Shown here: positions 1 through 64,000 of the stretch, one piece after another
Numbering within the stretch: the first letter of the stretch is position 1
How the letters are laid out: every line of letters begins with the position of its first letter
NCBI GenBank assembly: GCA_018267965.1
Contig: JAFDXK010000001.1
Span: 682,001 to 746,000, forward strand
Direction: 5' to 3'
DNA from: Bacteroidota bacterium
Lineage (GTDB): Bacteria; Bacteroidota; Bacteroidia; Chitinophagales; Chitinophagaceae
DNA length: 64,000 nucleotides
Made by a program: the position numbers and the translations under genes
The notes under the pieces: generated by a model
Database searches by the model: none
What the model saw: the letters and a program-made list of their open reading frames with translations, nothing else
Told to the model about the DNA's origin: nothing

Positions 1-54
1 TGCACGGTTTTTCTAAATTTGTGCGAATTTATAAAAACTTTCGTTCCCTTCTGC

Positions 55-1131
55 GTGAGTCGTATAAAGAAAATAGCATTATATCAGTTTCGTAACTACA
101 ATTCGGGCCAATTTGAGTTCGATTTGCCCGTTACATGCATCACCGGTGCCAATGGTACAGGCAAAACCAACCTCTTAGATGCTATATATTATTTATGTTA
201 TACGAAGAGCTATTTTACCAGCTCTCAGCAAAATATAGCCCAAAACGGAAAGGAAGGATTCAGGGTGGAAGGTGTTTTTATTGAAAATGATAAGAACGAG
301 AGCATTGCCTGTAAATGGTTGCAAGGCAAAAAAGAGATAAGTGCCGACGGGGTAGAATATGAAAAACCTACCGACCATATAGGCAAATATGCTGCTGTAA
401 TGATTGCGCCGGATGATATGGAGCTAATAAATGATGGCAGCGAATTGAGGCGTAAATGGGTAGATAGTATACTTGGCCAGGTAGACAGAAACTATTTGGA
501 ATGCCTGATGCGCTACCAACGAATTTTACTACAACGTAATGCCTGGCTGAAACATCAAGCTACGAATCCATCTACTAACAGCGACGAACTTGATTTTTAT
601 AATCAGCAGATGGTGCAGGATGGTAGTTATATACATGATAAACGAAAGGATTTCATAGCTGCATTTTTGCCATTACTACAGGAGTTTTATAAGCAATTAT
701 CGGGCGGCAAAGAACAAGTGCATATCGGGTACGAGAGTGATTTGTTGCAAAAAACGTTTAAAGACCTTTTGAAAGACAGTCTGCAGCACGACCTGCGAAT
801 GCAACGCACATTAAAGGGCATACACAAAGACGATTTTGCTTTTGTGCTGAATGACACTCCCATAAAAAGTTTCGGCTCACAGGGACAGAAAAAAAGCCTG
901 CTCTTCGCCCTCAAACTAGCACAATACACTTACCTCTCTATGCAGTTAGGGCATTTGCCCATACTGTTGCTGGATGATGTGTTTGAAAAGCTAGACCAGC
1001 AACGCATGGAAGCTCTTCTGCGTATTATTCGCGCAGAGAATTTTGGACAGGTGGTGTTGACCGATACACATGCAGAGCGAGTGGTTAGTGCGTTTGGAAA
1101 CGGAGCAGATATAGGTATGATTGAATTGTAA
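55..1131 (+). CDS. recF: DNA replication and repair protein RecF
   Basis: RecF is an SMC-like ATPase that binds gapped DNA and, with RecO and RecR, helps load RecA in recombinational repair. The N-terminal KIALYQFRNY matches the family opening; Walker A GANGTGKT lies at residues 31-38, the signature region SFGSQGQKK near 272 and Walker B ILLLDD near 303, all in normal order. Length, 358 residues, is typical. I chose the GTG at 55 because a TTG at 19 would add 12 residues that families lack; no Shine-Dalgarno helps decide. It stands first in the window, 56 bases before a receptor gene on the same strand. Confidence 0.95.
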   Translation: MSRIKKIALYQFRNYNSGQFEFDLPVTCITGANGTGKTNLLDAIYYLCYTKSYFTSSQQNIAQNGKEGFRVEGVFIENDKNESIACKWLQGKKEISADGVEYEKPTDHIGKYAAVMIAPDDMELINDGSELRRKWVDSILGQVDRNYLECLMRYQRILLQRNAWLKHQATNPSTNSDELDFYNQQMVQDGSYIHDKRKDFIAAFLPLLQEFYKQLSGGKEQVHIGYESDLLQKTFKDLLKDSLQHDLRMQRTLKGIHKDDFAFVLNDTPIKSFGSQGQKKSLLFALKLAQYTYLSMQLGHLPILLLDDVFEKLDQQRMEALLRIIRAENFGQVVLTDTHAERVVSAFGNGADIGMIEL

Positions 1132-1187
1132 AGAATTTTGCAATTCGTTAAGAAGCGAATACCTACTTTTAGTTCTACCAACTTTTT

Positions 1188-3584
1188 ATGCGCCTCACCC
1201 CACTGCTGTTTTTCTTTTTGTGTTATTGTAATGCCTATTCCCAAACCAATATACATGGCAGTGTAGTAGATGCCAGCGGAAATGCTTTACAATTTGCAGA
1301 AGTGGCATTGCGTAGCTTGCCTGATAGCGTTGTAATAAAAGGCGATATAACTGATAGTGCCGGTAATTTTCAAATCAACATTAATAAACTTCATACATCG
1401 CTTTTGGAAGTGCAGTCGTCGGGCTATGAAAGGAAATGGCTGATGATTACCGATACTATTTCCGGTGTTGTCAAAGTAAATATTCAACTAAAAGAAAATG
1501 CACATCAACTAAAAGCAGTGGCTGTGACTACGGCTAAACCATTGCTGGAGCGCAAAGCAGACAGGATGATATTTAATGTAGCCAGTAGTATATCATCTGT
1601 TGGTTCTGACGCCTACGAATTACTGAAGAAAGCACCCGGAGTGCGTGTAAATAATGCAGGTAGCGTAAGTATAATAGGCAAGAGCACAGTGGGTATAATG
1701 ATAAATGATAAGGTTCAATACGTTACAGGCACAGAGCTTGAAGCGTTATTGCGTTCTCTTTCGGCGGATAATATAGATAAGATAGAAGTGATTACAACAC
1801 CACCTGCACGCTATGACGCAGAAGGCAATGCCGGGTTAATAAACATAGTAACTAAGAAATCCGGCAAAAATGGTTTTAATGGTAATGTTACACTAAACTA
1901 TCAGCAACGCACTTATGGCAGTGAACGGCTTGTTGAAAATCTGAATTACAGGCAGGGCAAACTGAATATATACAGCACAGGTGCTACTACCAATTTTGCT
2001 ATGCAGTCTACCCAGAAGACAACCATACCTTATGCAACACAAAGAGAAGAGCAGCAGATGGACCAGCATAATACACCGTTTTATAATCGTTATGAGTTAG
2101 GCGCAGATTACAGCATCAATGATAAGAACATCATTGGAATGTTGCTTACACTGGGCAGTACTGACAGGACAACACAGCAATATTATAAAGCCCCAACCCT
2201 TAATGAAGCAACAGGAGCATTGGACTCAACATTGTATAACATTGCAGACGAGGGCGAAAAGGTATTTAGAAAGGTGCTGAACCTGAACTACGAATGGAAG
2301 ATTGATACCACTGGTAAGAAACTAAATATAGATGTTGACTATTATACACGCCCCGAAAAGAATACCCGCAATTATCACAGTCAAACAGTACTACCGGATG
2401 GTACACCAACAAATGTCCCTTTTTATACAAAAAGCTATGGCATACAGAAGGTCGATATAGCATCTGTGAAAGCAGACCTCACTTTGCCTACAGAAATTGC
2501 AGATTTCACTTTTGGTGCGAAAGTGTCCACCATACATACTTATAGCGATAATAACTTTACTTACCTGCAATCAGGGGTTTATGTAAATGATACCAACAGG
2601 TCTAATAGTTTTGATTATCGGGAGAATACACAAGCTGCATACTTAAGTGTAGCAAAAGAATGGAATAAATGGGAAGCTCAGGTTGGGCTACGTGCTGAGA
2701 ATACACAGACCAAAGGGATTTCTTATACTATTTCACAAACCAATACCAACAATTACTTCCAACTATTTCCAACTGCGTACTTGCAATACAGCCCTAACGA
2801 GGATAATGTAATTAATATCAACTACGCAAGGCGTATCGGACGTCCTGATTATAGTGACATGAACCCTTTTCGTACCTATAGTACAGGCGGCTCTTACGAA
2901 ACAGGTAATCCTTTTTTACAACCGTCATTTTATCATGAGGTAGAACTGAGTTATACTCTGAAGTCAAAGTATACACTCTCTGCAATGGGAGGTATGGCAA
3001 CTACTATTCCTTCAAGGGTTTCATTTATTGATGCATCAAGAAATACCTTTTATTACACTAAAGTAAATGCGGGCACTTTATATAATATCGGAGCATCTGC
3101 CACTATGGTGCTTAATCCGTTTAAGTGGTGGGAGAGCAATACCGAGATAGGCTGTTTTTATGGCAAGATAAAATCAACCTATTACAGTGCAACGCCGTCG
3201 GTCAACGGGATATTTTCAGGAGCTTTTGAAACGAGTAATACATTTACGCTGAACAGAGCTAAGACATTGTTATTTGAACTTGCATTTGAATATAATTCTC
3301 GTCAGCAAGATGAATTTGATATTCAACGACGATACTATATACTAGGGGCAGGGGCTAAAGCATTATTTTTTGATAAACAACTGGTTCTGGGTATTAATGG
3401 AGCCGATATACTACGTTCTGAAAAGTATTATTTTACCAATATCTACAATGGTGTAATTGAAGATAACTACTTCGATAACCGCTGCCAGACTATATCCCTG
3501 ACGTGGAAGTTTGGCAATAATAAAATAAAGGCAAAGCGCGAGCGGGAAACCGGCAGTGAAGAGACAAAGAGGGCAGGGCAATAA
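1188..3584 (+). CDS. TonB-dependent-type outer membrane beta-barrel receptor
   Basis: A 798-residue outer-membrane protein. A signal peptide (about residues 1-19, ending AYSQ) is followed by a carboxypeptidase-regulatory-like beta-sandwich (about 22-105), a plug-like domain (about 115-220, with KAPGVRVNNAGSVSIIGK and VITTPPARYDAEGNAGLINI), then a long aromatic-rich barrel with alternating strands to the C-terminus. This is the receptor class with an OMP_b-brl_3 type barrel; the substrate cannot be told from sequence. The very end carries an extra charged tail rich in Lys, Glu and Arg, so it does not finish with the usual terminal aromatic residue. No SusD partner lies next to it. Confidence 0.85.
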   Translation: MRLTPLLFFFLCYCNAYSQTNIHGSVVDASGNALQFAEVALRSLPDSVVIKGDITDSAGNFQININKLHTSLLEVQSSGYERKWLMITDTISGVVKVNIQLKENAHQLKAVAVTTAKPLLERKADRMIFNVASSISSVGSDAYELLKKAPGVRVNNAGSVSIIGKSTVGIMINDKVQYVTGTELEALLRSLSADNIDKIEVITTPPARYDAEGNAGLINIVTKKSGKNGFNGNVTLNYQQRTYGSERLVENLNYRQGKLNIYSTGATTNFAMQSTQKTTIPYATQREEQQMDQHNTPFYNRYELGADYSINDKNIIGMLLTLGSTDRTTQQYYKAPTLNEATGALDSTLYNIADEGEKVFRKVLNLNYEWKIDTTGKKLNIDVDYYTRPEKNTRNYHSQTVLPDGTPTNVPFYTKSYGIQKVDIASVKADLTLPTEIADFTFGAKVSTIHTYSDNNFTYLQSGVYVNDTNRSNSFDYRENTQAAYLSVAKEWNKWEAQVGLRAENTQTKGISYTISQTNTNNYFQLFPTAYLQYSPNEDNVININYARRIGRPDYSDMNPFRTYSTGGSYETGNPFLQPSFYHEVELSYTLKSKYTLSAMGGMATTIPSRVSFIDASRNTFYYTKVNAGTLYNIGASATMVLNPFKWWESNTEIGCFYGKIKSTYYSATPSVNGIFSGAFETSNTFTLNRAKTLLFELAFEYNSRQQDEFDIQRRYYILGAGAKALFFDKQLVLGINGADILRSEKYYFTNIYNGVIEDNYFDNRCQTISLTWKFGNNKIKAKRERETGSEETKRAGQ

Positions 3585-3667
3585 ATTATCTATTTTTGTT
3601 ATAAATGTTGCTCGTAAAGGGTTCTCAGATAATCATTATTTCACTTCAAAAACACCCCTCCTTTCCT

Positions 3668-3675
3668 TACCTTTG
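3668..3675 (+). promoter_or_regulatory. Bacteroidota -7 promoter box, citrate synthase
   Basis: TACCTTTG matches TAnnTTTG and lies 43 bases before the citrate synthase ATG. No exact TTTG is seen at the -33 position. The leader holds a small hairpin (AACGG, loop of 5, CCGTT, 3689-3703). Confidence 0.55.
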
Positions 3676-3718
3676 TGGGCGTTAAAAAAACGGTATTGCC
3701 GTTAATGCATTATATTTT

Positions 3719-5038
3719 ATGGGTTACGTTAAAGATAAATTCAAACAGGTAGCTGACGAACAAGCGAAAGAAATTAAAAACCTGATTGCTGAACACGGTG
3801 AAATGGTACTTGATAAAGTTACCATCGCTCAGGCATACCAGGGTATGCGTGGCATTCCGGGTCTGATAACTGAAACATCATTATTGGATTCAAATGAAGG
3901 CATCCGTTTTCGTGGATATTCTATCCCCGAATTGCGTGAGAAATTACCACACGCACCGGGTGGTAGTGAGCCAATGCCCGAAGGTTTGTTTTACCTGATG
4001 CTTACAGGTGAAGTGCCTAACCAGGAAAATGCAGAACACATTTCTGCAACATGGGCGCGTCGTTCACACGTTCCGAACCACGTATTTGCATCTATCGAAG
4101 CGTTACCTGTTTCTACGCACCCGATGACACAATTCTGTATTGCTGTATTAGCATTGCAAACAGAATCAAAATTCGCAAAAGCATACGAAGAAGGTATCAG
4201 CAAAAAAGAATACTGGGATTATGTGTATGAAGATACAATGACACTGATAGCACGTCTTCCTCGTGTTGCAGCATATATCTATCGTCGTAAGTACAAAGAT
4301 GGCGAACACATTCAGCCTGATGGCATGCTCGACTGGAGTGCCAACTTCGCTCACATGTTAGGTTATGACAATGATAGCTTCAAAGAACTGATGCGTTTAT
4401 ACCTGACTATACATGCTGACCACGAAGGTGGTAACGTATCTGCTCACGCTACGCACCTTGTAGGTTCTGCGTTAAGCGACCCTTATTTGTCTTTTACAGC
4501 CGGTATGACAGGCCTTGCTGGCCCTTTGCACGGTTTGGCTAATCAGGAAGTGATTCGCTGGATAGAAGAATTGCAAGAGAACTTAGGCACATTGGAACCA
4601 AGCAAAGAACAAATAGCTCAATACATTAAGGATACATTATTGGCAGGTAAAGTAGTGCCGGGTTATGGACACGCTGTATTGCGTAAGACAGACCCGCGTT
4701 TCACCGCACAGATGGAGTTTGCAAAAACACATTGCCCTGATGACCCTACTGTAAAAACAGTTTGGAATGTGTATGAAGTAGCGCCACCAATTTTGGAAGG
4801 TACAGGTAAGATCAAAAACCCATGGCCTAACGTAGATGCACATTCAGGTGCGTTATTGAAACACTATGGTTTGGTAGAAGAAGATTTCTATACCGTACTG
4901 TTTGGCGTGAGCCGTGCATTGGGTGTGCTGGCCAGCCTTTGCTGGGATAGGGCTTTAGGTTTTGCTATCGAGCGTCCTAAGTCTATGACAACAGAGTGGG
5001 TACAAAAGTTTATTGCTAAAAATCAGGCAACTGCTTAA
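3719..5038 (+). CDS. Citrate synthase, eukaryotic (mitochondrial) type
   Basis: Condenses oxaloacetate and acetyl-CoA to citrate, the entry step of the TCA cycle, in the cytosol. The 439-residue protein follows the mitochondrial pattern rather than the usual bacterial Glt[21 protein letters not shown] (232-251) and [14 protein letters not shown] (265-278). Catalytic residues corresponding to the pig heart His274, His320 and Asp375 are visible as His271, His318 (VPGYGHAV) and Asp373 (NVDAHSG). It is followed by its own terminator, so it is probably monocistronic. Codon use here is strongly biased toward a small set, as expected of a highly expressed gene. Eukaryote-type citrate synthases are known in some Bacteroidota. 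Confidence 0.93.
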
Positions 5039-5071
5039 TAGAGCAAGGCATTAGTCGTAAAGAAATATTAT

Positions 5072-5108
5072 AAAGAGCATTCAGCAAAACTGTTTGCTCT
5101 TTCATTTT
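5072..5108 (+). terminator. Rho-independent terminator after citrate synthase
   Basis: AAAGAGCA (5072-5079) pairs with TGCTCTTT (5095-5102); the stem is extended by CAG/CTG inside the loop and followed by CATTTT. Confidence 0.7.
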
Positions 5109-5139
5109 AAAATCATTTAACCATTACAAAGTTCGAATC

Positions 5140-6117
5140 ATGAGTAATAAAGGTCCTGTTTCTCAATTTATACAACATCATTACCGTCACTTCAATGCTG
5201 CCGCATTGGTAGATGCTGCAAAAGGTTATGAAACCCATTTGCTGGAAGGCGGTAAAATGCTGGTATCTCTTGCAGGTGCTATGAGTACTGCCGAGTTGGG
5301 CATCTCATTGGCTGAAATGATACGCCAGGATAAAATAGCCATCATCAGTTGTACGGGTGCTAACCTGGAAGAAGATATCATGAACCTGGTAGCGCATACA
5401 CACTACAAGCGTGTGCCTAACTACCGCGACCTGAGCCCGAAGGAAGAATGGGAACTGCTGGAAGGTGGTTTCAACCGTGTAACAGATACTTGTATACCTG
5501 AAGAAGAAGCATTCCGCCGCATACAGCGCCACATCTACAAAATATGGAAAGATGCTGAAGATAAAGGCGAACGTTATTTCCCGCACGAGTATATGTACAA
5601 ACTCTTGTTGAGCGAAGTGATGAAGCCTGATTATGAGATAGACCCTAAGAATAGCTGGATGATTGCTGCTGCAGAAAAGAACCTACCTATTATAGTGCCG
5701 GGTTGGGAAGATAGTACCATGGGTAACATCTTTGCTTCTTACTGCATCAAAGGTGAATTGAAAGCAAGCACCATGAAGAGCGGTATTGAATACATGGTGT
5801 GGTTGAGTGATTGGTATCGTAAGAATAGTGGTGGTAAAGGTGTGGGCTTCTTCCAGATAGGTGGTGGTATAGCGGGCGACTTCCCGATATGCGTAGTGCC
5901 TATGATGTATCAAGACCTTGAATGGCATGATGTACCGTTCTGGAGCTATTTCTGTCAGATAAGTGATAGTACTACGTCTTATGGTTCATACAGTGGTGCG
6001 GTACCTAACGAGAAAATTACATGGGGTAAATTAGACATACATACACCTAAGTTTATTGTAGAAAGCGATGCTACCATTGTTGCACCGTTGATATTTGCTT
6101 ATTTGTTGGGCTGGTAA
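5140..6117 (+). CDS. Deoxyhypusine synthase-like protein
   Basis: A 325-residue member of the deoxyhypusine synthase family, NAD-dependent enzymes that transfer the aminobutyl group of spermidine. Family landmarks: SLAGAMSTAELGISLAEMI, an NAD-site SCTGANLEEDIMN, IIVPGWEDSTMGNIF, GFFQIGGGIAGDFP, and near the C-terminus TWGKL, whose lysine (about residue 297) aligns with the catalytic lysine of the human enzyme. The usual DGSDSGA stretch reads YGSYSGA here. Bacteria lack eIF5A, so modification of a protein as in eukaryotes is unlikely; bacterial relatives have been linked to polyamine synthesis such as homospermidine, and the true substrate here is open. Flanked by terminators, so probably transcribed alone. 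Confidence 0.85.
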   Translation: MSNKGPVSQFIQHHYRHFNAAALVDAAKGYETHLLEGGKMLVSLAGAMSTAELGISLAEMIRQDKIAIISCTGANLEEDIMNLVAHTHYKRVPNYRDLSPKEEWELLEGGFNRVTDTCIPEEEAFRRIQRHIYKIWKDAEDKGERYFPHEYMYKLLLSEVMKPDYEIDPKNSWMIAAAEKNLPIIVPGWEDSTMGNIFASYCIKGELKASTMKSGIEYMVWLSDWYRKNSGGKGVGFFQIGGGIAGDFPICVVPMMYQDLEWHDVPFWSYFCQISDSTTSYGSYSGAVPNEKITWGKLDIHTPKFIVESDATIVAPLIFAYLLGW

Positions 6118-6138
6118 TTCTTGCTCGGTTAAATATTG

Positions 6139-6173
6139 AGAAGCAGTAGCCATTGGTTACTGCTTCTTGTTTT
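6139..6173 (+). terminator. Terminator after the deoxyhypusine synthase-like gene
   Basis: A 13-bp stem with one G-T pair (6139-6151 with 6155-6167) closes a 3-base loop, then TGTTTT. Confidence 0.75.
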
Positions 6174-6289
6174 ATAGTAACTTTAATAGATGATGTATTT
6201 TCTTGTTTGGAATATACATGCACCGCGCGTTGTTTCATTTGTTTGGTTAATTGTCATGCTTGATACAGTTATTATAGGTGTTATAATGT

Positions 6290-6318
6290 AAAATAGGGTA
6301 GCTATTAGCCACCCTATT
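6290..6318 (-). terminator. Terminator of the Rossmann-like gene
   Basis: AATAGGGT (6292-6299) pairs with ACCCTATT (6311-6318); read on the minus strand it is followed by TTTTAC, 27 bases after the stop codon of the gene at 6345. Confidence 0.6.
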
Positions 6319-6344
6319 AACACTTGACCGGGTCCACTTTGTTA

Positions 6345-6929
6345 TTACCTGTTATGTCTGCTAGAATGTTCCAAATTTATATGCATATGCTTTGTCGATA
6401 CCTGATTCAATAAATTAATCCTTTCACTTCCTCCCCAATCGACACATTTAGTAACGCCGACATCCATAAGGATGATTTTGGTGATTTTCTTACTTTTTTT
6501 ATCATCGCCCACCATCATGATTACTGCTTCATTCGATGGATAACATTTAACTACTTGATTAGAGCCGGTTATTGTTTTGATAGCTGTTAATGTGTCCTCG
6601 TATTTTTCTTCAGGGTTGTCCGTGTTAAAACAGCTGTAGTCTATCAAAATCTTATCTTTCACGTTGTCTGCCAGGTATGCTAATTCCCGAACATTTTTCA
6701 CATCAGATGATAGGATAATTATATCGGCTTGTTCAGCTGCGGTATGAATATCTGCTACGCTGATATTCTTGCTATACCCTATAAGATTTTTTGTGCTATC
6801 GTAATATTCTTCTTTAACACCTAATACCACTTTATAATTATTACCCGACAACATTAAAGCTAAATATTGGTTCTTGAAGCCATTACCAATAATTGCTATT
6901 GTTAATTGTGCCAGATTATTATTTTTCAT
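6345..6929 (-). CDS. Rossmann-fold NAD(P)-binding-like protein of unknown role
   Basis: The product (194 residues from the chosen ATG) begins with a beta-alpha-beta nucleotide-binding-like unit, LTIAIIGNGFKNQYLALMLS, followed by repeated hydrophobic strand patterns (DIIILSSDV, KILIDYSCF) as in F420-dependent NADP reductase and related oxidoreductases. The glycine motif is degenerate: GNGFKNQ instead of GxGxxG. The C-terminal domain expected of reductases is absent or very short, so it may be a divergent or decayed member. I prefer the ATG at 6929 to that at 6956 because a promoter-like GATATTTG overlaps the longer start. No functional partner is next to it. Confidence 0.6.
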   Translation of the reverse strand: MKNNNLAQLTIAIIGNGFKNQYLALMLSGNNYKVVLGVKEEYYDSTKNLIGYSKNISVADIHTAAEQADIIILSSDVKNVRELAYLADNVKDKILIDYSCFNTDNPEEKYEDTLTAIKTITGSNQVVKCYPSNEAVIMMVGDDKKSKKITKIILMDVGVTKCVDWGGSERINLLNQVSTKHMHINLEHSSRHNR

Positions 6930-7098
6930 CGAGATATATTGTGATGCAAATATCATTTTGTCATCAGCTCGGTTCGGTGATTAAAATCAAATGAGTTACT
7001 CTTTCATAATGATTCAAATCACCTCAAGTTTTATCAACTGAAAGCATTGTTTTCTGTTTTATTATTGTATTGTTATCTGAAGGGTTTCGTTTTGGCAC

Positions 7099-7121
7099 AA
7101 AAAAAACCGGCATACGCCGGT
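7099..7121 (-). terminator. Terminator of the OsmC gene
   Basis: ACCGGC/GCCGGT stem (7106-7111, 7116-7121) with a 4-base loop, followed on the minus strand by eight or more T. Confidence 0.85.
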
Positions 7122-7143
7122 CTGAGATATCATTTTCATATAG

Positions 7144-7557
7144 TTATGAAAGCGAAGCATCCAGTGTAATCTCACAATTGTATGCTTTAGATACAGGACA
7201 ATTCGCTTTTGCGTCAGCAGCACATTCTGCAAATTTTTCAGCAGTAATGCCTGGTACTTTTGCTTTCGTTGTCAATGCACTTTTAGTGATAGCACCATTT
7301 TCAATAGTTACTGCACAGCTTGTTTCAATAGCATCGGGTGTGAAACCTGCAGCACCCAATACAAAAGACAATTTCATGCTGAAACAACCTGCGTGTGCGG
7401 CAGCCATTAGCTCTTCAGGAGTAGTTCCCGGTTCAGAGCCTTCAAAACGTGTTCTGAAAGAATAGTGTGCATTATTTAATACACCACTTTTAGTAGACAT
7501 GGTTCCTTTACCTTCTTTTCCTGAGCCGTTCCATACGGCAGTAGCATTGCTGGTCAT
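7144..7557 (-). CDS. OsmC family peroxiredoxin
   Basis: OsmC/Ohr proteins reduce organic hydroperoxides with two cysteines. The 137-residue product starts TSNATAVWNGSGKEGKG, and both redox cysteines are present: HAGCFSM in the first helix and NCPVSKA further on, with the partner Glu/Arg region FRTRFEGSEPGTTPEELMAA. The sequence pattern (CPVSKA) is of the OsmC rather than the Ohr branch. The start at 7557 is favoured over 7584 because a perfect TAnnTTTG box (7582-7589, minus) overlaps the longer start. Transcribed alone, with promoter and terminator both visible. Confidence 0.9.
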   Translation of the reverse strand: MTSNATAVWNGSGKEGKGTMSTKSGVLNNAHYSFRTRFEGSEPGTTPEELMAAAHAGCFSMKLSFVLGAAGFTPDAIETSCAVTIENGAITKSALTTKAKVPGITAEKFAECAADAKANCPVSKAYNCEITLDASLS

Positions 7558-7581
7558 AATGGATTTGTTTAAAATGAGCAT

Positions 7582-7589
7582 CAAAGATA
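7582..7589 (-). promoter_or_regulatory. -7 promoter box, OsmC gene
   Basis: TATCTTTG on the minus strand, 24 bases before the ATG at 7557; its position rules out the upstream in-frame ATG at 7584. Confidence 0.6.
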
Positions 7590-7650
7590 CAGTGCCGCAA
7601 CATCCCTAAGTATAAACTTTCTGTAAATACGTATAGATAAAAAAACTTAC

Positions 7651-7680
7651 TTTGATAACCATTTCCTTTAGCTATTTTTG
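7651..7680 (+). promoter_or_regulatory. Promoter of prs
   Basis: TTTG (7651-7654), 18 bases, then TATTTTTG (7673-7680). The box overlaps an in-frame TTG, which supports the ATG at 7705 as the true start. Confidence 0.7.
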
Positions 7681-7704
7681 CAGGGCATTTCCCAAAATTA
7701 TTTC

Positions 7705-8643
7705 ATGCAAAGCGCAAGTGTTAAGATATTCTCTGGTACAGGTTCAACTTACCTGGCCGAGCAAATAGCTAAGTCTTTTGGCAAAAGATTAGGTAGCCTC
7801 AGTATTCAAAAATTCAGTGATGGCGAATTCCAGCCTGTTTTTAATGAGTCTATTCGTGGCGATTATGTTTTTCTCGTACAGTCTACATCTGCACCGTCAG
7901 ACAACCTGATGGAATTGTTGATGATGATTGATGCTGCGCGCAGGGCTTCTGCAGGTTATATTACAGCTGTAATACCATATTACGGTTTTGCCCGCCAGGA
8001 CAGGAAAGATAAGCCCCGCGTGGCTATTGCATCCAAACTAATAGCAAACCTGCTGACAACTGCAGGCGCTAACAGGGTGATGACCATGGATTTACACGCG
8101 CCTCAAATACAAGGTTTTTTTGATATACCGGTGGATCACCTCGATTCATCAGCAATTTTTATCCCATATATCGAAAATCTTAAGATGGAAAACCTTATCT
8201 TTGCGTCCCCCGATGTGGGTAGTACCAACAGGGTGCGCGAAGTTGCCAAGTATTTTGGGTTGGATATGGTGATTTGTGACAAGCAACGTAAGCGTGCTAA
8301 TGAGGTAGCGGCCATGACGGTGATAGGTGATGTGACGGGTAGGCATGTAGTTCTTATTGACGATATATGTGATACAGCAGGTACACTTAGCAAATCGGCT
8401 GCGATATTGAAAGAAAAAGGAGCATTATCCGTTCGTGCTTTTTGTACGCACCCCGTATTAAGTGGCAAAGCATATGAAAACATTGAAAATTCTGAATTAG
8501 AAGAATTGGTTGTTTGTGATACCATACCGCTGAAAGGGCAATGTTCTAAAATAAAAGTGTTATCAACAGCTGAGCTTTTTGCTGTAGCTATTCGTAATAC
8601 GTTTGAGAACAAGTCTATTAGTTCTTTATTTGTGCATAAGTAA
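7705..8643 (+). CDS. prs: Ribose-phosphate pyrophosphokinase
   Basis: Makes PRPP from ribose 5-phosphate and ATP for purine, pyrimidine, NAD, His and Trp synthesis. 312 residues, the usual length. Visible landmarks: FSDGEFQPVFNESIRG, the ATP-loop region YYGFARQDRK, the metal/ribose signature DLHAPQIQGFFDIPVDHL, and the PRPP-binding loop VVLIDDICDTAGT. The conserved KRR-like catalytic lysine region is present as DKQRKR. Start chosen at 7705 from the promoter position. It is followed after 141 bases by the L25/CTC gene, an arrangement common in Bacteroidota. Confidence 0.96.
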   Translation: MQSASVKIFSGTGSTYLAEQIAKSFGKRLGSLSIQKFSDGEFQPVFNESIRGDYVFLVQSTSAPSDNLMELLMMIDAARRASAGYITAVIPYYGFARQDRKDKPRVAIASKLIANLLTTAGANRVMTMDLHAPQIQGFFDIPVDHLDSSAIFIPYIENLKMENLIFASPDVGSTNRVREVAKYFGLDMVICDKQRKRANEVAAMTVIGDVTGRHVVLIDDICDTAGTLSKSAAILKEKGALSVRAFCTHPVLSGKAYENIENSELEELVVCDTIPLKGQCSKIKVLSTAELFAVAIRNTFENKSISSLFVHK

Positions 8644-8784
8644 GCTCAGGCTTAATTATATATTGATTGTTTAAACAAAAAAACCTGTCCGGCTGCAATT
8701 GCCGAACAAAATTAGTTAACTACCATTTCAACGTCCGTATGTTTGACGGGTATTCGCACGGTGTTGAAATACAAAACGCTTAAA

Positions 8785-9396
8785 ATGAAAAGTGTAAAAA
8801 TTGAAGGCCAAAGCAGAAGCGAACACGGTAAAACAGTTACACGCCGTCTTCGTTCTGAAGGACAAGTACCATGCGTAATCTACGGTGGTAAGGAAACAAT
8901 CCATTTCAGTGCACCAATTATGTCATTCCGCCCGTTGGTTTATACGCCGGAATTCCAATTGGCTGAAATCAGTGTAAATGGTAAATCATACACTACTATC
9001 GTGAAAGATTTACAGTTTGACGTGTTAACAGACGAATTATCTCACGTAGACTTTTTGGAACTCGTTGATGACAAAAAAGTTATCGCGAATCTTCCATTGA
9101 AGTTTGTAGGACAGCCTGAAGGTGTAAAGGCGGGTGGTCGTTTGGAAATTAAAGTAAAGAACCTGAAAGTTCGTACTTATCCTAAGCACCTGAAAGAGAA
9201 CATCGAGGTAAACATTGAAAAATTGCAATTGCACGGTAATATCAGGGTGCAAGACGTTCAAGCTCCTGAAATGGAGATTATGAACTCGCCACGTATCCCT
9301 GTTGCTTCAGTTGTTACGACTCGTGCTCTGAAACAAGCTGAAACTGAAGAAGCAAAAGCAGCAGCTAAACCTGCAGCAGCAGCTCCTAAGAAATAA
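8785..9396 (+). CDS. rplY: Large ribosomal subunit protein bL25 (CTC form)
   Basis: Binds 5S rRNA in the large subunit. The 203-residue protein is the two-domain TL5/CTC form: an N-terminal L25 domain (KSVKIEGQSRSEHGKTVTRR, RSEGQVPCVIYGG) and a C-terminal beta domain (about 95-185), ending in an Ala/Lys-rich tail (EEAKAAAKPAAAAPKK). I use the ATG at 8785 because family proteins begin at this point; an upstream in-frame ATG at 8743 would add 14 unrelated residues. A strong shared terminator follows. Confidence 0.95.
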   Translation: MKSVKIEGQSRSEHGKTVTRRLRSEGQVPCVIYGGKETIHFSAPIMSFRPLVYTPEFQLAEISVNGKSYTTIVKDLQFDVLTDELSHVDFLELVDDKKVIANLPLKFVGQPEGVKAGGRLEIKVKNLKVRTYPKHLKENIEVNIEKLQLHGNIRVQDVQAPEMEIMNSPRIPVASVVTTRALKQAETEEAKAAAKPAAAAPKK

Positions 9397-9415
9397 GATT
9401 AATGTTCTTTAAATA

Positions 9416-9441
9416 AAAATCCCGCCAATCGGCGGGATTTT
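9416..9441. terminator. Shared terminator of two convergent genes
   Basis: Stem AATCCCGCC/GGCGGGATT (9418-9426, 9431-9439), loop AATC, with T-rich tracts on both strands. It serves rplY and the convergent secreted FG-GAP gene. Confidence 0.85.
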
Positions 9442-9463
9442 TTATGTTGTTTATTATTTGATG

Positions 9464-11731
9464 TTATTTGATAATTGTAACCGGAGCTACAGATTTATTA
9501 CCACCTGATTGTACGATACAGTAATACACGCCAGGTGTAATACCGGAAGCATCAATTTTCACTTGGGTGTTAGTGCCTGTTACTGTCGATTCATATAGTT
9601 TTTGCCCTGTTACTGATATGAGGCTCACATGTACATCTCCATCATTGAAATTTCCTTTCCATTCTACATTGATAACATCTTTAGCAGGGTTAGGATATAC
9701 AGTGATATTATTATTGCCTGCGAATACATTTTTTACCTCAACGTTGAATATCTGCTTGTAAAGGAAGATACCACCTGATGTGTTGCCAATAGCCATTTCA
9801 TAAAAACCATCGCCATTCAAGTCAGCAACAAAAGGCCTTGGCCTGTCACCTGTATTTATCAGGTTATAGTTTGAATCCAGCCTGTTATAATGCAAGGTAG
9901 GGTTGTGTGCAGATATGCCATCAAAACGGTAAATAGCACCATTTTTAGTACCTAATAATAAATAGTCTTTACCTGTGTTATCAATTCTGCCGATGAAAGG
10001 AGCAGTGTACATAAAGAAATTACCTCCTTCATCAATAGATATACCACCTAATGTGTCAGTTACTTTGTTCAATGTTACCGAACCGCTTGTCGGAGTTACG
10101 TTTTTGTAGTAGAATAGCTTACCATACATACTGCCGGAAACTAAATCCTTTCTGCCATCGCTATCAATGTCATAAATGAAAGGAGTAGCATAATCACCTA
10201 CGTCCAGAGTACCATATTGGTCATTAAGTGTCAGTTGCATTTGCCATACAGGTTGGATGGTAGCCGAACCCGCATTGTTCTTAAAGAAGGTCATGTTGCC
10301 ATCATTTCGTCCGATTACCATATCGTCTTTGCCATCGTTATCAAGGTCACCAAAAGCTAATGATATACCATTAAAGTTATAGGAGCTAAGGTTCATAAAA
10401 TCTTTAGTCTGTAGCTCGAATATTGGTGTCGATGTACTGCTGGCTGCAGTATTCATGTAATAGGCGACCTTAGATTTTAGTGTGCCGGTTGCAGGCACAT
10501 AATAACCGTCAGAGCCAACAAACATGTCAAGTTTGCCATCCTTATTATAATCGTAAAACACAGGAGATGCAGCTGTTCCTACATCTATCATATTATCTAT
10601 GAATAGAGTATCGGTTTTGTATTGAAAACTTGGTGAACTGTTTGTTCCCATGTTTTTATAAAATTGAATTCCATTATAGTTTTCTGCAATGCTGGCAAAA
10701 GGTGCAAACGCCAGGTCCTTCTTGCCATCATTGTCAAGGTCTAACCAATATGCAGCAGGGAACGTATTAATTTTCATGGGACTACCTGCTACAGACCACA
10801 TGGTATCCTGTGCGATGATGGTGTCTTTTCCGTAAATGTTTTTGCCGTTTATCAGCAATTGTATATCTGTAAAATTGCTGTTACCGTTAAACATATCATA
10901 ATCGCCATCCCCGTCAATATCAACAGTTGTAAAAGTATTACTACCGTGTGTGGTTTTAGTGGTTTTACATGTAACGCCTGCAGACTGGCAAGTGGAAACA
11001 GCTAATTGCCACAGCCTGCCAATACTGGTTTGAAACATGCCACCCCAACAGCCGTTTTTCAAGCAAATCTTGATGCTATCTGTTGGAAGCCCATCTTCAT
11101 GTTGGCAGCCGCGATAGAAACTAATAAATGCCTGATTAATATCCATGCCAAAAAAATCAAGGTCTCCGTCACCATCTATATCAACTACAGCCGGCAAATC
11201 GCCGTTAGGTGTGTATGCATTTACCCAACCTGAGCCTCCTGTATAATAATACAGGCCTCCGTTTTTCCCGTTGAAATTCGTATTGTCAAATGCTAATCTG
11301 CCGCCGCTCACACGGCCTTTATAAACTGCGTAACTTGAGTATCCATAATGTACAATATCTTCAATACCGTCTCCATTATAGTCAATCAGTTTACAATATC
11401 CATATACCGGAGGAAAGTTTTGCTGAAACTCGGGATGATAAACATACTTAGGTGAACCAGGTGTTGGGCTTTCATTGATCATGGTACGTGGCCCGGCATT
11501 TTTATCAAATATTACCAGGTCTTTTATGCCATCACGATTTAAATCAGCCATTGCTAGTTGAGGGCTGTTAGCACCGCCGCACCATGCCATGGTTTGCTGC
11601 ACACCATTAGCAATAACTACTGGTTGTGGTTGATAATAGGGTACGTAAATCTGTCCGGGTGCCAACTGGGCATTTGCAGTTGACGATAGCATAGCAGACG
11701 TAGCTAATAGAGTAAGGATTCTTAGTTTCAT
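9464..11731 (-). CDS. Secreted FG-GAP/VCBS-repeat protein with T9SS sorting tail
   Basis: A 755-residue exported protein. Signal peptide at residues 1-21 (ending STANAQ). The body carries about nine calcium-binding-like FG-GAP/VCBS motifs of the form DxNxDGxxDL, for example DLNRDGIKDLVIFD, DIDGDGDLDFFGMD, DLDNDGKDDMVIGR and DLNGDGFYEMAIGN, which suggest an integrin-like beta-propeller. The last roughly 80 residues are a type A T9SS C-terminal domain: ITVYPNPAKDVINVEW, GQKLYES, and GVYYCIVQSGG. It is therefore expected to cross the outer membrane through T9SS and be attached or released. The ligand or substrate is not evident. A Cys pair region near the middle (VSTCQSAGVTCK) interrupts the propeller pattern. 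Confidence 0.88.
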   Translation of the reverse strand: MKLRILTLLATSAMLSSTANAQLAPGQIYVPYYQPQPVVIANGVQQTMAWCGGANSPQLAMADLNRDGIKDLVIFDKNAGPRTMINESPTPGSPKYVYHPEFQQNFPPVYGYCKLIDYNGDGIEDIVHYGYSSYAVYKGRVSGGRLAFDNTNFNGKNGGLYYYTGGSGWVNAYTPNGDLPAVVDIDGDGDLDFFGMDINQAFISFYRGCQHEDGLPTDSIKICLKNGCWGGMFQTSIGRLWQLAVSTCQSAGVTCKTTKTTHGSNTFTTVDIDGDGDYDMFNGNSNFTDIQLLINGKNIYGKDTIIAQDTMWSVAGSPMKINTFPAAYWLDLDNDGKKDLAFAPFASIAENYNGIQFYKNMGTNSSPSFQYKTDTLFIDNMIDVGTAASPVFYDYNKDGKLDMFVGSDGYYVPATGTLKSKVAYYMNTAASSTSTPIFELQTKDFMNLSSYNFNGISLAFGDLDNDGKDDMVIGRNDGNMTFFKNNAGSATIQPVWQMQLTLNDQYGTLDVGDYATPFIYDIDSDGRKDLVSGSMYGKLFYYKNVTPTSGSVTLNKVTDTLGGISIDEGGNFFMYTAPFIGRIDNTGKDYLLLGTKNGAIYRFDGISAHNPTLHYNRLDSNYNLINTGDRPRPFVADLNGDGFYEMAIGNTSGGIFLYKQIFNVEVKNVFAGNNNITVYPNPAKDVINVEWKGNFNDGDVHVSLISVTGQKLYESTVTGTNTQVKIDASGITPGVYYCIVQSGGNKSVAPVTIIK

Positions 11732-11814
11732 ACTGTTTATATGAGTAAATGTTTAATTAAAGTTAAGGAATAAGGTGCATTTTAAAAACGACTAATATTT
11801 ATTTACTCAATGAT

Positions 11815-12636
11815 TTAAGACATGTTATATTTCTTTAACGGTGAGTTAGATTCCCTTAAAAAATGATTAAAAACCAATTTGTCAGCCAACCCGGGTAAAA
11901 GTTTGTTAAGTAGTACTGTCAATTTTCCTTGTGATGTCATCACAATGGTGCGTTTTCGTTTCTCTATTCCGTCTATAGTAATGCGAGCACATTCTTCGGC
12001 AGTCATCAATTTATCTTCAGATAGGGGAGTTTCGCCCTGTGCATTTCCATCAGCGCTTCTTGCTACGTTTCTGATATTGCTTGATGTGAAGCCCGGGCAT
12101 ACCCACATCACGTGGGCACCGGTTTTTAGTAGTTCGGTTCTAAGTCCTTCCATAAACCCTTGCAGGGCAAATTTTGATGCTGAATAACCTGTTCTTGCCG
12201 GGAGTCCTCTAAATCCGGCTATTGATGAAATGCTTGCAATAACACCTTTGTGTTCCCGTATTGAAGTGATAGCGTATTTTGTACAAAATACTGATCCCCA
12301 GAAATTTATATCCATCAGCTCCTTTATTACTTTAATGTCAGCATCTTCAAATAATGCACGCATACTGATACCTGCGTTATTAATTAACACGTCAATATGG
12401 TTGAACTTGCTTAAGGTTGTGTTTATAAATAGCTCACAATCAGTCTCTTTACTTACATCTACTTGGTGGTATAGTACATTATCGCTTTGAATAGCTATAG
12501 CTTCTTTTAATTTGTCGAGATTGCGGGCGCAAACCGATATTTTTGCACCACGGTTATAAGCTTCTATTGCCAGTGCCCTTCCAATTCCGGATGATGCACC
12601 TGTAATGACAACTATTTTATCTTTTAGAGAATACAT
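11815..12636 (-). CDS. Short-chain dehydrogenase/reductase (SDR)
   Basis: A 273-residue classical SDR. Nucleotide motif TGASSGIGRALA near residue 12, NNAG at about 86, and the catalytic Ser-Tyr-Lys set in SISSIAGFRGLPARTGYSASKFA. The C-terminal extension (about 220-273, with a hydrophobic/basic stretch TVLLNKLLPGLADKLVFNHFL) resembles membrane-leaning DHRS7-like SDRs. Substrate unknown. It stands alone on the minus strand, back to back with purE; a TAACTTTA box upstream on the minus strand resembles the -7 element. Confidence 0.88.
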   Translation of the reverse strand: MYSLKDKIVVITGASSGIGRALAIEAYNRGAKISVCARNLDKLKEAIAIQSDNVLYHQVDVSKETDCELFINTTLSKFNHIDVLINNAGISMRALFEDADIKVIKELMDINFWGSVFCTKYAITSIREHKGVIASISSIAGFRGLPARTGYSASKFALQGFMEGLRTELLKTGAHVMWVCPGFTSSNIRNVARSADGNAQGETPLSEDKLMTAEECARITIDGIEKRKRTIVMTSQGKLTVLLNKLLPGLADKLVFNHFLRESNSPLKKYNMS

Positions 12637-12794
12637 TTATTCTTGATTAGAAATTGTAAAGTTAATAGTTAGAACTTTTTAGTGTTTACAGGCATTCTAT
12701 TATCAGGAAAAAGATATGCACAACGGTTGATAAAGCTGTAGCTGTAATAGGTATATTATTTCTAATTTTCAAAAAACATGTACCACATCTGATT

Positions 12795-13256
12795 ATGGGT
12801 ATGAAAGTAATGATTATTATGGGTTCGGCTTCGGATGAGGCTGTAATGAGCGAATGCCAAAAATGGCTCAATTGGTTTGGTATTGAAAACAATATGATTG
12901 TAGCATCTGCGCATCGCAACCCGGATAAAGTAAGGGAACTGATGGTGACTGCACAGGCTAACGGTTATGGTGCAATAGTTGCAGCGGCGGGTATGGCGGC
13001 TGCACTACCTGGCGTATGTGCTGCATACACATCATTGCCTGTTTTAGGGGTGCCATTGGATGGCGGCCTTCCCGGCGGAATAGACTCTTTATATAGCATC
13101 GTGCAAATGCCTGCAGGATTACCGGTTGGTACATTAGCAGTAGGCAAGGCAGGAGCCCGAAACGCGGCTGTATTAGCGGCGCGTATCTTCGCCCTCAGCG
13201 ATAAAGGAATAGCTGAGCGCCTGGAAGCTTTTAAGCAAAACGAGTACAAAATTTGA
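12795..13256 (+). CDS. purE: 5-(carboxyamino)imidazole ribonucleotide mutase PurE
   Basis: Purine synthesis: moves the carboxyl group of N5-CAIR to give CAIR. 153 residues, with the loop GSASDEAVM, the SAHRNPD motif carrying the catalytic histidine, and LYSIVQMPAGLPVGTLAVGKAG. In E. coli-type enzymes the next glycine loop reads GGAAHLPG; here it is GMAAALPG, so the second histidine is replaced by alanine, a form I associate with Bacteroidota PurE. No purK is adjacent. An alternative ATG two codons in (12801) is possible. Confidence 0.92.
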   Translation: MGMKVMIIMGSASDEAVMSECQKWLNWFGIENNMIVASAHRNPDKVRELMVTAQANGYGAIVAAAGMAAALPGVCAAYTSLPVLGVPLDGGLPGGIDSLYSIVQMPAGLPVGTLAVGKAGARNAAVLAARIFALSDKGIAERLEAFKQNEYKI

Positions 13257-13326
13257 CCTTGATTTAACACGGATGCATTGTCCGTAACGCTACTTTTATC
13301 CTACGTACAAAAAAACCAGAAGCACT

Positions 13327-14343
13327 TTGACTGAAGCGATTATTAATTTAGACACAGTTAACCCGATCGAGTTTTTTGGTGTTAACAATAGCAAATTCGA
13401 TATTCTTAAACGCAAATTTCCATTACTAAAAATTCTTTCAAGAGGCACACAAATTAAATTATCAGGACAAGCTACTGAAGTGGCCAATGCCCAAGGGCGT
13501 ATCGGCCAGCTTATAAAATACCTGGAACGCAACGGCCATTTGTCTGAAAATTATTTTGCAGAAATACTAGGGGATGATGAAATAGCAGATACATCTACCG
13601 AAGATTCAGTAAATAATGACATCCTTGTATTTGGCCCTAATGGTAAAGTAATTCGTGCCAAAACACAGAACCAAAAACTGATGGCTACTGTGTCTGATAA
13701 AAACGATATCATTTTTGCCGTAGGTCCTGCAGGTACGGGTAAAACATATACCGCAGTAGCTTTGGCAGTACGTGCGCTGAAAAATAAAGCGGTTCGTAAA
13801 ATTATTCTTACCCGTCCCGCTGTAGAAGCCGGCGAGAGCCTGGGTTTTTTACCCGGAGACCTGAAGGAAAAAATAGACCCGTATTTGCGCCCACTATATG
13901 ATGCGCTCGATGATATGATACCATCGGATAAGTTGAATTATTACATGGCTAATCGAATCATTGAAATTGCACCGTTGGCGTACATGCGCGGACGAACATT
14001 AGATAACGCATTCATTATATTGGATGAAGCGCAAAACTCTACCGATTTGCAATTGAAAATGTTCCTGACACGTATTGGTGCTAATGCAAAAGCTATTATT
14101 ACGGGTGACCTGACACAGGTGGATTTACCCAAAAATCAAAAAAGTGGTTTGCTGAAAGCAACACGTATATTACAAGGTATAGAGGGTATTGCACACATCA
14201 AACTGGATGAAGCTGATGTAGTGCGTCACCGACTGGTAAAGCATATCATTCGTGCGTATGATACTGAGCAAGAACGTGAAGAGCAAAAAGAAGAAGAAAA
14301 CAGGGAACAATACAGAAACCTGAAAAGAGGAGACCACAATTAG
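13327..14343 (+). CDS. PhoH family ATPase
   Basis: A 338-residue cytosolic PhoH-like P-loop protein; the family is linked to RNA metabolism and phosphate or stress responses, without a settled reaction. An N-terminal KH-like part (about 15-80) precedes Walker A GPAGTGKT (133-140), the TRPAVEAGESLGFLPGD block, YMRGRTLDNAFIILDEAQN carrying Walker B, and ITGDLTQVDLP. The C-terminus is a highly charged Glu/Lys/Arg helix (EQEREEQKEEENREQ). Translation starts at TTG (TEAIINLDTVNPIEFFGVNN agrees with relatives). A perfect palindromic terminator begins at the base after its stop codon. Confidence 0.93.
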   Translation: MTEAIINLDTVNPIEFFGVNNSKFDILKRKFPLLKILSRGTQIKLSGQATEVANAQGRIGQLIKYLERNGHLSENYFAEILGDDEIADTSTEDSVNNDILVFGPNGKVIRAKTQNQKLMATVSDKNDIIFAVGPAGTGKTYTAVALAVRALKNKAVRKIILTRPAVEAGESLGFLPGDLKEKIDPYLRPLYDALDDMIPSDKLNYYMANRIIEIAPLAYMRGRTLDNAFIILDEAQNSTDLQLKMFLTRIGANAKAIITGDLTQVDLPKNQKSGLLKATRILQGIEGIAHIKLDEADVVRHRLVKHIIRAYDTEQEREEQKEEENREQYRNLKRGDHN

Positions 14344-14389
14344 TTATAAAAGAATAAAGCCGCAATATTGCGGCTTTATTCTTTTATAA
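14344..14389. terminator. 46-bp perfect palindrome, bidirectional terminator
   Basis: Left arm 14344-14366 is the exact reverse complement of right arm 14367-14389, with no loop bases. The GC core GCCGC/GCGGC is flanked by A- and T-rich sequence, so both the phoH-like gene (plus) and the lipoprotein gene (minus) end on it. Confidence 0.85.
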
Positions 14390-14401
14390 TGATGTTGACT
14401 A

Positions 14402-14863
14402 TTATGGTGTGATATAAATAGGAGGCGTTTGAATAGTATCGCTAACATGTCCTGCCTTGTCTTTAACACATATCTTGTACTTCAGGGTATCTCCGTTTGG
14501 ATGATCAGGGCGCATGTTTAAAAACTTAACTGCGTCTAATTTTATTACACAAGTTGCGGAAATGCCAATTTCAGGGTTGTACGAGTCTGAAGGAATATCC
14601 GGCAAATTTAATTGCCATGGTTGGCTGCTTCTGCTGTCAATCAGGTAAATATCACGGTCACTTAATCCAACTCCTAAGTCACCATCACCATCTGTTATAT
14701 CAAAACTAATGAAAACAGTATCTTTGACAGACTTGTCTTGCACTGTGTTAGGTGTCAGGCTATTGAATTCCAGAAACGGTACAACGCCCCGATGAGTTTT
14801 TCTTTTGCAGGCAACTGCACAAACTGTAACAACAACAGCCAATAAAATGAGTTTGGTCTTCAT
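14402..14863 (-). CDS. Putative lipoprotein with DGDGDLG motif
   Basis: A 153-residue exported protein. The N-terminal hydrophobic segment ends in a lipobox, AVAC, with Cys at residue 19, followed by KRK, so it is probably lipidated. The mature part contains SFDITDGDGDLGVG, a motif frequent in Bacteroidota lipoproteins with a calcium-loop look, and a C-terminal stretch (KYKICVKDKAGHVSDT) like the last strands of an Ig-type fold. Function unknown. I chose the ATG at 14863 because the -7 box at 14870-14877 overlaps the alternative ATG at 14872. Confidence 0.75.
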   Translation of the reverse strand: MKTKLILLAVVVTVCAVACKRKTHRGVVPFLEFNSLTPNTVQDKSVKDTVFISFDITDGDGDLGVGLSDRDIYLIDSRSSQPWQLNLPDIPSDSYNPEIGISATCVIKLDAVKFLNMRPDHPNGDTLKYKICVKDKAGHVSDTIQTPPIYITP

Positions 14864-14869
14864 ATCTAT

Positions 14870-14899
14870 CAAAGTTATACAAAACCCTTATTATACAAA
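14870..14899 (-). promoter_or_regulatory. Promoter of the DGDGDLG lipoprotein gene
   Basis: On the minus strand TTTG (14899-14896), 18 bases, TAACTTTG (14877-14870), only 6 bases before the ATG, so the message should be almost leaderless. Confidence 0.6.
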
Positions 14900-14905
14900 A
14901 TAGCT

Positions 14906-15880
14906 ATGATTAAACAGGGGTTAAATGACAATAAGTCGTTAATAAGCTTTGAGGAAAGGGCTATAACGCTGTTTAAAAAGCAATATTCAGAAAATGCGGT
15001 TTACCGGGATTTTGTAAATGCATTGGGCATTGATGCTGGTAATGTGACTACTTTGGAGAACATTCCCTTTTTACCCGTATCTTTTTTTAAGACACATCAT
15101 GTTGTTACCGGAAATGAGCAGCCCAAATTGATTTTTGAAAGTAGTGCTACTACAGGCGAAGTTACCAGCAAACACTATGTGATTGATGAAAATGTGTACA
15201 TCAATTCATTACTAGCGGGGTTCGAACAATTTTACGGGCCTCCTTCTCAATATGCCATACTGGCTTTATTGCCATCGTACCTGGAACGTAAAAATGCATC
15301 CCTGGTGCACATGGCTAAGGTGCTGATGCAATATAGCGGGCATCCCGACAATGGTTTTTACCTCGATGAATGGGGTAAACTTGCTGCAACTATTCAGAAA
15401 CTGGAATCTCAACAACAGCCAGCCATATTATTAGGTGTCACCTTTGCGTTGCTCGATTTTGCAGATAAGCATCCTATGCATTTAAAATGCACTATTGTAA
15501 TGGAAACAGGTGGAATGAAAGGACGGAAAGAAGAAATGACAAGGACAGAGGTGCATGATTTGTTGAAAAAGCAATGGGGACTTAAAGCTATTCATTCAGA
15601 ATATGGCATGACAGAATTATTATCACAGGCTTATGCCAAAGCCGAGGGTATATTCTATCCTTCAGATACTATGAAAGTGCTTATAAGAGATATGAATGAC
15701 CCTTTGGAAATAAAACAACTAGGTAGCGGGCTTATCAATATTATTGACCTTGCTAATATAAATTCATGTGCCTTTATTGCAACCGATGATATTGGCAACA
15801 TTATGCCTGACGGTGGTTTTGAGGTATTAGGACGTGCCGACCATTCCGCATTGCGTGGCTGCAGTCTGATGACAGCATAA
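14906..15880 (+). CDS. LuxE-like acyl-protein synthetase family enzyme
   Basis: A 324-residue protein of the LuxE/acyl-activating family, which adenylates a fatty or other carboxylic acid and passes it to a protein thiol or other acceptor. The adenylation core is visible: FESSATTGEVTSKHYV (P-loop of ANL enzymes, about 89-104), METGGMKGRKEEM, HSEYGMTELLSQAY (the YGxTE motif) and IATDDIGNI with the conserved Asp. No luciferase or reductase genes (luxC, luxD) are nearby, so bioluminescence is not suggested; related enzymes occur in Bacteroidota without a known role. Divergent from a lipoprotein gene; the tRNA-Leu promoter starts 7 bases after its stop codon. Confidence 0.8.
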   Translation: MIKQGLNDNKSLISFEERAITLFKKQYSENAVYRDFVNALGIDAGNVTTLENIPFLPVSFFKTHHVVTGNEQPKLIFESSATTGEVTSKHYVIDENVYINSLLAGFEQFYGPPSQYAILALLPSYLERKNASLVHMAKVLMQYSGHPDNGFYLDEWGKLAATIQKLESQQQPAILLGVTFALLDFADKHPMHLKCTIVMETGGMKGRKEEMTRTEVHDLLKKQWGLKAIHSEYGMTELLSQAYAKAEGIFYPSDTMKVLIRDMNDPLEIKQLGSGLINIIDLANINSCAFIATDDIGNIMPDGGFEVLGRADHSALRGCSLMTA

Positions 15881-15886
15881 AATAGG

Positions 15887-15917
15887 TTTGTTAGTTTTAT
15901 AAAGCTGGTTATCTTTG
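15887..15917 (+). promoter_or_regulatory. Promoter of tRNA-Leu
   Basis: TTTG (15887-15890), exactly 19 bases, then TATCTTTG (15910-15917): a full match to the Bacteroidota sigma-A consensus, 23 bases before the tRNA. Confidence 0.85.
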
Positions 15918-15939
15918 CAGCCCTGAAACAGTAAAACCT

Positions 15940-16026
15940 GCCCAGGTGGCGAAATTGGTAGACGCACTGTGTTCAGGTCGCAGCGCTCGCAAGGGTGTGA
16001 TGGTTCGAATCCATTCCTGGGCACCA
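15940..16026 (+). tRNA. tRNA-Leu (anticodon CAG)
   Basis: Acceptor stem GCCCAGG (15940-15946) pairs with CCTGGGC (16016-16022); discriminator A and an encoded CCA follow. The anticodon loop TTCAGGT, closed by CTGTG/CGCAG, gives CAG, which reads CUG. A long variable arm (CGCTCG-CAA-GGGTG region) and the TTCGAAT T-loop confirm a class II leucine tRNA. Confidence 0.97.
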
Positions 16027-16062
16027 AAAATAAAACCCGCTATAAAAGCGGGTTTTATTTTT
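16026..16062. terminator. Terminator shared by tRNA-Leu and a small minus-strand gene
   Basis: A 15-bp perfect stem (16026-16040 with 16048-16062), core CCCGC/GCGGG, flanked by A- and T-runs so that it can stop transcription in both directions. Confidence 0.85.
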
Positions 16063-16070
16063 ATAGTCAT

Positions 16071-16223
16071 TTAACTTCCTCTTGTTCCGCCCGTCTTAAT
16101 AGGGCGTTTGGCTACATTAGCGCTTTTGCCGGGCTTGATAAATGATTTGGTAGTAGCAGTATTGCCTTTAGCATTTTTGGCTCCTTTTTTGCCGTTATTT
16201 TTATTGCCGTTGAGTAGAGACAT
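16071..16223 (-). CDS. Small basic protein (50 residues), unrecognised
   Basis: An open frame of 50 codons. The product starts MSLLNGNKNNGKKGAKNAKG and ends KRPIKTGGTRGS; it is rich in Lys, Asn, Gly and Thr, strongly basic, without Cys, Trp or acidic residues, so it may bind nucleic acid. That it is a gene is supported by a perfect -7 box (TATATTTG, minus, 16251-16244) 20 bases before the ATG, a terminator starting 8 bases after its stop, and codon choices that keep a clean basic peptide. I recall no named family. Its opposite neighbours are tRNA-Leu and a secreted-protein operon; neither suggests a function. Confidence 0.6.
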   Translation of the reverse strand: MSLLNGNKNNGKKGAKNAKGNTATTKSFIKPGKSANVAKRPIKTGGTRGS

Positions 16224-16243
16224 AATTTTATAGTTTATACAGA

Positions 16244-16251
16244 CAAATATA
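16244..16251 (-). promoter_or_regulatory. -7 promoter box of the 50-residue protein gene
   Basis: TATATTTG on the minus strand, matching TAnnTTTG; no TTTG at the usual distance upstream. Confidence 0.5.
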
Positions 16252-16304
16252 CAGAACCACGGGCAATAGCTTAATCAAATAATAATCGGTATTTTAGAGT
16301 AGTT

Positions 16305-16700
16305 ATGTTAAAAGTTTTGGCTGTTCTGATTATTATGTTGGGTAAGGGGATTGCAGTAAATGCGCAGCAACCGTCATCCTGCGATATCGAAGGCAAGATT
16401 CTGAGCATAATAAAGGAATGCCCGAAAGATAAACAACGTCTGTGTGCCAAGCACCCCTGTATGGCAAAAGTGAAAGTATTGCAACTATCTAATTGTGGAA
16501 GCGGGATGACAGATGTGACAGGTGATACCATAGTATTGCATTTTACGTACACGCTCGATAATACAAAAAAAATCTTCCCACAAATGAAAATCGTTTACCC
16601 TGGTCTTAAAAAAGGAAATGTTTTTACAGGCAGGGTAGAACAACGCGTTCTGCCAGGTAATAAAGTAGAGTGGGTGATTAATGATTATCATTTAAAATAA
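16305..16700 (+). CDS. Small secreted protein, unrecognised
   Basis: A 131-residue protein with a signal peptide (about residues 1-20, ending AVNAQ). The mature part has six cysteines (in SCDIEGK, KECPKD, RLCAKHPCMAKV and SNCG), suggesting disulfides or a metal site, followed by a beta-rich half (TIVLHFTYTL, MKIVYPGLKKGNVFTGRVEQ). I recognise no family. It lies 16 bases before the large BNR-repeat protein on the same strand and is likely the first gene of a three-gene exported-protein operon. Confidence 0.65.
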   Translation: MLKVLAVLIIMLGKGIAVNAQQPSSCDIEGKILSIIKECPKDKQRLCAKHPCMAKVKVLQLSNCGSGMTDVTGDTIVLHFTYTLDNTKKIFPQMKIVYPGLKKGNVFTGRVEQRVLPGNKVEWVINDYHLK

Positions 16701-16716
16701 TTTTAAAATTCTTGTT

Positions 16717-19473
16717 GTGAAAAAAATATTCTTGTTTGTAGTTGCTGCGGCTTTCGGATTTTCTGCTTGTGTGAATCATAAAGCAGCAGAAAATCCTTTT
16801 GAAGAAGAACATGAAGGGTTTGGCGAAAGCGAAGAAGCAAAAGAAATGGCTGAGTATGAATGGCTATTGTATCACGACCCTGCTACAGGTAAAATACCTG
16901 AACACATGCGTATGCGCGAACTGGCTTTTGCTGCTACATTGCCTCATGCCTCAAAAACAGGGCTGAATAAAACCACGGCAGCAACATGGCAGGCTCGCGG
17001 ACCGTGGAATGTGGGTGGCCGTACAAGGGCTTTTGCAATAGACATAGCTAATGAAAATAATCTCATAGCTGGTACACCTTCAGGTGGTATGTGGCGTTCT
17101 ACAGATGGTGGCACAAGCTGGAATATTACTATTCCGGCTACTGAATACCAGGGTGCATCTTGTGTAGCACAGGATACTCGTGCCGGGCATACAAACACAT
17201 GGTATTTTGGTACGGGAGAATATTACGGTGCTTCCGCAAGCGCTTATGGTGCCGGTTACGGAGGGAACGGTATTTATAAATCAACCGATAATGGAGCATC
17301 TTGGTCTGTAATACCTTCTACCTCATCGCCGCTGGCTACATTTACTACCTGGAGCGATTATATCTGGAACATAGTAACAGATCCTGTGAACACTACTAAT
17401 GATGTAGTTTATGCAGCAGCTTATGGCGGTATATATAGAAGTACAGATGGTGGAACAAACTGGGCACTGGTATTGGGTACGACACCCTCAGTTAGCACTG
17501 TGTCCAATTTTACCGATGTTGCTATTTCTGCAACAGGAGTAGTTTATGCTGCATTGAGTAGTAATGGTTCTAATAAAGGTTTGTATCGTTCTACCGATGG
17601 TATCAATTTCACTGATATTACACCTGCCGGTTTCCCTGCTAACTATAATCGTATCAAAATAGGTATTAGTCCTGCTGACGAAAATCAGGTTTTCTTTCTG
17701 GGAAACACTCCTAGTTCGGGTTTACAAACGGTAGACTTTCAGGGAAACTCAGATTGGAATAGCTTATGGAAGTATAAATACATATCGGGAAACGGTAGTG
17801 GTGCCGGAGGCATTTGGGATAATCGTTCAGCAAACTTACCATCTACAGGTGGGCCGTTTGATAGATATCAATCTCAGGGATCGTACGATATTGTTGTGAA
17901 GGTAAAACCCAATGATACGAACACTGTTTTTATTGGTGGCACTTGTTTGTACCGTTCAACAACAGGATTTGCAGATGCAACTCATACCACTTTTATCGGA
18001 GGATATTTACAGGGTGCTACATTGCCGGTGGTGGGAATATATGCTAATCATCACCCCGACCAACATGAATTGGTTTTCCTGCCGAGCGACCCGAATAAAA
18101 TGATATCATCTAACGACGGGGGGGTGTTTAAAACCAATGATAATACCGCATCAACCGTAGCGTGGACTTCATTAAATAACGGCTATGTAAGCACTATGTT
18201 CTATACCTGTGCTATTGATCATGCTGCTGCCGATGATATTGTTATCGGTGGTGCGCAGGACAATGGTAGCTGGTTTACTAATTCTTCCAATCTGACAAGT
18301 CCGTGGGTAACGCCTCGCGGCGGCGATGGTTCTTTTTGTGCAATTGCCGATAATAAAGATGCATACTATTTCAGCATACAGAATGGTAAGGTGATGCGTG
18401 GAAAATTAGATGGTTCAGGCAATGTTACCAACTTTGCGCGCATAGATCCTATTGGTGCTGGTGGCTATATGTTTATCAATCCGTTCACCCTCGACCCCAA
18501 TAACAATAATATTATGTACTTAGCCGGCGGCGGATATCTCTGGCGTAATAATGACTTGTCTGGTATACCTTATGCAAGCAATTGGGATTCCATTAGTACC
18601 AACTGGACAAAGTTTACCACACCAACATCACAAATCACAGCTATTGCTGTTAGTAAAAATCCTGCTAATCGTGTGTATTATGGTACTTCAAATAAAACCG
18701 TTTTCAGAGTTGATAATGCTAATGTGGGGATACCAACACCTAAGAGTATTACATCATCTTTATTCCCTTCCGGTGCTGCTGTTAGTTGTGTAGCAGTTGA
18801 CCCTAATAACGCAGACCATGTAATGGTGGCGTTTTCTAATTATAATGTGTATAGTTTATTCTATTCGGCTGATGGCGGCACAACATGGGACAAAATTGCC
18901 GGTAACCTCGAAGATGCTGTTGATGGCACGGGTAATGGCCCATCTATACGCTGGTGCAGCATCATGCCTGTAAACGGTGGTACTGTATACCTACTAGGCA
19001 CAACTGTTGGTTTGTTTGCCACTACAGAGCTTAACTCTACCGGTACATATTGGACTCAACAGGCATCTAATGAAATTGGCAACTCGGTTGTAGATATGAT
19101 TGATTATCGTACTACTGATGGGCTGGTAGTTGTAGCAACACATTCGCACGGTATATTCTCTACACACATTACCGGTAAGAATGACATTGTTGGTGTGAAG
19201 GACTTGGTAAGTTCCGGCCTGCAGTTTAAAGTGTTTCCAAATCCTGTAAAAGAACAGAGTACCATCAGCTTCAACCTTTTGAAAAAAGCTACTGTCTATT
19301 TATATGTATCAGATGAATTGGGCAGAACTGTGCAAGTAATAGCTAACGGAGTATTGGACGCGGGAGAGAAGAAATACAATCTTTCTGCTATTAATCTTCA
19401 TTCTGGTATTTACTACTGTATTCTGAAAGCAGACGGATATATAGAATCAAAGAAAATTGTTATTTCAAAATAG
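16717..19473 (+). CDS. BNR/VPS10-type beta-propeller protein with T9SS sorting tail
   Basis: A 918-residue exported protein starting at GTG. Asp-box (BNR) motifs recur: STDGGTSW (about 127), STDNGASW, STDGGTNW and SADGGTTW, as in sialidase, sortilin (VPS10) and related propellers; sialidase catalytic arginines are not recognisable, so hydrolysis is not assumed. The C-terminal roughly 80 residues are a T9SS tail (FKVFPNPVKEQSTISF, GIYYCILKADGY). Oddly, the N-terminal signal ends in a lipobox, FSAC, with Cys at 18, followed by an acidic stretch (NPFEEEHEGFGESEEAKE). It sits between two small exported-protein genes. Confidence 0.85.
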   Translation: MKKIFLFVVAAAFGFSACVNHKAAENPFEEEHEGFGESEEAKEMAEYEWLLYHDPATGKIPEHMRMRELAFAATLPHASKTGLNKTTAATWQARGPWNVGGRTRAFAIDIANENNLIAGTPSGGMWRSTDGGTSWNITIPATEYQGASCVAQDTRAGHTNTWYFGTGEYYGASASAYGAGYGGNGIYKSTDNGASWSVIPSTSSPLATFTTWSDYIWNIVTDPVNTTNDVVYAAAYGGIYRSTDGGTNWALVLGTTPSVSTVSNFTDVAISATGVVYAALSSNGSNKGLYRSTDGINFTDITPAGFPANYNRIKIGISPADENQVFFLGNTPSSGLQTVDFQGNSDWNSLWKYKYISGNGSGAGGIWDNRSANLPSTGGPFDRYQSQGSYDIVVKVKPNDTNTVFIGGTCLYRSTTGFADATHTTFIGGYLQGATLPVVGIYANHHPDQHELVFLPSDPNKMISSNDGGVFKTNDNTASTVAWTSLNNGYVSTMFYTCAIDHAAADDIVIGGAQDNGSWFTNSSNLTSPWVTPRGGDGSFCAIADNKDAYYFSIQNGKVMRGKLDGSGNVTNFARIDPIGAGGYMFINPFTLDPNNNNIMYLAGGGYLWRNNDLSGIPYASNWDSISTNWTKFTTPTSQITAIAVSKNPANRVYYGTSNKTVFRVDNANVGIPTPKSITSSLFPSGAAVSCVAVDPNNADHVMVAFSNYNVYSLFYSADGGTTWDKIAGNLEDAVDGTGNGPSIRWCSIMPVNGGTVYLLGTTVGLFATTELNSTGTYWTQQASNEIGNSVVDMIDYRTTDGLVVVATHSHGIFSTHITGKNDIVGVKDLVSSGLQFKVFPNPVKEQSTISFNLLKKATVYLYVSDELGRTVQVIANGVLDAGEKKYNLSAINLHSGIYYCILKADGYIESKKIVISK

Positions 19474-19478
19474 TATTC

Positions 19479-19883
19479 ATGAAAAATCTACCCCTACTGT
19501 GCCTGTTGATATGTATAGTGTTTTTTTCTTGCCAAAGAGGAGATGACCCTGTTATTGTCGACCCGCCGTCACCAACAGTATTAAAGGGTGGTAAAGGTGG
19601 CACGCATAATCTTGTGCCTTTTGCCAAGAGAAACGGAGGTGGAGTAGCGGCACGTGTTTTTCTGAAATATGCTGCCGATAAAGCCCCTGCTGATACCAAC
19701 AACTATGATGAAAAGGCTACGGCTGTTTCAGAGCCGGGTTACAGCCATCATGTGCATTTTAAGTATTTGACGGCAGGCACTTATGTTATCCGTGCTATGT
19801 ATGATGTAGTTAAAGCAGATACAGTTATTGTAATAACAGATACATCTGGTATAGAGCTGGATTTTGATATGAATATGAAATAG
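19479..19883 (+). CDS. Putative lipoprotein, unrecognised
   Basis: A 134-residue protein beginning only 5 bases after the BNR-protein stop, so translated from the same message. Signal ends in a lipobox, FFSC, with Cys at 18. The mature part has a Gly-rich segment (KGGKGGTHNL), then a beta-rich domain (FLKYAADKAPADTNNYDEKA, HVHFKYLTAGTYVIRAMYDV) resembling carboxypeptidase-regulatory or Cna-B-like sandwiches. Its stop codon directly abuts that of the convergent deacetylase gene, with no room for a separate terminator. Confidence 0.65.
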   Translation: MKNLPLLCLLICIVFFSCQRGDDPVIVDPPSPTVLKGGKGGTHNLVPFAKRNGGGVAARVFLKYAADKAPADTNNYDEKATAVSEPGYSHHVHFKYLTAGTYVIRAMYDVVKADTVIVITDTSGIELDFDMNMK

Positions 19884-20660
19884 CTACTGTTGTGGTATCA
19901 ATTCACGATGTGTAATAAAATCTCCTTGCTTGCTTAAGTAGCTAAATAGCTTGTCAAGTTTGTTTATCAATCTGTCGTTGTCTACACGTTTTACCATTTT
20001 TGGTAAGTTGTATGGTGACAGGTTGGTAAACTCCCACGGATGCACATAGAAAACAATATAGCCATCATGGTTCAATATCCGTTTGCAGAGCATTTGATAA
20101 AACCATAGCGGGAAATTTTTAAGCGATAACCAGAATATGGGTATCCTTAAAACAGGTGTTACACTTGCGGGCAATTCCCATGTATGTTTATTATTGAATA
20201 GCGTACGTGGCTTATCGAAGTTATTGTAGCGACCCGGTAGCCAGGTGGGGTGCAGGGATGAATCGTATGTATATCCCGCAGCCTTTACATCTTCACTACT
20301 AATATCACTCATGCGCGGCATACGAATGCCGGCTATCTCTTGCCCGCAAATTTCATTTAATACTTTTCTCGAAGTCGCAAGGTCTTCAGTCTTAAAAGAG
20401 TTATGATAATATGTGTGTGAAGCTATTTCGTGTTTTTCGGATAATGCCCTTATATGTTGTGGGTAATGCGAAGCCCAAAATGCAGTAGTAAATATGGTAC
20501 AACGAACATTATGTTTATCCAATAAGGCTTCAAGTTTTTTTAAACCCTCTAAACTGGTTTCCAGTTTTTGTTTCAGGGGCACTTGTTCACCATACTCTTC
20601 AGGAATATCAAACTCTTCCAGGTCTATACTGAATAATATCTTTTTTGAATTGTATTTCAT
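19884..20660 (-). CDS. Polysaccharide deacetylase family protein
   Basis: A 258-residue NodB-like deacetylase, cytosolic since no signal is present. Motif 1 reads SIDLEEFD near residue 11 (the DxE variant), motif 2 HEIASHTYYHN (about 78-88) with the two metal histidines, and later GIRMPRMSD, the arginine motif, and FYVHPWEF with the C-terminal histidine. Such enzymes remove N-acetyl groups from glycans during cell-envelope polysaccharide synthesis. Its ATG lies 53 bases inside the upstream GT2 gene; no internal start keeps motif 1, so the overlap is real and implies coupling in one operon. Confidence 0.85.
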   Translation of the reverse strand: MKYNSKKILFSIDLEEFDIPEEYGEQVPLKQKLETSLEGLKKLEALLDKHNVRCTIFTTAFWASHYPQHIRALSEKHEIASHTYYHNSFKTEDLATSRKVLNEICGQEIAGIRMPRMSDISSEDVKAAGYTYDSSLHPTWLPGRYNNFDKPRTLFNNKHTWELPASVTPVLRIPIFWLSLKNFPLWFYQMLCKRILNHDGYIVFYVHPWEFTNLSPYNLPKMVKRVDNDRLINKLDKLFSYLSKQGDFITHRELIPQQ

Positions 20661-21375
20661 TCTTTTTCCTGAAAACGATTTTCAACAGGTTTTTGAATTC
20701 TTGTCGCATTACTTTCATTCCAAAATCACTTAAATGTGTTTCGTGTGTAATGCTTACACTCAGTGCTTTAATGTTGATGTCCTTTATCTTACTGGCAAGT
20801 AGTATAAACTCCATGTCAAATAAAAAGCGATCAATAGTAGTTTGTAAAAATAAAGCTTTACCATATTTATTGAAGCCCTTAATACCTGCCTGGGTATCTT
20901 CAACCGGTAATCGTAGTATTTGTTTGTTAAAAACTATTAATCCTTTAGAAACCAGCTTGCGTTTGAAAGGTAACGCGTTGAAATAATTACCTTTTCTGCG
21001 GCAACCTGTTGTGATATCTGTACCTTTTGTCAGTTCATTGTACATATCTCTTACGACTTGTAGTCCGAACGGGAAATCATAATCTGAATAGATACAATAA
21101 TCTGTAGACGCTTTTTTTACACCTTCCCGAAGTGCATAGCCTTTTCCCCTGTTTTGCGTATAGCTCACAATCTCAATATGAGGTATGGAAACCTTCAGGT
21201 AGTTCAGTTCTTGCTCTCCAAAATTTTTGGATGAGCCATCATTGACAATAACTAAGTTGATGAGTTCTTTATCGCCTTTAAAATAACCTGCCACCAGTTT
21301 GTTGAATTTATCAACAAACTTTTTTTCCCAGCCGGCTGATGGGTTATAAAATGGTATAACAAGGTCAAAAATCAT
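20608..21375 (-). CDS. Family 2 glycosyltransferase (dolichyl-phosphate-glucose type)
   Basis: A 255-residue inverting GT-A enzyme. It starts FDLVIPFYNP, has VIVNDGSS near residue 44, NRGKGYALREGVKKA (about 75-89) and SDYDFPFG, and the acceptor-region pattern EDTQAGIKGF, which is typical of ALG5/DPM-like transferases that load a sugar onto a polyprenyl phosphate. No transmembrane C-terminus. Overlaps the GT87 gene by 4 bases (ATGA) and the deacetylase gene by 53, so the three form one translation-coupled unit: lipid-linked sugar donor, membrane transferase and deacetylase. Confidence 0.88.
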   Translation of the reverse strand: MIFDLVIPFYNPSAGWEKKFVDKFNKLVAGYFKGDKELINLVIVNDGSSKNFGEQELNYLKVSIPHIEIVSYTQNRGKGYALREGVKKASTDYCIYSDYDFPFGLQVVRDMYNELTKGTDITTGCRRKGNYFNALPFKRKLVSKGLIVFNKQILRLPVEDTQAGIKGFNKYGKALFLQTTIDRFLFDMEFILLASKIKDINIKALSVSITHETHLSDFGMKVMRQEFKNLLKIVFRKKNEIQFKKDIIQYRPGRV

Positions 21376-22511
21376 CTTTGTGTAAAAACCTGTTTCTTAT
21401 TATTAATTACTGTCTGTATACTATAGGCAAACATATCGCCTATAATTAAGAGGCACAAAATACTTTTTAAATAATATTCGTAACGGATTTTATCAAAAAC
21501 CCTGATTATATCTGTAGGGATTAGTGTAGAAATTAATAATGTTGCCCAAAATAATGTTGTTGATACCATATTCTTTGGCCTGCTTAAATGCCATATGATA
21601 ACCCCTGCAATAGCAATAATATAAGTTGCAGGTTCTGATGCACGATTAAAAACAATTACCCATATCAATAGAAATGCTACGATATGTTCTCTCTTCCTGT
21701 CTTTAATGATATACTGTAATGCGATAAACGAAACCAGCGTTGCTAAAGCCAACAGTAGTACATAGGTTTCTGCAATGTTGATATGCAACTTTGTAAACAA
21801 ACCATATATCGAATAGCTTTCCTTTATCGTATCACTAGATATGATGTGTAGCCAGTCTGTATAATATTGTATGACCATTTGAGGTGAAATAAAGAATAGC
21901 ATCAGGGCATTTAGCACAACAAACCACAGTATACTATATAATACTGCCTTATACCAGTTCTTATAATACAGACAAATAATACCTATAATACCCCCATAAC
22001 CTTTTACCAAAAAACTGAGTACGGCAAACATAGCTGCCCAAAATGGCTTACCTCTGTCCATCATTATCCACGTAGCGAGCATAAAAGCCAGAAACAAAGG
22101 GTTGGTCTGTGTATGCGTAATGTTGTTGAGCATATCAAACAACATCAGCAGTATCAGCACTTTGTTTTTCTCATCATTCATCGGCAAGTTCTTATACACA
22201 ATGAAACATACGAGCATGGTAAAACTCATCCATGCCAGCATGCCTGCCTTAATAGGCAGTAGCGCAAACGGCATGAAAAAAACCGGGAAAGTTGGGTTGT
22301 AATAAAACAGGTCGAAATACTCGTTGGGATATTCAATATACAGGGGCAATCCTTTTAGAAAGTGATGGGTAGACGCCCTGAAAATTTTAAAATTATTGAT
22401 TTGATTGAATTCGAGCAGCTGCCAATATCCAAAAGCCAAAGCCAGCACATATAATATGGCTAAGATTTTATACTGAAGAATAAAAGACTGTATGCGCTTG
22501 AATGTTTGCAC
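21372..22511 (-). CDS. GT87-like (DUF2029) polytopic membrane glycosyltransferase
   Basis: A 379-residue inner-membrane protein with about ten hydrophobic segments. The family (DUF2029/GT87, as in mycobacterial mannosyltransferases PimE and others) transfers sugars from polyprenyl-phosphate donors outside the membrane. The first loop contains FRASTHHFLKGLPLYIEYP, where a conserved acidic residue is normally sought, then YYNPTFPVFFMPFALLP, a recognisable family block. First gene of the operon that continues with GT2 and deacetylase genes. A good -7 box lies 20 bases upstream. Confidence 0.78.
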   Translation of the reverse strand: MQTFKRIQSFILQYKILAILYVLALAFGYWQLLEFNQINNFKIFRASTHHFLKGLPLYIEYPNEYFDLFYYNPTFPVFFMPFALLPIKAGMLAWMSFTMLVCFIVYKNLPMNDEKNKVLILLMLFDMLNNITHTQTNPLFLAFMLATWIMMDRGKPFWAAMFAVLSFLVKGYGGIIGIICLYYKNWYKAVLYSILWFVVLNALMLFFISPQMVIQYYTDWLHIISSDTIKESYSIYGLFTKLHINIAETYVLLLALATLVSFIALQYIIKDRKREHIVAFLLIWVIVFNRASEPATYIIAIAGVIIWHLSRPKNMVSTTLFWATLLISTLIPTDIIRVFDKIRYEYYLKSILCLLIIGDMFAYSIQTVINNKKQVFTQR

Positions 22512-22530
22512 TAAAGGGGATTAAAATCTG

Positions 22531-22538
22531 CAAATTTA
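22531..22538 (-). promoter_or_regulatory. -7 promoter box of the GT87-GT2-deacetylase operon
   Basis: TAAATTTG on the minus strand matches TAnnTTTG; no clear -33 element. Confidence 0.45.
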
Positions 22539-22564
22539 ATTGAATTATCCGAACTGCTTAAATA

Positions 22565-22590
22565 ACGAGAGCCCCAAGCGGGGCTCTCGT
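22565..22590 (-). terminator. Terminator of the methionine-rich lipoprotein gene
   Basis: Perfect 11-bp stem (22565-22575, 22580-22590), loop of four, GC core GAGCCCC/GGGGCTC; on the minus strand TTATTT follows. Confidence 0.7.
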
Positions 22591-22611
22591 CGAATCTTAC
22601 TTGATACCAAA

Positions 22612-23274
22612 TTACATTTTAGTGTACTTGATTTCCATCATTTTCATTTCTTCACTACCCGGGTACATTTCACCCCACATTTCCATCGTCATAGTTTTAT
22701 CGTCAACCATTTTCATGGTTTCTCTGCATTTCAGGTCTTTGCCGCTCATCATATCGGTCATTGTGCCTTTCATATTAAATGACTTGCTGGCATCATCCCA
22801 TGTTCCTGACATCACCATCATACCGGTACCCATGTTATCAATCCAGGTACTGATGAACATTTTTTTAGCATTATCATATGCCATTGTGCCTATACCTTCA
22901 AATTGCTGGCCCATCATCATTGAGTGATGCATGGCTTGCTGATAACGGCCACCTAATACCATTTTAAATTCAACGGTTCCTTTACTATTGGTTGGTGGTT
23001 TTTTGGGGTCCATCCAGAAAGTGCCATCGCTAGCCCATTTACCTGTCATCGCTGCCATTGCTTTATGCGATTCTCCTGGTGTCATATAATCCATCCATGC
23101 TTTCATCATTGTTGCAGAATCCGGCATAGCAGGTGGTGGTGTGTTTTCTGCAGGTTTAGCTTCTGCTACTGCAGTATCTGTTTTAGGTGCTTCAGCATTT
23201 TCTTTAGAAGCATCGTTATTACAAGCGCTCATTGCCAAAGCTCCTGCAACAAATAGCAAAAAGATCTTTTTCAT
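22612..23274 (-). CDS. Methionine-rich DUF1579-type lipoprotein
   Basis: A 220-residue protein with a lipobox, MSAC, at Cys18. A linker rich in Ala, Pro, Lys and Glu (about 22-52) precedes a DUF1579-like domain: GKWASDGTFWMDPKKPPTN, VLGGRYQQAMHHSMMMGQQF, GIGTMAYDNAKKMF, GTWDDASKSFNMKG. By hand count about 35 of 220 residues are methionine, spread through the mature domain and dense in the last 60. The domain is thought lipocalin-like from its strand pattern; no function is established. Own terminator, so probably a single gene. Confidence 0.75.
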   Translation of the reverse strand: MKKIFLLFVAGALAMSACNNDASKENAEAPKTDTAVAEAKPAENTPPPAMPDSATMMKAWMDYMTPGESHKAMAAMTGKWASDGTFWMDPKKPPTNSKGTVEFKMVLGGRYQQAMHHSMMMGQQFEGIGTMAYDNAKKMFISTWIDNMGTGMMVMSGTWDDASKSFNMKGTMTDMMSGKDLKCRETMKMVDDKTMTMEMWGEMYPGSEEMKMMEIKYTKM

Positions 23275-23337
23275 ATTGTGATTTTTTTACAAGATATGCC
23301 AAACAACCTCACTTGTCAAGTTATTATAATGTAAAAT

Positions 23338-23694
23338 TTAGTAAAAAGCATCTTCTATATGTACAATTTCAGATGCTTCATCACCCTTTAGTAATATGCT
23401 GATGATGTCAAACCGCACATCCGTATATTCTTTATGTATAGATGTAAACTCCTCGGCACTCAGTTTCATAAACTCCTGTTTCTTTGCAGATACAGCATCT
23501 TCAGGATAGCCAAAGCCATAGTAGCTGCGGGTTTTAACCTCTACAAATACCAATAACCCATCTGTTTCTGCTATTATATCTATCTCTTTTTTCTCGAACC
23601 GCCAGTTCCTATGCAATATTTTATAACCCTTTTTTAGTAAAAAGTTTTCCGCAATTTGTTCGCCTTTTATGCCAGTTTCTTTATGTTTGGGCAT
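23338..23694 (-). CDS. YraN family (UPF0102) putative endonuclease
   Basis: A 118-residue protein of the YraN/UPF0102 family with a PD-(D/E)xK-like core: GEQIAENFLLKKGYKILHRN, then KKEIDIIAETDGLLVFVEVK, in which Asp and the E-x-K are the expected metal ligands. Function in the cell is not settled; Holliday-junction-resolvase-like nucleases are the closest relatives. The ATG at 23694 fits the family start; the alternative at 23718 would overlap the divergent isomerase gene, which begins only 15 bases away. Confidence 0.85.
   Translation of the reverse strand: MPKHKETGIKGEQIAENFLLKKGYKILHRNWRFEKKEIDIIAETDGLLVFVEVKTRSYYGFGYPEDAVSAKKQEFMKLSAEEFTSIHKEYTDVRFDIISILLKGDEASEIVHIEDAFY
23682..23689 (+). 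promoter_or_regulatory. -7 promoter box of the Pgi/Pmi gene
   Basis: TATGTTTG, a full match to TAnnTTTG, inside the first codons of the divergent yraN-like gene and 20 bases before the isomerase ATG. Confidence 0.45.
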
Positions 23695-23709
23695 CGAAAA
23701 AAGATAATA

Positions 23710-24693
23710 ATGAAGCAATTAGTTACAGACTTCCCTATCCAACTGCACGAAGCGCTCATCATCGGACAAAATTATAAGTTCACTTCGTCAAAAAAAGCAT
23801 TTTCAAATGTAGTGCTTACCGGCTTGGGCGGTAGTGGTATTGGTGGTTCTATTATTCAGAACTATGTGTTCGATAAAATGAAAATACCGTTTATCGTAAA
23901 TAAAGATTATTTCCTGCCTTCTTTTGTTAATAGTCATTCTTTAGTAATTGTTTCTTCTTATTCAGGCAATACAGAAGAAACAACGGCCGCTATGCAACAG
24001 GCACTCAAAGCAAAGGCAACTATTGTTTGCATAACATCAGGTGGCAAAATTGCTGAAACAGCAAAAAAGAAACACCTCGATTGTATTTTAGTACCGGCTG
24101 GCATGCCGCCGCGCGCTTGTTTAGGATATTCTATGGTGCAGGTGTTATTTACTTTGCAGCATTTCGGATTGATAAAAACTAATATCGAGAAAGATATTAA
24201 TGGCGCGATCAAATTGCTTAAGTCAGAATCTAAGGACATTCAGAAGAGAGCAAAGGCAGTAGCACAGAAATTAAATGGCAAGTTGCCTATTATTTATTCT
24301 GCTCCTGATTTTGAAGGTGTTGCTGTTCGCTTCCGTCAGCAAATCAACGAGAACAGCAAAATGCTTTGCTGGCATCATGTGATACCGGAAATGAATCATA
24401 ACGAACTGGTAGGCTGGCGCGATAAAGACGCTAAGAAAGCCGTGGTGATATTGCGTAATGATACCGATTATGTACGCGTTAAAACCCGCATGGAGATCAA
24501 CAAAAAGGTCATTAAAAAATACACCAGCAACATTATAGAGATATATTCTAAAGGCAATTCCTATTGGGATAAGGTGTTCTATTTGATACATCTTACCGAT
24601 TGGGTTTCTGTATTGCTGGCAGATATCCGTAAAAAGGATGCTACGGAAGTAAAAGTGATTGATTTCCTTAAAGGAGAATTAGCTAAATCTTAG
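23710..24693 (+). CDS. Bifunctional phosphoglucose/phosphomannose isomerase
   Basis: Interconverts fructose 6-phosphate with glucose 6-phosphate and mannose 6-phosphate. The 327-residue protein has an N-terminal SIS domain (VVLTGLGGSGIGGSI near residue 36, VIVSSYSGNTEETTAAMQQA near 77) and the C-terminal half of the archaeal-type Pgi/Pmi family, with PEMNHNELVGW carrying the conserved Glu and His near 225. The start at 23710 gives QLVTDFPIQLHEAL, as in relatives. The nearby mannose/glucose supply fits the polysaccharide operon upstream, though they are not co-transcribed. Confidence 0.9.
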   Translation: MKQLVTDFPIQLHEALIIGQNYKFTSSKKAFSNVVLTGLGGSGIGGSIIQNYVFDKMKIPFIVNKDYFLPSFVNSHSLVIVSSYSGNTEETTAAMQQALKAKATIVCITSGGKIAETAKKKHLDCILVPAGMPPRACLGYSMVQVLFTLQHFGLIKTNIEKDINGAIKLLKSESKDIQKRAKAVAQKLNGKLPIIYSAPDFEGVAVRFRQQINENSKMLCWHHVIPEMNHNELVGWRDKDAKKAVVILRNDTDYVRVKTRMEINKKVIKKYTSNIIEIYSKGNSYWDKVFYLIHLTDWVSVLLADIRKKDATEVKVIDFLKGELAKS

Positions 24694-24710
24694 TACAAAT
24701 ATTTTTATTT

Positions 24711-24743
24711 AAAAAAGCCACTCATTTTAGAGTGGCTTTTTTT
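24711..24743. terminator. Terminator between the isomerase and SRP RNA genes
   Basis: AGCCACTC/GAGTGGCT stem with 6-base loop, six A before and seven T after. The final TTTG of the T-run doubles as the -33 box of the SRP RNA promoter. Confidence 0.85.
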
Positions 24744-24771
24744 GTGCCTGCAACAAAAAATGTTACCTTTG
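24741..24771 (+). promoter_or_regulatory. Promoter of SRP RNA
   Basis: TTTG (24741-24744), exactly 19 bases, TACCTTTG (24764-24771), directly before the RNA. Confidence 0.85.
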
Positions 24772-24776
24772 CCGCC

Positions 24777-24874
24777 CTGGCAAGTCTTATACGGCCAGCT
24801 CCTGCTGAATCCCCCAGGACAGGAATGTAGCAAGGGTGGGCGGTTGTAGCGGCGCGATGTGAGTAACTTGCCAG
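24777..24874 (+). ncRNA. ffs: Signal recognition particle RNA, small bacterial type
   Basis: The ends pair perfectly (CTGGCAAGT 24777-24785 with ACTTGCCAG 24866-24874), forming one long hairpin. The tip holds the conserved SRP54-binding region seen in Bacteroidota SRP RNAs: GCTGAATCCCCCAGG, then GACAGGAATGTAGCAAGGGT (AGGAA and AGCA are the family hallmark). About 98 bases. A run of seven T follows as terminator. Confidence 0.93.
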
Positions 24875-24925
24875 TTTTTTTATATTTGTGGTAATTACAG
24901 ACACAAATCAAAATCACTGGTACTT

Positions 24926-25579
24926 ATGAAGTTTTTTATCGACACGGCTAACCTTGCACAAATAAAGGAAGCTAACGATTTAGGCATTTTGGATGGTGTT
25001 ACAACCAACCCGTCTTTAATGGCTAAAGAAGGTATCAAGGGCGAGGCTGCTATCATGCAACATTACAAAACCATTTGCGAAATGGTGGATGGCCCGGTAA
25101 GTGCAGAAGTAATCAGCACAGATTTTGATGGCATTGTAGCAGAAGGCAAAAAACTTGCTGCAATACACGAGAATATCGTTGTAAAAGTGCCGATGATAAA
25201 AGACGGCATCAAAGCTATTAAATGGTTTACAGATAACGGTATTCGTACAAACTGTACACTGGTGTTCTCTGCGGGCCAAGCGATATTAGCAGCTAAAGCA
25301 GGTGCAACATTTGTATCTCCTTTCATTGGCCGTATTGATGATAGTAGCTGGGATGGTGTTCAACTGATTGAACAAATTGTTAGTATTTACAACTCGCAGG
25401 GTTTTATGACAGAAGTGCTTGCTGCTTCTATCCGCAACCCATTACATATTGTTCGATGTGCAGAAGCGGGTGCTGATGTATGTACTTGTCCTTTAAGCTC
25501 TATTTTAGGTTTGCTGAAACATCCGTTGACAGATTTAGGCTTGGAACAATTCCTGAAAGACGCACAGTCTATGAAATAA
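24926..25579 (+). CDS. fsa: Fructose-6-phosphate aldolase / transaldolase-like (TalC/MipB type)
   Basis: A 217-residue small transaldolase-family TIM barrel. MKFFIDTANLAQI at the start carries the conserved Asp, TTNPSLMAKEG follows, and the Schiff-base lysine is in IVVKVPM (about residue 86). SFIGRIDD-type block reads VSPFIGRIDDSSWDG, and the C-terminus has the short-form end. Proteins of this size are either F6P aldolases or transaldolases; the choice depends on one active-site residue and is not settled here. It follows the SRP RNA and ends on a terminator that overlaps the convergent gene. Confidence 0.9.
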   Translation: MKFFIDTANLAQIKEANDLGILDGVTTNPSLMAKEGIKGEAAIMQHYKTICEMVDGPVSAEVISTDFDGIVAEGKKLAAIHENIVVKVPMIKDGIKAIKWFTDNGIRTNCTLVFSAGQAILAAKAGATFVSPFIGRIDDSSWDGVQLIEQIVSIYNSQGFMTEVLAASIRNPLHIVRCAEAGADVCTCPLSSILGLLKHPLTDLGLEQFLKDAQSMK

Positions 25580-25599
25580 AGAATAGTATTACAATATTT

Positions 25600-25626
25600 A
25601 AAAGCTCCTTTATGGAGCTTTTTTTA
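25600..25626 (+). terminator. Terminator of the transaldolase gene, inside a convergent coding end
   Basis: AAAAGCTCC/GGAGCTTTT (25600-25608, 25614-25622), loop of five, long T-run. The stop and last Lys/Pro codons of the minus-strand oxidoreductase lie within it. Confidence 0.8.
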
Positions 25627-27130
25627 TTTTGTTTAATAGATATTCCATCCCTACCAACTCCGCACAGGTAGCTACGGCAGTAATACTCACACCCAAAACG
25701 CCGTGCAGGTTTACATTTTGCCCGGTCATATACAGGTTGGGTATTTTTGTCCTTGTGGCAATACTGGTTTCGTTAGGTTTATGTACATCCTTAAGGATGC
25801 CATATAGAGAGCCTTTTGGCGTGCCTGTATAATCGCGGTAGGTGAGGGGAGTGGCTATTTTCTGAGCAGTGATATTCCCTTTCAATTCAGGTATGCCTTG
25901 ATATAGTTTGCTTAATAGTTTTTCTGCTCTTTGTTGTTTGAATTCATCATAGCTTACACCTCGTTCATGTGGTGCTACGGTATAATTCACAGTGCTTTCC
26001 CATTGCTTCACTTCATCATAGTGCATATAGCTTAAGATGGAAATACTTTCTGCATATCCCGGCTTGTGTACATCTTCAGTAAAGAAGGCTGCATAATTAG
26101 CCGGCCAGTCTTCGGGTGTGTATTCTGTTGCAGCCCATGCATCATCGCTGCCATGCCAGTATATGTTGTGATGACGCATAGGTACTTTACCGGGTTCCAA
26201 AACCAGGTTCAGCATGAAGGTAGAAATGGTTTGCTCTAATCCTTTTACCCTGTTACGATATGCAGGACGGAACAAACTGCTGTCCACCATGTCAAGCAAT
26301 ACTACGGGATGCGTATTCGCTATAAATTGTTTTCCATAGAACCTTTGTCCGTCTTTGGTTTCAGCATAGCTAATGCTTCCGTTTTCTTCTGCAAGTTTTG
26401 TTACTTCAGTATTTCTAAAAACCTCACCACCATAATCCTGTAGTTGCTGCCACAAGAATTTAGAAATCTGGCTGCTACCAGGCATTACTTTGTGGCTACT
26501 ATGAATATAGCTTTCGGTTACAAGCGCATGCAGGTAAAATGGAGTTTTGTTGGCTATCCCGGCATATAGCAGGTTATTGCCTGCTAATACATTTTGAAGG
26601 CGTTTGTTTTGTGTAAACTCATAGAGCTTTTGAGTTAATCCCCAATTACTCACAACTGCTTTTTCATTCGCATCTCCTGCTCTTAAACGATACAAAGGGA
26701 AATGGTCGCCAACTGTTGTAATGGCTTTAATATAATTATTTAAGGCTACTTTCTCTTCGGGAAAGTATTGTAGAAGCTGTTCTTTGAAATTATCTAATCC
26801 CTGTGCATGAGGGTAAAGTGTTTCATCATCACCAAAGGCTATTGTGTCAAACGCATTAGGGTCATATGCTTTAAGCAATAGCTTGTCCATAATGCCGGCA
26901 TAGCTGAATAGGGTGTACAATGTATGTCCTTCACCCAAGCCACCTATGTAGTGTACACAACTATCAAATACTTTTTTCCGAACGGAAAAAGTTTGCAGGC
27001 AACCACCAATTTGTTTGTCGCGTTCCAATACACATACCTTCATGCCTTCTTTGGCAAGCATTACAGCGCTCATCAATCCACCCAGCCCGCTGCCAATTAT
27101 TACAACATCATATGTGTTATTATCCTGCAA
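25610..27130 (-). CDS. Phytoene desaturase/retinol saturase-like FAD oxidoreductase
   Basis: A 506-residue flavoprotein. The FAD-binding Rossmann unit is YDVVIIGSGLGGLMSAVMLA at residues 8-27 with the ERDKQIGGCLQTF motif following; the C-terminal FAD block is PNLYMTGQNVNLHGVLGVSI. The middle (SCVHYIGGLGEGHTLYTLF) resembles all-trans-retinol 13,14-reductase and CrtI-like enzymes. Substrate may be a carotenoid or another isoprenoid or lipid; no carotenoid genes are close. Two bases separate it from glmM upstream on the same strand, so they may be co-transcribed. Confidence 0.83.
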   Translation of the reverse strand: MQDNNTYDVVIIGSGLGGLMSAVMLAKEGMKVCVLERDKQIGGCLQTFSVRKKVFDSCVHYIGGLGEGHTLYTLFSYAGIMDKLLLKAYDPNAFDTIAFGDDETLYPHAQGLDNFKEQLLQYFPEEKVALNNYIKAITTVGDHFPLYRLRAGDANEKAVVSNWGLTQKLYEFTQNKRLQNVLAGNNLLYAGIANKTPFYLHALVTESYIHSSHKVMPGSSQISKFLWQQLQDYGGEVFRNTEVTKLAEENGSISYAETKDGQRFYGKQFIANTHPVVLLDMVDSSLFRPAYRNRVKGLEQTISTFMLNLVLEPGKVPMRHHNIYWHGSDDAWAATEYTPEDWPANYAAFFTEDVHKPGYAESISILSYMHYDEVKQWESTVNYTVAPHERGVSYDEFKQQRAEKLLSKLYQGIPELKGNITAQKIATPLTYRDYTGTPKGSLYGILKDVHKPNETSIATRTKIPNLYMTGQNVNLHGVLGVSITAVATCAELVGMEYLLNKIKKAP

Positions 27131-27132
27131 GG

Positions 27133-28527
27133 TTATTCAACATTGGCCAGCATCATCTCACGTATATCCTGCATAATACGTTTAGCTACGTTATTAGCAG
27201 TTGTTTCAGACGTGCTTTCTGCATAGATGCGTATAATAGGCTCTGTATTAGATGTGCGTAGGTGCACCCAATCATTGTCAAAATCTATGCGCAAACCATC
27301 TTCAGTATTGATAGGCTGTTTCTTGTATTTCTCTTTTATCTGAGCAAAGATGTTTTTTACGTTCACATTCTCGTTCAGCTCTATCTTGTTTTTAGATATG
27401 AAGTAATCAGGGTATGTGCCACGCAAAGTTTTGATGCTCTTGCCAAACTTTGCTAGGTGTGTCAGGAATAAGGCAATACCTATCAAAGCATCACGTCCGT
27501 AATGTAGTTCAGGCACTATTACACCTCCATTACCTTCGCCACCAATTACAGCTTCTACTTCTTTAATCTTCTTCACTACGTTCACCTCGCCCACAGCACT
27601 TGGGTAATATGTACCACCATGCTTTTCAGTCACGTCACGCAGTGCACGGGTAGAGGAGAGGTTGGAAACAGTATTTCCTTTTTTGCTAGATAGTATATAG
27701 TCAGCAATGGCAACCAGCGTATATTCTTCACCAAACAGACTGCCATCATCACATACAAAACAAAGTCTGTCTACATCCGGGTCTACAGCTATGCCTAAGT
27801 GCGCTTTTTTCTTTTCTACTTCGCTGCAAAGCTCGGTAAGGTTTTCTGGTAATGGCTCCGGGTTATGTGCGAATCTTCCTGTCACTTCTTCATTGATTAC
27901 AATTACATTTTCTACACCTAATGCTTGTAATAGCTGGGGCACTGATAACGCTCCTGTAGAATTTACAGGGTCAACAACTACAGTAAAGTTTTTCGCTTTG
28001 ATGGCATTTACATCTACCAATGGGTGTTTCAGTATCTCGTCAATGTGTTTTTGTATATAGCTGCTATCAACAGTCAGCTTGCCCAGTTTATTTACATCTG
28101 CATACTGGGTGTCACCCTTTTCAGCATCGTCCAGTATCCATTGTCCTGCTTCAGCACTCAAAAACTCACCATCACTATTCAATAGCTTCAGCGCATTCCA
28201 TTCTTTAGGGTTATGGCTGGCAGTTAGTATTATACCTCCTGCAGCGTTTTCCATTTTTACAGCCATTTCTACGGTAGGGGTAGTGCTTAATCCCAGGTCT
28301 GTAACGTCCATACCCATACCTTGAAGGGTAGAAACTACTATGTTTCTCACCATTTCACCTGATATCCTGCCATCCCTGCCTATGATGATCTTGTTGTTGC
28401 TGCCCTGTGTTTTTACCCACGCAGCATAAGAAGTAGTATATTTTACGATATCCAATGGTGTAAGTCCTGTGCCTTGTTTCCCGCCTATCGTACCCCTGAT
28501 TCCTGATATTGATTTTATTAATGACAT
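27133..28527 (-). CDS. glmM: Phosphoglucosamine mutase
   Basis: Converts glucosamine 6-phosphate to glucosamine 1-phosphate for UDP-GlcNAc, feeding peptidoglycan and lipid A synthesis. 464 residues of the alpha-D-phosphohexomutase family: ISGIRGTIGG at the start, the phosphoserine loop TASHNPKEWNALK near residue 101, metal loop DPDVDRL near 250, sugar loop GGEGNGGV near 335, and the phosphate-binding RTSNTEPIIRIY near the end. The NPKEWNALK loop is the Bacteroidota form. The neighbouring isomerase and transaldolase genes also handle sugar phosphates. Confidence 0.92.
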   Translation of the reverse strand: MSLIKSISGIRGTIGGKQGTGLTPLDIVKYTTSYAAWVKTQGSNNKIIIGRDGRISGEMVRNIVVSTLQGMGMDVTDLGLSTTPTVEMAVKMENAAGGIILTASHNPKEWNALKLLNSDGEFLSAEAGQWILDDAEKGDTQYADVNKLGKLTVDSSYIQKHIDEILKHPLVDVNAIKAKNFTVVVDPVNSTGALSVPQLLQALGVENVIVINEEVTGRFAHNPEPLPENLTELCSEVEKKKAHLGIAVDPDVDRLCFVCDDGSLFGEEYTLVAIADYILSSKKGNTVSNLSSTRALRDVTEKHGGTYYPSAVGEVNVVKKIKEVEAVIGGEGNGGVIVPELHYGRDALIGIALFLTHLAKFGKSIKTLRGTYPDYFISKNKIELNENVNVKNIFAQIKEKYKKQPINTEDGLRIDFDNDWVHLRTSNTEPIIRIYAESTSETTANNVAKRIMQDIREMMLANVE

Positions 28528-28719
28528 ATCTGTATACTATAGTTTGTAATTAGTGACGCTAAGATAGTTAATTCGTATTTAGGCTTTACTACTTGATTAT
28601 ATAGGGGTGAAATAAGGGGGATATTGAACTTTGGGTCATTTTTTTTAGTTTAATTTTAAGGTTATTACTGGGTTATAATCTCTTATTTTCTTTCTTTTGT
28701 CCTCTCAAATTATAGTTAT

Positions 28720-31557
28720 ATGCGATCTTATTCACATTTTTCATTAAGCAAGCTACTGGCCGCCGCTTCGTTGGTATTAGCAGTGAGCTTAAACACTAAT
28801 GCGCAAGACCTTAATGCAAAACTACCTACCGATCCTAAAGTGATAAAAGGTAAGTTGGCAAACGGGCTGACGTATTATATCAGGCCTAACTCTAAACCGG
28901 AAAAGAAAGTTGAGTTGAGGCTTATGGTTAATGCCGGTTCTATTCTGGAAGATGATGACCAACAAGGTTTGGCTCACTTCATGGAACACATGAACTTCAA
29001 CGGAACAAAGAATTTCGAGAAGAACCAACTTGTAGAATACTTACAATCAATAGGTGTTGAGTTCGGTGCTGACTTAAATGCTTATACCGGTTTCGATGAA
29101 ACTGTATATATCCTCCCAATCCCTACAGACAAACCAGGCAACCTTGACAAAGGTTTTCAAATCATAGAAGATTGGGCTCATGCAGCGTTACTTACCGATA
29201 AGGATATAGATGGTGAGCGTGGTGTGGTATTAGAAGAAAGCCGCCTTGGTAAAGGTGCTGATGACCGTATGTCTAAAAAATACCTTCCTAAATTGTTGAA
29301 TGGTTCTCATTATAAAGATCGTTTACCAATTGGTAAAGATGAAATCCTGAAAAGCTTTAAGTACGATGTTATTCGTCGTTTCCATCACGATTGGTATCGT
29401 CCTGATTTGCAGGCTGTAGCTATTGTAGGTGATATTGATGAGGCAACTGCAAGGGCATACCTCAAAAAGCATTTCGAAGGCTTGAAGAACCCTACCGGAG
29501 AGCGTCCTCGCAAAGCTTTTGAAGTACCTAACCGTACTAAGTCTGAAGGTATGGTGTTGACCGATAAGGAAGCCACTAACTATTCAATCGACCTGGTATT
29601 TACTACTAACAAACATCATGACGAGGTAACTGTTGGTGATTACAGGAACAGTATTGTACGTGGCCTTGTGTCTACAATGTGGAATCGCAGGTTGAGGGAC
29701 TTGACACGTAGTGCCAACCCTCCATTTACTTATGCTTATGTTAGCTATGGTGGCGGCTGGGCTCGTGGTTACGAAGGATTATCTGCAAGTGCAGGTTTTG
29801 GTGCCGGCGAACAAGAGAAAGCCTTGAATGCATTAACTGCTGAATTGTTAAGGGCTCAAAAATTTGGTTTCACTGCTTCTGAACTTGATTTGGCTAAGAA
29901 GGAGATGATGAGCAGTATTGAAAAGATGTATAACGAACGTAATACAACTGAAAGTGGCAGATTGGTAGAAGAATACATCCGCAACTTCCTCGAAAATGAA
30001 CCAATACCTGGCATCGAAAATGAGTTTAACTATTACAAACAACTCATGCCGGGCATTACTTTGGATGAAACCAACAAACTGGTAAATACATGGATGAGCA
30101 ATATGAATGTATTCTCATTGCTTACCGGTCCTGAACAAGGCCCTAAATTGCCTACAGATGCTGAATTGGTAGCTATGACTGACAAAGGTTTCAAACAAGA
30201 AGTGAAACCAATGGAAGAGAAAAAAGTATCCAGTGAATTGCTGGCTACAAGGCCTACTCCGGGTAAAGTGGTTTCAAAAACAGAAGATAAAGAATTTGGT
30301 AGCACTACACTGACATTGAGCAACGGTATTAAAGTAACTATCAAAACTACTGACTTTAAGGCTGACGAAATATTAATGAAAGGTGTTAAAAAAGGTGGTT
30401 CTAATAATTATGGTGTTGAAGATAAGTATAACGTGCAATTTGCTGCTGGTGTGGTAGGTGCTATGGGCTTTGGCAATTTCACTCCAACAGACCTTGAAAA
30501 AGCGATGGCGGGTAAGACAGCAAAACTGAGCGCCGGTATCGGAGGTATCACAAACGTGGTGAATGGTAGCAGTAGCGTTAAGGATTTTGAAACTATGTTG
30601 CAGCTAGCTTATCTGAAACTTACTCAACCTCGTAAAGACGAGGCATTGTTTAATGCATATAAGACTAAGCAAAAAACACAATTGCAATTTGCTTTCTCTA
30701 ATCCGCAAACTGCATTTATAGATACGTTATACAGGTATATATTCAAAGGGCAACCTTTGGCTCCAATGGCGGTACCTCGTCCTGAGTTTTATGATGCTAT
30801 TAATTTAGACCGTGCTTTATCAATTTACCAACAAGAGTTAGCTTTTGCTGATGGCTATGAGTTTTATATCGTTGGTAATATCACTGTTGATCAGGCTACA
30901 CCTCTTGTAGAGCAATATTTGGGTGCTTTGAAATCTATGAATACAACTCCTTCATTTAAAGATAACGGAGTACGTATAGTTAAAGGTGCAAGTACTTTCA
31001 AATATTACAAGGGTAAAGAAAAACAAAGCATGATATTAGGTATCTATTCAGGTGAACAACCTTATACCGAAGACCTTGACTTACGTGCTCAGGCACTTGC
31101 AGAAGTGCTTAATATTCGAGTAATAGAAGTACTGCGTGAGAAAATGGGTGGTATGTACAGCGGTGGTTTCAACTGCCAGGTTGAACGTGACCCTTACCCG
31201 CACTATATGCTGCAAATGTATGTGCCATGCGGACCAGAGAATGTAGATAAACTTGTTAAGGCTGCTAGTGACATCATTTCAGACCTTAAGAAGAATGGAC
31301 CTAATGCCACTGAAATGGAAAAAGTGAAAACTACATGGCATGAGCAAAACCGTGACCAGAAGAAGGAAAACTCTTATTGGGTTGAGAATATGATCGACAT
31401 CATGTTCAACAAGAAAGAGCGCGCTAACTTCTTTGGTTGGGATGCATGGGTTGATAAACTGACTGCTGCAGATATTAAGACTACAGCTAACTTGTTATTT
31501 GATGGTAAAAACGAAGTAACTGCTGAACTCTTCCCTGAAGAAGAAGCTAAGAACTAA
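28720..31557 (+). CDS. M16 family zinc metallopeptidase (pitrilysin type), exported
   Basis: A 945-residue inverzincin. A signal peptide (about 1-29, ending NTNAQ) leads to the first M16 unit, with the inverted zinc motif HFMEH at residues 86-90 and the third ligand in the ERGVVLEESRLGKG region near 167. A second, catalytically silent M16 half follows (about 510-930, GIKVTIKTTDFKADEI onward), as in PqqL and other periplasmic clamshell proteases. It probably degrades peptides in the periplasm. Divergent from glmM; the 192-base gap shows no clear -7/-33 pair. Own terminator follows. Confidence 0.92.
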   Translation: MRSYSHFSLSKLLAAASLVLAVSLNTNAQDLNAKLPTDPKVIKGKLANGLTYYIRPNSKPEKKVELRLMVNAGSILEDDDQQGLAHFMEHMNFNGTKNFEKNQLVEYLQSIGVEFGADLNAYTGFDETVYILPIPTDKPGNLDKGFQIIEDWAHAALLTDKDIDGERGVVLEESRLGKGADDRMSKKYLPKLLNGSHYKDRLPIGKDEILKSFKYDVIRRFHHDWYRPDLQAVAIVGDIDEATARAYLKKHFEGLKNPTGERPRKAFEVPNRTKSEGMVLTDKEATNYSIDLVFTTNKHHDEVTVGDYRNSIVRGLVSTMWNRRLRDLTRSANPPFTYAYVSYGGGWARGYEGLSASAGFGAGEQEKALNALTAELLRAQKFGFTASELDLAKKEMMSSIEKMYNERNTTESGRLVEEYIRNFLENEPIPGIENEFNYYKQLMPGITLDETNKLVNTWMSNMNVFSLLTGPEQGPKLPTDAELVAMTDKGFKQEVKPMEEKKVSSELLATRPTPGKVVSKTEDKEFGSTTLTLSNGIKVTIKTTDFKADEILMKGVKKGGSNNYGVEDKYNVQFAAGVVGAMGFGNFTPTDLEKAMAGKTAKLSAGIGGITNVVNGSSSVKDFETMLQLAYLKLTQPRKDEALFNAYKTKQKTQLQFAFSNPQTAFIDTLYRYIFKGQPLAPMAVPRPEFYDAINLDRALSIYQQELAFADGYEFYIVGNITVDQATPLVEQYLGALKSMNTTPSFKDNGVRIVKGASTFKYYKGKEKQSMILGIYSGEQPYTEDLDLRAQALAEVLNIRVIEVLREKMGGMYSGGFNCQVERDPYPHYMLQMYVPCGPENVDKLVKAASDIISDLKKNGPNATEMEKVKTTWHEQNRDQKKENSYWVENMIDIMFNKKERANFFGWDAWVDKLTAADIKTTANLLFDGKNEVTAELFPEEEAKN

Positions 31558-31579
31558 TACAGTTTTAAGTTGTAATAAG

Positions 31580-31612
31580 AACGCCCTCGGTTTACCGGGG
31601 GCGTTTATTTTT
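31580..31612 (+). terminator. Terminator of the M16 peptidase gene
   Basis: 11-bp stem with one T-G pair (31580-31590, 31595-31605), loop TTTA, followed by TATTTTTG. Confidence 0.8.
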
Positions 31613-31645
31613 GTTTACTAACCCAAAAATCTGATGTCTGATAGA

Positions 31646-31686
31646 AATGGTTGTCACGCTTGTTAGTTACAATTGTGGCAACCATT
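31646..31686. other. Hairpins downstream of recA
   Basis: AATGGTTG (31646-31653) pairs with CAACCATT (31679-31686), with CAC/GTG inside. A second hairpin, CCATTGG/CCAATGG (31709-31715, 31729-31735), lies between it and the recA stop. Neither has a good T-run on the minus strand; one may still end the recA message. Confidence 0.4.
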
Positions 31687-31741
31687 CTGTTTTCATCGTG
31701 ATAAGAACCCATTGGTTTATTTAACAGGCCAATGGATACAA

Positions 31742-32737
31742 TTATGCTGTTGGTTGCAATGCCTCACGAATTTTAGCTTCGATTTCAGCAGCAACTTCAG
31801 GATTGTCTAATAAGAACTGTTTTACGGCATCACGGCCTTGCCCAATTTTGCCTTCTCCGTAGCTGAACCATGAACCGCTTTTCTGCAATATGCCAAGCTC
31901 TACACCCATGTCTATTATTTCGCCTACCTTGCTGATACCTTCTCCGAAGATGATATCGAACTCTACCTGGCGGAATGGGGGAGCCACCTTATTCTTCACC
32001 ACCTTTACGCGTGTACGGTTACCACTGGCTACATCACCATCTTTTATCTGACTGATGCGGCGGATGTCTAAACGAACCGAAGCATAGAATTTAAGCGCGT
32101 TACCACCCGTTGTAGTTTCCGGGTTACCGAACATCACACCTATCTTCTCACGCAACTGGTTGATGAATATACAGCAGCAACCAGTACGACTGATGGTGGC
32201 AGTAAGCTTACGTAATGCCTGGCTCATGAGGCGAGCCTGCAAGCCCATTTTGCTATCACCCATTTCACCTTCCAATTCGCCTTTAGGTACAAGAGCAGCT
32301 ACAGAGTCTATAACTACTACATCTACTGCGCCTGATGATATCAAACGGTCTGCAATTTCCAAACCTTGTTCTCCATAGTCGGGTTGAGAGATAATCAGGT
32401 TATCAATATCTACACCCAGTTTGCGTGCATAAGAGGCATCAAATGCGTGCTCCGCATCTATTATAGCGCAGATACCGCCTTTCTTTTGTGCTTCTGCTAT
32501 AGTATGTATAGCAATGGTTGTTTTACCTGAAGATTCAGGGCCATATATTTCTATAATACGCCCCACAGGGAAACCACCTACACCAAGGGCAACATCCAGC
32601 CCGAGGCTGCCTGTGCTGATTACGTCTATTGTATCCTGCTGCTTATCGCCCAGCATCATTACCGAGCCTTTGCCATAGTCCTTTTCTATCTTGTCTAATG
32701 CAAGTTTTAATACCTTTAATTTGTCATCTGCTGCCAT
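31742..32737 (-). CDS. recA: Recombinase RecA
   Basis: Forms filaments on single-stranded DNA for homologous recombination and SOS signalling. 331 residues: Walker A GPESSGKT at 66-73, the catalytic-Glu region [11 protein letters not shown], Walker [13 protein letters not shown], loop L1 ([20 protein letters not shown]) and L2 region [22 protein letters not shown]. The C-terminal acidic tail of longer RecAs is nearly absent (ends EALQPTA), which in E. coli RecA moderates DNA binding. Monocistronic, with a strong promoter and a palindromic operator-like site upstream. Confidence 0.98.
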
Positions 32738-32771
32738 TGTAATGTGATTTTGTAGCTAAAGTAATTTTTTT

Positions 32772-32803
32772 CAAACATACGAACATTTTGTACAAATGTT
32801 CAA
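32772..32803 (-). promoter_or_regulatory. recA promoter with embedded inverted repeat (candidate SOS operator)
   Basis: On the minus strand TTGA (32803-32800), 20 bases, TATGTTTG (32779-32772), a full -7 match. Between the two boxes lies a perfect inverted repeat, GAACATTT-N5-AAATGTTC (32781-32801). Its outer halves GAAC/GTTC recall the Gram-positive SOS box. Just upstream is a further palindrome, ATTGTACAAT (32806-32815); its core TTGTACAA also occurs inside the repeat at 32788-32795, 19 bases away. The placement is that of a repressor site. Confidence 0.6.
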
Positions 32804-32845
32804 TTATTGTACAATAAAGTTATCCACATTTGTACTCATTGCTGA

Positions 32846-32872
32846 TTTGTTGCATTTTGTTGTCTTTTGTTG
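32846..32872. repeat. Three TTTGTTG units at 10-bp spacing, array 1
   Basis: TTTGTTG at 32846, 32856 and 32866, exactly one helical turn apart; closely matches array 2 (33-base block, three differences). Confidence 0.75.
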
Positions 32873-32947
32873 CGGATTTCATGATTTTATCTACTCCCAT
32901 TCTAATTGATTGATTTTCAATGTGATGATATAATGCCGGTGTTTCTT

Positions 32948-32974
32948 TTTGTTGCAATTTGTTGTGTTTTGTTG
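32948..32974. repeat. Three TTTGTTG units at 10-bp spacing, array 2
   Basis: TTTGTTG at 32948, 32958 and 32968; 102 bases after array 1, close to ten helical turns. Confidence 0.75.
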
Positions 32975-33269
32975 CAGATTTATATCTTTTCAATTGCCTC
33001 AGTGAGCTCACTTTGCCTGGTGGGTGGTTGTCAAATGTTGCATTTCTAATTTTCCTCCCCCTACGCCCCCTCATAGAGGGGGACAGGTTAAAGCAATGAC
33101 GGGAGTAGAAATATTTTCGAAGAACTTTATTATTACTGCGAATGCGTTCGGAGTCTATAACAAATATACGCCAAAAAATGATATAATTTAGTGATTAATT
33201 ATTGTGTTAGGGTAACAAAAAAGGTACTGAAATCATCAGTACCTTTTCTAAATATATTAACGATGTACA

Positions 33270-33536
33270 CTACTTCTTAGCCCTTTCTGAACGGCAGGTT
33301 GTAGTCACAAGATTGTGTGAATTGTCGTAGTATTTAACACTGTTTTGTTCGCATTTGGCAGTAGCCAGTTTTTTAGAATTTTCCCTGTAAACTAACATAT
33401 TACTGGTGGTAACGGTATTGTTGAACGAATCAGTAACGTCTGTAGTACAGGTACAATTGTATGTGCGGGTGCAAGAGGTAGCAGCCATGCACAGGGCTGC
33501 TAATACTACACCACAAGCCCATATAGCTTTTTTCAT
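33270..33536 (-). CDS. Small cysteine-containing lipoprotein, unrecognised
   Basis: An 88-residue protein. The ATG at 33536 opens a normal signal (KKAIWACGVVLAALCMAATSC) with lipobox ATSC and Cys22. The mature part begins TRTYNCTCTTDVTDSF and is rich in Thr, Ser and Asn with further Cys (TAKCEQ, TTTCRSE), a type of short Bacteroidota lipoprotein with no known function. A longer reading from 33668 would put 44 non-signal residues before the signal peptide and is rejected. Confidence 0.7.
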   Translation of the reverse strand: MKKAIWACGVVLAALCMAATSCTRTYNCTCTTDVTDSFNNTVTTSNMLVYRENSKKLATAKCEQNSVKYYDNSHNLVTTTCRSERAKK

Positions 33537-33671
33537 AATGCCAAATTCTGTTTCCAGCATAAATATGGTGATAATTGTGTGAAAATGCAAACGCCCGACA
33601 CTTAATTTGATGAATGTTGCGGATTGGCGGGTGTTTTGATAATTTGTACCCATATTGAAAAGAAGCATCGC

Positions 33672-36077
33672 ATGACCCTCTATGAAAAACTACTGCAAGC
33701 TCGTACCGAAGAAGATGTAAAGGACATATATATTAAAGCCCTCGGGTTAAAAAGCTATTCCAAGAACCTGATTGATATTCAGACCAAAGAAATATGGTTT
33801 GAAGCAAAAGACGGGTACAAGCATTCTACCTATGCCATGTTCACGCAACTGTTGCATTATGTGCAGCAGGCATTGAACAAAGGCGAAGAAGTGCCACCGT
33901 TTTTAGTAGTGATGGATACACAAAAGGCTGCCATCATGAAAACTGCCGATGTGATACCCTTCCTGAAAAAGAAAACCATTAAATGGGGCAAAAGCGCCAG
34001 CGGCTACACGCAAGAGGCCCTGGACGAAGTGTCTGCATACATTGGCACCTACTTTGTTTCTTTTAAAATAGAAACGCATCAGGAAGAGTTTATTGAAACC
34101 ATAAAGAATGCCATAAAAAGTGGCGACATCATCCGCACACAGATAACGCCCGATAACCTGAAACAGGTATTTGACAAATGGGTGCAAATGATAGGGCGCG
34201 AGATAAAAGATGTAGCAGAAGAAGATTATGCCCTGCTGTTTTTTGCCGATATTATGAGCGACGGCACCATAAGTACCCACCGCGACCTGCCTGCCGAGCT
34301 ACTGCATAAGAATAACCAACCTGTGTTTTCATTAAGTGGCAAGCTGTATGAACTGGGCAACCGTGAGGGATACCGCCAGTTTTGGCAGATATACCACCGC
34401 CCGCCTGCACAGGAATACCGCAACTACCTGCTGGAACGCCGCGACAGCCTGATACCTATTGACGAACGTAGCTTTAAAGGGGCATATTATACGCCCCTGC
34501 ATGTGGTAGATAAAGCCTATGACAAACTTGCCGAAACACTGGGCAAGAACTGGCAGCGTGAATATATAGTATGGGATATGTGCTGTGGCGTTGGCAACCT
34601 GGAGGTGAAACACAGCAACCCGCGCAACATATACATGAGTACGCTTGACCAGGCAGATGTAGATGTGATGCACGCTACACGAACCTGTGTAGCAGCTACC
34701 CGTTTTCAGTACGACTACCTGAATGATGATATAGCCGATGACGGCAGCATAGACTATAACCTAACTAACAAAGTACCTCAGAGCCTGCGCGATGCCATTG
34801 CAGCGGGCAAGAAGATATTAGTGCTAATTAACCCGCCGTATGCAGAGGCCGCGAACAATGACAATACAGTATTAGGTGATGATAATTCTGAGAACAAAAA
34901 AGGTGTTTCAAAAACTCGAGTGGCTACTTTAATGGACGACCAAGGATATGCTGCGAGAGAACTCTTTGTTCAGTTTATTGTAAGAATTGCAAAGGAAATC
35001 CCTACTGCTACAATAGCAGTTTTTAGTAAAATGAAATATGTCAACGCACCGAACTTTGAAATATTCAGACAAGAATGGAATGCTAAATATCTAGGTGGTT
35101 TTGTAGTACATAGTAAAGCATTTGACGGTCTGAAAGGTGATTTCCCAATAGGCTTTTTATTATGGAAAACAAATCAAAATGCAGACGTCAAGACTCCTAT
35201 AACTGAAATAACAGTCGAAGTGCTAGACAAGAAGGCCACACCAATCGGTGAAAAGCAATTTTACAATCTGCCTAATGAATATCTTTTAAGTAATTGGATT
35301 AAGCGAGTAAAAGCAAATAAGATGGATGCAATTCCTCTAAAGAATGCTATTTCACCTACTACAAATACAAAAGATGTCAGAGGCACAAAATGGGCGGATG
35401 GAGCTATTGCTAGTATGATTTGTAAAGGCTCTGATATGCAAAATGCAGCTACTCAAACTGCATTATTATCATCAGGGTATTGCAGTGCTGGTGGCTTCTT
35501 TGTAACAATAGAAAACATTTGGCAAAGTGCGATAGTTTATACTGTTAGGCTTGTTACAAAGAAGACATGGCTTAATGACCGCGACCAGTTTTTGCAACCC
35601 ACTGTTCCATTAACAGATGAATTCAAAAATGATTGTTTGGTATGGATGTTGTTTAACGGCAGTAACCTGACAGCAGGTGCGGATGGCTTAGAATGGAATA
35701 ATAAAACATGGAGCCTTGTCAATCATTTTATACCCTATACCGAAACAGAAGTAGGTGCACCTGAACGATTTGAAAGTGATTTTATGGTGCAGTATATGGC
35801 AGATAAAATATTCAGCACAGAGGCTAAGGCTGTACTTGAAGCAGGCAAGGCTCTGTGGCAGTCTTATTTTGCGCATATCGATGTACGAAGCGTACGGGAT
35901 GAATTTAAATTAAACCGCCCGGATGTGGGTTGGTATCAAATAAGGAATACGCTAAAGGCAAGAAATGCCAGCGGCGATTTTCCGCCTGTCAGTTTCAAGC
36001 AGTTTGAAGATGCGTACAAAGCACTAACCGAAAAACTGCAACCACAAGTATATGAATTTGGATTTTTAAGGAGTTAA
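33672..36077 (+). CDS. Fused restriction-modification enzyme (type IIG-like, N6-adenine methylase)
   Basis: An 801-residue protein that appears to join nuclease, methylase and DNA recognition. Near the N-terminus IDIQTKEIWFEAK (34-46) has the Asp-x8-Glu-x-Lys spacing of a PD-(D/E)xK nuclease. A helical linker leads to the methylase: KGAYYTP (269-275), SAM-binding motif I DMCCGVGN (302-309), and catalytic NPPY (387-390), the N6-adenine class (Eco57I-like). The C-terminal third should carry the target-recognition domain. Base composition drops sharply just after NPPY (near 34,855) and recovers near 35,640, as if this part was exchanged. Start at 33672 fits LYEKLLQARTEEDVKDIY; an upstream TTG frame adds unlikely residues. 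A PLD nuclease gene follows after 9 bases. Confidence 0.82.
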   Translation: MTLYEKLLQARTEEDVKDIYIKALGLKSYSKNLIDIQTKEIWFEAKDGYKHSTYAMFTQLLHYVQQALNKGEEVPPFLVVMDTQKAAIMKTADVIPFLKKKTIKWGKSASGYTQEALDEVSAYIGTYFVSFKIETHQEEFIETIKNAIKSGDIIRTQITPDNLKQVFDKWVQMIGREIKDVAEEDYALLFFADIMSDGTISTHRDLPAELLHKNNQPVFSLSGKLYELGNREGYRQFWQIYHRPPAQEYRNYLLERRDSLIPIDERSFKGAYYTPLHVVDKAYDKLAETLGKNWQREYIVWDMCCGVGNLEVKHSNPRNIYMSTLDQADVDVMHATRTCVAATRFQYDYLNDDIADDGSIDYNLTNKVPQSLRDAIAAGKKILVLINPPYAEAANNDNTVLGDDNSENKKGVSKTRVATLMDDQGYAARELFVQFIVRIAKEIPTATIAVFSKMKYVNAPNFEIFRQEWNAKYLGGFVVHSKAFDGLKGDFPIGFLLWKTNQNADVKTPITEITVEVLDKKATPIGEKQFYNLPNEYLLSNWIKRVKANKMDAIPLKNAISPTTNTKDVRGTKWADGAIASMICKGSDMQNAATQTALLSSGYCSAGGFFVTIENIWQSAIVYTVRLVTKKTWLNDRDQFLQPTVPLTDEFKNDCLVWMLFNGSNLTAGADGLEWNNKTWSLVNHFIPYTETEVGAPERFESDFMVQYMADKIFSTEAKAVLEAGKALWQSYFAHIDVRSVRDEFKLNRPDVGWYQIRNTLKARNASGDFPPVSFKQFEDAYKALTEKLQPQVYEFGFLRS

Positions 36078-36086
36078 AAGGAAATA

Positions 36087-36755
36087 ATGGCAAAGTTTTA
36101 TCAAGGTACCCATTTAAGTGCCAAACTGGAAAGGCTTGTAGAAAGAGCAGATGATTTTTTATACATCGTATCACCGTTTATAAAACTGCACCGCCGATTC
36201 AGGGATGAGCTGGACAAGAAAAGAAATAATCCCAAGCTTGAGATCACGGTATTGTTTGGTAAGAATGAACATGATTTAAGCCGCAGTCTTCAGGAAGATG
36301 ATTTCGACTACCTAGCATCTTTCCCTAACATAAAAATAGTATACGATAAAGACCTTCATGCTAAATATTATGCAAGTGAAGACTCTGCATTGATAACATC
36401 GCTAAACCTGCACGAGTTTTCGCAGAACAATAATATAGAGGCAGGTGTAATGCTTATGCCCGATGAAGAAGCCTATAAAGAATCGCTGGATTATTTTAAG
36501 AACATAATCAGCAAGGGCGATGTTTTATTTGAGAATAAGCCGGGCTTAAAGAATACAGCCAGTAACCAGAACAGGCAAACAGGTTACTGCATCCGTACCG
36601 GTGAGCCCATTCCTTTCAATCCAGAAAGGCCCATGAGTTATAACGCATACCAGGTTTGGGCACAGTTCGGAGACTGGGATTACCCTGAGAAGTTCTGCCA
36701 CAAAACAGGCAGGCCATCCAATGGCAGAACCAGTATGCGCAAGCCTGTGTTATGA
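36087..36755 (+). CDS. PLD-type nuclease-like protein with two C-x2-T-G motifs
   Basis: A 222-residue protein 9 bases after the restriction enzyme, surely co-transcribed. Residues 1-145 form a single phospholipase-D fold with one HKD-like motif: DLHAKYYASED (His91, Lys93, Asp99) then ITSLNLHEF (Ser105, Asn107) and Glu118. Single-HKD proteins such as BfiI and Nuc act as dimers and cut DNA without metal. The C-terminal 65 residues carry two matched motifs, YCIRTGEPIPFN and FCHKTGRPSNG, around a Trp/Tyr-rich centre (YNAYQVWAQFGDWDYPE), possibly a small metal-binding or nucleic-acid-binding element. It may be a second effector of the restriction system. Confidence 0.72.
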   Translation: MAKFYQGTHLSAKLERLVERADDFLYIVSPFIKLHRRFRDELDKKRNNPKLEITVLFGKNEHDLSRSLQEDDFDYLASFPNIKIVYDKDLHAKYYASEDSALITSLNLHEFSQNNNIEAGVMLMPDEEAYKESLDYFKNIISKGDVLFENKPGLKNTASNQNRQTGYCIRTGEPIPFNPERPMSYNAYQVWAQFGDWDYPEKFCHKTGRPSNGRTSMRKPVL

Positions 36756-36812
36756 CGAGATTGCCACGTACATATTTGCCTTCGCAAATACTCCCTCGCA
36801 ATGACGGGTGGG
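36754..36812. repeat. Intergenic repeat-like element with GCAATGACGGG end
   Basis: Starts within the stop codon of the PLD gene. ACGAGATTGC and GCAATGACGG form imperfect outer arms around a perfect inner hairpin TATTTGC-CTTC-GCAAATA. Sequences of the style CGTCATTGCGAG...GCAATCTCG are dispersed elements in many bacterial genomes. An 11-base piece recurs in this window at 33094-33104. Confidence 0.5.
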
Positions 36813-36822
36813 ATAGATAAAC

Positions 36823-36853
36823 AAAAAGACCGCCATAACAGGCGGCCTCTTTG
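36823..36853 (-). terminator. Terminator of the rpsL-rpsG operon
   Basis: On the minus strand AAAGA-GG-CCGCC pairs with GGCGG-TCTTT (two-base bulge), 6-base loop, T-run. It lies 22 bases after the rpsG stop, so the operon ends here. Confidence 0.75.
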
Positions 36854-36875
36854 GTAGTAAGTATTGTAAGTAAGA

Positions 36876-37343
36876 TTATACTTTGAAGTGGCTGAATGCT
36901 TTGTTAGCTTCTGCCATACGGTGTGTATCTTCTTTCTTTTTGAAAGCACCACCTTCGCCTTTTGCTGCTGCAACGATTTCGTTAGCCAGTTTATCAGCAA
37001 TAGTTTTACCATTACGCTCGCGGCTGTAACGGATGAGCCATTTCATGCTCAAAGATATTTTACGGTCAGGACGTACTTCAGTAGGGATTTGGAAAGTAGC
37101 ACCACCGATACGACGGCTACGAACCTCAACTGCAGGAGTAACGTTTACCAAAGCGCGTTTCCACACTTCATAACCATCTTCACCAGCCATTTTTGATACT
37201 TTATCCAATGCATCGTAAAATGCGCTCAGTACCACAGTTTTGTTACCACCCCACATAAGGCAATTAACGAAACGAGTTACGTTTTTGTCTTTGAATTTAG
37301 GATCGGGAGCTAAAGGGAGCTTTTTTGCTTGTGCCTTCCTCAT
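36876..37343 (-). CDS. rpsG: Small ribosomal subunit protein uS7
   Basis: Assembly protein of the 30S head that contacts the E-site and the mRNA exit. 155 residues with the expected blocks VTRFVNCLMWGGNKTVV, FYDALDKV, NVTPAVEVRSRRIGGATFQIP, RYSRERNGKTIADKLANEI and the C-terminal KEDTHRMAEANKAFSHF. Second gene of the str operon, 26 bases after rpsL. In most Bacteroidota fusA would follow; here a terminator and the convergent restriction genes follow instead. Confidence 0.97.
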   Translation of the reverse strand: MRKAQAKKLPLAPDPKFKDKNVTRFVNCLMWGGNKTVVLSAFYDALDKVSKMAGEDGYEVWKRALVNVTPAVEVRSRRIGGATFQIPTEVRPDRKISLSMKWLIRYSRERNGKTIADKLANEIVAAAKGEGGAFKKKEDTHRMAEANKAFSHFKV

Positions 37344-37369
37344 TGTATGATATTAGAAATTATTTAAAA

Positions 37370-37750
37370 TTATTTTTTAGCTTTTTCGCGTTTAGTACCG
37401 TATTTAGAGCGGCTTTGTTTACGGTCTTTTACGCCCGCAGTATCCAGCGCGCCACGTACGATGTGGTAACGAACACCCGGTAAGTCTTTAACACGACCAC
37501 CGCGTATCAGCACGATAGAGTGCTCTTGCAGGTTGTGTCCTTCACCCGGGATATATGCGATAACCTCTATCTTGTTAGTAAGACGCACTTTGGCAACCTT
37601 ACGCAATGCAGAGTTTGGTTTCTTTGGAGTAGTTGTGTACACACGAGTACATACACCACGACGTTGAGGACAAGCGTCCAAAGCGCGGGACTTTGATTTT
37701 GCACGAATTTGTGTGCGGCCTTTACGAACTAATTGTTGAATAGTAGGCAT
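37370..37750 (-). CDS. rpsL: Small ribosomal subunit protein uS12
   Basis: Decoding-centre protein. 126 residues: [68 protein letters not shown]. The lysines in PKKPNSA and RVKDLPG that mutate in streptomycin-resistant strains are unchanged, as is the Asp that is methylthiolated in other bacteria. First gene of the operon, behind a perfect consensus promoter. Confidence 0.98.
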
Positions 37751-37783
37751 TATCTATACCGTTAATATAATTTTTAAGGACTG

Positions 37784-37814
37784 CAAAGGTAATCCTTTTT
37801 AATAAACCAGCAAA
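37784..37814 (-). promoter_or_regulatory. Promoter of rpsL-rpsG
   Basis: On the minus strand TTTG (37814-37811), exactly 19 bases, TACCTTTG (37791-37784), 33 bases before the rpsL ATG. Confidence 0.85.
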
Positions 37815-37852
37815 AAAAGATAGAATTATTTAAGCACAGGGGTGAATATTGT

Positions 37853-38248
37853 TTAAGAATGGCTTTGGGTGCGGGTTGCAGCCCGTTGCAGGACATATAA
37901 AATAAAGTAGGGTGCCGGGCTGCAGAAAAACTGCCTTACGACACTTACACTATCAAGGAATTCGAGCGATAAGCCACCTTTTTTCCATTCATAAAGACCA
38001 ATAATCCCGATGATTACTGTAACAGTACTATAAAGTATCAGCCAGGCCTTTCTGAACCAGTGGATGGGATTAGTGCGCCAGCCCCAATATCCTACGGGTA
38101 TAAACATGGCTAATATGATGATGTGAGCTATTTGCCGTTGAAAGGGAGTATGATAATGGGCTAACCCCTCTGTATAGTATTGATTATCAATCCATGATAG
38201 CAAGGTTACAGCTATGAATGAAAGCCAAAAAACTAATTTGGGTTTCAT
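37853..38248 (-). CDS. Exosortase-F-associated membrane protein
   Basis: A 131-residue inner-membrane protein with four hydrophobic segments (LVFWLSFIAVTLLSW, IIILAMFIPVGYWGW, AWLILYSTVTVIIGIIGLY, APYFILYVLQ). Size, topology and position right after an XrtF-type exosortase, with a 4-base ATGA overlap (38245-38248), match the exosortase-F-associated family; the sequence itself has few fixed motifs (YYxEGLxHYHTPFQRQ resembles members). Third gene of the exosortase cassette. Its role, perhaps in stabilising or delivering substrate to XrtF, is unknown. Confidence 0.72.
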   Translation of the reverse strand: MKPKLVFWLSFIAVTLLSWIDNQYYTEGLAHYHTPFQRQIAHIIILAMFIPVGYWGWRTNPIHWFRKAWLILYSTVTVIIGIIGLYEWKKGGLSLEFLDSVSVVRQFFCSPAPYFILYVLQRAATRTQSHS

Positions 38249-38772
38249 TTTTCTGCCGGTTTTTTGGTGTATAAAACCCAGCCAGCAAATGCCACAGCGT
38301 AGATTATGAGTTTAAACGCATAATGATGGGCAAAATCGAAGAGGAAAGAGCCGTGATATAACATGACAGCCAGCCCCGATGTTCGGAGGATATTGAGGGC
38401 AAATATGACCAGTACTCCGCCTATGGCAAATGACAGCATTCGAGTAATAGTAGTAGGGATACATAGAAGGAAGCCTACATACAACACAAAAACTTCAAGC
38501 CCGTTGCATTGCGGGGCAATAATAACGGTCTGGATACCATCGAGATATATAGTGTGATTGTCTTGTGCTACTGTTTTATAGAAAAGGGATAAAAACCTGG
38601 CTGTGCAATCTTCTGTAAATGTGGTGAGCCAGTTATCTGGAATGCCTTTTGGTTGAAGAATGAAAACATAGAGTAGTTTCCATCCTGCTAATAGTAATAA
38701 ACCCCTGATAACGAAGGGTTTAATATTGGAGAAAGTAATACGAGGATTTTTTTCTTCTTGTATTGTTGACAT
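38245..38772 (-). CDS. xrtF: Exosortase family protein XrtF
   Basis: A 175-residue polytopic transpeptidase-like protein that should cut a C-terminal sorting signal at the membrane surface and move the protein on. The catalytic triad is present: Cys89 in IIAPQCNGLEVF, Arg130 in ALNILRTSGLA, and His149 or His150 in FDFAHHYAFK, each next to a membrane segment as in the exosortase/archaeosortase fold. Shorter than proteobacterial EpsH proteins, as is normal for XrtF. It lies 22 bases after a small protein with a matching sorting signal and overlaps the associated membrane-protein gene. No exopolysaccharide locus is attached. Confidence 0.85.
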   Translation of the reverse strand: MSTIQEEKNPRITFSNIKPFVIRGLLLLAGWKLLYVFILQPKGIPDNWLTTFTEDCTARFLSLFYKTVAQDNHTIYLDGIQTVIIAPQCNGLEVFVLYVGFLLCIPTTITRMLSFAIGGVLVIFALNILRTSGLAVMLYHGSFLFDFAHHYAFKLIIYAVAFAGWVLYTKKPAEK

Positions 38773-38794
38773 TATTCGGAAAGACGTACGGCAA

Positions 38795-39061
38795 TTATTT
38801 CTCTTGCTGTTCGTTTTGTTTCTTGTCTTTTCTCATTCTTGCATAGCGTTTGCCGCCATAAGCAGCACCTGCCACTAAAAGCAGGCTCAATCCACCATCC
38901 AGTGGGGTAGAACTGTAACCGCAGTTGCATTGCTTGCCACAATAACAACAATAGTTACACCATGATTTATGTGGCCAACAACCTGCAAACGATGCTTTTG
39001 GGGCAGCCAATAAAAGAATGGAGAGTAAAGCGAAAACGGATATGTGTTTTATTTTGGTCAT
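38795..39061 (-). CDS. Cys-rich putative exosortase substrate with PLDGG sorting signal
   Basis: An 88-residue exported protein. Signal peptide at about 1-26 (LLSILLLAAPKASFA), then a short mature segment with seven cysteines between residues 28 and 47 (GCWPHKSWCNYCCYCGKQ and CNCG), then a tripartite C-terminus: PLDGG (53-57), hydrophobic LSLLLVAGAAYGG (58-70), and a basic tail KRYARMRKDKK. That layout is a PEP-CTERM-like signal of the PID-type seen with Bacteroidota exosortases. Only about 26 residues would remain after processing. It is the first gene of the XrtF cassette. Confidence 0.75.
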   Translation of the reverse strand: MTKIKHISVFALLSILLLAAPKASFAGCWPHKSWCNYCCYCGKQCNCGYSSTPLDGGLSLLLVAGAAYGGKRYARMRKDKKQNEQQEK

Positions 39062-39106
39062 ATTTTTTGTTTTAAATGAAATGGGCTCATCGAGATTACA
39101 ATATTA

Positions 39107-39137
39107 CAAATATGCGGCAGATTTATGATTTATCAAA
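39107..39137 (-). promoter_or_regulatory. Promoter of the exosortase cassette
   Basis: On the minus strand TTTG (39137-39134), exactly 19 bases, CATATTTG (39114-39107): one base off TAnnTTTG. The leader is about 40 bases. Confidence 0.6.
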
Positions 39138-39195
39138 AAAAATGCAACTGCTTAACCAACGAATAACACTAATACAAGCTTAATATGCAGCATTT

Positions 39196-40329
39196 TTATA
39201 TTAATTCTTTTAGTTTTTGAATCACAATGTCTATTTCTTCTTTCGTATTATGGCGGCAGAAAGAAAAGCGGATAGGCACTATGTTATTGCTTTTGCCATT
39301 GTAAAGGGCTTTGATAACATGGCTAACCGAGTTGGCGCCACTACTACAGGCGCTACCCCCGCTAACACATATTCCTGCCATATCGAGATTGAAAAGCAGC
39401 ATATCCGATTTATCATTCATCGGAAAACCTACATTCAAAACAGTATAAAGACTTTTACCTTCGGCATCTCCGGATAAATATGTGCCCGGAAATGTTTCAT
39501 TGATGCGTTCAGCCATGTATGTTTTCAGGCTATTGATATAACTGCTGTCCTGTTCGTAGCGTTGAGTGGCTAATTCTAATGCTTTGGCATAACCCACTAT
39601 TCCATACAGGTTTTCGGTGCCTGCGCGCATATTACGTTCCTGTGCACCGCCTTGCAGCATCGGATTGATTTTTACATCCTCATTGATGTATAAAATACCT
39701 ACACCTTTTGGCCCATGAAACTTGTGCCCGGCAGAGCTGGCAAAATGAATATTCAGCTCCCTTAAATTAATTGGGTAGTGGCCAATGGTTTGCACCATGT
39801 CGCAATGAAAGAGTGCATTGTATTTTTTGCAAAGTTCTCCAACAGCTTTTATATCCAACAGGTTGCCAATTTCATTATTAGCATGCATAAGCGTAACGAT
39901 TGTTTTTTCGTTACTGCCTGCCAATAGTTGTTCCAGATGTGCGAGGTCAATATGTCCTTTGTCTGTAAGGTTTACAAAATCAAGTTTGGCTTGTCCTGTT
40001 TTATGCAGATGCTCTACAGTATGCAGAGTAGCATGATGCTCTATTGGTGATGAGATGATACGTGTACATCCTAGATCACGAATAGCAGCATTGATAGCTG
40101 TATTGCTACTTTCTGTTCCGCCAGAGGTAAAGAATATCTCACCGGGGTTTGCGCCTAATATTTTAGCCACTGTTTTGCGCGCGTTTTCGATAGCCATTTT
40201 CGTCTCTCGTCCGTAAGAATAGATAGAAGAGGGATTGCCGAATTTTTCGGTCATGTATGGCATCATAGCATCAAGCACTTCGGGATCAAGCGAAGTGGTG
40301 GCAGCATTATCAAAATATATACGCGTCAT
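39196..40329 (-). CDS. Cysteine desulfurase (NifS/IscS type)
   Basis: PLP enzyme that takes sulfur from cysteine for Fe-S clusters or thiolated tRNA. 377 residues: RIYFDNAATTSLDPEV at the start, TSGGTESSNTAI, the PLP lysine in SSAGHKFHGPKGVG (about residue 200), and the sulfur-accepting cysteine in SGGSACSSGA near 324. The short loop around that cysteine is of the group I (NifS/IscS) kind. The start at 40329 is supported by a -7 box (40346-40339) that overlaps the alternative ATG at 40341. No iscU or scaffold genes are next to it. Confidence 0.93.
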   Translation of the reverse strand: MTRIYFDNAATTSLDPEVLDAMMPYMTEKFGNPSSIYSYGRETKMAIENARKTVAKILGANPGEIFFTSGGTESSNTAINAAIRDLGCTRIISSPIEHHATLHTVEHLHKTGQAKLDFVNLTDKGHIDLAHLEQLLAGSNEKTIVTLMHANNEIGNLLDIKAVGELCKKYNALFHCDMVQTIGHYPINLRELNIHFASSAGHKFHGPKGVGILYINEDVKINPMLQGGAQERNMRAGTENLYGIVGYAKALELATQRYEQDSSYINSLKTYMAERINETFPGTYLSGDAEGKSLYTVLNVGFPMNDKSDMLLFNLDMAGICVSGGSACSSGANSVSHVIKALYNGKSNNIVPIRFSFCRHNTKEEIDIVIQKLKELI

Positions 40330-40338
40330 AAAACGCCG

Positions 40339-40346
40339 CAAAGTTA
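40339..40346 (-). promoter_or_regulatory. -7 promoter box of the cysteine desulfurase gene
   Basis: TAACTTTG on the minus strand, 9 bases before the ATG, implying a nearly leaderless message. Confidence 0.5.
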
Positions 40347-40359
40347 CGAATAATATGTC

Positions 40360-40851
40360 TTAGCGTTCATCTGCAGACGGACCGAACATACCCGGTACAG
40401 GCACATCCAATAAGCGCAGGTAAACACTCAGTTGCCCCCTGTGGTGCACCATGTGCTCTATAGCATGTAACAAATAATCAACGCGCGGCATGGTGAATAC
40501 CGTAATGTCGCCACGTTTCAGGCTCCAAAGTTCGTCCATTTGTGCGTCAGTTACTTTGCTCAAAGCTTCAACCGCAGGAGGTAGCTTGCGCTCGTATTCC
40601 TCCATGATTTGAGCATGAGTTTCAGGAATATTCGGTTTGAAAGGATGAGCTGCAAAATCAAAATGGTCGGATTCTATACAACGATTGAACCAATGGGGCA
40701 ATTCAGCCAGGTGCATAGCCAGCCTGCCAAGTGTCATTGATTTTTCGTGTGGTTGCCAGTTTAATTTATCCTGAGGTACGCGTTCTAATATCTTTTTATT
40801 TCCTGCAGCTACAATTTGTAATTGTTTGGTGAGTGTTTGTGCTAAGCTCAT
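40360..40851 (-). CDS. DinB family putative metal-dependent protein
   Basis: A 163-residue four-helix-bundle protein of the DinB/DUF1572-like superfamily, whose members use a three-histidine metal site in thiol or other transferase and hydrolase reactions. Candidate ligands: the His of LGRLAMHLAELPHW (about 47) and those of HAIEHMVHHRGQLSVYLR near 128-137, the usual helix-1 and helix-4 pattern. The C-terminus PVPGMFGPSADE is typical of this subgroup. Substrate unknown. It sits 30 bases upstream of the cysteine desulfurase gene on the same strand, but the latter has its own promoter. Confidence 0.85.
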   Translation of the reverse strand: MSLAQTLTKQLQIVAAGNKKILERVPQDKLNWQPHEKSMTLGRLAMHLAELPHWFNRCIESDHFDFAAHPFKPNIPETHAQIMEEYERKLPPAVEALSKVTDAQMDELWSLKRGDITVFTMPRVDYLLHAIEHMVHHRGQLSVYLRLLDVPVPGMFGPSADER

Positions 40852-40921
40852 TGTTTGAATATTTGTGAGCGAAGCTAAGGGATTACCTTAAGGCATAAGT
40901 TAGAAATAAGTTATAGTGGTA

Positions 40922-41746
40922 TTACTCTTTTGACCATGATGGCCAGTAATGGTCGCGGATGCTTGTGGTTAATATTTTCGGATGTTGGTCTCCGATAGGA
41001 GACTCTATTAGTATGGAGTGGTCAGTCTCCTTTTCTGTAAACTCAAATAGAATTTTACCCGTGTATGTCCAACAAAACCTATCTGCATTAAAATTGGCGA
41101 AAAAATGCTTCTGTTTATCTTTCAGGTATATCCAGCAAATAGATGCTTTTGCAGCATTTTTCTCTTTTGCGAAATATGCAATTTCTCTGCCGTCGGGCGA
41201 CCACACTGGCAATCGTTCAATAATGTCTTTTGTGTTAGTGAGCCGTACAACTTCTCTTGATGCAAGGGTTATGATATAAATATCATAGTTTTTGATTGCT
41301 ACAATCTTATTGCCATCAGGTGAATAAGAGGGATGTTTATATCCACGAATAACTGTTTTAATATTTCCTCTTTCTATTGACACAATTTCAATTGAAGGGG
41401 TATTCGTGACCCAGTTTTCACAAATGATATATTTATTGTCAGGTGACCACTGAGGGTTGCATGCGTTGTCTGTAATGAGTATTCTCTTGATGCCTGTTTT
41501 TAAATTGATTATCGTAAGACTACCTGTGCCATTGGGTTTATTTGGTGATATATAAGCCAGGCTTTTTCCGTCGGGAGATAAAGCAGGTAATTCTCCTTCT
41601 GTTATAAATGTTTCTGTAGTGTCATCGACATGCTTGATAAAGATGCCGTATTTATTATTCTCAAGTTTTGATGAAAATGCAATTTTGCCCTGAGCATACC
41701 CATATTGTGTTGTTAACAGCCATGCTATAATGAACAGGTATTTCAT
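40922..41746 (-). CDS. Exported TolB-like WD40/PD40 beta-propeller protein
   Basis: A 274-residue protein with a signal peptide (KYLFIIAWLLTTQYGYAQ) and about five PD40-type blades marked by LSPDGKSLAY, WSPDNKYIIC, YSPDGNKIVA and WSPDGREIAYFA. Such propellers resemble TolB and the propeller of DPP-type peptidases and usually bind proteins or peptides in the periplasm. The start at 41746 gives a standard signal; it lies 5 bases after the stop of the rRNA/tRNA methyltransferase gene on the same strand, so the two are co-transcribed. Confidence 0.75.
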   Translation of the reverse strand: MKYLFIIAWLLTTQYGYAQGKIAFSSKLENNKYGIFIKHVDDTTETFITEGELPALSPDGKSLAYISPNKPNGTGSLTIINLKTGIKRILITDNACNPQWSPDNKYIICENWVTNTPSIEIVSIERGNIKTVIRGYKHPSYSPDGNKIVAIKNYDIYIITLASREVVRLTNTKDIIERLPVWSPDGREIAYFAKEKNAAKASICWIYLKDKQKHFFANFNADRFCWTYTGKILFEFTEKETDHSILIESPIGDQHPKILTTSIRDHYWPSWSKE

Positions 41747-41751
41747 AACAT

Positions 41752-42315
41752 TTATTTTCTCACCACTTCCCAAAGTACAATGCCTACACTTACTGATATG
41801 TTTAATGAGTGTTTAGAACCCCATTGTGGTATTTCAATACAGCCATCTGCTAACTTCAGTACTTCTTCATTTACACCAGTCACTTCATTGCCAAATACCA
41901 ATGCTATGAGTTCATTGCTTGTTTTGAATTGATTAAGTGCAACACTATTATGTACCTGTTCTACTGCGTATATTTTATAGCCCTTTGTTTTAGCTTCATT
42001 AACCGCATCTATAGTAGTTGCAAAATGTTTCCAATTGACTGTTTCTGTGGCACCTAATGCCGTTTTATGAATATCTCTATGCGGCGGGGTAGGAGTATAA
42101 CCACAGAGATATAAGGCGTCAACAGCAAATGCATCGCAGGTGCGGAAGGTGCTGCCTACATTGTGCATGCTGCGTACATCATCCAGTATGATAATAACCG
42201 GGTGTTTTTCTGCCGTTTTCATGCTTTCGGCATCCAAACGCTCCAGTTCTTCCATCGATTTCTTTATATAACCGATATTAAGGGGATTTTCAGGATTTAT
42301 CACGTTATTGCTCAT
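41752..42315 (-). CDS. TrmH/SpoU family RNA 2'-O-methyltransferase
   Basis: A 187-residue SPOUT methyltransferase that methylates a ribose in tRNA or rRNA. The three family motifs are in order: motif 1 NVGSTFRTCDAFAVDALYLCG with the conserved Asn and Arg, motif 2 IALVFGNEVTGVNEEVL, and motif 3 IPQWGSKHSLNISVSVGIVLWE, which form the knotted SAM site. The size is that of TrmH-like minimal enzymes without an extra RNA-binding domain; the target base cannot be read from sequence. Start chosen at 42315 (SNNVINPENPLN); an ATG seven codons upstream is possible. Divergent from clpS. Confidence 0.9.
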   Translation of the reverse strand: MSNNVINPENPLNIGYIKKSMEELERLDAESMKTAEKHPVIIILDDVRSMHNVGSTFRTCDAFAVDALYLCGYTPTPPHRDIHKTALGATETVNWKHFATTIDAVNEAKTKGYKIYAVEQVHNSVALNQFKTSNELIALVFGNEVTGVNEEVLKLADGCIEIPQWGSKHSLNISVSVGIVLWEVVRK

Positions 42316-42375
42316 TGGTGATAAAAATACTTCCAAAATCCTATTAATCCTTTAATCTAATTCATCCCGGTTATG

Positions 42376-42383
42376 TATATTTG
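42376..42383 (+). promoter_or_regulatory. -7 promoter box of clpS
   Basis: TATATTTG matches TAnnTTTG; TTTA lies 21 bases upstream (42351-42354). The ATG is 21 bases downstream. Confidence 0.55.
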
Positions 42384-42403
42384 CAAAAAACTAATAAGCA
42401 AAC

Positions 42404-42703
42404 ATGAGTTCGATGGGATATCAGAATGGTATTCAGTGGCAGACACAGGAAGATGCAGAGATGGATGTGCTGGTAGAGCAGATGCACAACCTGATAGTGT
42501 GGAATGATGATGTGAATACCTTCGACCATGTTATTAATTCACTGGTTGAGATTTGTGACCATTATCCTGAGCAGGCTGAACAGTGTGCACTCATCATTCA
42601 CCATAAAGGTAAATGCGGTGTGAAGAAAGGTACATTTGAAATATTACGTCCGCAGGCAGAAGCCTTGATTGACAGGGGTATACAAGCTACTATCGATTAT
42701 TAA
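42404..42703 (+). CDS. clpS: ClpS adaptor of the Clp protease
   Basis: ClpS delivers N-end-rule substrates to ClpAP or ClpCP. The 99-residue protein has a short N-terminal extension and the conserved core: LIVWNDDVNTFDHVINSLVEIC (the NDD-type motif that binds the N-degron), AEQCALIIHHKGKCGVKKG with the conserved histidine and lysine facing Clp, and a final helix (LRPQAEALIDRGIQATI). Single gene between a promoter box and a strong terminator. Confidence 0.93.
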   Translation: MSSMGYQNGIQWQTQEDAEMDVLVEQMHNLIVWNDDVNTFDHVINSLVEICDHYPEQAEQCALIIHHKGKCGVKKGTFEILRPQAEALIDRGIQATIDY

Positions 42704-42721
42704 GCAAAATGAAATATAACG

Positions 42722-42754
42722 AAGCCTCCCCACATTTGTCGGGAGGCTTTTTTG
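42722..42754 (+). terminator. Terminator of clpS
   Basis: AAGCCTCCC/GGGAGGCTT (42722-42730, 42741-42749), ten-base loop, then a T-run that reaches to the convergent gene. Confidence 0.85.
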
Positions 42755-42757
42755 TTT

Positions 42758-43252
42758 TTAGCCTTTGTTGTTTCCCTCAACACTGTACCTGCACAGAACA
42801 TTGTTTTTGAACTCAAGAAGTACAATACAATTCCTGTATTCATACCGCAATGATTGTGTTTTGGCACTTACCATCAAGCCATTGGGCTTGCCCAATGTTT
42901 GTACCATTTCGTTTAAGGTAGAGTTGCCTACATCGAAACGTGCGGCAGTCTCAGTATTCCAGTCCTGCGGGTCTTTATTTACATACCTGTAATTGAAATT
43001 CTGCACTTTATTATTGTTGGTACTCCATACAAAGGTCAGCGCTGTGTTAGCGGTAGAATAAGTCCATTGATTGCTTACTTGTGTCTCTACATAAGTGCCG
43101 GGCTTTCCGAAGAGTGCTTCAATATCGAACCTGGTTGATTTGTCGGGGACTATTTCCAATATTTTGGAAACTTTGTCGGTAGTGCTTTTTTCTGAAGCAT
43201 TAGCTGATAGCGTGATGCAAGCCAGCATCATTAAAAACATGATTTTTTTCAT
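42758..43252 (-). CDS. Secreted protein with two BamE/SmpA-like repeats
   Basis: A 164-residue protein with a signal peptide (KKIMFLMMLACITLSANA). The mature part holds two similar blocks, TRFDIEALFGKPGTYVE and TLNEMVQTLGKPNGLM, each of the helix-then-GKP form found in BamE/SmpA/OmlA folds, followed by aromatic strands (QWTYSTANTALTFVW, LRYEYRNCIVLLEF). BamE itself is a lipoprotein with one such unit; there is no lipobox here. A role in the envelope is likely, but no partner is visible. Confidence 0.6.
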   Translation of the reverse strand: MKKIMFLMMLACITLSANASEKSTTDKVSKILEIVPDKSTRFDIEALFGKPGTYVETQVSNQWTYSTANTALTFVWSTNNNKVQNFNYRYVNKDPQDWNTETAARFDVGNSTLNEMVQTLGKPNGLMVSAKTQSLRYEYRNCIVLLEFKNNVLCRYSVEGNNKG

Positions 43253-43360
43253 AAAGTTGTTTTTGAAGTAAACGACAGGTGGTATCAGATATTGCAGATT
43301 ACCTCATTTTATCCCCCTTTTTAATATTTCTTTAGGCTTTTAACTGTGCACTATGGAACG

Positions 43361-43368
43361 TATTTTTG
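43361..43368 (+). promoter_or_regulatory. -7 promoter box of the DPP IV gene
   Basis: TATTTTTG matches TAnnTTTG, with TTTT 19 bases upstream; 19 bases to the ATG. Confidence 0.5.
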
Positions 43369-43387
43369 AAGCCTTCAAAACTATACT

Positions 43388-45556
43388 ATGCGCAATACCA
43401 TATTGCTGGCTGCAATACTGACATCATTTACAGCTTTTGCCCAAAAAGAAATTACACTGGATGACCTGTATAAGAACAATACATTCAGGATAAAAAGCGT
43501 TCCGGGATTTAACGGGATGAAAGATGGCAAGCATTATACACAATTGGATGCTGAAGGACAAAGACAACAGATAAATGTGTATAACCTGGAAACGGGCAAG
43601 ATGGAAAGTACATTGTTTGATAACAGCAAAGCAAAACTGGGCGATAAACAATTGCATATTGATGATTATACTTTCAGTAAGGATGAACAAAAAATATTAT
43701 TGAAATCAGAAAGTCAGAATATATACAGGCGCTCGGTGCTGAACATGGTGTATGTATATGACATCAAATCGGGTAGCATACAACAAGTGTGGGAGCATAA
43801 AGTATTGCACGCAACGTTTTCGCCGGATGGCACTAAAGTGGCATTTGTAGATAGCAATAATATCTGCTACAAAGACCTGGTAAATAATATTGGCAGGAGA
43901 TTGACCGCGGATGGCAAATGGAATGAAGTGATCAATGGTAATTGCGATTGGGTTTATGAAGAAGAATTTGGTTTCACAAGGGCATTTGATTGGTCGCCCA
44001 ACAGCAGGTTTTTAGCATTCTATCGTTTTGATGAAAGCAAAGTGAAGGAGTTTACTATACCTATGTATAATGACCTGTATCCTGATAACTATACTTACAA
44101 ATATCCTAAGGCAGGAGAAGCGAATTCGCTGGTAGATATCAAAGTATTTGATTTTAAAACAGAAGCTACAGTGAATGCGATAGTAGGGCAGGGTAAAGAC
44201 CAATACATTCCACGCATCAAATGGAGTAATGACCCTTCAAAGCTCTGTATATACAAATTGAACAGGCTTCAGAATAAACTGACATTATTGTTGGCTGATG
44301 CTACAACCGGCAAGCATGAAGTGATTTACAAAGAAACCAATCCTTATTATATACAGGTAAGCGATGCACTTACTTTTTTAAAAGACGGCAGTTCCTTCAT
44401 TTTTGAAAGTGAGAAAGACGGATATGAACATCTCTATCACTATAATTGGGAGAGAGAAAAAATGACCTTGCTAACCAAAGGCAAATACGATATAGCAGGT
44501 ATTACAGCTATTGACGAGGTGAATAAACTGGTGTATTATACCGCAGCCGAAACATCGCCAATGGATAGGAAACTGTACGCTGTAGGCTTTAATGGCAGGG
44601 GAAAGAAAACGATAACGAAAGAAGATGGTGTGCATAGCATTACAGCTATTGAGGGCAATAAATTCTTTTTGGATAAATATTCGAGGTTGAATAAAGTGCC
44701 TGTTTACTCATTGTTGAATGCGAAAGGTGATGTGGTACGTACGCTGGAAGATAACCACGAGTTGAAAGCAAAGTTGAAAGAGTATAACATGGGTAAGATT
44801 GCTTTTACAACTGTTGAGTTGGAAAATGGTACAGAATTAAATGCATGGATGATAACCCCACCTGATTTTGATGAGCATAAAAAATACCCTGTGCTGATGT
44901 ATCAATACAGTGGACCAAATTCTCAACAAGTGGTTGACCAATTTCCGGCAGGTAATTATTTCTGGCACCAGATGCTGGCAGAAAAAGGATACATCGTGTT
45001 CTGTACTGATGGTACGGGTACGGGCTTCCGCGGACAGGAGTTCAGAAAGAAAACATACCTGCAACTTGGAAAGTATGAAAGTGATGACCAGATAGCTGCT
45101 GCAAAATATTTGGGTAACCTGCCTTATGTAGATAAAAACCGTATTGGTATCTGGGGCTGGAGCTATGGCGGCTTTATGAGCAGTACTTGTTTGTTCAAGG
45201 GTGGTAATGTCTTCAAAATGGGTATTGCAGTAGCACCTGTTACCAACTGGCGTTATTATGATAATATCTATACAGAGCGTTATATGCGTACCCCGCAGGA
45301 AAATCAAAAAGGCTACGACGATAATGCCCCTGAGAAAATGGTAAAAGGCCTTACTGGTAAATTTTTGCTAATACATGGCACGGCTGACGATAACGTACAT
45401 TTTCAGAATTCTGCCATGCTGATAAATGAGTTGGTAAAGGCTAATAAGGAATTTGACAGCGAATATTATCCTAACAGGAACCACGGTATAAGCGGAGGAA
45501 ATACACGTTATCATTTGTATAAACGAATGACAGACTACGTGTTAAATAATCTTTGA
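43388..45556 (+). CDS. Dipeptidyl peptidase IV (S9B serine peptidase), exported
   Basis: Removes N-terminal X-Pro or X-Ala dipeptides. 722 residues with a signal peptide (ending TAFAQ), an eight-blade propeller containing the substrate-amine glutamates in DWVYEEEFGF (about 187-196), and an alpha/beta-hydrolase domain: Ser592 in GWSYGGFM, Asp667 or 668 in GTADDNVHF, and His699 in NRNHGISGG. All catalytic residues of DPP IV are present. Probably periplasmic or outer-membrane attached, feeding peptides released by exported proteases. The BrkB-like gene follows after 16 bases on the same strand. Confidence 0.95.
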   Translation: MRNTILLAAILTSFTAFAQKEITLDDLYKNNTFRIKSVPGFNGMKDGKHYTQLDAEGQRQQINVYNLETGKMESTLFDNSKAKLGDKQLHIDDYTFSKDEQKILLKSESQNIYRRSVLNMVYVYDIKSGSIQQVWEHKVLHATFSPDGTKVAFVDSNNICYKDLVNNIGRRLTADGKWNEVINGNCDWVYEEEFGFTRAFDWSPNSRFLAFYRFDESKVKEFTIPMYNDLYPDNYTYKYPKAGEANSLVDIKVFDFKTEATVNAIVGQGKDQYIPRIKWSNDPSKLCIYKLNRLQNKLTLLLADATTGKHEVIYKETNPYYIQVSDALTFLKDGSSFIFESEKDGYEHLYHYNWEREKMTLLTKGKYDIAGITAIDEVNKLVYYTAAETSPMDRKLYAVGFNGRGKKTITKEDGVHSITAIEGNKFFLDKYSRLNKVPVYSLLNAKGDVVRTLEDNHELKAKLKEYNMGKIAFTTVELENGTELNAWMITPPDFDEHKKYPVLMYQYSGPNSQQVVDQFPAGNYFWHQMLAEKGYIVFCTDGTGTGFRGQEFRKKTYLQLGKYESDDQIAAAKYLGNLPYVDKNRIGIWGWSYGGFMSSTCLFKGGNVFKMGIAVAPVTNWRYYDNIYTERYMRTPQENQKGYDDNAPEKMVKGLTGKFLLIHGTADDNVHFQNSAMLINELVKANKEFDSEYYPNRNHGISGGNTRYHLYKRMTDYVLNNL

Positions 45557-45572
45557 TAGCTTTACAGCCTGA

Positions 45573-46523
45573 ATGACAAGACTAGAACAAATTATTCTTC
45601 AATCCCCTCCTGTAAAACTCGTTACCAACTGGACAAAGAAAATCATTGTTCCGGGGGCAGATGATTTGTCATTATTTGAAATAGGCCGTTTCTTTTTTAA
45701 AGAGATGCGTAATGCCAAACTCAATGTTCGTTGTGCGGCAGTTACATACAATTTCCTGATGGCGATACCGCCTACTATGCTTTTCTTTTTCTCGCTTGTG
45801 GCGTACCTGCCATTGAAAGGCGTACAGAAAACTATACTGGAAACTTTGAAACTGATTATACCTAACTCTAAGATATACAGTAACGTGAGCCGCATGATAG
45901 TTGATTTTATGAACCACCAACATGGCGACATATTATCAATAGGTATCTTGTTGACCATATTCTATTCATCTAACGGAATTATGGGTCTCATCCGCAGTTT
46001 TGAGAAGAGTCACCTGTCTATGCATGTGGAGCGTTCCGGGTTCAGAAAGAGGTGGGTGGCAATTAAGCTCACAATGATGTTGATAGGTGTGGTGTTATTA
46101 AGTATTGTGGCATTGGTCATTCAGCGTAATGACATTAACAGGTTGCTCATTAACACCTTTGGCGAAGTAGCATTAATATCTATTAAGATAACCAGTCTTA
46201 TTGTAGTGTTGGGAGTTGTGTTGTGTGCTATCGGGGTGATTTATAAATATGGCCCATCGTACAAAGAACAAGTACGCTTTATATCTGTAGGTTCTGTTTT
46301 TGCAACTGTGATGAGTATTGTAAGTACAGTTGTGTTTTTCTTCATGGTGAATAATTTCATCAATTATAATAAAGTGTATGGCTCAATCGGCACGTTGATG
46401 GCATTTATGGCATGGATGTGGTTGAATACTTTTATTATATTGGTGGGATATGAGCTGAATGTAAGCATATTGCAGGGAAAAATATCAAGAGAAAATGCGG
46501 TTAAAGAGTCGAAAATATCTTAG
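45573..46523 (+). CDS. YihY/BrkB family membrane protein
   Basis: A 316-residue inner-membrane protein of the YihY/BrkB (once called RNase BN) family. Six hydrophobic helices follow an amphipathic N-terminus (RCAAVTYNFLMAIPPTMLFFFSLVAY; ILSIGILLTIFYSSNGIMGLIRSFE; AIKLTMMLIGVVLLSIVALVIQ; and others), and the C-terminal block YGSIGTLMAFMAWMWLNTFIILVGYELN is the family signature. Transported solute unknown. Its 3' end overlaps the next gene by 29 bases, so translation of the two is coupled. Confidence 0.88.
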   Translation: MTRLEQIILQSPPVKLVTNWTKKIIVPGADDLSLFEIGRFFFKEMRNAKLNVRCAAVTYNFLMAIPPTMLFFFSLVAYLPLKGVQKTILETLKLIIPNSKIYSNVSRMIVDFMNHQHGDILSIGILLTIFYSSNGIMGLIRSFEKSHLSMHVERSGFRKRWVAIKLTMMLIGVVLLSIVALVIQRNDINRLLINTFGEVALISIKITSLIVVLGVVLCAIGVIYKYGPSYKEQVRFISVGSVFATVMSIVSTVVFFFMVNNFINYNKVYGSIGTLMAFMAWMWLNTFIILVGYELNVSILQGKISRENAVKESKIS

Positions 46524-47871
46524 CATTTGTTTAGTGCTGTTTTTATTGTGGCAGACTTCTTGTGATAACAAAAATCGTTTGCCCGATAACGTAACTTTTA
46601 CAGAGCACATTGCCCCTGTGCTATATGCAAATTGTACACAGTGCCATAGGCCGGGTGGTGGAGCACATTTTAATTTAATTACTTATGCCGATGCAAAAAA
46701 TTATGGAGCATCGCTTGCATTTGTTACCCGCGAACGCATGATGCCCCCATGGCCTGCTGATCCGCATTACACAGAATTTGCCGGGGAAAAAGTAATGAGT
46801 GAACACGATATACGCCTCATAGAGAAATGGGTGGCAGATGGTATGGCTGAAGGTGATGCAGCTAAACTGCCCAAAATGCCTGATTACCCTATTGGCTCAT
46901 TAGTGGGGAAACCCGATATGCGTATTAAAGTTGAGCCTTATTACTTAAGTGCGAACAGTTACGATAAATTCTTACTCGTAAAAGTGCCTTATGAATTGCC
47001 GTCGGATACCTATGTAAGTCTTGTGGAATTTATGCCTGGGAACGGTAATGCTGTGCATCATGTAAACGGCGACCTTGTAAAATATGAGTTCGATAAAAAG
47101 AAAAACGTGATGGAGGGCGAGAGGATTGTAGATATGGTGAATGACAGCACCATAAAACAGGCATATGAAAAACTGAAACTGGCAAATGATGATGGTACTT
47201 ATCCTGTATTGCAGAAATCTGTGGTGAATTATCTTCCGGGTACGTACGGCCAAATATACCCTGAAGGTATTGGAGGATATACATTACCCAGAAAGGGTGT
47301 TTTCCTGCTGAATGATTTACACTACGGTTTTACAAAGGACAAGGCTATTTGGGATAGTTCTTATATCAACCTTTTTTTCTCTAAAACAGCTCCTGACAGA
47401 CCTGTGCAGGAATTTCAATTAGGGACGATTGGCATATCGCCGGTTGAGCCGGATTTAGTTATTCAACCCAATACAGAAAAGAAAGTTTTGAGCAAATTCA
47501 CTATTGCCAATGATATATCTGTTTTAACAGTTAACCCGCACATGCACCTATTGGGTAAGAGCTTTAAGGCTTATGCATTGCAACCCAATGGTGATACTAT
47601 TCGTTTGATATCAATACCTAAATGGGATTTTAACTGGCAGTATTTTTACACTTTCAAAAAGATGGTGAAAATACCTAAGGGTAGCACCATTGTTGCGGAA
47701 GGTGTGTATGATAATACTAAAAAGAACCTCAATAATCCATTTAGTCCCCCGCGATTAGTACGTGATAATAACGGTAGTATGAAAGCTACAGACGAGATGT
47801 TCCAGTTTATTATTACTTATTTACCTTATAAACAAGGAGATGAAAACATCAGCCTTGAAGTGAAGCGATGA
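46495..47871 (+). CDS. Heme-c lipoprotein with copper monooxygenase-like domain
   Basis: A 458-residue exported protein. The lipobox QTSC has Cys23. A cytochrome-c-like unit follows, with CTQCH at 47-51 and RMMPPWPADPHY downstream where a methionine could be the second heme ligand. The remainder looks like the two-domain copper type II, ascorbate-dependent monooxygenase (PHM/DBH) fold: NAVHHVNGD near 182 and VNPHMHLLGKSFKAY near 344 provide histidines and the HMH motif. Joining heme c to a PHM-like core suggests an electron-fed copper oxidase, but the substrate is unknown. Starts inside the upstream BrkB-like gene. Confidence 0.75.
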   Translation: MRLKSRKYLSICLVLFLLWQTSCDNKNRLPDNVTFTEHIAPVLYANCTQCHRPGGGAHFNLITYADAKNYGASLAFVTRERMMPPWPADPHYTEFAGEKVMSEHDIRLIEKWVADGMAEGDAAKLPKMPDYPIGSLVGKPDMRIKVEPYYLSANSYDKFLLVKVPYELPSDTYVSLVEFMPGNGNAVHHVNGDLVKYEFDKKKNVMEGERIVDMVNDSTIKQAYEKLKLANDDGTYPVLQKSVVNYLPGTYGQIYPEGIGGYTLPRKGVFLLNDLHYGFTKDKAIWDSSYINLFFSKTAPDRPVQEFQLGTIGISPVEPDLVIQPNTEKKVLSKFTIANDISVLTVNPHMHLLGKSFKAYALQPNGDTIRLISIPKWDFNWQYFYTFKKMVKIPKGSTIVAEGVYDNTKKNLNNPFSPPRLVRDNNGSMKATDEMFQFIITYLPYKQGDENISLEVKR

Positions 47872-47939
47872 TTTTGTAAACCTTTAGCATTTCTGTATCT
47901 CATTAGCTGTTAACTTTATTGCCTCAAAATATATAAATC

Positions 47940-48545
47940 ATGAAGAGGATTCTTTTAGCCGCAACATTATTAGCTGCATTTCAGTCTTTCGCACAAAATA
48001 ATATTAAGAGTATTGAAATGGGCAGTGATATTCCTATGGCAAATACAGAAATGAAATCGGCTGACGGTAAAACGACCAGTCTTGATAAAGCTAAAACCAA
48101 ACAAGGGTTATTGGTGATGTTCTCATGCAATACTTGCCCTTATGTGATAAAAAGCCAGGCACGTACTAAAGAAATGATGCAATATGCCACGCAGAAAGGA
48201 ATAGGTATGGTGATAGTGAATTCGAACGAAGCCAAACGCAGCGATGAAGATTCATACAATGCTATGGTGAAATATGCCAAAGCAGAAGGTTATAAAGTAC
48301 CATATGTAGTAGATGAGCAATCGAAACTGGCAGATGCTTTTGGTGCTACACGCACACCTGAAGTGTATTTGTTTGATGCTAATGGCAAACTGGTGTATAA
48401 AGGTGCAATGGAAGATAACCCAAGTAATCCATCAGAATCAAAAGAGATGTTTTTGAAAGCCGCAATTGATAATATGCTGGTGGGGAAACCGATTACCCCC
48501 AATGCCACCAAGTCTATTGGTTGTACAATAAAAAGAAACTCATAA
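47940..48545 (+). CDS. Exported thioredoxin-fold (redoxin) protein
   Basis: A 201-residue periplasmic protein with a signal peptide (ending QSFAQ). The AhpC/TSA-like fold has FSCNTCPYV at 61-69, a C-x2-C redox pair (Cys63, Cys66), then MVIVNSNEAKRSDEDSYNAM and the cis-proline strand RTPEVYLFDANGKLVYKG. NTCPYV-type proteins in Bacteroidota act as thiol oxidoreductases of the TlpA/ResA sort or peroxiredoxin-like reductases. A last Cys sits near the C-terminus (SIGCTIKR). Ends on its own terminator. Confidence 0.85.
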   Translation: MKRILLAATLLAAFQSFAQNNIKSIEMGSDIPMANTEMKSADGKTTSLDKAKTKQGLLVMFSCNTCPYVIKSQARTKEMMQYATQKGIGMVIVNSNEAKRSDEDSYNAMVKYAKAEGYKVPYVVDEQSKLADAFGATRTPEVYLFDANGKLVYKGAMEDNPSNPSESKEMFLKAAIDNMLVGKPITPNATKSIGCTIKRNS

Positions 48546-48546
48546 A

Positions 48547-48578
48547 AGAAAGGCCGCTCACAGAGCGGCTTTATTATT
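48547..48578 (+). terminator. Terminator of the redoxin gene
   Basis: CCGCTC/GAGCGG core with flanking AAAG/CTTT (one-base bulge), three-base loop, T-rich tail that runs into the convergent DUF763 stop codon. Confidence 0.75.
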
Positions 48579-49792
48579 TAGAATAAACTTAGTTGTGAAT
48601 CATCCTTAGGTTTTTGTTTGGGTTTCTCAGCTTTGCCAAATACTGTTCGTCCTCCGTACTTCCACGAATCATTTCGTTCTTTTTGAATCAACTCGTCGAA
48701 GTTTTCATTCGGAATAAAATCGGCTTCTACTTTCATAGCTGCTTTGTGTAAGTTCTTTATAGCATCGTTCTTGTCGTTATTGCCAAGCTTTGCCAGTCGT
48801 ATGGCTTTATCCAAAACGGCTATGGCCTCATCATAAACTTTGGTTGGTACCGGGAAAGGATGACCATCTTTACCACCATGTGCAAAAGAATAACGAGCCG
48901 GGTCATCGAAGCGGGTAGGGGTGCCATGTATCACTTCGCTTACCAATACCAGCGATTGTAACGTGCGTGGCCCTACGCCTTCCAGTAATAGCAAGGATTC
49001 CATATCGCGTAATTCTTTTTCATGCGCAACTGCCAATACGCTACCCAATCTTTTCAAGTCTACATCTTTAGCTTTTACATCGTGATGTGCAGGCATGAAT
49101 AATTTGCGTGCTTCCTGTAGTATTAATTCTGGGCTGTCTTTGGTTATGGCAACAACTCCGGTGCGTGTGCTGTCTGCTTTTTTATCTGTGAGATTGAGTA
49201 TCTGCCCTTCGTTATGCCCGTAAATAGAACTGTGTGGTTCCTCAACAAATGATTTGATAGTGGGTGAGTGCCAGTGATAACGACGTGCCATGCCATTGCC
49301 ATCATTCATGCCTTGTTGAATCACAGCCCATTCGCCCTCGTTGCTTACTATAAAAGAATGCAGGTAGATATTATATCCATCCTGCACGGCTGTATTATCT
49401 ACTTTGGCGGAGAGTTTACTGCTTCGGACCAGCAAATCACCATTCATACCTGTTGCTTCTGCAATACGTATCAGTTCGTAAGGAGTTTCGCGGCTATGTT
49501 TGCCTTTACCACCACAGATGTATATCCCTAACTCTTTTGAACGTTTATTGATGGCTTGCTTCAATGCACCCATTACTGATGTAGTGATACCTGAAGAATG
49601 CCAATCCATGCCTAAGACTGCACCAAGAGATTGAAACCAGAATGGGTCGCTCATGCGCTGCAGGAAAGCACTCTTACCATATTCCATAATCACTGCCTCA
49701 GTAATGGCACCTCCCAACAGGCCCATGCGCTTATATAGCCATTCGGGTACTTGTCCGTAATGTAAAGGTAGGTCGGCGTAAGAGCGGCTCAT
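48578..49792 (-). CDS. DUF763 protein ending in a sliding-clamp-binding motif
   Basis: A 404-residue protein of the DUF763 family. The family start SYADLPLHYGQVPEWLYKRM is clear, as are GMDWHSSGITTSVMGALK, GIYICGGKGKHSRETP and YHWHSPTIKSFVEEPH. A helix-hairpin-helix-like segment, LLLEGVGPRTLQSLVLVSEV (about 269-288), suggests DNA binding. After a charged linker the protein ends DDSQLSLF; QLSLF is the bacterial beta-clamp-binding consensus QL[SD]LF, at the extreme C-terminus as in several clamp partners. I infer a role in DNA replication or repair, perhaps as a nuclease. A TAACTTTA box just before the ATG may serve as promoter. Confidence 0.85.
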   Translation of the reverse strand: MSRSYADLPLHYGQVPEWLYKRMGLLGGAITEAVIMEYGKSAFLQRMSDPFWFQSLGAVLGMDWHSSGITTSVMGALKQAINKRSKELGIYICGGKGKHSRETPYELIRIAEATGMNGDLLVRSSKLSAKVDNTAVQDGYNIYLHSFIVSNEGEWAVIQQGMNDGNGMARRYHWHSPTIKSFVEEPHSSIYGHNEGQILNLTDKKADSTRTGVVAITKDSPELILQEARKLFMPAHHDVKAKDVDLKRLGSVLAVAHEKELRDMESLLLLEGVGPRTLQSLVLVSEVIHGTPTRFDDPARYSFAHGGKDGHPFPVPTKVYDEAIAVLDKAIRLAKLGNNDKNDAIKNLHKAAMKVEADFIPNENFDELIQKERNDSWKYGGRTVFGKAEKPKQKPKDDSQLSLF

Positions 49793-49809
49793 ATAGTAAA
49801 GTTAGCGCA

Positions 49810-50805
49810 TTACGCCCTCTTCAAATCAGCTTTCATTTCGCGGAAGCCTATCATTTTATTACGCTCAGGGTCCCAAACTTTCAGGCGGAAACAGGCTGCT
49901 ATTTCTTTTGGGTGAAGTGATGTGGTACGTGCATCCTGTAACTCGGGGAATTCCTTATATACCTCTGGTAAACGATAAAACGGTATACGAGAATTGAGGT
50001 GGTGAATGTGATGGAAGCCAATGTTACCAGTCATGAATTGCATGAAAGGGTTCATTACCATATAGCTTGATGATTCCAGTGCAGCAACTTCATATTTCCA
50101 GTCTTCTTTATCACTGAATTTAGTTGTTGGGAAATTGTGCTGTGCATAAAATAGATAAGCACCCATAGCTGATGCCAGGAAAATCGGAATGAACACAAAG
50201 AACAACCATGTTTCCCATCCAAAATGAGATACTATAAAATAATTCAGAAATCCATGTGCAATAAGTGCAATTAAGGAATCGTAATGCTTCTTTGGTGCAC
50301 TAACAAAAGAGCTGATGCACATACCAATGATGAACATGGTAAAGTAACCCATTAATACAGTAAAGGGGTGGCGAATAAATAAATACAATCGCTTTTCGCC
50401 GGGTTTCATCGACAGGAACTTATTTTTAGTAGCTATAGGGTAAGAACCTATGCTGGCACTGAATAGTTTTGAGTTATGCGCATGATGATAATCATGTGAA
50501 CGTTTCCAGATACTGGCAGGTACTAAAACATACAAGCCGTATAAAGTCATGATAACATCTGCCAATACTGAACGGTGCAATATAGCATGGTGTTGGAAAT
50601 CGTGGTAGATGATAAACATACGTACCATCAGCAAGCCAGCCAGAAGGCTACATAACAGACGAGGTATGATGTAAGGAACAAGAAATGCACCTGTTAAAGC
50701 TGCAGCAAGCATTAGTAAAGAAGAAATCAGCAGTAACCAGCTTTTGGTTCTGTCCTCCTTCGTATAAGGCTTGGTTGCTAATATCAGCTCTCTGCCTGTT
50801 CGCAT
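49810..50805 (-). CDS. Membrane fatty acid desaturase family protein
   Basis: A 331-residue di-iron membrane desaturase or hydroxylase. The three histidine boxes are present: HDFQHH near residue 68, HDYHHAH near 104, and HHIHH near 272, with paired hydrophobic helices between them. It probably introduces a double bond or hydroxyl in a membrane lipid acyl chain. It lies immediately after the acyltransferase gene: that stop codon is at 50806 and this ATG at 50805, so they share a message, and both act on membrane lipids. Confidence 0.9.
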   Translation of the reverse strand: MRTGRELILATKPYTKEDRTKSWLLLISSLLMLAAALTGAFLVPYIIPRLLCSLLAGLLMVRMFIIYHDFQHHAILHRSVLADVIMTLYGLYVLVPASIWKRSHDYHHAHNSKLFSASIGSYPIATKNKFLSMKPGEKRLYLFIRHPFTVLMGYFTMFIIGMCISSFVSAPKKHYDSLIALIAHGFLNYFIVSHFGWETWLFFVFIPIFLASAMGAYLFYAQHNFPTTKFSDKEDWKYEVAALESSSYMVMNPFMQFMTGNIGFHHIHHLNSRIPFYRLPEVYKEFPELQDARTTSLHPKEIAACFRLKVWDPERNKMIGFREMKADLKRA

Positions 50806-51684
50806 TTATTGTTGAGGCCTTTTATGTTTCCACCTGCGGTGCGACCATAGCCACACTTCCGGTTGTGCAATAATATCTTTTTCCAGCCTGCGGGTATGCA
50901 TTTCGGATATTTCGCCTTCTTTGGTTGCTTTAGGGTTTTCGCATAACATATCTACGAACATTTCGTAGTAGCCACGCTTCACCCTTACCACTCTTGCATA
51001 CACTACAGGATAATTGATTTTTCGGGCAATAAGTTCAGTCCCTTTGAAAATAGGAGTGTCCTGGTTGAGGAATGTGGTCCAGTAGGCACTATCAGGAGGA
51101 GGGGTTTGGTCGGCGATGAAGGCCGTTATGCTCAACTCTTCGCGGTTTTCGAGCATATCGCGAAAAGTGTTTTTCATTTTGATAAGCTTGGTTCCAAAAC
51201 GTGAACGCATATTGTACATCAGCCAATCAAAATATTTATTGCTGATAGGGTGGTATATCACATATAATTGTTGTTTCAATTGCAGGCTGACCGTATTTCC
51301 CGCCCATTCCCAGTTGCCCAGATGCCCCATCACTAAAATCGTACTCTTGTTCTCTGCAGCTAATTTATCAAGGAATGCTTTTGATGCAGGATTGAAATAG
51401 CAATGCTTCTGCATTTTTGCTTTGCTGATAGTCAGTGTTTTAAAAGTTTCGAGAAACAGATCGCAGAGGTATTTATAATAACGTTTACATATCTCTTTTA
51501 TTTCAGCATCAGATTTATCCGGAAAAGAATTTTGCAGGTTTTGAAGCACTACTGCTTTTCGATAGCCCAGTACATAGTATAGCAATACATACAACCCATC
51601 AGAAACCAGATACAAAACCCTGAATGGGAGTATTGATAGCAGGTAGATAAATGGTAATGCTATGTAATATATTACTGCCGACAA
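50806..51684 (-). CDS. Lysophospholipid/lipid A acyltransferase (LpxL/HtrB family)
   Basis: A 292-residue membrane-bound acyltransferase of the lipid A biosynthesis family. N-terminal membrane anchor (IYYIALPFIYLLSILPFRVLY), RKAVVLQNLQNSFPDKS typical of the family, the catalytic H-x4-(D/E) motif in VMGHLGNWEWAG (His about 121), and IADQTPPP with the conserved GxP-like block reduced. It would add a secondary acyl chain to lipid A or to another amino-lipid. Followed without gap by the desaturase gene. Confidence 0.88.
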   Translation of the reverse strand: MSAVIYYIALPFIYLLSILPFRVLYLVSDGLYVLLYYVLGYRKAVVLQNLQNSFPDKSDAEIKEICKRYYKYLCDLFLETFKTLTISKAKMQKHCYFNPASKAFLDKLAAENKSTILVMGHLGNWEWAGNTVSLQLKQQLYVIYHPISNKYFDWLMYNMRSRFGTKLIKMKNTFRDMLENREELSITAFIADQTPPPDSAYWTTFLNQDTPIFKGTELIARKINYPVVYARVVRVKRGYYEMFVDMLCENPKATKEGEISEMHTRRLEKDIIAQPEVWLWSHRRWKHKRPQQ

Positions 51685-51724
51685 ATCTTATGATTTAATG
51701 CTCGACAAGATAATAATAATATCA

Positions 51725-52102
51725 TTAATCGTGCTTGTGTTGCAGCAGGGGATTGTCATAACTGTCTGATTGATCTTCAGTTATATTCTCATCCAGGCAT
51801 TTAAAATCCTTTTCAAGTAAAAGGTATAATGTATTACCATCAGGTAATGGCTGATTATATTCAAACCCAACCTTATTCGTTTCTACCCATTCTTTTGCCT
51901 GCGCCTCGGGTATTTGCATGGTTATTTTATTGCCAAAAACAGAAGCAGACATATGCTCACCATCATAACGCTGTAAAACATAACTGAGCGTACCATTGAT
52001 AAATGAGGTTTCTTCCTCTACATGACCGTCCCTGCCAAAGGCTTCAACTTCTGATTTAGTAAGACGAATCCTTACTGAATTTCCCCTGATACGTAATTTC
52101 AT
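51725..52102 (-). CDS. Unrecognised protein coupled to fdhD
   Basis: A 125-residue protein, beta-rich: KLRIRGNSVRIRLTKSEVEAF, GTLSYVLQRYDGEHMSASVFGNKITMQIP, then EWVETNKVGFEYNQPL and LYLLLEKDFKCLDEN, ending in an acidic/His tail (EDQSDSYDNPLLQHKHD). I know no function. The ATG at 52102 overlaps the fdhD stop by 4 bases (ATGA), so it is translated with FdhD and may belong to molybdenum-enzyme maturation. An alternative start at 52126 would lie further inside fdhD. Confidence 0.75.
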   Translation of the reverse strand: MKLRIRGNSVRIRLTKSEVEAFGRDGHVEEETSFINGTLSYVLQRYDGEHMSASVFGNKITMQIPEAQAKEWVETNKVGFEYNQPLPDGNTLYLLLEKDFKCLDENITEDQSDSYDNPLLQHKHD

Positions 52103-52920
52103 ATGAGTATTCTTTTTTCGCCACAATAAATATTAAAGCGTTCATCGCGCAAAAAGCCAATGAGAGTCATGCCAAATTCGTTGGCCGTTTGTGCAGCAAG
52201 GCTGGATGGGGCACCTACAGCAGCTACTATTTTGATGCCTGCCATTGCTGCTTTTTGAATCAGCTCGAAGCTGGCACGCCCGCTGAGTAATAACAGATAT
52301 TTATCAAGCGGTATCATGTTTTTCTCAAGTGCGACGCCAATCAGTTTATCTAAAGCATTGTGCCTTCCTACGTCTTCTCGTGTCAGGATTAATTGTCCGC
52401 TTGTGTCGAAAATTGCAGAAGCATGCAGTCCGCCTGTAGATTCAAAGACTTGCTGGTGTTCTCTTAGTATTGCAGGTAGTTTGTAAATCAACTCTGCATA
52501 GAATTGTAAATTATCTTCTATGTCCGCAATGTCACAGACAGTCTTTACGGAATCAATAGATGACTTACCGCAAACACCACAACTGGAAGTTGTATAAAAG
52601 TTACGTTCCAGTTTTGACAAGTCGAGGTTAATATTTTCTTTCAATACTACCTGCACAATATTATCCGGTATAATGAATGCCCCTTTTACCTGCTCGTAAC
52701 TTTTGATGATACCTTCAGTATATAAAAAGCCAACTGCCAGTTCGGTATCATTACCCGGTGTGCGCATGGTAACAGATATGCTTTTCTGTATACGGTTATC
52801 GGCAGGGCCATAATTGAGTCTTATTTCCAAAGGTTCTTCTGCAGCCAATACGTCATCTGCAGTAATTGAGCCTTTGGGGTTGATTTTCTTTATGGTAATA
52901 TTTGAAGTAGATAAACTCAT
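52099..52920 (-). CDS. fdhD: Formate dehydrogenase accessory sulfurtransferase FdhD
   Basis: Transfers sulfur from a cysteine desulfurase to the molybdenum cofactor of formate dehydrogenase-type enzymes. 273 residues: SVTMRTPGNDTELAVGFLYTEGII, the cysteine loop TSSCGVCGKSS with Cys114 and Cys117, STGGLHASAIF, REDVGRHNALDKLIG and LLLSGRASFELIQKAAMAGI, all family signatures. No formate dehydrogenase or molybdopterin genes lie in the window; the cysteine desulfurase 12 kb away could be the sulfur source, but this is a guess. Confidence 0.95.
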   Translation of the reverse strand: MSLSTSNITIKKINPKGSITADDVLAAEEPLEIRLNYGPADNRIQKSISVTMRTPGNDTELAVGFLYTEGIIKSYEQVKGAFIIPDNIVQVVLKENINLDLSKLERNFYTTSSCGVCGKSSIDSVKTVCDIADIEDNLQFYAELIYKLPAILREHQQVFESTGGLHASAIFDTSGQLILTREDVGRHNALDKLIGVALEKNMIPLDKYLLLLSGRASFELIQKAAMAGIKIVAAVGAPSSLAAQTANEFGMTLIGFLRDERFNIYCGEKRILI

Positions 52921-52965
52921 TCAAGACAAATTTACTAAACATAGCAAGATATTTAATGATAATGC

Positions 52966-54225
52966 TTATATGTTCAATTTCCTTTGTATGAAACGCTTTT
53001 CAGCATCGGATACAGCCAATTGCAATGCTTTTTCATAGTGTTTTTTTGCAGAATCTGTATTGCCTGTTTCTGTGAATAGCTCACCGAGGATTGCGTGCAG
53101 TAGGTAGTAATTTTGCAGGTAATCTATGCCGGGTATTTCTTTAATAGCCTTCAGTGCATCAGCAGCACCATTTAATTCTTTGATGGCTATAGCACGATTA
53201 AGCATCACAACGGGAGTAGGTACCAATTTCATTAGTATGTTGTAGAAATGAAGTATCTGTTCCCAATCGGTATCGCCGTAGGTAGCAGCTTTACAGTGTT
53301 CATAAGCAATAGCAGCTTCCAAGTGATAGCGACTCACATCATTGCCTGTTGATGCACGTTGCAAATGGTACATGCCCAAGTGTATCATTTCCCAATTCCA
53401 CAAACTGCGGTCCTGGTCTTTCATCAATACAAGGTTGCCATCTACATCCGTTCTGGTTAGCATCCTAGCTGTATGAAAATAGAGTAGCGCCAATAAGGCG
53501 TTTGTACGTGGCAATCCCGTAATGGGGTGATTAGCTAATAAATTACAAAGGTTGATACTGTCGGCAGCAAGGTCTATGCGTACCAATGAATCATGATAAG
53601 ATGCGCTATGTGCTTCGTTGAATAATAAATAGATGGTCTCTAAAATATTATCAAGCCGCTCTTCAAGCATATCACCTGAAGGTATCTCAAAGCCGATGTT
53701 CTTTTCACGAAATACCTGCCTTGCACGGTATAGGCGTTTTTCAATCGTATCGTTAGTAGTAATAAATGCTCTTGCTATTTGTGATACTGAAAAGCCACTC
53801 AGCGTTTTGAGTATCAGTGCTATTTGTCCTTGCCGGTTTACATCAGGGTGACAGCAGGCAAACATCATGCGCAATTGGTCGTCGCGAATCTCGTTATCCG
53901 TAAAACATTCTTCCAGTGTTTGTGTAGCAGTATACTCAGATTCCAACAGTGTGTTAATATCTGCAGCAAAGGTTTGCTTACGTCTTTGGCTGCGAATGAT
54001 ATCTATAGCCCTGTTTTTAGCCGCACGGAACAACCATGCCTCAGGATTTTCGGGCACGCCTTTCTCCTGCCATGTCTCCAATGCTTTAATGAGTACATCC
54101 TGTACCACATCTTCTGCCATCTCCAGGTTATGTGTGCCAAATACACGGGTTAACACCGAAGTAAGTTTACCTGCTTCTGTACGCGTAATGTTCGCTACAA
54201 TGTCGTGTATAGCTGTCGACTGCAT
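52966..54225 (-). CDS. ECF sigma factor with long C-terminal extension (ECF42-like)
   Basis: A 419-residue alternative sigma factor. Region 2 spans about 10-90 (DVVQDVLIKALETWQ, NPEAWLFRAAKNRAIDIIRSQRR), region 4 about 120-180 (LILKTLSGFSVSQIARAFITTNDTIEKRLYRARQ), then a roughly 230-residue extension with ETIYLLFNEAHSASYHD, ITGLPRTNALLALLYFHTARM and TPR-like helices (LHAILGELFTETGNTDSAKKHYEKAL). This build, next to a YCII-domain gene, is that of the ECF42 group, which has no classical anti-sigma factor. A TATATTTG box lies 7 bases before the ATG. Confidence 0.9.
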   Translation of the reverse strand: MQSTAIHDIVANITRTEAGKLTSVLTRVFGTHNLEMAEDVVQDVLIKALETWQEKGVPENPEAWLFRAAKNRAIDIIRSQRRKQTFAADINTLLESEYTATQTLEECFTDNEIRDDQLRMMFACCHPDVNRQGQIALILKTLSGFSVSQIARAFITTNDTIEKRLYRARQVFREKNIGFEIPSGDMLEERLDNILETIYLLFNEAHSASYHDSLVRIDLAADSINLCNLLANHPITGLPRTNALLALLYFHTARMLTRTDVDGNLVLMKDQDRSLWNWEMIHLGMYHLQRASTGNDVSRYHLEAAIAYEHCKAATYGDTDWEQILHFYNILMKLVPTPVVMLNRAIAIKELNGAADALKAIKEIPGIDYLQNYYLLHAILGELFTETGNTDSAKKHYEKALQLAVSDAEKRFIQRKLNI

Positions 54226-54239
54226 TGGCTAACAAATAT

Positions 54240-54266
54240 ATAGCCCGTTCTTAGTAAACGGGCTAT
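54240..54266 (-). terminator. Hairpin between the YCII-like and sigma-factor genes
   Basis: A 10-bp perfect stem (54240-54249, 54257-54266), loop of seven. It could end the YCII message or lie in the leader of the sigma factor; no good T-run follows on the minus strand. Confidence 0.5.
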
Positions 54267-54292
54267 TGTAACATAAATGTTGTTGTAAAAGA

Positions 54293-54640
54293 TTACATTA
54301 CCATCATGTTGATTTCTCTTACTTCTATGCTGCCACCAGCGTCCTCAAAAATCGGGCATCCGGCAGAAAGTTTGCAAGCCTCGTTATAGTCAGCTGCTTT
54401 TATCAGCAAATAACCATTTACTACTTCCTTGCCTTCAGCAAAAGGAGCATCGGTAATATTGGAGTTGCTCCTCATTACTTTACCATCCTGTGTAAGTGGT
54501 TGACCTGCATTGAATTTTCCTTGTTCTGCGATACCACCTATCCAGTTTTTCCATTGTTCCATGCTTTTAGCCAATTCTTCAGGGTTTGGATTTGAATACG
54601 CTGCTGTGTTCGACCTGAAAATTAAAAGATACTCTTTCAT
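54293..54640 (-). CDS. YCII-related (DGPF) domain protein
   Basis: A 115-residue ferredoxin-like-fold protein: KEYLLIFRSN at the start, MEQWKNWIGGIAEQGKF, GQPLTQDGKVMR, and GYLLIKAADYNEACKLSAGCPIFEDAGGSIEVREI. These are the marks of the DGPF/YCII group that partners ECF42 sigma factors, and it is directly upstream of such a sigma gene on the same strand. The group's role in sigma control is not settled. Confidence 0.88.
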   Translation of the reverse strand: MKEYLLIFRSNTAAYSNPNPEELAKSMEQWKNWIGGIAEQGKFNAGQPLTQDGKVMRSNSNITDAPFAEGKEVVNGYLLIKAADYNEACKLSAGCPIFEDAGGSIEVREINMMVM

Positions 54641-54721
54641 AATAATGTTTTTTTAAGTTGATAAATACGTTTTGATATAATGACGCAGTACTTGAAAGAA
54701 ACCGGACAGGGCACATAAAAA

Positions 54722-55303
54722 TTATTTTATCCTGGTTGCGCTCACATACACCATCGTCAGCATAACCCCTCCATATATATAATAACTAACTACGGGGTAA
54801 AAGCTAGCCATAGCAATAGCAACAGCATAAAAACTATTGACAAAAATATAAATAGGTATCTGACGCCTGACGAATTCTTCCCTGAACCTGCCCTGTGTCA
54901 ATTCGGGGTGGTGTTTGGCATATATGATCATAGTGAAGGCTACCAGGTTAATGGCTATCAGGTTGCAACCGTATAAAATAAGCGGCATAGCTTTATAAGG
55001 GTAGCGCCCTAATAGTGAAGTAGGGAAGGGAATAAAGCTCACGAGCATTAGTACCAGTATATTCATCCATAGAAAGAAGCCATCTACTTTTTGTATCTGC
55101 TGAAAAGAGTAATGGTGTGATATCCAGTACCAGCCAATCACTATAAAACTCATCACATAGGCAGCAATACGCGGGGCTATATCTGCCCATTGAGATTGCA
55201 ACTGTTCATACGAAACATCCGGAATGCGTATGTCTAATATCAGCAGCGTAATGGCTATAGCAAATACACCATCGCTAAAAGCTTCAAGGCGACTTTTATT
55301 CAT
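54722..55303 (-). CDS. TMEM175/DUF1211-type membrane protein
   Basis: A 193-residue six-helix membrane protein. The first helix reads RLEAFSDGVFAIAITLLILDI, the R-x3-FSD motif that lines the pore of TMEM175-type potassium channels; bacterial members have one six-helix unit and form tetramers. Further helices include AYVMSFIVIGWYWISHHYSF and NILVLMLVSFIPFP. Potassium conduction is inferred from the motif. Stands alone on the minus strand. Confidence 0.88.
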   Translation of the reverse strand: MNKSRLEAFSDGVFAIAITLLILDIRIPDVSYEQLQSQWADIAPRIAAYVMSFIVIGWYWISHHYSFQQIQKVDGFFLWMNILVLMLVSFIPFPTSLLGRYPYKAMPLILYGCNLIAINLVAFTMIIYAKHHPELTQGRFREEFVRRQIPIYIFVNSFYAVAIAMASFYPVVSYYIYGGVMLTMVYVSATRIK

Positions 55304-55321
55304 GTATTGAAGATAGAAAAA

Positions 55322-56485
55322 CTAGTTTTCTATTACAAAGCGTGCATGATAGCTTGTGGTATTATCTTGTATGATGAGATAATATACTCCGGTTGGTAAA
55401 TCTTCATTTTTGACAGTCACTGCATTCTCGGATGATACAACCATTTCTTTGGCACTAACAACTTGCCCTAAAGTGTTGATTGTTTCAATCTGTACTTTTT
55501 GTCCTTTTACAAAGCTTCCCTTTATTGTAAAATTTCCATTGTTGGGGTTCGGATAGATACTTAATTCATTCTCTTTAGCTATAGGCTGTATGCCTGTACC
55601 AACATGATATACAATCAGGCTGCTATAAGCAGTATCAATACAAACAGGACCTCTTATTATGCGGCAACTAATTGTATCTCCATCTACAAAATCTATGCCT
55701 GTTGTGGCCATATATGTGCTGTCCGTTTTACCTGTTATAGCAACACCATTTTTCAACCATTGAAATTTAGGAGCATTACCTGCATTTGTAGTATTAGCCC
55801 TGAATAATACACTGCCCCACAATGCTACATTGATACTTGGTGTAACCGTTAAATTGACTACTGGTAATGGCGGGTGCGTTGGGTATATGTATGACGTATC
55901 GATATGAATGGAAACAGTATCAGAATAGCAAATGCGAAGACTTGGATTAGCATCTTGAATAGTTAAAAAGTACATACCAGTATCAGCTAAAGTAGCATTG
56001 GGTATATTTAAATCATTGTAAATAGGAGCAGTACCATGACCTGTATGCCCATTCGGCCCCCACCATGTGCAATACATGACTACTGCAAATGGGTAGGTGT
56101 AGTACAATTTAAGTGTATCTCCCAGGCAAACACCGCTTTTTGCATACGCTGTTGGTAATGCTGGGGTGCCATGAATTAAAATATATACCGAGTCTGATTC
56201 TGAAGTGCATCCGGGTTTTGACACGGTGACTTTATAATATCCGGTAGAATTCACTAAGAATGGGAATGTTACAGAGGTATTTTGTGTAGACGCACTGAAG
56301 GTGTTGGGCCCTGTCCAGCTATAACTTAAGCCTGTTCCTGTTGCGGTACCAAACAAAGAAAATGGTCTGCCGTGACAATAGGGGGATGGACTAGCAGATG
56401 CTTTCGGGTTAAAGCCGCATGGTTGAGCAAAACTTGTTGTTAAGCAGACAACGCAGAACGCTGTTAAGACAAATCTGAGATTCAT
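55322..56485 (-). CDS. Secreted Ig-like repeat protein with T9SS sorting tail
   Basis: A 387-residue exported protein. Signal peptide ends TSFAQ (about residue 21). Two to three Ig/PKD-like modules follow: GLSYSWTGPNTFSASTQNT with SSGYYKVTV-like close (NSTGYYKVTVSKPGC), then a second with Cys pairs (GVCLGDTLKLYY, LRICYSDTV) and a third (FQWLKNGVAITGKTDSTYM). The C-terminal about 85 residues are a type A T9SS tail (ELSIYPNPNNGNFTIKG, GVYYLIIQDNTTSYHARFVIEN). Adhesion or surface coat function is likely; no partner is evident. Confidence 0.83.
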   Translation of the reverse strand: MNLRFVLTAFCVVCLTTSFAQPCGFNPKASASPSPYCHGRPFSLFGTATGTGLSYSWTGPNTFSASTQNTSVTFPFLVNSTGYYKVTVSKPGCTSESDSVYILIHGTPALPTAYAKSGVCLGDTLKLYYTYPFAVVMYCTWWGPNGHTGHGTAPIYNDLNIPNATLADTGMYFLTIQDANPSLRICYSDTVSIHIDTSYIYPTHPPLPVVNLTVTPSINVALWGSVLFRANTTNAGNAPKFQWLKNGVAITGKTDSTYMATTGIDFVDGDTISCRIIRGPVCIDTAYSSLIVYHVGTGIQPIAKENELSIYPNPNNGNFTIKGSFVKGQKVQIETINTLGQVVSAKEMVVSSENAVTVKNEDLPTGVYYLIIQDNTTSYHARFVIEN

Positions 56486-56673
56486 ATAGGGTGGTATGTT
56501 ATGGTTGTAATATTAAGACATATTGATTGATTTAATTGGTTGGTATTGCGAATTATGTAGACTTCAATTAATAACAAGTTAATGCAATTTTAATAATAGC
56601 CACTTTCAAAAAGCAATGACATTATATAGCTATACGTTGCCTTATATATTGCAGACCTTACGTTTAAGTTCCT

Positions 56674-57693
56674 ATGTTGTCCAAAAAAATTCAAGTATAT
56701 TATATACTTGTTGCCGTTATAGTTACGGCTATTGTTACCTATTTCATTTTAAAGAGTACAGCCAAAGCTACGGCAATGCCGGTTGCAACTTCCATTGCTG
56801 AAAATCCTGATAATAGAGATTGTAATACGAACATCATACGTTTGCATAAGTACAAATATGTAAACAGTATTCTGTACACCGAAAAAGAATGTGAATCAGG
56901 AGTGTATAATGGTCTGAAGGAACAGATTGCGGGGTATGTATTAGACCAGAAAAATGCCGGACGCCTTACAGATGCTTCAATATATATAAGGGTATATGAC
57001 GGGCATGGAGAATGGATATGTGTGAACCCCGATGTAGAATATCATCCGGCATCATTGCTTAAGTTGACCGTATTATTCACATTTGCTACAATGGCAGAAG
57101 GTAATCCTAAGTTAATGGATGAAAAGGTGTTGTTTAAGCAACATGATGCCACTTTACCTACACCTGCATTCCCTGATAAGTCACTTACACCGGGAAACTC
57201 ATATACAATAAGAGAATTGCTAAAGTATTTAATAGTGTATTCGGATAACGATGCATTATACCTTCTATGCAATTACCACGACCCTAAGGTATATAGAAAA
57301 ACTTATGACGACCTGGGTGTGCGTTTCCAGGATGATGGGAGGGATAAATCGGGTATGAAAGTAAAAGAATATTCAACTCTGTTGCGGGTGTTGTACAATG
57401 GCAGCTATTTGTCTTGTGCCTCGTCTGAATACGCCCTGTCGCTCCTTGCGCAGTCTGATTTTAAACAAGGTATCATGCAAGGTATCCCGCAGGGGGTAGA
57501 AGTTGCGCATAAATTTGGTGAATATTATTTGGGTAATAGCTGCGAATTGCATGAGGCGGGTGTTGTGTATGGCCCCAAAAATAATTACATCATAACTGTT
57601 ATGACACGTGGCAATGATATGAAAACACTATCTGCAGTTTTGGGAGACATATCTAAGATGGTATATGATGAAACAAACCCTGCAACCAAATAG
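56674..57693 (+). CDS. Membrane-anchored class A beta-lactamase-like serine hydrolase
   Basis: A 339-residue protein with one N-terminal membrane helix (YYILVAVIVTAIVTYFIL) and no cleavage site, then a penicillin-binding fold of the beta-lactamase2 type. The S-x-x-K motif is SLLK at 127-130 in HPASLLKL, the SDN motif is at 190-192 (YSDND), and the third motif reads KFG at 280-282 instead of KTG. The omega-loop Glu166 of true class A enzymes is not recognisable. It is more likely a peptidase- or esterase-like relative than an antibiotic-hydrolysing enzyme. Isolated on the plus strand between minus-strand genes. Confidence 0.78.
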   Translation: MLSKKIQVYYILVAVIVTAIVTYFILKSTAKATAMPVATSIAENPDNRDCNTNIIRLHKYKYVNSILYTEKECESGVYNGLKEQIAGYVLDQKNAGRLTDASIYIRVYDGHGEWICVNPDVEYHPASLLKLTVLFTFATMAEGNPKLMDEKVLFKQHDATLPTPAFPDKSLTPGNSYTIRELLKYLIVYSDNDALYLLCNYHDPKVYRKTYDDLGVRFQDDGRDKSGMKVKEYSTLLRVLYNGSYLSCASSEYALSLLAQSDFKQGIMQGIPQGVEVAHKFGEYYLGNSCELHEAGVVYGPKNNYIITVMTRGNDMKTLSAVLGDISKMVYDETNPATK

Positions 57694-57701
57694 TATTACT
57701 G

Positions 57702-58085
57702 TCACTGTTTAGGATACGCTTTAATAAATAATGCGGTATCAGATAGATTGTAAGTGAAATTATAGTGTTTCGGATTTTCTCCTTCATCTAAGGTTTGATA
57801 AGCGGTTGATGATTTGATTGTTATTCCTTCTTTAGTTAGCGCATCAGTCAGTTCTTTAGCCATAGTTTTTGTTTCTGCGTTGTCATAATAAGTCATTATT
57901 ACAGGCAGTGACTCTTTATTGATATTGAGTAGCGTAAGCACCGCATCAGTTTTTACGTGTCTTTGTTCAATTGTGGTATTATTTATTGATACAGCTATGC
58001 TATCAGGATGTTGCTCATTTATTTGTGCAATGGCAAAGCATGCAATACACACAAGTACCAGTACTACAGTTATTTTGATTTTCAT
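57702..58085 (-). CDS. Small exported protein, unrecognised
   Basis: A 127-residue protein with a signal peptide (KITVVLVLVCIACFAIAQ). The mature part alternates short helices and strands (VKTDAVLTLLNINKESLPVIMTYY, KTMAKELTDALTKEGITIKS, HYNFTYNLSDTALFIKAYP). I recognise no family. It lies 8 bases from the convergent serine hydrolase and 118 downstream of the head-GIN protein gene, with a likely terminator in that gap. Confidence 0.65.
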   Translation of the reverse strand: MKIKITVVLVLVCIACFAIAQINEQHPDSIAVSINNTTIEQRHVKTDAVLTLLNINKESLPVIMTYYDNAETKTMAKELTDALTKEGITIKSSTAYQTLDEGENPKHYNFTYNLSDTALFIKAYPKQ

Positions 58086-58136
58086 GTCGTAGTTGTTTAT
58101 TGCAAAATAAGAAAATCATTAATATGCTCCGTAAAG

Positions 58137-58171
58137 AAAACGGCCATACTGTTAACTAAAACAGCAGGCCG
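58137..58171 (-). terminator. Probable terminator of the head-GIN gene
   Basis: CGGCC/GGCCG outer stem (58141-58145, 58167-58171) with inner CTGTT/AACAG; on the minus strand TTTTCTTT follows. Confidence 0.55.
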
Positions 58172-58203
58172 CCCTTTGTTATCGCCCCAAACGATACAAG
58201 ATA

Positions 58204-58860
58204 TTAGTGCTTATGTACTTTGCCTGAACCGGAAATATTGAGATTTACATTTACAGGGTTGCCCATGTAATCAATATCACCTGAGCCAGATATTTTAGCG
58301 TTAAGTGTTTCTGTAACGGTTGTTTGTATGTCACCCGAACCTGATATTTCTGCTGTTACTGTTTTTGATGTTGCAGGATATGCACTTATGTTTCCTGAGC
58401 CTGAGACGTGCAGGTTCAAATCATCAAAAGCATTTTTACCAAAGCCGATGTCGCCGGAACCATTGATGTCTGCCATCATTGTTTTGGATTTGATACTATC
58501 ACCAACAATTATCCTTCCTGAACCATTGATACGTACCATGTTTACATTTGTAGAGTATACAGTCACTTTGATATTGTTGTTTCTAACATTGATATATTTC
58601 TCTTTAAATCTCAGTGTCAACTTATCTCCCGACACATTGGTTTCAAAAGCAGGTACCAGGTTTTGATATCCAGTAACTACAACTTTATTACTGTTAGATG
58701 CTATCACTTCTACATCTGCTTCGCCGTCTGATTGTAGTGTATAGAATGATGATATGCTTCTGGTGTCTGATATGATACTGCCTTCTCCTTTTAATCTGCC
58801 TTTATAGCATGAAGTGAAAAATACTGTTGATAAAACTGCAATTGATAATAACTTTTTCAT
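58204..58860 (-). CDS. Head GIN domain (DUF2807) lipoprotein
   Basis: A 218-residue lipoprotein (lipobox FTSC, Cys18). The mature part is the DUF2807 head-GIN domain: G-E-G and YTLQSDGEADVEVI at the start, then a right-handed beta-helix made of repeated strands with SGSGDI-type turns (INGSGRIIVGD, INGSGDIGFGK, VSGSGNISAY, ISGSGDIQTT, ISGSGDIDYM, ISGSGKVHKH). Such proteins are thought to sit on the outer membrane; no activity is established. It lies 40 bases after the TonB receptor gene on the same strand. Confidence 0.85.
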   Translation of the reverse strand: MKKLLSIAVLSTVFFTSCYKGRLKGEGSIISDTRSISSFYTLQSDGEADVEVIASNSNKVVVTGYQNLVPAFETNVSGDKLTLRFKEKYINVRNNNIKVTVYSTNVNMVRINGSGRIIVGDSIKSKTMMADINGSGDIGFGKNAFDDLNLHVSGSGNISAYPATSKTVTAEISGSGDIQTTVTETLNAKISGSGDIDYMGNPVNVNLNISGSGKVHKH

Positions 58861-58900
58861 TGTATTTATTGTTTAAAATTTTGATTAATTGGTTATAATT

Positions 58901-61300
58901 TTAGTGGAAATCTATTCTGTAACTGAGGTTAGGTAATATACCTAACTGGTATTCTGTTTTCACGTTGCCCGAATTGGCATCGTAGTGAGAGAAGTAGTAG
59001 TTTTTGCGGTTAGATACATTTTGTACATCTAACTGTATGGTGTGTGTAGCGCGTTTATTATTCACTTTATAATAAATGCCCGCATCTGCCCTGAAGTATG
59101 CCGGAGCTTGTTGTGTGTAATAAGAGCCTTTTACATAGGTAGCTTCTTTGTTTGCTCTTGATTGTGCAAGGTCAATAATAGATTCACGTATGCCACCGCT
59201 TGTCAAAACCTTTCCGTTCAAACCGATGATGCTTCTGCCTTTTGCATTCAGTTTAAATTCTTTACCACCTACTATGTTTACCTGGTAGCCCCTGTTGAAG
59301 AGGGTATTGTAGGTTTGTCCGCCATATGTGTTGTAAGTTGATTTGAACAATGACCCCGTAGCCAGTACATAGTAGTTATTGGCAAAAGGACGCTCAAGGC
59401 TAAGGTCGATACCATAGTTTTGTCCTGTTCCTTTACTTACCAATGGTTTGGTGTTGATAAGCGAGTACACATCCAGTGCATTGATGATAGAGAAATAGCT
59501 GTTGCTGTCTTGTTCTACAGGTATATGATACAGGTATTGATAGTATACCTCCACTTTCATTTTTGTATTCAATGGCAGGCTGGTCTCATAACCGGCTACG
59601 GCATGATAAGCACGTTGCAGATCGAGGTTTTTATTTGGGTAGGTGAAGTTTTGCCCCTTTACTGTGTTCTGGAACAGGTAAGTAGAAATATGTTCAGGCT
59701 TTGAGTGAAACCCAGTAGCTATTGAAAATTTATTCTTATTAATTTGGTAAGTAGCAGATATGCGAGGTTCAATACTGTATTTGCTATTAAGTGCTAAATA
59801 AGAACCGTGTATACCACCAATTACAGTAAACTGTTCTGATAGCCTTGACTTCCATTGAATATAACCCTGGTAAAACTGAGTGCCACCATTACCCGACAGT
59901 ATTTGTTTCCATTGATGTTTTTGATTGTCGAAGTAGGCCAGTTCCAAATCATAATTTATTTGTTGGCCGATAATACCCGCTCGAAAAGTGTTGTGAGCGT
60001 TCAGCTTTTGGTTATACATCAAAGATGCTCTTATAGCTGTATTGCTCAGTTGAGTATGATTGACAGGGACATTTTTATAACTGTCTGTAGGGTTTAGTGT
60101 ATCAGCATTCATTTCAGATTTATCCTGAGATGCTGAAACTATGGTTTTGATATAGGCATCTTTCTTTATGAAGTATTGATGAGATACGCCACCTACCATC
60201 ATATAGTTGGTACTATTGAATTTTTCATTCGGTTTATCATCTGTCCACTTGCTACTGTCAGCTTCAGGTGTGTTAGCTGCTTTGTTATAGCCTCCTAAAC
60301 CCCATACGGTAAACGTTCCTGCTTTGTTGGTGGGCATATTCACCTTGAAAGAACCGTCCTGGTATTTAGGTACTACGCCGTTTAAGTCTACAAACTGCTG
60401 CAGAATAGCAAGGGTAGAGTAGCGATAATTGATAAGATATGATGCTCTTTTGTTTTTACCCAACGGGCCTTCGGTGGCCAGCTCTGCACCCAGCGTACCT
60501 ATTTGTATGGTATGCTCACGTTTTTGAGTATTACCATTACGCAGATTCAGGTCGAATGCGCCCGATAAAGCATTGCCTATTTCAGGTACGAAGGCACCGG
60601 TGTAGAAATCAGAATTACCGAGTGTATTTGCGTTGAGCATACTGATGGCACCACCACTTGCTCCTAAAGAAGTAAAGTGATTGGGGTTAGGTATTTCAAT
60701 GCCTTCCATTCTCCACAATACACCTTTTGGTGAGTTGCCGCGAACTACTATGCTGTTATCCATATCTCCTGCATTCGACACACCCGGAAAGTTTTGCGCC
60801 ATGCGTGCGGGGTCAGAAAATGCTGCTGCATAGCGCCTTGTTTCTTCTACAGAAAATGCACGGGCACTGAGGCTTGCGAATTCATTAAGTGGTTTTATTT
60901 TATCCCTGCTGCCTTTTACTGTTACTTCTTTCAGGTTTTTCAGGCTTTCAGTCATCGAAATACTCAGGTCTGTTTCTTTTCCCGATATGATCATCGCCTG
61001 CTGTACCATATAATCTTCAAAGCCTACTAATTTGAACATGAAGTTTTGGCGCCCAACAGGAACATTCTCAATTTCAAAAAAACCTTTATCGTCTGTTATG
61101 GCATTGATATTAATGTTAGACTGAAGTACAACTATCACCCCTGCAAGAGGTTGTTTAGATGCTGCATCTGTTACTATGCCGTGAATTTTTTGTGTATAGC
61201 GAGATACTGTTGTTTGTTTATTTGTTGAATCAGAAGTTTGTGCCTGTGCAAGTGTTGCACAAAATAATGCCGGTGCTATAAGCCATTTTTTAAAGTACAT
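58901..61300 (-). CDS. TonB-dependent receptor with carboxypeptidase-regulatory domain
   Basis: A 799-residue outer-membrane receptor. Signal peptide ends LAQAQ (about 21); regulatory beta-sandwich about 38-120 (KIHGIVTDAASKQPLAGVIV, GFFEIENVPVGRQNFMFKLVGFE); plug about 130-250 (VKGSRDKIKPLNEFASLSAR, NSIVVRGNSPKGVLWRMEGI, GASGGAISMLNANTLGNSDF); barrel to the C-terminus, which ends in the usual aromatic strand NLSYRIDFH. The substrate is unknown. A TACCCCTATGCT block upstream is shared with the next gene up. Confidence 0.9.
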   Translation of the reverse strand: MYFKKWLIAPALFCATLAQAQTSDSTNKQTTVSRYTQKIHGIVTDAASKQPLAGVIVVLQSNININAITDDKGFFEIENVPVGRQNFMFKLVGFEDYMVQQAMIISGKETDLSISMTESLKNLKEVTVKGSRDKIKPLNEFASLSARAFSVEETRRYAAAFSDPARMAQNFPGVSNAGDMDNSIVVRGNSPKGVLWRMEGIEIPNPNHFTSLGASGGAISMLNANTLGNSDFYTGAFVPEIGNALSGAFDLNLRNGNTQKREHTIQIGTLGAELATEGPLGKNKRASYLINYRYSTLAILQQFVDLNGVVPKYQDGSFKVNMPTNKAGTFTVWGLGGYNKAANTPEADSSKWTDDKPNEKFNSTNYMMVGGVSHQYFIKKDAYIKTIVSASQDKSEMNADTLNPTDSYKNVPVNHTQLSNTAIRASLMYNQKLNAHNTFRAGIIGQQINYDLELAYFDNQKHQWKQILSGNGGTQFYQGYIQWKSRLSEQFTVIGGIHGSYLALNSKYSIEPRISATYQINKNKFSIATGFHSKPEHISTYLFQNTVKGQNFTYPNKNLDLQRAYHAVAGYETSLPLNTKMKVEVYYQYLYHIPVEQDSNSYFSIINALDVYSLINTKPLVSKGTGQNYGIDLSLERPFANNYYVLATGSLFKSTYNTYGGQTYNTLFNRGYQVNIVGGKEFKLNAKGRSIIGLNGKVLTSGGIRESIIDLAQSRANKEATYVKGSYYTQQAPAYFRADAGIYYKVNNKRATHTIQLDVQNVSNRKNYYFSHYDANSGNVKTEYQLGILPNLSYRIDFH

Positions 61301-61340
61301 ATCTATTGTTGGTTTTATTACTGACAGCAGAAGTAATCAA

Positions 61341-61358
61341 TACCCCTATGCTGTTGTG
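61341..61358 (-). promoter_or_regulatory. Shared upstream motif, copy 1
   Basis: TACCCCTATGCT (61341-61352) then TTGTG (61354-61358), 40 bases before the TonB receptor ATG. The same block occurs at the same distance before the next upstream gene; candidate regulator site. Confidence 0.4.
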
Positions 61359-61382
61359 GTGATTTAGTGAAAGATTTTGCTG

Positions 61383-62498
61383 TTAAAATTTATACTGCAA
61401 ACCTGCATATCCACTGATGTATATGCCGTTGAAATATCCCCAGCTTCTGTCCGACCATAGATAATGACCGGATATGGTTTCGCCTGTGGCATATTCAGTT
61501 TGAACAGAGTTGATAGCAGGGCCTGCAAATAGTTCTATATGCTTACCGATAAATACTGTAGGCAATGCCCTGATAGTAGATGTCAGGAAAATATCATCAG
61601 TGATGTCAGTAAATGATGTTGATGTAGCTTCCACATTCAGACGTACATTTTTTGAGATATAGAAATGAGCACCAAGCCCCGCTTCAAAGGCATATAAATC
61701 AATATTCGGGTCTTTGTAGTTGTAACCTAAACCCACTATACCATATAACACACGACCGCCTGAGCGAAAACTGGCCATTACAGTTTTATTAGCATCTATA
61801 CTAAGGCCTATTGCTTTCTCGCCCTTTTTGATGATGTTGATAAGACCTATAGGATAATCGCAACTATCTGCAATGTTCATAAAGCCTGACATTTGTACTT
61901 TGGCAACTTTTGCAACATTGATGAAGCCTGATATTTGTGTGTTTACCGTATCGGCTTTGTTGAAATATCCGCCTAATTGTAGTCCCCTGATGTTGTGTGC
62001 AATGTTTATGTAACCCGCTAACTGTGTGCCACGGATTTGACCCGTTGTGATATTGATGAAACCTGCACCCTGCAAACCGTTAATACTACCGTGCGTAATA
62101 TTGGCAAAGCCAGCTAATTGTGCACCTCTTACACTGCCGCTGATATTCATAAACCCTGCTGCTTGCATGCCACGTGTTTGCAACCTGATGATGTTCATAA
62201 ACCCACCGGCTGCCACACCACGCACACTTCCTCCGATATGATTTGAAACCCCAGATGCTATCAAGCCTTTGGCATTGCCGTATACTATATTGCTGATGCC
62301 CGATGCGCAAAATGCATTCTCATTAGCGGATACACCAACCAATGCATGTGTTGAAAAATTGTTGCTATAATCACGTGCGTATAAACCGTGTGTACTGATG
62401 GGATAACACAAGCCTATATGAAAATTTGATGTGTACTGATATTGCGCCCGTGCTGTAAATGATAAGAATAATACTGTTATACTTAAAAAGCGTTTCAT
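61383..62498 (-). CDS. Surface-repeat outer membrane protein (LA_2272-like)
   Basis: A 371-residue exported protein; signal peptide ends SFTARAQ (about 19). About eleven repeats of 13-16 residues, of the form GFxNIxxGxxRGxQxA, fill residues 60-215 (for example GFANITHGSINGLQGA and GFINITTGQIRGTQLA), which suggests a beta-solenoid or a barrel with regular turns. The C-terminal half (FRSGGRVLYGIVGLGYNYKD to YISGYAGLQYKF) has amphipathic strands ending in Phe, like an outer-membrane barrel. I associate the repeats with the LA_2272 surface-repeat family. A longer relative is directly upstream, as in a tandem duplication. Confidence 0.75.
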   Translation of the reverse strand: MKRFLSITVLFLSFTARAQYQYTSNFHIGLCYPISTHGLYARDYSNNFSTHALVGVSANENAFCASGISNIVYGNAKGLIASGVSNHIGGSVRGVAAGGFMNIIRLQTRGMQAAGFMNISGSVRGAQLAGFANITHGSINGLQGAGFINITTGQIRGTQLAGYINIAHNIRGLQLGGYFNKADTVNTQISGFINVAKVAKVQMSGFMNIADSCDYPIGLINIIKKGEKAIGLSIDANKTVMASFRSGGRVLYGIVGLGYNYKDPNIDLYAFEAGLGAHFYISKNVRLNVEATSTSFTDITDDIFLTSTIRALPTVFIGKHIELFAGPAINSVQTEYATGETISGHYLWSDRSWGYFNGIYISGYAGLQYKF

Positions 62499-62539
62499 TG
62501 TTTAATACTGTTTGCAAGTATGACAATGAACAGTGTTTT

Positions 62540-62558
62540 TACCCCTATGCTTTTTGTG
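62540..62558 (-). promoter_or_regulatory. Shared upstream motif, copy 2
   Basis: TACCCCTATGCT (62540-62551) and TTGTG (62554-62558), 41 bases before the ATG at 62498; matches copy 1 in sequence and placement. Confidence 0.4.
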
Positions 62559-62563
62559 TGAAA

Positions 62564-64000
62564 TTAGAAGATAGTTATGCCTGCATGCCAGCCTACCCAG
62601 CTATACCAGTTTTTAAATGGTTCTGAATACAGCACACCATTATGCTGAACATCTTTTTTGTATCGTTCAGGAAAATTAGTTTGCTCGCTGTAGTAGAAGT
62701 TGTAAGACGGGCCAACATTTACAGACAGCCATTTGAAAATATTGTAGTTGATATTCAGGTTGCACCTGATGAGCCAGTTAGCTGTTGTTGTATCGCCGGT
62801 GTAAACAAAATGCCCTGTAATTTCGGGAGACACTGATATACGTTTGTATGCATTTATTTCTGCCCCGAATCCATATCCGAAAGACAGTATCTGGTTTTTA
62901 TCTCCGGGATTAAAACCAGCCGATACTACATTGTATAATTTTTTATTACCGATTTTAGCAGCTAACCCCAAGCTTGCAACTTCGTCAGTATAGATATGCA
63001 TTTTGTGATAACCATGCCATACAAAATTTAATAATCCAACAGCTACACCGTCAGAGGAGTCTGCAACGTTGATTAACCCTACCTGCACCCCTTTCAGATG
63101 TCCTGCATAATTAAAGATGCCTGCCTGGGTTCCTTTCATATTTTTACGTGTCATGTTTGCAATGCCTGCTACCTGAACGCCATCTGTGTTTCCTGATGCG
63201 ACATTAATAATGCCTGTTGCCTGCACACCTTCAAGGTTATGCGTATAGTTGATTTCGCCCGATGCCTGCACACCTTTTGAATCTCCTTTCGACAGGTTAG
63301 CCACACCTGCAGCCTGCAAGCCATCCGTATTTCCCCATACGTGATTGTAAACGCCCGCTACTTGTATGCCACCTTCACTACTGTTTACAAAATTGCATAC
63401 ACCTGCAAACTGCCAGCCATTAGATGCTTTCAATACCTGGTTATATAATCCGGCAATCTGCACACCTGTAACACTACCACCAGTCATGTTAAACAAGCCG
63501 CCTATCTGCAAGTACTTTACGTCTTTCTTTACAATGTTGAACAATCCTCCCAACTCAAAACCATTCACACCTGCGGTGTAGCCACCCAATAGATTGAATG
63601 AAAATTTATTGATGACCTGAGCGCCCATTTTACCATGTGTACCCACGCCCGGTATGATGGAACCCTGGTAAGGTTTGTCAACAAAGAACTTGCTCAGGTT
63701 GATACTCTGCATACGTTGCTTGGACGATAATAGAAATTTACCAAACCATCTTTTCTCTACTTCTGTACGTTGTCTGATGACAACAGAGTCTAATTGCACA
63801 GGTTGGGGAATGATGGGTACTGTAAGCTCTTTATTGGTTTCTGCAACTACAACTGTTGTGTCGTAGTATAATGATTTGCTTACATAGAGTGTGACAGGCT
63901 TATTGGGGTCTTTTACCTTTAATTTAAAATAGCCATTCTCATTTGTCATGGTGCTGATAAGTTGGTTCTTATCATACACTGTGGCATACATCACATTCTC
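62564..64000 (-). CDS. Surface-repeat outer membrane protein with regulatory domain, 5' end outside window
   Basis: The open frame continues to the window edge, so the N-terminus is missing; 478 codons are visible. The first part (TVYDKNQLISTMTNENGYFKLKV, ending near PQPVQLDSVVIRQ) is the latter half of a carboxypeptidase-regulatory-like domain. Then about twelve repeats of 14-17 residues, GxxNxxxGxxxGxQxA (for example GLFNMTGGSVTGVQIA and GIINVASGNTDGVQVA), and a barrel-like C-terminal half ending SWVGWHAGITIF with a terminal Phe. Clearly related to the protein encoded just downstream, but with an extra N-terminal domain. Confidence 0.75.
   Translation of the reverse strand, partial: ENVMYATVYDKNQLISTMTNENGYFKLKVKDPNKPVTLYVSKSLYYDTTVVVAETNKELTVPIIPQPVQLDSVVIRQRTEVEKRWFGKFLLSSKQRMQSINLSKFFVDKPYQGSIIPGVGTHGKMGAQVINKFSFNLLGGYTAGVNGFELGGLFNIVKKDVKYLQIGGLFNMTGGSVTGVQIAGLYNQVLKASNGWQFAGVCNFVNSSEGGIQVAGVYNHVWGNTDGLQAAGVANLSKGDSKGVQASGEINYTHNLEGVQATGIINVASGNTDGVQVAGIANMTRKNMKGTQAGIFNYAGHLKGVQVGLINVADSSDGVAVGLLNFVWHGYHKMHIYTDEVASLGLAAKIGNKKLYNVVSAGFNPGDKNQILSFGYGFGAEINAYKRISVSPEITGHFVYTGDTTTANWLIRCNLNINYNIFKWLSVNVGPSYNFYYSEQTNFPERYKKDVQHNGVLYSEPFKNWYSWVGWHAGITIF

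Follow-up and report, generated by a model that had tools for sequence, protein, structure and literature searches.

The closest described counterpart of the locus analyzed here is the XrtX/PID-CTERM system, for which NCBIfam holds models of the substrate (NF046080), the exosortase (NF046081) and an XrtX-associated membrane protein (NF046082). The likeness extends to the substrate, an XrtX-type exosortase and a third membrane protein, encoded in the same order; the differences are that our enzyme scores 119 bits against a cut-off of 170, the third protein has no NF046082 match, and the substrate is rich in cysteine. The order is the same in another genome (G101, locus L278), where substrate and enzyme both exceed their cut-offs and the third protein falls short (39.1 versus 75 bits). 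No literature on PID-CTERM or exosortase XrtX was found among open-licence papers, so an earlier description is possible.

Rhombosortase/GlyGly-CTERM pairs also place a sorting enzyme beside a single target; their enzyme is an unrelated rhomboid, and their targets are ordinary large proteins. One rhombosortase product has been deduced to carry a moiety with glycerophosphoethanolamine (PMC7468200). In Flavobacterium johnsoniae, too, a short Bacteroidota exosortase has its partner gene next to it (XrtF and the exosortase F system-associated protein, Fjoh_1448/1449); what XrtF targets is reported to be not yet known (PMC12188702). Archaeosortase A of Haloferax volcanii is of the same superfamily, with a tripartite C-terminal signal and a lipid-anchored product, but it is archaeal and its substrates include the S-layer glycoprotein, not mini-peptides (PMC7157517).

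Removal of a C-terminal signal with amide coupling is also known in Bacteroidota from T9SS, whose cargo carries an amino-acid-modified sugar, PorU anchoring the cargo to the linking sugar; there, however, the signal of about 80 residues is removed at the cell surface, and neither an exosortase nor a mini-peptide is described for the system in the available text (PMC7468200). A similar sugar in exosortase systems, and chemistry shared with T9SS, is offered as speculation in the same source; an exosortase/T9SS pairing of the kind reported below is not described in the available parts of that source or of PMC10936215. Were it functional, the pairing of PID-CTERM with T9SS would connect two sorting systems treated apart in the available literature, save for this one speculation.

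The cassette and its three proteins

The window (the whole stretch of DNA analyzed, 64,000 nucleotides) belongs to a genome of 3.74 Mb that is 99.99% complete (G000). It contains, on the minus strand at 37853-39061, a trio of genes placed and ordered as the earlier note described:

39107..39137, minus: candidate promoter of Bacteroidota type, TTTG-N19-CATATTTG, which departs from TTTG-N19-TANNTTTG by one mismatch
38795..39061, minus: gene for a PID-CTERM mini-protein of 88 aa, the proposed exosortase substrate (NF046080 match)
38906..38983, minus: Cys-rich central part of the mature peptide as predicted (88-aa gene, codons 27-52)
38245..38772, minus: exosortase gene, 175 aa, closest to XrtX (NF046081 and TIGR04178 scores)
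37853..38248, minus: gene for a helical membrane protein of 131 aa that occupies the place of the XrtX-associated membrane protein (NF046082) in the gene order, without a match to NF046082
37784..37814, minus: exact TTTG-N19-TACCTTTG in the gap from cassette to rpsL, a candidate promoter serving rpsL-rpsG separately

The first two genes are separated by 22 bases, and the second and third overlap by 4 bases. A cysteine desulfurase gene lies upstream of the cassette, and rpsL and rpsG lie downstream on the same strand (all named from their sequences); no polysaccharide genes touch it, as had been observed before. The trio had also been assigned one promoter. TTTG-N19-CATATTTG is indeed present at 39137-39107(-), one mismatch from what we take to be the Bacteroidota-type consensus, but promoter-like matches are no commoner in the window than in shuffles (18 seen versus 15.1 expected), so a single promoter is plausible by position only. 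Immediately ahead of rpsL, the exact site at 37814-37784(-) points to a start of their own for the downstream ribosomal genes.

The 88-aa protein exceeds the PID_CTERM cut-off (NF046080; 37.6 bits versus 26, residues 52-73) and ends, as claimed, in PLDGG followed by a hydrophobic stretch and then a basic tail. Its hydrophobic N-terminus carries a SFA cleavage-like site and gives a predicted signal peptide of about residues 1-26; cleavage at SFA|GC would leave 26 residues ahead of PLDGG (31 with PLDGG included), in agreement with the earlier figure of about 26. This 26-residue middle contains seven cysteines. Judged from its tail and position, the protein is very probably the substrate of the adjacent XrtX.

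The 175-aa protein scores above the cut-offs of the exosortase superfamily model TIGR04178 (47.3 bits versus 23) and of Pfam Exosortase_EpsH (34 bits versus 25.7). The best specific family is XrtX (NF046081), at 119.4 bits and below the cut-off of 170; XrtY scores 50.0 bits and XrtF (TIGR04128) only 49.5 bits against a cut-off of 90. The name XrtF, under which the enzyme had first been reported, is therefore rejected, since the XrtX score is far ahead. By these scores the enzyme is XrtX-like, below certified XrtX membership; NF046081 is matched at E 1e-10 or better by all 17 sequences of an enzyme alignment made up of the window protein and 16 others, from 32 XrtX-type sequences.

The residues previously listed for the enzyme (C89, R130, H149 and H150) are all present, although H149-H150 is not a fixed pair. 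Across 53 exosortases (the window protein and 52 of 60 profile hits, taken without a motif filter), N127 and R130 are retained in all 53 and C89 and H149 in 52 each, the one row lacking C89 being cut there. At position 150, 28 of the 53 have His and 22 have Asp, so only a single His of the two is general. The eight hits left out of this set scored poorly with the XrtX profile (E above 0.001), and six of them have long open frames; in an earlier alignment of 47 all four residues are invariant, but its members were picked by a pattern requiring them. Short exosortases can be divided at this position into HH and HD kinds (L278, L282, L288 and L290, together with the set of 53). An AlphaFold2 model of the enzyme has a mean pLDDT of 87.7; it gave nothing significant with Foldseek against the PDB (best E 1.1), and a sequence-profile search returned no solved relative (best E 0.23).

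The 131-aa protein matched no family in NCBIfam and Pfam scans. NF046082 (cut-off 75 bits) found nothing in G000 at E<=1, while it matches proteins in two other genomes at 148 bits (G128) and 173 bits (G221). The sole feature common to these proteins and ours is an F..SP.P...LY motif near the C-terminus, and profile comparison gave a weak probability of 4.5% with one sequence and 10% with three; the alignment of third proteins took 21 of 25 candidates. The AlphaFold2 model (pLDDT 92.4) has five helices; Foldseek returned no significant PDB hit for it (best E 0.7). On sequence grounds, the cassette is thus a divergent member of the NCBIfam-named system.

Enzyme and substrate in related genomes

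In G000, two PID-CTERM proteins exceed the cut-off and two exosortases are encoded, with one PID-CTERM gene beside each exosortase gene; a third PID-CTERM match (E 0.14) falls below the cut-off, and a profile built from genus PID-CTERM tails finds the same two genes and no more. The genome-wide search for further substrates that the earlier note had proposed thus yields one other PID-CTERM protein over the cut-off, next to the second exosortase, and the dedicated enzyme-substrate pair that it envisaged is supported. Both G000 pairs consist of one enzyme and one adjacent target, which is what defines a dedicated sorting system, a term taken from PMC3237569.

The second cassette (contig C9, L006) begins with an 851-aa protein carrying a T9SS sorting tail, followed after 20 bases by a 63-aa PID-CTERM protein (predicted mature part QGPGFDDDVVDEVPLDGG) and, after a further gap of about 32 bases, by an exosortase that is XrtY-like (146.9 bits versus a cut-off of 160). 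No polysaccharide genes are recognizable there by eye. A T9SS gene thus adjoins the PID-CTERM gene in the second cassette and not in the window cassette.

An XrtX orthologue with at least 48% identity is found in 12 of 15 genomes of the genus, whose named GTDB relatives at these loci include Flavipsychrobacter sp. MAGs and Chitinophagaceae bacterium LGM1. The gene order is kept, which is the outcome of the comparison among relatives that the earlier note had set as a test: a PID-CTERM gene lies directly upstream of all 12 orthologues (one, at L187, cut by a contig end) and a third gene directly downstream of all 12 (including L192 and L193), with rpsL on the same stretch in 9 of the 12. One genus genome (G314) has a match for neither exosortase nor PID-CTERM. 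The mini-proteins at the 12 loci contain at least three cysteines before the motif in seven cases (for example, HSYWCGVYHGGCCNCGCGGGYAAPLDGG) and one or none in four; the remaining one is cut. Five loci (L184, L185, L186, L189 and L190) encode a tandem second mini-protein upstream of the exosortase, also Cys-rich, in which PLEGA replaces PLDGG; the NCBIfam PID model may overlook such proteins.

Exosortase and PID-CTERM co-occur on a wider scale. Among 247 Bacteroidota genomes, an exosortase is present in 42 of 42 PID-CTERM genomes versus 55 of 205 others (Fisher p about 1e-20, uncorrected for relatedness; the Fisher tests presuppose independent genomes and genes, an assumption that does not hold); in 60 genomes of the family the corresponding figures are 19 of 22 and 4 of 38. 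The three family genomes with PID-CTERM and no detected exosortase (G017, G024 and G046) are 96, 100 and 79% complete, and PID-CTERM is missing from 55 of the 97 exosortase genomes in the Bacteroidota set. Many genomes hold several PID-CTERM genes away from the exosortase (the maximum in the genus is 14 matches at E<=0.1, one of them weak, in G305), so that the one-to-one cassette represents one end of a range.

Miniature substrates and their T9SS neighbors

Nor does the locus stand alone in its arrangement: tiny PID-CTERM proteins prove to be the rule among those collected, and NCBIfam names all three families. In 102 of 104 distinct PID-CTERM proteins the mature segment, measured from cleavage to the end of PxDGG by a simple heuristic that errs long and so gives an upper bound, has a median of 21 residues; it is 35 residues or less in 85 of them, and the shortest payload is estimated at 13 residues. 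With miniature segments as the rule, the approximately 26 residues of the window protein are typical. All PID-CTERM open frames listed in the family and Bacteroidota genome searches are shorter than 185 codons with the exception of a 973-aa protein in G221 (L276 4983-7904, contig C1, minus), the only large PID-CTERM protein seen. Its own C-terminus is PID-like (PIDGEVWVLLAGG...); a Pfam scan found no domain in it, so it is unusable as a fusion argument.

Nineteen genus genes of the second cassette kind encode GPGFDDDV[VI]D[ED]VP[LI]DGG, in 17 DNA versions that specify four peptides; summed over pairs, the codon differences number 1074 synonymous versus 126 non-synonymous, the respective sites being 12.2 and 38.8, in a set that was chosen by motif and is thus biased to conservation, and whose pairs are not independent. 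The DNA has diverged and the peptide has not, which by this comparison indicates that the peptide is under selection. The T9SS partners of the same conserved peptide differ widely in length. An 87-aa PID-CTERM protein of G004 (L022/L153) has a likely lipoprotein signal, LLFS-C, which would imply processing at both ends.

Gln begins the mature part of 77 of the 104 PID-CTERM proteins by a simple pattern, and Lys occurs in only 16 mature segments; Bacteroidetes convert N-terminal Gln to pyroglutamate (PMC10653852). The N-terminus of the peptide or a lysine as acceptor for the T9SS sortase is disfavored on both counts.

In 60 stretches of 5 to 18 kb and the second G000 cassette, the gene upstream of PID-CTERM mostly encodes a large protein on the same strand. 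The T9SS type A sorting domain (TIGR04183) is found in 46 of 61 upstream neighbors versus 5 of 59 downstream neighbors (Fisher p 1e-14) and 6 of 140 other genes (1e-25), again with independence assumed. The NCBIfam scan covered the last 120 residues, and the other genes, of at least 200 aa, came from the same stretches (140 of 170 scanned). This first batch comprised 66 PID-CTERM genes in 61 stretches, mostly the best-scoring matches; one stretch (L159) has no PID frame by the rule used. It gave 62 upstream neighbors, one of which (L151, with an open 3' end) was dropped, while three PID-CTERM genes have no upstream gene in their stretch and one has another PID-CTERM gene there. Of 65 downstream neighbors, six were dropped: four because their 3' ends are open, and two because they had entered the count as the T9SS gene upstream of another PID-CTERM gene; with those two restored, the downstream count is 7 of 61.

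A second batch, fetched after the first result and consisting mostly of the next-best PID matches (2 of its 40 loci have no PID frame), gave TIGR04183 in 31 of 38 upstream neighbors. Upstream neighbors that are not T9SS by this model thus number 15 of 61 and 7 of 38 in the two batches, and three of the latter seven have a 'neighbor' frame of 70-101 aa that may be spurious. By a local model, at least one T9SS/PID-CTERM pair exists in 37 of the 46 genomes of these batches, and within the genus a T9SS gene precedes 20 of 22 PID-CTERM genes in 12 stretches that were chosen, not drawn at random, from PID-CTERM genes away from the window locus. Sixteen further stretches were viewed by eye and kept out of the T9SS counts.

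Genes with T9SS tails range from 16 to at least 150 per genome in six genomes. Their abundance is far from enough to explain the pairing, because G052 has 16 such matches, yet all four of its PID-CTERM genes follow one. In a Pfam scan of ten partner proteins, the T9SS tail model was passed by eight, one fell just below and one had no match; the other domains over cut-off were LTD, ice-binding-like and fn3, in one protein each. It is likely, given these counts, that PID-CTERM peptides are in general functionally linked with T9SS cargo. The PID-CTERM gene of the window is an exception to the pairing: its upstream neighbor is the cysteine desulfurase gene, and in the 12 genus genomes no T9SS gene was found beside this locus within 3-kb stretches.

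T9SS sorting domains of type A are numerous in G000, where 150 of 204 candidates were scored and all matched, giving at least 150. Six of the genus pairs counted above are crowded into about 30 kb of one genome (G305:C11:384500-415000, L292 and L293), where a near-identical peptide accompanies different T9SS partners.

Proposed role and alternatives

We consider it probable, from sequence and gene arrangement, that the cassette is a dedicated XrtX/PID-CTERM unit making a small, C-terminally processed peptide of a type that serves T9SS surface proteins across the family. The 88-aa protein would be exported by Sec and lose its signal peptide, with the C-terminal helix presumably keeping it in the inner membrane, where the Cys/Arg/His site of XrtX may cut at or near PLDGG. 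The new C-terminus would then be passed to an acceptor. Going by archaeosortase A, rhombosortase and the linking sugar of T9SS, this is probably a lipid or glycan that bears an amine; that the peptide is covalently transferred to a lipid or glycan in this way seems somewhat favored. The 131-aa membrane protein may assist the exosortase. This would yield a Cys-rich peptide, about 26-31 residues long, that is retained at the cell envelope.

Because across Bacteroidota the miniature genes mostly lie directly behind genes for T9SS-sorted proteins, such a peptide most likely serves, as a rule, a T9SS protein at the cell surface. The window cassette, which has no adjoining T9SS gene, would therefore act in trans or have a separate role that uses its cysteines. 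More tentatively, two sorting systems could cooperate: XrtX/XrtY would attach a mini-peptide through its C-terminus to a lipid or glycan of the envelope, and this conjugate would partner the T9SS protein encoded just upstream as anchor, dock or assembly tag. What the exosortase functionally delivers would then be the peptide and not a protein domain, with the Cys-rich peptides of the genus as its stand-alone version; we regard this fuller version as possible at best.

It is doubtful that the cassette is an ordinary extra copy of the curated NCBIfam system whose small substrate has no special meaning. NF046080, NF046081 and NF046082 do already name substrate, enzyme and associated protein, but these names carry no function, the open-licence literature gave no paper on PID-CTERM or exosortase XrtX, and the T9SS pairing is far above background.

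Coupling of the peptide to exopolysaccharide for the biofilm matrix, as proposed for PEP-CTERM proteins and independent of T9SS, is unlikely. XrtF and its partner are needed for biofilm formation and surface colonization in F. johnsoniae, but the same screen yielded T9SS genes too (PMC10936215), so this phenotype fails to separate a matrix role from a T9SS role. Sugar genes do accompany some of the family's exosortases: at L063 (G004:C1:722768), a short exosortase with no PID-CTERM nearby lies between glycosyltransferase-like and carbamoyltransferase-like genes (named from sequence only). Against this, no polysaccharide genes are recognizable by eye at the window locus or the second cassette, and T9SS cargo is the commonest upstream neighbor of PID-CTERM genes.

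Less likely still, the 88-aa protein could be a lipoprotein with an N-terminal lipid anchor, the exosortase only trimming its tail. FAG precedes Cys28, so that SFAG-C resembles a lipobox under the general lipobox rule, and one other PID-CTERM protein (L022) has a clear LFS-C site; however, Cys-rich relatives in the genus show A-H at this point and no Cys, and SFA suits signal peptidase I as well. That the functional product is instead the C-terminal part, a helix and basic tail which exosortase cleavage would set free as a membrane signal or regulator, is very improbable: the payload is indeed very short and the helix and tail are well conserved, but enzyme recognition alone would account for the latter, and the payload is conserved in the genus too.

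The targets of XrtF, and the biochemistry behind its colonization phenotype, are reported as unknown, and a locus with a related enzyme and one 88-aa target offers a simple system in which to catch both product and acceptor.

Two other gene groups of the window were named from sequence only. Polysaccharide-deacetylase-like, glycosyltransferase-like and multi-pass membrane-transferase-like genes occupy 19884-22511 on the minus strand, about 15 kb from the cassette. On the plus strand, 33624-36755 encodes an 817-aa restriction-modification methylase-like protein followed by a 222-aa phospholipase-D-like protein.
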